Shown here in pieces: positions 1 to 14,802 of a stretch of DNA of 14,802 nucleotides. How positions within the stretch are numbered: position 1 is the first letter of the stretch; each line of letters starts with the position of its first letter. The notes below the pieces were generated by a model. That model saw only the letters and a list, made by a program, of their open reading frames with translations, made no database searches and was not told the DNA's origin. This DNA is from Candidatus Iainarchaeum sp. (GTDB lineage: Archaea; Iainarchaeota; Iainarchaeia; Iainarchaeales; JAGHAR01), in the NCBI GenBank assembly GCA_021161405.1, contig JAGHAR010000114.1, forward strand, positions 1 to 14,802, written 5' to 3'. The position numbers were made by a program, and so were the translations under genes.

Positions 1-444
1 AGGTTGCGTATTGGAGAGATATTCGAGCCAGTTAGCATAAGGGAGCAAATATCTAAAGAGTTGGACCATATAGCTGAAATTGTAAAAACAATTGATGCGA
101 AGAGGCTTGTTATTGATCCTACAACTGCTTTTGGAATTTGGTTTGAGAGAGCAATGCTCAGAAATGTGTTATTTAATTTTACAGACAAAATAAGGGAGCT
201 CGGATGTACTACGATTCTAACATCTGAAACTAAAAACAGAAAGGATGAGTTCAGTGCCTTCGGAGTAGAGGGATTTATTGCAGATGGAGTAATTGCGTTG
301 TATTTCTTTCCTCCTCACAGAAATCTGTTTATAAGGAAGATGCGCGGCACAAACCACGATAAAAATGTGCACCCATTTCAAATCACGGAAAAGGGAATTG
401 AAATAAACGCAAAGGAAACAGTACTTTGGGAAGCCCTCAGATAG
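1..444 (+). CDS. KaiC/RAD55-like RecA-superfamily ATPase, C-terminal part (5' end outside window)
   Basis: The reading frame is open from the first base, so the gene continues upstream. The visible ~147 residues are the second half of a KaiC-type RecA-fold ATPase. A Walker B-like strand (RLVIDPTTAF) is followed by a helix and then TTILTSE. The family's characteristic FGVEGFIADGVIAL, the basic KMRGTNH segment and a closing HPFQITEKGI strand come after it. Archaea carry many single-domain KaiC paralogues whose individual roles are mostly unknown, with signalling and DNA-repair links suggested for some. The Walker A loop lies outside the window, so activity and full domain count cannot be judged. 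A TTG at position 4 is an internal Leu codon rather than a start. The gene converges on ahcY, leaving 24 AT-rich bases between the two stop codons. Confidence 0.88.
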   Translation, partial: RLRIGEIFEPVSIREQISKELDHIAEIVKTIDAKRLVIDPTTAFGIWFERAMLRNVLFNFTDKIRELGCTTILTSETKNRKDEFSAFGVEGFIADGVIALYFFPPHRNLFIRKMRGTNHDKNVHPFQITEKGIEINAKETVLWEALR

Positions 445-468
445 ATACAGCCAAAGACAGCATAATAA

Positions 469-1728
469 TTAGGTGCCATGATGCCAGCTTGATAAATATT
501 CCTTCTGCTTTCTTGTGAGTTTGTCTATCTTTATACGCATTACCTGTAACTTTAAATTTGCAATTTCCATATCCAACTCCTTCGGAAGTTTATACACCCT
601 TGGCTCAAGTTTATCGCGGTTTAGGTAACCGTATTCAACAGCCAATGCCTGGCCTGCAAAGCTTAGATCCATAACCTCGCTCGGGTGTCCTTCAGCACAG
701 GCAAGGTTTACTAATCTTCCCTTAGCACAGACGTAGATTTTTTTCCTGCCGATCCAAACCTCATCTAAGCAAGGTCTAACAGTCCTAACTTTTCGTGCCC
801 TTTTATAGAGCGTCTCAACATCAATCTCTACATCGAAATGACCTGCATTAGCTAATATTGCGTTGTTCTTCATTCTACGGATCTCTGCTAAGGTTATTAC
901 ATCTGTATTTCCAGTAGCTGTAATAAATATATCTCCAATCTTTGCGGCTTCCTTCATAGGCATAACACTAAAGCCGTCCATTCTTGCCTGTAATGCTCTA
1001 AGAGGGTTAACCTCACAAACAATAACATTTGCTCCTAAACCTTTTGCGTTTTTTGCTATGCCTTTGCCACAATCACCATAGCCAGCCACAACTACTGTCT
1101 TGCCCGCTATCAAAACATTTGTCGCTCTAATAACACCATCCAAAGCACTTTGACCAGTGCCATAATAGTTATCAAACAAATGCTTAGTGGCATTATCGTT
1201 AACTGCAAATACAGCATACCTTAACCTGTTGTCCTTTTCCATTGCCTTCAATCTTATCACGCCAGTAGTTGTTTCTTCTGTGCCAAAAAGTACATTACTG
1301 AGCAATTCTTTTCTCTCAGTATGCAACAACGTTACCAAATCGCAACCATCATCAATAGTAATTTCCGGCCTAAAATCTAACACGCGATGCAAATTTTCGT
1401 AGTATTCTTTTTTTGTCTCGTGCTTCCATGCAAATACATTTATCTTATGTTTTTTTGCCAGTGCAGCAGCAACATCGTCTTGCGTACTCAGCGGATTACA
1501 GCTTGCGATTGCTATCTTTGCTCCTGCTGCTTTCAACGCCAAAACAAGGTTTGCGGTTTCTTTTGTTACGTGCAAAGCCATGCCAATCCTAACATTGCGA
1601 AGCGGTTTTTTCCTTTGGAATTTCTTCTTAATAAGCTGCAGAACAGGCATCTGCTCTGCGGAAAAATATATATTCAATTCTCCCTGTGAGGCCAAAGAAA
1701 GATTTTTTACCTTAAATTTGTGCTGCAT
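469..1728 (-). CDS. ahcY: S-adenosylhomocysteine hydrolase (adenosylhomocysteinase)
   Basis: This cytoplasmic, NAD-dependent enzyme reversibly splits S-adenosylhomocysteine, the product of SAM-dependent methylations, into homocysteine and adenosine (in some archaea the inosyl form is used). The 419 residues are full length for the archaeal/Thermotoga type. Visible signatures are IDDGCD (125-130), EETTTG (151-156), and NDNATKHLFDN (177-187), where K182 and D186 match the catalytic Lys/Asp pair. The Rossmann NAD loop GYGDCGKG is at 216-223, and NAGHFDVE and HPSEVMDLSFAGQ follow. The C-terminus stops at SSWHHGT and lacks the KPDHYRY-like tail of longer eukaryotic and bacterial forms, which is normal for this subgroup. 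It is the last gene of the minus-strand operon, 13 nt after the phosphotransferase gene, with AGGGAAG 9-15 nt before the ATG. In this operon it would recycle the SAH released by Trm5. Confidence 0.96.
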   Translation of the reverse strand: MQHKFKVKNLSLASQGELNIYFSAEQMPVLQLIKKKFQRKKPLRNVRIGMALHVTKETANLVLALKAAGAKIAIASCNPLSTQDDVAAALAKKHKINVFAWKHETKKEYYENLHRVLDFRPEITIDDGCDLVTLLHTERKELLSNVLFGTEETTTGVIRLKAMEKDNRLRYAVFAVNDNATKHLFDNYYGTGQSALDGVIRATNVLIAGKTVVVAGYGDCGKGIAKNAKGLGANVIVCEVNPLRALQARMDGFSVMPMKEAAKIGDIFITATGNTDVITLAEIRRMKNNAILANAGHFDVEIDVETLYKRARKVRTVRPCLDEVWIGRKKIYVCAKGRLVNLACAEGHPSEVMDLSFAGQALAVEYGYLNRDKLEPRVYKLPKELDMEIANLKLQVMRIKIDKLTRKQKEYLSSWHHGT

Positions 1729-1741
1729 TACAAAATCTTCC

Positions 1742-2755
1742 CTAGGATTGTTTTAAAAGATTAGTGGCTAATTCCAGATAAGATTCAAACTCCGCAATTA
1801 GATTTCTTGGGATTGGCTTTGAGTCTTTTGAAAGCTGCATAATTCGCAATGCTGCAACTTTTGCTCTTACATTTGCTCTGTAACTTTCATATAAAGGCAG
1901 CACTTCAAAAAGAGTATTATCCTTTACCAATTTATTGTAATTTTCAATTACAATTCTTGCCATCTTTTTTTTCTTTTTAGCTTTTAGGTCCATTGTGAGA
2001 AAAGCAATATCAGATGCGGGATCTATATATGCAAGAGCATTGTTAAATTCAATGCAGTCAAAAATTATTGGTTTTTGTCCAGCAAAAAAGATGTTCGCTG
2101 AATGAAGGTCTCCATGGCAGTGCTTTATATTGCTCTTAAATCTCTCCCTTAATATTTTCTCTTTTTTTCTGAAGAATTCTTCAGAGAGAGAAATCAAACC
2201 TTCAATTTCGGTTTGATAGGGCTTCATTGCTTCATTTTTCAGAATTATCGCAATTTCTTTTATCGCAGCCAACAAACTGTTTGCATCGGAATATTTTTTG
2301 AATCTAATCTGTTTAGCGGAAATGTGAAAATTGGCTATCTTTTCAGCGAGTGCTACAATATCTCTTTTCCTTATTTTATCTTTTTTTAGCAGAAAATCCA
2401 TCCTTGAGTTAGACGGCATTCTTCTCATTTGAAGCAGATAATCAACTACTCTGCCGCTTGAGAAATTTAGTTTACCATCTAAAACCCTTATTTCATGGAC
2501 TCCAACATAAAGCTCCGGAGAAATTCTTGAATTCCAGCTAAGCTCTCTAAAGCAAAAAAATTTTCTCTTCTTAACTGTGGAAAAATCTAAAAAGGGAAAT
2601 TTGACTGCCTTTTTTAGTTTAAATGCAAATCTATCAACAAGAAAGATGTGGGAGATGTGTGTCTCAATATGCCTAACCTTTGCATTTGAAGGAATACCAA
2701 AAGAAGAATAGTTCTTTGCATTCAAAAGGAATTCTACAATTCTTTTTTGATCCAT
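1742..2755 (-). CDS. Aminoglycoside-phosphotransferase-fold kinase (COG2187-like)
   Basis: The 337-residue protein has a kinase fold of the aminoglycoside/choline phosphotransferase type. The catalytic loop is HGDLHSAN (H214, D216, N221), followed by the metal-binding FDCIEFN (D233). DPASDIAFLTMDL is diagnostic of the COG2187 subgroup. No substrate has been firmly established for this subgroup, and drug resistance should not be assumed. The N-terminal ~100 residues contain a nucleotide-lobe-like region (FKLKKAVKFPFLDF). In many bacteria this domain is fused upstream of a P-loop kinase domain in one bifunctional protein. Here the P-loop kinase is a separate gene just upstream that overlaps this one by 22 nt, so the order is reversed. 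The ATG at 2755 lies inside the preceding gene, which suggests translational coupling. Confidence 0.85.
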   Translation of the reverse strand: MDQKRIVEFLLNAKNYSSFGIPSNAKVRHIETHISHIFLVDRFAFKLKKAVKFPFLDFSTVKKRKFFCFRELSWNSRISPELYVGVHEIRVLDGKLNFSSGRVVDYLLQMRRMPSNSRMDFLLKKDKIRKRDIVALAEKIANFHISAKQIRFKKYSDANSLLAAIKEIAIILKNEAMKPYQTEIEGLISLSEEFFRKKEKILRERFKSNIKHCHGDLHSANIFFAGQKPIIFDCIEFNNALAYIDPASDIAFLTMDLKAKKKKKMARIVIENYNKLVKDNTLFEVLPLYESYRANVRAKVAALRIMQLSKDSKPIPRNLIAEFESYLELATNLLKQS

Positions 2756-3255
2756 TCTAAAACAGCCCCTATCTTTGCTTCTGTTTCTTCCTCACAGTTT
2801 ATAACTAAGTGCCTTTCCTTCACTGGCTCGAATTCTGCTTTAAGCATCTTGTAAACATTGTAATCTGCATCGCTTAGGGTTTTATGGGTTATTCTCCTCT
2901 CAAAAAATCTTTTCACTGTTTCTTCCCTGCATTTTGTTTCTATGAGAATAAATTTTGCATTATTCTTCTCCGCTATTCCTTGTGCTTTCTTTCTCAAAAA
3001 TTCTTTGAAAAAGGTTGCATCCAAAATTACGCTTTCACCTATTCTCAATAAGTTGTCTGCTTTTTCGAACATCTTTTCATATACGAGGATTTTTTCCTTA
3101 GCAGTGTATTGCGGCTTTGGAAAAAGATCTTTTCTTATGGCATCTGTACTTAAATGCACAGCGTCTATTTTTTTGCTCAAAGCTTTAGCAAGGATAGTTT
3201 TGCCAGTGCTCGGCAAGCCGCATAAAATAACAAGCAATTTTCTCTTTTTGTTCAT
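2734..3255 (-). CDS. P-loop small-molecule kinase (COG0645-like predicted kinase)
   Basis: A 173-residue P-loop kinase of the adenylate/shikimate kinase-like fold. Walker A is GLPSTGKT (residues 13-20), followed by the LSTDAIRKDLF segment typical of this predicted kinase family. VILDATFF forms the second strand, and a lid-like basic region (KRFFERRITHK) comes after it. Family members phosphorylate small metabolites or nucleic-acid ends, and the substrate here cannot be read from sequence. The start ATG overlaps the adk stop in an ATGA arrangement, with an AGGT-containing stretch just upstream, so the two are probably co-translated. The 3' end overlaps the phosphotransferase gene by 22 nt. In bacteria the two domains commonly occur as one fused protein, so the products probably act in the same pathway or as a complex (inference). 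Confidence 0.82.
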   Translation of the reverse strand: MNKKRKLLVILCGLPSTGKTILAKALSKKIDAVHLSTDAIRKDLFPKPQYTAKEKILVYEKMFEKADNLLRIGESVILDATFFKEFLRKKAQGIAEKNNAKFILIETKCREETVKRFFERRITHKTLSDADYNVYKMLKAEFEPVKERHLVINCEEETEAKIGAVLEWIKKEL

Positions 3256-3899
3256 AGGAGACCTGCCTTCTTAAGAGCTTTTTCTAATTCCGCATAATTC
3301 TCTTCCACATTTCCACTAAAATCAACCTCTATTAAAAGGCCTTTCTTCTTATAGTAATCTACAAGCGGGGCTGTCTTTTTCGCGTAAACACGCAAGCGTT
3401 CTTTTACTACTTCCTCTCTATCATCCGGCCTCTGAATTAATTTTTCATTATCATAATCGCATAGCTCGTCATTCTTCGGAGGCATCGTCTTTAGGTTGTA
3501 TATCCTGCCGCATTTTGGGCAAACTCGTCTATTTGTAAGCCTTTCTATTATTGTCTGCTCTGGAGCGGTAAAGTATAAAACAGCGTCTATTTTCTTACCT
3601 GTGTTTTTCTCTATCTCTTCAAGCAATTCTGCCTGCTTAATCGTACGCGGAAACCCATCTAAGACAAAGCTGTTATGCTTCTTAACAAAACCTTCAACAA
3701 GTTTGGCTACAATTTCATCACTAACAAGGTTTCCCTTCTTTACTATGCCTTCTATCTCTTTTCCGAGAGTTGTTTGCTTTGCTATCTCTTCCCTAATAAG
3801 ATCTCCAGTAGAAATCTGTTTCACGTTGTATTTTTCCTCCAGATACCTCGCAGCAGTGCCTTTGCCAACACCCGGGGCTCCTAAAAACACAAGCTTCAT
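3252..3899 (-). CDS. adk: Adenylate kinase, bacterial-type long form with zinc-type lid
   Basis: Adenylate kinase balances AMP, ADP and ATP (AMP + ATP to 2 ADP) in the cytoplasm. The 215-residue protein begins with MKLVFLGAPGVGKGT, so the P-loop is at 7-15. STGDLIREE and FVLDGFPRT are the AMP-binding and Walker B-like segments. The lid has CPKC, then 16 residues, then CDYD, a Cys3Asp zinc-site pattern like that of Bacillus adenylate kinase, followed by the RPDDREEVVKERLRVY motif. This is the bacterial/eukaryotic family, not the trimeric archaeal AdkA family. The reading frame is open for 26 more codons upstream, but the start at 3899 is chosen because family homology begins there and GGTG lies 5 nt before the ATG. 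It sits 58 nt after trm5 and overlaps the next kinase gene by 4 nt. Confidence 0.95.
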   Translation of the reverse strand: MKLVFLGAPGVGKGTAARYLEEKYNVKQISTGDLIREEIAKQTTLGKEIEGIVKKGNLVSDEIVAKLVEGFVKKHNSFVLDGFPRTIKQAELLEEIEKNTGKKIDAVLYFTAPEQTIIERLTNRRVCPKCGRIYNLKTMPPKNDELCDYDNEKLIQRPDDREEVVKERLRVYAKKTAPLVDYYKKKGLLIEVDFSGNVEENYAELEKALKKAGLL

Positions 3900-3957
3900 C
3901 TGAGCACCTATCCAAGAGAAGGGAAAAAAGAATTTTAATTGTTGCGTAGTTTTTTGC

Positions 3958-4998
3958 TTAACAAACCACAAAATCAATTACTACCTGTATTTCTTTTGGG
4001 GAGAATGTTCTTACCTTGCGCTTAAAAATAACCTTTATTTTTTTGTTATACTTTTTTGCCTCTTCTTTAATCTCATCAATCGCTGCAGCAAATCCGCAAG
4101 AGGCATCTACTTCTCTGTAATAGTGAATTACTGCGTTTTTCTTCGCAGAAATGAATGCCTCTCTTAAAAAACTCTTGGAATGTTTTGGCAGAGGCATTAC
4201 AATTCTGTCAAAATAATTTTTATAGCGAGGGGCTATTTTTTTAACATCCCCCTTAACAGCTCTCACTTTAGAGCTAAGTTTGTTCAGCTTTATATTTTCC
4301 TTCATTAAATTATACGCTGTCGGATTTAACTCTATGGCTACTACTTCTCGCAGTTTAGAATGCTTCGCAGCAACTATTGCGAAAGGCCCTACGCCAGCAA
4401 AGAAAACAGCCACTCTTTCTTTGGGTTTTATTTGCTTCGCAACGCGCATCCTTTCATAGCTCAACCTCGGAGAGAAAAAAACCTTTGAAACGTCTACTTT
4501 AAACACGCAGCCGCTCTCTCTATGAATTGTTTTGAATTGCTTTTTGCCGGCAATAACCTTAAGCGGTCTAATTCTGTATTTGCCCTTATGCGGCCCTGTA
4601 ATCATACAAACAGTTTCAATGTTTTTGTTCAATTCGAGCAATGTTCTTGCTATTATTTTTGCCTTTTTCCTCAGCTTTGCAGGAATCTCTATTATTGCAA
4701 TATTGCCAACTGTGTCGAAGCTGCTTACCAAGTGTTCTACTTCCTTCTGTGTTAGAATTTTTCTAAGGGCTTCTTTGAGCGAGCGACTTCTCTTAATTAA
4801 GGTAAATTTTTCTTTTGTTAGTTCTATACCAAATCTTTCCTTAAGTTTTTTTAGCAAACTTTTAGAAGGTTCTTTTTTTATTGGAAAAATAACTCTGCCT
4901 CTTATCTGCTTTGGTTTTAGTTCCGCAGCAAAGAGATTGTTCGCTACTAAAAACTCTTTTAACTTCTGTGCTTTCTGCTTAGCAACAGCAATAGCCAT
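3958..4998 (-). CDS. trm5: tRNA (guanine37-N1)-methyltransferase Trm5
   Basis: Trm5 transfers a methyl group from SAM to N1 of G37 next to the anticodon, which prevents frameshifting. In this 346-residue reading the order is an N-terminal D1-like region (1-95) and the D2 segment FDTVGNIAIIEIP. Next come TIHRESGC and VFFSPRLSYER, then the class I methyltransferase domain with FAGVGPF (200-206), ELNP (223-226) and DRIVMPLPK (264-272). A conserved IHYY follows. The position usually occupied by Asn in the NLP motif is Pro (P269), giving MPLPK. The ATG at 4998 is preferred because AGGA lies 4 nt upstream and family alignment begins at MAIAVAKQ. An in-frame ATG at 5040 would add 14 residues. It is the first gene of the minus-strand operon ending in ahcY. 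Confidence 0.9.
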   Translation of the reverse strand: MAIAVAKQKAQKLKEFLVANNLFAAELKPKQIRGRVIFPIKKEPSKSLLKKLKERFGIELTKEKFTLIKRSRSLKEALRKILTQKEVEHLVSSFDTVGNIAIIEIPAKLRKKAKIIARTLLELNKNIETVCMITGPHKGKYRIRPLKVIAGKKQFKTIHRESGCVFKVDVSKVFFSPRLSYERMRVAKQIKPKERVAVFFAGVGPFAIVAAKHSKLREVVAIELNPTAYNLMKENIKLNKLSSKVRAVKGDVKKIAPRYKNYFDRIVMPLPKHSKSFLREAFISAKKNAVIHYYREVDASCGFAAAIDEIKEEAKKYNKKIKVIFKRKVRTFSPKEIQVVIDFVVC

Positions 4999-5047
4999 GC
5001 TTTCCTTCGATTTTCTTTCATTACGCGCAACGATGGGCATGCAAAAT

Positions 5048-5056
5048 TTTTTATAG
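5048..5056. promoter_or_regulatory. TATA-like box in the trm5/DUF63 divergent promoter region
   Basis: The spacer between the divergent trm5 and DUF63 genes contains CTATAAAAA read on the minus strand. On the plus strand the same bases read TTTTTATAG, preceded by AAAA. On the minus strand transcription would begin near 5027, giving a short leader and supporting the trm5 start at 4998. On the plus strand it would begin near 5077, 15 nt before the DUF63 ATG. A second AT-rich stretch at 5061-5069 is also possible as a TATA box. Which box serves which gene cannot be decided from sequence. Confidence 0.45.
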
Positions 5057-5091
5057 CAAATAATTAAAACAATTAATTGAATTGTTTTATA

Positions 5092-5916
5092 ATGGAATTA
5101 AGTTCGTTTTTGTATAACTATTTCTGCAGGCCTGTGGAAAGCTATGCAGGATACAATCCCGTTAATACTGTTGTTTATCTTTTGCTGCTTTTTCTTATTT
5201 CTTTCTTTGTTGTTTACCCTCTATTGAGGAAGTTTAAGATAGAATTTAATTCCAAATTTATGATAGCCCTGCTCCCATATATACTCTTTGGCTCTGCATT
5301 GCGGATTATTGAGGATTTACGCATAGTAGCGAGGAGTTGTTCTCCATTTGATCTTGGCTTTTATTTCTATACTCCCGGGATATACTTCCTTACCTTTGCC
5401 GTTACAATTGCTTCTCTTTTCATAAGCAAAAAAATCTGCAAAGAAGATTACCACAACTGCTTTTCATTTGTTGGGATGCTCTTTGCAATTCCTGTTTTGG
5501 CCTTTGATCTTATGTATTTCAGAGAATTCTTTGGAGTTCTCTATGCTGCATTAATGGCTTTGTTGTTATACTTCGGGTTTGTTTTAGCTGTAGAGAAAAT
5601 AAAAAGAGGTTTCTTTGCAGATAAGCTTAATAAATTTGCATTGGCCAGCCAGGCATTAGATGGAAGTGCAACGTTTGTTGCTACGCATTTTTTGAATTGC
5701 TCTGAGCAGCACGTTGTAAGCAGCGTTGTACTGAACTCTTTTCCGTTTCTCTTTCCGCTGATAAAAATCATTCTGGTTATATTGCTGCTCTATGCTATTG
5801 ATTCCGGAATTAAAAACACACAATTGAAAAATTTTATCAAGATTGTTGTAATTATTATCGGCCTTGCTACCTCTACAAGAGATTTGCTTACTATTGGTGT
5901 AGGAACCTGCAGTTAG
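5092..5916 (+). CDS. DUF63 family archaeal integral membrane protein
   Basis: A 274-residue polytopic membrane protein with about seven or eight hydrophobic segments. It matches the archaeal DUF63 family in order: GYNPVNTVVYLLLL near the N-terminus, LLPYILFGSALRIIED, then YTPGIYFLTF. The late SEQHVVSSV segment and the C-terminal GLATSTRDLLTIGVG match the family pattern ending in a conserved Thr-Arg-Asp. The family has no established function. The conserved charged and polar residues within membrane segments suggest transport or an intramembrane enzyme, but that is speculation. The ATG at 5092 is preferred to an in-frame TTG at 5077. There is no clear ribosome-binding site, as expected for an operon-leading, possibly leaderless or short-leader gene. 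dphB starts 8 nt after its stop. Confidence 0.87.
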   Translation: MELSSFLYNYFCRPVESYAGYNPVNTVVYLLLLFLISFFVVYPLLRKFKIEFNSKFMIALLPYILFGSALRIIEDLRIVARSCSPFDLGFYFYTPGIYFLTFAVTIASLFISKKICKEDYHNCFSFVGMLFAIPVLAFDLMYFREFFGVLYAALMALLLYFGFVLAVEKIKRGFFADKLNKFALASQALDGSATFVATHFLNCSEQHVVSSVVLNSFPFLFPLIKIILVILLLYAIDSGIKNTQLKNFIKIVVIIIGLATSTRDLLTIGVGTCS

Positions 5917-5924
5917 GTGGAAGA

Positions 5925-6701
5925 ATGTTTTATCTGATTGGTACTGGCTTGAAACCAAAACATATTTCATTGGAAGCTTTAGAAGCAATCAAAAAATGCG
6001 ACAAGGTTTATATGGAAAGCTATACAAGCGGTTTTTCTGAATCCAATATTGAAGAATTAGAAAAACTAATAGGAAAAAAAATCATTCTACTTACAAGAAG
6101 CGAGGTAGAAGGGCAAAAAGCAATTAAGATTATAGAGGATTCGAAAAAGAAAGACATCGCTTTGCTTGTTATTGGAAACCCGTTAAGCGCAACAACTCAC
6201 GTTCAACTTCTTATAGAGGCGAAAAAGCAAAATGCAAAAACAAAAGTTATAGCCGGAATCTCAATCTTTAACTTTATAGGAAAAACTGGTTTAAGCGAGT
6301 ATCGCTTTGGCAGGGTTGCATCAATTGTATTCCATAGCAAAGTTTATAGGCCTGAAAGCTTCTACGATATAATTGCAGAGAATAAAAAAGCTTGCATGCA
6401 CACGCTTTGCCTTCTTGATATAATTGAAATGAAAAACAGAATAAGAATGATGAACGTAAAAGAAGCGATTGAAATTCTGGAAAAGATAGAAGCGAAAAGG
6501 AAGACAAAAGTTATAAAGAATTCTTTACTCTGTGCTGTTAGCAAAGCAGGGTCAAAAAAAGAAAGAATAGTATTTGGCAGAGCTGCAAAGCTAAAGAGAG
6601 CAAAAATTGAGAGTCCTGCCTGCTTAATTGTGTGTGCAGAATTAAACGAAAAAGAGAAAGAAGCTATAGGTGTTTTGCATGGATATAAAGGCAGAGCTTG
6701 A
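5925..6701 (+). CDS. dphB: Diphthine synthase (SAM-dependent methyltransferase of diphthamide biosynthesis)
   Basis: The enzyme repeatedly methylates the amino-carboxypropyl histidine on elongation factor 2, the second step in making diphthamide. The 258 residues are near the family length. Visible family features are an N-terminal LIGTGL loop, YMESYTS (29-35), GNPLSATTH (84-92), IFNFIGKTGLSEYRFG and HTLCLLDI. The glycine-rich motif normally reads GDPL-ATTH, and here the Asp is Asn (N85). That residue lies in the SAM-binding region of this class III methyltransferase fold, so the change is worth noting. The start is well supported: GGTGGA overlaps the DUF63 stop 5 nt before the ATG. The C-terminus overlaps the DUF357 gene by 23 nt. 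The SAH product would be a substrate for AhcY across the divergent promoter. Confidence 0.94.
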   Translation: MFYLIGTGLKPKHISLEALEAIKKCDKVYMESYTSGFSESNIEELEKLIGKKIILLTRSEVEGQKAIKIIEDSKKKDIALLVIGNPLSATTHVQLLIEAKKQNAKTKVIAGISIFNFIGKTGLSEYRFGRVASIVFHSKVYRPESFYDIIAENKKACMHTLCLLDIIEMKNRIRMMNVKEAIEILEKIEAKRKTKVIKNSLLCAVSKAGSKKERIVFGRAAKLKRAKIESPACLIVCAELNEKEKEAIGVLHGYKGRA

Positions 6702-6969
6702 AAATAAAGTAAAGCGCTATAGAGAGTTAACAGCAGAGGCAATAGAAAAAGTTAAACTTAACAAAAACCTCTGCAAGGAAAGAAAGAAAATTGCAGAAGA
6801 TTTTTTAGATATGGCAAAAAGATACTTTGCAGATGGCAAATTCTTCGAGAAGAAAGGAAAACTTGCAACAGCATTAGCTGCGTATAGCTATGCACATGCA
6901 TGGCTCGATGCCGGAGCCAGAGCGGAGCTATTTGATGTAAAGAACAATAGATTGTTTGCAAAAGATTAG
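6679..6969 (+). CDS. DUF357 family small helical protein
   Basis: A 96-residue, charged, largely helical protein of the archaeal DUF357 family. The family signature is visible in the second half: RYFADGKFFEKKGKLATALAAYSYAHAWLDAGARAELF, a helical-hairpin pattern reminiscent of TPR-like repeats. The function is unknown. The ATG at 6679 is preferred because AGGTG lies 6 nt upstream. An in-frame GTG at 6670 would add three residues but lies inside that ribosome-binding site. It overlaps the end of dphB by 23 nt and is the last gene of the DUF63-dphB-DUF357 unit. The tight coupling suggests co-expression with dphB but does not prove a role in diphthamide synthesis. Confidence 0.88.
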   Translation: MDIKAELENKVKRYRELTAEAIEKVKLNKNLCKERKKIAEDFLDMAKRYFADGKFFEKKGKLATALAAYSYAHAWLDAGARAELFDVKNNRLFAKD

Positions 6970-6991
6970 CAAAAATCAAGCCAAATAAATC

Positions 6992-6999
6992 TATTTAAG
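6992..6999 (+). promoter_or_regulatory. TATA box of the antiporter/P-type ATPase operon
   Basis: TATTTAAG is preceded by the A-rich, BRE-like CCAAATAAA. The box centre is about 24 nt before the antiporter ATG at 7020, so transcription should begin at or next to the start codon and give a leaderless mRNA. The absence of any GGTG/GGAGG site before the ATG agrees with this. Confidence 0.6.
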
Positions 7000-7019
7000 T
7001 ATAACTTAATTAATTTAGA

Positions 7020-8201
7020 ATGATGATTACAATCTTTCTCTTCATCAGCGTTGTTTTTTTCGCGACCTTTGTACTCGGCAAATTGATTGAAAAGGTTAAA
7101 ATTCCGTGGATATTTGCCTCGTTAGTTGTTGGTATTCTATTGGCAATTTACAACCCTTTTGCAGCAATTACAAATTCTCCGGAATTTATGTTTTTATCTG
7201 AGTTAGGAATGTATTTCCTTTTGTTCATTATAGGGTTTGAGTTGGATCTTAGCAAATTAAGAAAGATGGGCCCTTTTATTCTGAAATCAACATTTTTCAT
7301 AATTCTCTTCGAAGCTTTTTTCGGCTCTTTAATTATGCGCTTCTTTTTTGGCTATGACTGGATAATATCTATAATTGTAGCTCTTTCGTTTGCTACTGTA
7401 GGCGAGGCAATTCTTGTTCCAGTGTTGGACGAATTCAGAATTATAAATACAAAACTTGGACAAAGTATAATAAGCATAGGCAGCTTGGATGATATAATCG
7501 AGGTCGCCATCTTCTTGCTTGTGATTATTCTCGTAGGAGGCAAAGCAGAATTGACAAACCTCCGCATCGGAACAACTATTCTCTCTATGCTTTTCCTGTT
7601 TTTGTTAACCTTTGGGCTGACAAAACTAGGGAAGCGAAGAGTTAAGTTTAGCTTCCAGAAGATAGAAACCTTGTTTGTATTTATCCTGTTTGTTTTCTTT
7701 TTATTTTTAGCAATTGGACAATATGCGCATGCTTCTGCTGTAGCAGCATTACTTGCGGGAATCGCTATAAGGACGTTTGTACCGAATGAAAGATTGAAAT
7801 TTGTAGATAGCGAACTTAAAACAATGTGTTATGGTTTCTTTGCTCCGATGTTTTTCATCTCGGTTGGATTAAGCACAAATATTCAGTATTTATTGGCTGC
7901 TCCCCTAATGGTTGCGCTTGTTGTGCTTGTTTCAAGCATTGCAAAGATTTTGGCAAGCGTAATCGCTGGTAGAAAAGAACTCGGCTTAAAGGATGCGATA
8001 TTGTTAGGCACTGGCCTATCTGTTAGGTTTAGCACAAGTATTATTGTTGTAAAGATATTGCTGGACGGTGGAATAATAGGCAGAGATATCTACTCTATAA
8101 TTGTTGCTTCAAGCATAGTATTTGGCTTTGTAGTGCCGATTTTGTTTGCGAACCTTGTTGTGCGTTGGAAGATAAACAGGCAGAAAGCACTGGGTGCATA
8201 G
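7020..8201 (+). CDS. CPA2-family monovalent cation/proton antiporter (Kef/NapA-like membrane domain)
   Basis: A 393-residue membrane protein with about 12 hydrophobic segments, the length of the bare CPA2 transport domain without a TrkA-N or TrkA-C regulatory tail. Family features are IPWIFASLVVGILL near the N-terminus and ELGMYFLLFIIGFELDLSKLRK (62-82, the typical Kef-type loop). TVGEAILVPVL comes next, and then SLDDIIEVAIF with the adjacent D157-D158 expected at the ion-binding centre. Electrogenic CPA2 members such as NapA use a paired-Asp site to exchange Na+ for protons. Kef-type members move K+, and the ion here cannot be fixed by sequence. The start ATG is the first of two tandem ATGs, placed for leaderless translation. 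The gene ends 1 nt before the P-type ATPase start, so the two transporters are probably co-translated. Confidence 0.9.
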   Translation: MMITIFLFISVVFFATFVLGKLIEKVKIPWIFASLVVGILLAIYNPFAAITNSPEFMFLSELGMYFLLFIIGFELDLSKLRKMGPFILKSTFFIILFEAFFGSLIMRFFFGYDWIISIIVALSFATVGEAILVPVLDEFRIINTKLGQSIISIGSLDDIIEVAIFLLVIILVGGKAELTNLRIGTTILSMLFLFLLTFGLTKLGKRRVKFSFQKIETLFVFILFVFFLFLAIGQYAHASAVAALLAGIAIRTFVPNERLKFVDSELKTMCYGFFAPMFFISVGLSTNIQYLLAAPLMVALVVLVSSIAKILASVIAGRKELGLKDAILLGTGLSVRFSTSIIVVKILLDGGIIGRDIYSIIVASSIVFGFVVPILFANLVVRWKINRQKALGA

Positions 8202-8202
8202 A

Positions 8203-10782
8203 ATGAAAAACTATGGCCTTACAGAGGCTAAAGCAAGGACGCTGCTTAAAAAATACGGCAAAAACGAAATAAAAAGAACAAAGCGAATTACTCCTTTAGA
8301 GATGTTCATTTCACAATTCAAATCTCCATTAATAATAATCCTAATTTTGGCAGCAGTAGTTTCAATGGCGCTCAGTATTATGCAGATGGAACATGCAAGT
8401 TTATTTGACTCTATGCTTATAGTTGCAATAGTGGTTATATCGTGCATTGCTGGTTTTCTGCAGGATTATAAGGCAGAACGTACTGTGGAAGCACTGCAAA
8501 AGCTAGCTGTGCCTCTCGCGAAGGTAGTAAGAGATGGTAAAGAAAAATTGATTAAAGCTGTTTATCTCGTACCGGGAGACCTTATCATAGTTGAAGCTGG
8601 CGATATTGTGCCTGCAGATGCTAAAATAGTTGAAGAATTTGATCTGATGCTGGATGAATCCATACTAACAGGTGAATCAAGAGCGGTGAAGAAGAAGGTT
8701 GGCCAGACAATATATATGAATTCTGCTGTTGTAATGGGTTCTGCAAAAGCAATAGTTGAAAAAACAGGAATGGATACAAAACTTGGCCAAATAGCTGCAA
8801 AGCTTCAAACAATAGCAAAAGAGAAAACACTGTTTGAACAGGAGATGGAAAAATTTGGCAGGAAAATCTTTATTGTGATTGTTGCAATTATTATTTTGCT
8901 ATTCTTGGTTGGTCTTACAAAATACGGAATATTCCTTACGCTATTACTTGCGATTTCGTTGGCTGTAGCAGCAATTCCAGAAGGTCTGCCAGCAGTAGTT
9001 ACAACCAGCTTGGCAATAGCCGCCAACTCAATGGCGAAGCAAAACGCTCTTGTAAGGCGTCTGGGAGTGATAGAATCCATAGGAGCTGTAGATGTAATAT
9101 GCGCGGATAAAACCGGAACAATAACAAAGAATGAAATGACAGTTGTTAAGCTTTTTTTTGGCAACAGTATTTACAATCCAAAGAGAATTAACAGCAAGGA
9201 TTTAAAAAATTTTGAATGGCTCGCAATAACAAATATTCTCTGCAACAATGCAAAAGTTATTTATGACGAAAGAAAAAACAGAAAGATAATTGGTGACCCA
9301 ACAGAAGTTGCTCTCCTTAATTTTGCTCAAAGATTTAAGCTTAGTAAAGAATATTTAGAGAGAATATTTACAAAGGTTGGAGAGATATCCTTCACTTCCG
9401 AAAGAAAGATGATGAGCGTTATCTATAAAAAAGACAGCAAATACTACCTATTCTCAAAGGGAGCACCGGAAGTATTAATAGAGAAATGCAACCGCATCTA
9501 CGAGAACGGAAAAATAAAAAAACTCACAAAAGCGAAAAAAGAAGAGATTTTAGCGATTAATAGAAAATTTGCCTCAAAAGCTCTCAGGGTTTTGGGCTTT
9601 GCGTTTAAAGAAGAAACGAAACTAGGAGAGGCAAAAAAGGAAGATTGTTTGGCCTGGTTGGCTCTTGAAGCAATGGAAGACCCTCCAAGAGAGAACGTTA
9701 AAGAAGCGCTGTTAGAATGCAGAAACGCTGGAATAAGGGTAATAATGCTTACCGGAGATAATCCACTAACAGCAAAGGCAATAGCAAATGAAATTAACCT
9801 TAGCAGTTCTGCCGTAATTACTGGAAAAGAAATTGACAAAATGAGTGATGAGCAGCTTCGCGCAGAATTAGACAAAGGCGTAAATATATTCGCAAGAGTA
9901 TCGCCGTTCCACAAATTAAGAATTCTAGAGGTTTTACAGTCACAAGGCAAAAGAGTAGCCATGACAGGAGATGGTGTAAACGATGCCTTAGCTCTTAAGA
10001 AGGCAGACATAGGTATTTCTATGGGGATAAAGGGCACTGAAGTTGCAAAGGAAGCAAGCGATATAATACTACTTGATGATAATTTCGCTACAATAAGGAA
10101 TGCTGTTAGAGAAGGAAGGAGAATTTTTGACAACATTAAAAAATTTGTAAATTATTTGTTTACATGCAATATTGCAGAGGTCTTAGTAATATTTTCAGCC
10201 ACAATTTTTCTAACATTAAAAGAGCCGATACTACTTCCAATACAAATTCTTTGGATTAACCTGCTCACAGACGGGATGCCAGCATTGGCCCTAGGCATAG
10301 ACCCAGCAAGACCAGACATAATGCAAAAACCTCCAAGAAAAAAGGGGGAAGGAGTACTTGACAAACGAAACATATTGCTCATTACAACCATTGGTTTAAA
10401 AAAATCAGCAATGTTAATGCTTATTTTCTTTCTAACATTAGCTAATGGCTTAGAGATTGCAAGAAGCGCATTGTTTAGTGGATTTATACTGTATGAATTT
10501 GTAAGAATTGCAAGCATAAGATACCAAGAAAAGCTTGGATGGTTATCTAACAAATGGTTGTTGTTTGCTCTAATAGTTTCAGTAATTGCTCAATTAATAA
10601 TTCTTTACACTCCAATCAGCGAGCTTTTCCACGTTGTTGCATTAGGCATGTATGAGTGGATTATACTAATTGTTGGAGCCATAATAGGATATATCCTCGC
10701 AATAGCAATAACTTGGGCTATTGTTAGATTCTCGCAAAGGGAAAATCAGAAAGCTATAAAAACAAAAATTACATATCATTAA
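8203..10782 (+). CDS. P-type (P2) calcium-transporting ATPase
   Basis: An 859-residue cation pump of the SERCA/PMCA-like P2 class, probably exporting Ca2+. Domains in order: the N-terminal cation-ATPase segment, the actuator with TGES (156-159), and M4 with PEGLP (259-263). The phosphorylation site is DKTGT (D302), with the nucleotide-binding region GDPTEVALL and SKGAPEVL. TGDNPLTAK and the hinge TGDGVND (588-594) follow. Calcium-ligand positions of SERCA appear to be kept: E260 in M4, N656/E659 in M5, and N686/T689/D690 in M6 (NLLTDGMPALALGID). The M8 acidic ligand is not obvious. The C-terminus has no calmodulin-like extension. The ATG at 8203 is preferred because GGGTG lies 6 nt upstream, while an in-frame GTG at 8194 lies within that site. 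The stop overlaps the next start as TAATG. Confidence 0.95.
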   Translation: MKNYGLTEAKARTLLKKYGKNEIKRTKRITPLEMFISQFKSPLIIILILAAVVSMALSIMQMEHASLFDSMLIVAIVVISCIAGFLQDYKAERTVEALQKLAVPLAKVVRDGKEKLIKAVYLVPGDLIIVEAGDIVPADAKIVEEFDLMLDESILTGESRAVKKKVGQTIYMNSAVVMGSAKAIVEKTGMDTKLGQIAAKLQTIAKEKTLFEQEMEKFGRKIFIVIVAIIILLFLVGLTKYGIFLTLLLAISLAVAAIPEGLPAVVTTSLAIAANSMAKQNALVRRLGVIESIGAVDVICADKTGTITKNEMTVVKLFFGNSIYNPKRINSKDLKNFEWLAITNILCNNAKVIYDERKNRKIIGDPTEVALLNFAQRFKLSKEYLERIFTKVGEISFTSERKMMSVIYKKDSKYYLFSKGAPEVLIEKCNRIYENGKIKKLTKAKKEEILAINRKFASKALRVLGFAFKEETKLGEAKKEDCLAWLALEAMEDPPRENVKEALLECRNAGIRVIMLTGDNPLTAKAIANEINLSSSAVITGKEIDKMSDEQLRAELDKGVNIFARVSPFHKLRILEVLQSQGKRVAMTGDGVNDALALKKADIGISMGIKGTEVAKEASDIILLDDNFATIRNAVREGRRIFDNIKKFVNYLFTCNIAEVLVIFSATIFLTLKEPILLPIQILWINLLTDGMPALALGIDPARPDIMQKPPRKKGEGVLDKRNILLITTIGLKKSAMLMLIFFLTLANGLEIARSALFSGFILYEFVRIASIRYQEKLGWLSNKWLLFALIVSVIAQLIILYTPISELFHVVALGMYEWIILIVGAIIGYILAIAITWAIVRFSQRENQKAIKTKITYH

Positions 10783-11261
10783 TGAGAACTATGGGCATAT
10801 ATGAAGGCAAACACAAACTTAAACTTCCTGAAATAAGAAGCCCTGTTGAAGCTGCAAAAAAGCTAATTCCAATACTAATAGTGATAATAGCAGTATGCGT
10901 AATTGCTCTAACAGCATACGAGCTGGCAAAGCCGCGCTATATAGAGTACAGCTTCACAATTAATCCCTTAGATCTGAGTGAAGAGACCTTAACAGAGCTG
11001 CAACTAACAATTAAAAATCCGTTGAAGGAGACAGCAAAGAATGTTGTTGTTAGAGTATATCCAGAAGCAAAAGATGAATTAGTTGTATTCCCTGCAAAGA
11101 AGGAAATTAGCGTGCTTGATGAGACAAGAAAGCTGTCCTTTGTTATTAGACCGACAACCGAAAAAACAATACTCAGCGGCAGATATATTATAAACATCGA
11201 ACTTATTGTTGCGGATAAAACATACAGAGAAAGAGCAATTCTAGAAATAAAGAACGGTTAA
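10782..11261 (+). CDS. Single-pass membrane protein with extracellular beta-rich (Ig/CARDB-like) domain
   Basis: I do not recognise a named family. The 159 residues have a short basic N-terminal tail (1-27, rich in Lys/Arg), one strong transmembrane helix (about 28-48, LIPILIVIIAVCVIALTAY), and about 110 residues predicted outside. The external part alternates hydrophobic strands such as LTELQLTIKNPLKE, NVVVRVYPEA, RKLSFVIRP and RYIINIELIVAD. That pattern resembles the CARDB/NEW3-type beta-sandwich domains of archaeal surface proteins. There is no cleavable signal peptide. Its start overlaps the ATPase stop (TAATG), implying translational coupling and a stoichiometric role with the pump, perhaps as an accessory subunit (inference). 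A second in-frame ATG lies at 10791. Its stop shares four bases with the convergent acylphosphatase stop. Confidence 0.78.
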   Translation: MRTMGIYEGKHKLKLPEIRSPVEAAKKLIPILIVIIAVCVIALTAYELAKPRYIEYSFTINPLDLSEETLTELQLTIKNPLKETAKNVVVRVYPEAKDELVVFPAKKEISVLDETRKLSFVIRPTTEKTILSGRYIINIELIVADKTYRERAILEIKNG

Positions 11262-11530
11262 TGCCTAATTTCAAATTTCGAAAATTCGTTAAGAGGTTCT
11301 TTCCATTCAACTTCGACAGAATCAACCCTGCTGAGAGGCGGTCCTACGCGTATCTCTTTTAACAGCTCTTCTAATTTTTCCTTGCTGCCTTCCGCTACAA
11401 CCTCTACAGAGCCATCAGCAAGATTCCTGACAAAGCCTTTTAGATTTAGGTTGTTGGCTATCCTCTGAACAAAATATCTAAAGCCGACTCCTTGAACAAT
11501 CCCATAAACTTTTGCTTCTATTCGCTTCAT
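11258..11530 (-). CDS. acyP: Acylphosphatase
   Basis: A 90-residue enzyme hydrolysing acyl phosphates such as carbamoyl or acetyl phosphate. It is the normal length for the family and has the complete signature: GIVQGVGFRYFVQ with catalytic R18, and GFVRNLADGSVEVVAEG with catalytic N36. Strands and helices follow the ferredoxin-like fold (KLEELLKEI, VDSVEVEW). There is no ribosome-binding site before the ATG at 11530, and a TATA-like box is centred about 26 nt upstream, so the mRNA is probably leaderless. It is a single-gene transcript. Its stop overlaps the stop of the convergent membrane-protein gene in TTAA, and it diverges from the por operon across 54 bases. Confidence 0.95.
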   Translation of the reverse strand: MKRIEAKVYGIVQGVGFRYFVQRIANNLNLKGFVRNLADGSVEVVAEGSKEKLEELLKEIRVGPPLSRVDSVEVEWKEPLNEFSKFEIRH

Positions 11531-11553
11531 AATTTTTAATTCTTTTAAAAAGA

Positions 11554-11559
11554 TTTAAA
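11554..11559. promoter_or_regulatory. Palindromic TTTAAA box in the acyP/porG divergent promoter
   Basis: Only 54 bases separate the two start codons (11530 and 11585). The self-complementary TTTAAA lies almost exactly in the middle, about 26 nt from acyP and 28 nt from porG. That is the expected TATA-to-start distance for leaderless genes in both directions. A second copy at 11544-11549 is too close to acyP and rather far from porG. Neither gene has a ribosome-binding site. Confidence 0.5.
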
Positions 11560-11584
11560 AATTGTTTTGCAATTATTTTATGCA

Positions 11585-12118
11585 ATGATCAAAGAGATAG
11601 TCATCTATGGAAGAGGCGGGCAAGGAGCAGTAACAAGCAGTTATGTATTGGCTAAAGCATTTTTCTATGAAGGTTTCTATAGTCAAGCGTTTCCTAGTTT
11701 TGGGGTTGAAAGGACAGGTGCACCGGTAGAGGCGTATGTTAGATTCTCAAAGAAGCCAATAAATCTAAGGCAGCATGTCTACAAGGCGGATTATGCTATT
11801 GTGCTTGACAGCAGCTTAATAGAAGCTGCGAATGTAAAAGAAAAACTGAAGAGAAACGCTTCTGTATTTATAAACTCTGCAAAGAAAAGAAAGTATTTCG
11901 GAAAAGATATAAAAGAGATAACAACAGACATTACAAGCATTTCTCTTAAAATTATTGGAAAACCATTTGTTAATATTTCAATTCTTGGTTTGTTTGCTAC
12001 AACGAAGCTTGTAACTATGGAAAGTTTAAGGAAAGCAATCTATGAAATGCTGCCGGAGAATTTAGCAAAATTAAATTATGCAGCGGCTATGGAAATCTAT
12101 AAGAATGTGGTGGGATGA
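11585..12118 (+). CDS. porG: Pyruvate:ferredoxin oxidoreductase, gamma subunit
   Basis: The gamma subunit of the four-subunit 2-oxoacid:ferredoxin oxidoreductase, which decarboxylates pyruvate to acetyl-CoA and passes electrons to ferredoxin. The 177-residue reading starts MIKEIVIYGRGGQGAVTS. The GRGGQG loop (9-14), FPSFGVERTGAPVEAYVR and DYAIVLDSSL are typical of the POR/KGOR gamma family, and NISILGLFA follows. The open frame could be extended by a TTG at 11567, but the ATG at 11585 fits both the family N-terminus and the TATA-box spacing. It is the first gene of porGDAB. Its TGA overlaps the porD ATG by 3-4 nt. Confidence 0.94.
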   Translation: MIKEIVIYGRGGQGAVTSSYVLAKAFFYEGFYSQAFPSFGVERTGAPVEAYVRFSKKPINLRQHVYKADYAIVLDSSLIEAANVKEKLKRNASVFINSAKKRKYFGKDIKEITTDITSISLKIIGKPFVNISILGLFATTKLVTMESLRKAIYEMLPENLAKLNYAAAMEIYKNVVG

Positions 12119-12387
12119 ACAAAAAAATGAAGATTACTAAAGGAGCTGTAATAAAAGAGCCGGGAAGCACTGTAAAATATAAAACCGGAAGCTGGCGCAC
12201 CTTCAGGCCGGTAATTGATTACGAAAAATGTATAAGATGTGGGCTCTGTTGGAGCCAGTGTCCAGATATGGCAATAGAGAAAAAAGGTAACAAATTTGTA
12301 ATTAACTATGATTACTGTAAGGGCTGCGGAATCTGTGCGGAGAATTGTCCAGTAAAGGCCATAAAGATGGTGAGGGAGGAGAAATAG
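12115..12387 (+). CDS. porD: Pyruvate:ferredoxin oxidoreductase, delta subunit (2[4Fe-4S] ferredoxin)
   Basis: A 90-residue ferredoxin-like subunit carrying electrons from the catalytic core. Two complete CxxCxxCxxxCP motifs are present: cysteines 39, 42, 45, 49 and 68, 71, 74, 78, each set ligating one [4Fe-4S] cluster with the pseudo-twofold exchange of the fourth Cys. The GSWRTFRPVIDYEKCI lead-in is characteristic of PorD. The start is uncertain. The ATG at 12115 sits directly after GGTGGG, while an in-frame ATG at 12127 is 12 nt from that site. It overlaps porG by 4 nt and ends directly before porA. Confidence 0.94.
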   Translation: MNKKMKITKGAVIKEPGSTVKYKTGSWRTFRPVIDYEKCIRCGLCWSQCPDMAIEKKGNKFVINYDYCKGCGICAENCPVKAIKMVREEK

Positions 12388-13518
12388 ATGAAAAGAGTTA
12401 TTGAAACAAGCCATGCAATCGCATTAGCTGTTAAATTAGCACGTGTTAAAGTAATTCCAATGTATCCAATTACTCCACAAACACATATTGTTGAAAGATT
12501 AGCGGAATTCATTAACAACGGAACTTTGGATGCAAAGATGATTCACGTTGAAAGCGAGCATTCAGCAATAAGCGCATTGCAAGGAGCTTTACTTAGCAAT
12601 GTAAGGGCCTTTACAGCAACCTCAAGCCAAGGATTAGCGTTAATGTTTGAGATTTTACAAATTATCTCTGGAATGAGATTGCCTGCTGTAATGGTAATTG
12701 CAAACCGCGCATTAAGTGCGCCAATAAACATATGGAATGATCATAGCGATGCCTTTGCTGTAAGAGACCAAGGATGGATGCAGATATTTGCAGAGACAGC
12801 GGAGGAAGCATTAGATAGTGTATTAATGGCATATAAACTTGCGGAATCGAAAGAAGTACAGATACCAATAATGGTAAATATTGATGGCTATTCATTGAGC
12901 CATGTGTATGAACCTGTAGATATACCATCGCAAACACTTGTAGATAGTTTCCTACCAAAATTTAAGCTAGAGGATTATCTAGATATTAACAATCCAAAAA
13001 CATTTGGGCCTATAGGTTTTCCAGACAGCTATATGTATTTCAAAGAGGCGCAACACAAAGCAATGAAAAATGCTGAAAAAAGAATAAAAGAAATCAATAG
13101 AGAATTTAAAAAGAAATTTAAGAGAAGTTATGGCAATGGGCTTGTTGAGGAATACAAAATAGAAGATGCAGAAACAGTATTTGTTTGCTTAGGTTCAATA
13201 TGCGGAACAGCAAGAGAAGCTGTAGATCAGCTCCGAGTAAAAGGGAAAAAAGCAGGTTTGCTGAAACTCCGCTATATAAGGCCATGGCCGTCCAAATCGA
13301 TTAGAAAGGCTCTTAATAAGGCAGAAAAAATTGCTGTCTTTGATAGGGCTTTTTCGTTTGGTAGCGAAGCACCATTATATACTGAACTAAAAGCTACGCT
13401 GCAAGATAAACAGATTAATAGTTATGTCGTCGGCTTAGGCGGCAGAGATGTAACAATTGAGCACTTCAAAAAAGCGTATAGGATGTGCAGCAAAAATAAA
13501 AACGGGTGGTTGTATTGA
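12388..13518 (+). CDS. porA: Pyruvate:ferredoxin oxidoreductase, alpha subunit
   Basis: The alpha subunit binds the pyrimidine half of thiamine diphosphate and helps form the pyruvate site. The 376 residues begin with the family pattern MKRVIETSHAIALAVK and YPITPQTHIVERL (26-38). HVESEHSAISALQGA and TATSSQGLALMFE follow, and then NIWNDHSDAFAVRDQGWMQ. The C-terminal transketolase-C-like domain contains LRYIRPWPSKSIRKAL. YPITPQT and the short-chain active-site context fit pyruvate rather than 2-oxoglutarate. This assignment is made by family resemblance, not by a decisive residue. GGGAGGAG, a strong ribosome-binding site, lies 7 nt before the ATG, and the start is directly after the porD stop. 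The stop overlaps the porB start. Confidence 0.94.
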   Translation: MKRVIETSHAIALAVKLARVKVIPMYPITPQTHIVERLAEFINNGTLDAKMIHVESEHSAISALQGALLSNVRAFTATSSQGLALMFEILQIISGMRLPAVMVIANRALSAPINIWNDHSDAFAVRDQGWMQIFAETAEEALDSVLMAYKLAESKEVQIPIMVNIDGYSLSHVYEPVDIPSQTLVDSFLPKFKLEDYLDINNPKTFGPIGFPDSYMYFKEAQHKAMKNAEKRIKEINREFKKKFKRSYGNGLVEEYKIEDAETVFVCLGSICGTAREAVDQLRVKGKKAGLLKLRYIRPWPSKSIRKALNKAEKIAVFDRAFSFGSEAPLYTELKATLQDKQINSYVVGLGGRDVTIEHFKKAYRMCSKNKNGWLY

Positions 13519-14435
13519 AAGATAAAATAATGGGCCTACCAAGAGAAGAGTATATAGCAAGCGGCCACAGAGCATGTGCTGGTTGTGGTGAAATATTAAC
13601 GATAAGGCATGTACTAAAAGCCTCTGGCAAAAATACGATTGTCGTGAATGCAACCGGCTGCGCAGAGGTTGTCACTACGCCATATCCGCAAACTGCTTGG
13701 AAAATTCCATGGGTGCATTCCGCATTTGAGAATATAGCTGCTGTGGCAAGTGGAATTGATAAAGGATTGGAATGCAGAGGTATTAGAGATAAAATTAATC
13801 TGCTTGCAATTGGCGGAGATGGAGCAAGCTTTGATATTGGTTTTGGCTCATTAAGTGGGGCTATTGAAAGAGGCCATAAATTTACTTATATAGCCACAGA
13901 CAACGAAGCATATATGAATACAGGCATCCAGAGAAGCGGTGCTACGCCTTTGTTTGCAAACACAACAACCTCTCCTGCTGGAAAAAAAATACACGGCAAA
14001 ATAGAGCCAAAAAAACCATTGCCTTTAATAGTTGCTGCTCACGGAGTTAGCTATGTAGCCACAATAAGCATAGCAGATCTTCCAGATCTTTACGCTAAGG
14101 TAAAGAAAGCATTAAAAGCAGAAGTAGTTAGCTTTTTGCATGCTTTTTGTCCTTGTGTTCCCGGCTGGAAATATCCTTCAAGCAAAACAATAGAAATTGC
14201 AAAAAAAGCCACAGCAACGGGAGTTTTCCCATTGTACGAAATAGAGAATGGAATTCTAAAATTCACGAGAAAACCGGCTAAGCTCGAACCAGTAAACAAT
14301 TATCTAAAGATGCAAGGCAGATTCAAGCATTTAAGCCAAAGCGAGATAAGGCAAATACAGAACTATGTGAAAGAACGCTATAATTTTCTTTTGAGTGTGG
14401 AAAACAGTAAGTGCTTCGATACACTTTTTAAATAA
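13515..14435 (+). CDS. porB: Pyruvate:ferredoxin oxidoreductase, beta subunit
   Basis: The beta subunit binds the diphosphate half of thiamine diphosphate and the proximal [4Fe-4S] cluster. In the 306-residue reading C21 and C24 (CAGC), C49 (ATGCAE) and C214 (CPCVPGW) are the likely cluster ligands. GDGASFDIGFGSLSGAIERG and DNEAYMNTG form the thiamine-diphosphate/Mg motif, and TTTSPAGK is typical of pyruvate enzymes. The start is judged to be TTG 13515. GGTGG lies 5-6 nt upstream, and the TTGA arrangement overlaps the porA TGA. A GTG at 13506 falls inside the ribosome-binding site, and an ATG at 13530 would trim five residues. The operon ends here. T-rich bases at 14439-14448 may terminate it. 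Confidence 0.93.
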   Translation: MKDKIMGLPREEYIASGHRACAGCGEILTIRHVLKASGKNTIVVNATGCAEVVTTPYPQTAWKIPWVHSAFENIAAVASGIDKGLECRGIRDKINLLAIGGDGASFDIGFGSLSGAIERGHKFTYIATDNEAYMNTGIQRSGATPLFANTTTSPAGKKIHGKIEPKKPLPLIVAAHGVSYVATISIADLPDLYAKVKKALKAEVVSFLHAFCPCVPGWKYPSSKTIEIAKKATATGVFPLYEIENGILKFTRKPAKLEPVNNYLKMQGRFKHLSQSEIRQIQNYVKERYNFLLSVENSKCFDTLFK

Positions 14436-14461
14436 AAATTTTGCTTTTCGTAATGAAAAAA

Positions 14462-14474
14462 TTTTTATATTAAA
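14462..14474 (+). promoter_or_regulatory. TATA box of the putative small RNA gene
   Basis: TTTTTATATTAAA, preceded by an A-rich BRE-like run (14454-14461), is among the best TATA matches in the window. Its centre (near 14467) predicts initiation at about 14490-14493, where the GC-rich structured element begins. No protein-coding start lies downstream on the plus strand that would otherwise explain it. Confidence 0.6.
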
Positions 14475-14488
14475 TTGAACATAGATAA

Positions 14489-14556
14489 ATGTGCGGGCAG
14501 GAAGGACCAACTCTCTTAGCATCCGGCTTTTCGCAAGAAAAGCCCTGCCCGCACAT
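14489..14556 (+). ncRNA. Putative structured small RNA (unclassified)
   Basis: Between porB and the convergent DHH gene lies a GC-rich island: 38 of 64 bases at 14491-14554 are G or C, with strongly AT-rich flanks. The ends form a perfect 10-bp stem, GTGCGGGCAG (14491-14500) with CTGCCCGCAC (14545-14554), extendable to 12 bp. Directly against it sits a perfect 8-bp hairpin, GGCTTTTC (14525-14532) with GAAAAGCC (14537-14544), closed by the GNRA tetraloop GCAA. The remaining 24 nt (14501-14524) are mostly unpaired, with a possible 3-bp GGA/TCC stem (14504-14506 with 14522-14524). A TATA box 24 nt upstream points to the plus strand. It does not match tRNA, C/D or H/ACA guide, SRP or RNase P RNA as I know them. 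It could instead be an elaborate 3' element of the por mRNA. Confidence 0.55.
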
Positions 14557-14576
14557 AATTAGATTTTATTCTAATT
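14557..14576. terminator. AT-rich inverted repeat, possible bidirectional terminator
   Basis: AATTAGA (14557-14563) and TCTAATT (14570-14576) form a perfect 7-bp inverted repeat around TTTTAT. It lies between the end of the RNA-like element and the stop of the convergent DHH gene, and T-rich stretches on both strands surround it. It is a plausible transcription end point in either direction. The AT-only stem is weak, so the T-richness may matter more than the hairpin. Confidence 0.4.
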
Positions 14577-14802
14577 CATTTATTAACGTTGTTATGGAAA
14601 TTTTGTAACAAATATTCTACAATTCTTTTCTTTATCTTTTTTAAGTGCTTTGCATTTGCTGAACCTGCTGCTGCTGGAATATGGCCGCCAGCAACACCAA
14701 TGCCTCTAACCGCAAACTCGAGCATTTCGTTACATCTAACCTTGAAATCAGCCCTTCTCGCAGAAAATAAAACATGCGAATTTTTTCTCTGAAATACAAC
14801 AA
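14576..14802 (-). CDS. DHH-family phosphoesterase (RecJ-like), C-terminal end only
   Basis: The minus-strand frame is open from the window edge to a TGA at 14576-14578, leaving 74 residues of a protein whose start lies beyond 14802. It carries the DHHA1-domain signature GGHIPAAAG (14663-14689), preceded by AVRGIGVAG and by strands VLFSARRADFKVRC. A basic helical tail (AKHLKKIKKRIVEYLL) closes it. DHH/DHHA1 proteins include RecJ-like single-strand nucleases and oligonucleotide or cyclic-dinucleotide phosphodiesterases. The GGH-AAG loop contacts nucleic acid or nucleotide substrate. The catalytic DHH motifs are outside the window, so the exact subfamily cannot be given. The plus-strand open frame over the same bases is a shadow. 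Confidence 0.8.
   Translation of the reverse strand, partial: VVFQRKNSHVLFSARRADFKVRCNEMLEFAVRGIGVAGGHIPAAAGSANAKHLKKIKKRIVEYLLQNFHNNVNK

Follow-up and report, generated by a model that had tools for sequence, protein, structure and literature searches.

A candidate trans-acting antisense small RNA and its putative pilus regulon in Diapherotrites archaea

Introduction

What is encoded by the G+C-rich, structured island that lies between two convergent genes at the end of a 14,802-nucleotide archaeal contig (the whole stretch analysed, hereafter the window)? A sequence-only reading had proposed that the island is an independently transcribed RNA whose stems present an open strand to a target. 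Archaeal trans-acting small RNAs (sRNAs) with known targets are few, and a 2018 review describes their characterisation as "still in its infancy" (PMC5867862). Here, the RNA, its promoter, its targets and their co-variation were obtained from sequence alone in uncultured archaea. Comparison among genomes of the order establishes an RNA-like structure, its strand, a promoter, complementary leaders, a regulon and matching between RNA and leaders of the same genome. With a probability that we put at about 0.77, positions 14489-14556 encode a trans-acting antisense sRNA that would block translation of a pilus regulon.

Results

Anatomy of the element

The features of the element and its neighbours are given in Table 1. 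G+C content was 0.54 across 14491-14560, compared to 0.14 and 0.20 in the neighbouring 70-nt bins, and a count by hand gave 59% over the 64 nt from 14491 to 14554. The segment 14489-14556 folds at -33.9 kcal/mol vs. -17.8 +/- 2.9 for 200 dinucleotide shuffles (z = -5.6; 0/200 as good), and none of 300 mononucleotide shuffles of the flanks equalled the closing helix. By hand-counted coordinates this helix (14489-14500/14545-14556) has 12 bp, or 13 when 14501-14544 is included. Both the fold and a reading of the sequence confirmed the anatomy described earlier, that is, a closing stem, a GCAA-capped hairpin, a 24-nt open strand and a TATA box.

Table 1. Coordinates of the predicted sRNA element and neighbouring genes in the window.
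Feature	Position	Strand	Evidence or remark
TPP-binding subunit, 2-oxoacid:ferredoxin oxidoreductase beta type, upstream neighbour	13506..14435	+	Pfam PF02775, E 6e-16
TATA box of sRNA, TTTTTATATTAAAT	14462..14475	+	TATA-like hexamers start 27, 25 and 24 nt ahead of 14489
Predicted sRNA, ~68 nt	14489..14556	+	Fold z -5.6; G-T > A-C in stems
Closing stem, 5' arm	14489..14500	+	Fold; helix matched by 0/300 flank shuffles
Unpaired exposed strand, 24 nt	14501-14524	+	Fold
Antisense (seed) strand, GGACCAACTCTCTTAGCA	14504..14521	+	Recurrence in relatives; complementary to own-genome leaders
Seed core 16-mer, ACCAACTCTCTTAGCA	14506-14521	+	Exact recurrence in the order
8-bp hairpin 3' of seed	14525..14544	+	Arms 14525-14532/14537-14544, GCAA loop 14533-14536
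Closing stem, 3' arm	14545..14556	+	Fold; shuffle test of helix
Convergent downstream gene, C-terminal piece leaving window	14576..14800	-	Open ORF

No Rfam 15 covariance model matched the window at or above its gathering cut-off, in keeping with the earlier description of the RNA as unclassified; ten matches below the cut-off were chance-like (best E 0.16). ARAGORN found no tRNA or tmRNA gene in the window. Two known classes of archaeal guide RNA were considered and rejected. The hallmarks of archaeal C/D-box sRNAs are a C box (RUGAUGA) and a D box (CUGA), and neither is present within 14489-14556. Archaeal H/ACA sRNAs have a pocket open on both strands above the stem and an ANA box past the stem; here all 24 unpaired nt of the internal loop are on one strand, the opposite strand having none, and the sole ACA near the 3' end lies inside the stem.

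Conservation centres on the exposed strand

A plain BLASTN search of the entire element in relatives gave 16-base exact matches restricted to 14506-14521, which led to the exposed strand as the conserved part, and the hairpins gave chance matches only. In other genomes the 16-mer is flanked by stems of quite different sequence. Exact copies stood at 15 sites, spread over 11 of the 75 genomes of this order of Diapherotrites (reversed-pattern control 0), and a 17-mer with up to two mismatches was found at 69 sites in 35/75 genomes (control 19). The exact 15-mer was absent from 12 further genomes, which belong to the phylum but not to this order. Matches in 34 of 48 contig stretches, assigned neither to Diapherotrites nor to unnamed archaea, and in 28 viral stretches were treated as scattered chance or coding matches. 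We examined 62 of the 69 sites (all except those on G057:C63, G069:C26, G071:C93, G024:C34, G024:C35, G046:C47 and G008:C50), and these sorted into 22 sRNA-like copies, 11 leaders of open reading frames (ORFs), 9 noncoding sites (termed T0) and 20 others, mostly within ORFs.

The seed of 13 closed-stem copies lies inside a helix, 8-16 bp long. Shuffled flanks equalled this helix in 0/300 cases for nine copies, 1-2/300 for three, and 12/300 for the copy in G056. Within the structural ensemble of these copies the seed was unpaired with a probability of 0.53-0.94, vs. 0.18-0.36 for its flanks. A hairpin stands 3' of the seed in some copies (G035, G028, G013) and 5' of it in others. A nine-member variant located beside fen1 (families f2, f8, and f20) has kept the order hairpin-seed-hairpin, with changes on both sides in 7/18 predicted pairs. 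For five of the 13 closed-stem copies (G000, which is the window genome, and G022, G042, G056, G013) the C-terminus of the upstream gene resembles, by eye, that of the oxidoreductase subunit in the window; at what is apparently one locus, the stem letters have thus changed and the pairing has stayed. The stems are retained in relatives, as the earlier reading required. A role for the GNRA loop, a loop type for which that reading mentioned tertiary contacts, found no support; this loop is not kept by other copies.

The presence of many copies among genomes could also indicate the end of a mobile element or a repeat. A genome, however, usually has a single structured copy (G018 has two; one full copy in the window genome, which is 669 kb and 76% complete), stems and flanks vary among copies, and five of them share an apparent locus, all of which makes this explanation scarcely credible.

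The probable transcribed strand and its promoter

With the motif held open and both pair types scored alike, the stems of the 22 sRNA-like copies contained 25 G-T and 7 A-C pairs, some of which fall in spurious flanking stems; the excess of G-T over A-C points to the plus strand of the window as the RNA strand. G-U counts taken from whole minimum-energy folds left the two strands indistinguishable (49 vs. 52). TATA-like boxes were located 24-34 nt ahead of the stem on the plus strand in 10/12 closed-stem copies (1.9 expected) and on the opposite strand in 1/12 (1.3 expected). G-U pairs and TATA boxes together mark the plus strand as the one presumably transcribed, and the placement of the boxes favours the previously claimed independent transcription unit of about 68 nt.

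The element starts 54 nt past the upstream stop codon and ends 19 nt short of the convergent one, a position that would suit an ordinary bidirectional terminator or an mRNA 3'-end hairpin. Such a role is very unlikely for an element that has its own TATA box, a constant unpaired strand amid changing stems and no T run immediately 3' of the stem, and whose relative in G001 and G039 is divergent from fen1. Since copies sit in differing gene contexts, the element is, judged from sequence, neither a plain terminator nor a transposon end.

Complementary leaders of surface genes

On the other strand, 11 of the 62 examined sites showed a TATA box followed after about 30 nt by TGCTRAGAGRGTTGGT and a start codon. 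The reverse complement of the seed was found in the leaders of three separate genes, namely that of a giant lipoprotein, that of an ATPase of the pilus/secretion type and the first of a pilin-like operon. Leaders of the window genome complementary to the window seed lie on G000:C71 (L168) and G000:C90 (L266); targets and sRNA are on different contigs. The ATPase combines T2SSE and 4Fe-4S domains (PF00437, E 5e-35 and 2e-38), and its nearest NCBIfam models, both below cut-off, are archaellum FlaI and TadA (201/550 and 182/373 bits). The large lipoprotein is without Pfam match. "Pilin-like" is a label given by eye to short proteins that begin with a hydrophobic stretch such as QASIEA or QVSLEY; an ORF neighbouring the pilin-like gene gave a sub-threshold class III signal peptide match (20.5 bits, cut-off 23.7). 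Searching for the tag followed by ATG added the first genes of this operon in G013, G028, and G018. Lipoprotein, ATPase and PIN-domain genes, the last found with Pfam at E about 1e-15, are mutually unrelated.

Two PIN-domain genes of G006 (G006:C10, L172, and G006:C30, L173) carry the tag directly ahead of the start codon, and in this genome the sRNA may control PIN (VapC-like) nucleases as well. G001 has only the fen1-side RNA yet two tag-like leaders (L248:647-667 and L248:4885-4905, one of them ahead of a 104-aa ORF without Pfam match), and the f2 RNA may thus act on other genes.

Because a motif-based choice was to be avoided, leaders were also selected by protein search and tested for pairing with the RNA that their own genome encodes; G053 leaders were tested against the RNA of a sister genome, as its own copy was not found. 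For the ATPase (paralogues of G053, G054, and G060 dropped), 10/18 leaders paired with their own RNA beyond 500 dinucleotide shuffles, nine at 0/500 and the truncated G013 leader at 4/500. These were all ten leaders examined from families f1, f7, f14, f17, and f19, three of which had originally been found by motif. None of the eight ATPase leaders of f2, f8, and f20 paired (24-194/500 shuffles as good), though the RNAs there retain the strand. The pilin-like operon was found in 9/12 genomes, the protein search giving none in G000, G006, and G028, and all nine leaders paired (0/300 shuffles as good in eight, 4/300 in G035). Likewise, all ten leaders of the lipoprotein, found in 10/12 genomes, paired (0/300 in nine, 2/300 in G035). 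Leaders of G016, G022, and G035 are among those that pair only partly or with bulges.

Excluding the G013 ATPase, 26/31 leaders had a TATA-like box 22-36 nt ahead of the duplex (8.8 expected), and in the leaders listed for this spacing the duplex reaches or overlaps the start codon. The exposed strand is thus complementary, beyond chance, to several mRNAs near their translation start. A strand that stays constant amid replaced stems, with complementary leaders in the same genomes, argues for the target pairing previously proposed for it.

Matching changes in RNA and leader

The window genome has GGACCAACTCTC in its RNA vs. CAACCAACTCTC elsewhere, and its ATPase leader reads GAGAGTTGGTCCAATG, a matching change (GGACC/GGUCC); the duplex with its own RNA has -29.4 kcal/mol, and those with four foreign RNAs range from -20.7 to -23.6. 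The G028 RNA reads CTTGGCA and the ATPase leader there TGCCAAG (pairing CUUGGC/GCCAAG; own -29.7 vs. foreign -17.9 to -26.1), and in G006 the RNA reads AGCAAGT and the leader ACTTGCT (AGCAAGU/ACUUGCU; own -24.4 vs. foreign -14.3 to -19.9). Co-variation of sRNA and target was also seen over 30 leaders, G053 leaders and T0 excluded: the summed energy with own RNAs was -844.8 vs. -796.6 +/- 11.9 in permutations that reassigned the RNAs between genomes and ignored kinship (0/20,000 as good). The own RNA ranked first of 10 for 11/30 leaders. Six of the 30 preferred the mean foreign RNA over their own, among them the lipoprotein leader of the window genome (own RNA rank 9 of 10).

These changes bear on a different reading, in which a transcription factor would bind the leader element (TGCTAAGAGAGTTGGTT as DNA) as its operator across the transcription start, the structured RNA being either an RNA decoy of that protein or a by-product. 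Repressors often bind about 30 nt past a TATA box, where the element lies, orthologous promoters would likewise retain a protein-binding DNA site at the transcription start, and the same genes in other families carry an upstream palindrome that is likely an operator. The leader element is, however, not palindromic, and in the RNA it forms the exposed strand inside stems, far past the promoter. Own-genome matching follows base pairing, as do the G000, G028, and G006 changes, and a duplex accommodates bulged leaders such as AGAGAGTGGTTG and TGCTAAGGGGTTGG more readily than a fixed operator would. We therefore regard the operator as improbable and retain the antisense sRNA.

Palindromes in other families

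Among 33 ATPase and lipoprotein leaders of other families the tag was found in 0/33, and a palindrome TTCG-N8-CGAA, a loose pattern (1/16 or 3/14 mismatches) defined after viewing the sequences, in 29/33, mostly 50-90 nt ahead of the estimated start. The 28 leaders of the sRNA group contained the strict tag in 22 cases and the palindrome in one; the comparison omits the G013 ATPase and the G037, G034, and G056 lipoproteins, which were in the wrong frame or partial. In families without an sRNA leader, a TTCGTCAATTGACGAA-like palindrome was seen upstream of the TATA box at L344-L371 (lipoprotein) and at L268, L269, L272, and L274 (ATPase).

The palindrome is likely the operator of a putative pilus regulator. 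On the simplest reading, one gene set would answer to a DNA-binding protein in most families, and in five of them to the sRNA. An ATPase tree did not distinguish a single origin of the leader mode, or of the switch between modes, from several.

T0 sites

The nine T0 sites consist of a TATA box, the tag TGCTAAGAGAGTTGGT and mostly a G+C-rich hairpin, with no ORF on that strand; they include L178, L183, L186, L190, L194, L197, and L199. In f17, T0 is followed by a convergent gene with a similar C-terminus in 4/5 genomes; in G042 this was not called as an ORF. T0 RNAs could be decoys that titrate the sRNA.

Discussion

We propose that the sRNA is transcribed from its own TATA box and that the constant strand (A)ACCAACUCUCUUAGCA would be held open by the closing stem, which has one hairpin beside it or one on each side. 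This strand would form a duplex of about 13-20 bp with the beginning of the target mRNA, whose leader UGCUAAGAGAGUUGGUU begins about 30 nt past the TATA box and reaches or overlaps the start codon. Target mRNAs are expected to begin at, or just ahead of, UGCUAAGAG, and because they would begin with the tag the duplex would form at the extreme 5' end. The predicted targets are the ATPase with ferredoxin domains, the pilin-like operon, the giant surface lipoprotein and, in one genome, also the two PIN-domain genes. Pairing most likely masks the mRNA 5' end and the start codon from the ribosome; translation of these short-leader mRNAs would be blocked and the surface machinery thereby shut off jointly. 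What we infer from the comparison is that the RNA is expressed, that it pairs directly with its targets in the cell and that the sign is repressive.

The main rival concerns the sign. The same antisense sRNA might help translation, or keep 5'-3' decay away from the start of the mRNA; the duplex would span the extreme 5' end, and Methanosarcina mazei sRNA154 stabilises several mRNAs and represses another (PMC5867862). On the other hand, a duplex that reaches or overlaps the start codon leaves little space for a ribosome, and we judge the opposite sign unlikely. A repressing sRNA, as preferred here, suggests an RNA switch over the attachment of these tiny archaea to other cells.

In bacteria, one conserved seed of a trans-acting sRNA can serve many mRNAs. 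The element in the window is similar in that one exposed seed would serve many leaders of a co-regulated surface programme, and different in its archaeal TATA promoters and in leaders so short that the seed site coincides with the transcription start. In M. mazei, a single-stranded linker of sRNA162 pairs with an mRNA, whose ribosome binding site is thereby masked (PMC3510493). Both are archaeal sRNAs in which an unstructured region would pair with mRNA; they belong to different lineages with no known sequence relation, and sRNA162 has one trans target, whereas here the pairing site would be the mRNA 5' end itself in a coordinated set of several separate genes. M. mazei sRNA154 (PMC5867862) is a conserved intergenic RNA of nitrogen fixation with several targets, whose mRNAs it mostly stabilises. 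The element would share with it conservation, an intergenic position, several targets in one pathway and action via loops; sRNA154 uses two loops with different targets, whereas one constant strand would serve all targets found here. The window sRNA appears to work like sRNA162 and sRNA154, with no kinship implied. In the open-licence PMC literature we found no report of a Diapherotrites sRNA or of an archaeal sRNA with a pilus regulon.

If the antisense reading is correct, surface machinery in Diapherotrites is under post-transcriptional control, the 5'-end tag reveals regulon members in new genomes, and it becomes testable how a regulon passes from protein to RNA control. More tentatively, and somewhat short of an even chance, the pilus regulon may have been rewired between a palindromic operator (f8, f13, f2 and others) and the sRNA with a 17-nt 5' tag (f1, f7, f14, f17, f19), with T0 as decoy. 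Were this so, one gene after another would have passed, in one direction or the other, between an RNA regulon and a transcription-factor regulon, and cell-cell contact would be under an RNA switch in DPANN archaea, in an order of host-associated type.

Further RNAs were observed in the same genomes. A search for a second seed with GGTGAGCCTATCC led to a further RNA family. Element V (f2, f13, f15, and others; L297, L299, and L321 around position 1501) has a closing stem around TTGGTGAGCCTAWCC, followed about 40-60 nt on by TAGRATTGRATCCCTCC, and gave no match in Rfam. RNA U is preceded by a TATA box and has a second conserved exposed strand, YTGGTGAGCCTATCC, in a hairpin loop; it was located in L300, L301, L302, L303, and L304 around position 1501 and on G055:C7 (L305), G007:C1 (L310), and G060:C19 (L311). 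In f2, f8, and f20 one fen1-side RNA bears both the YTGGTGAGCCTATCC and AACCAACTCTCTTAGC strands, and in f17 these are on separate RNAs. With up to two mismatches, the 15-mer of the U strand was found in 54/75 genomes, well over the reversed control.
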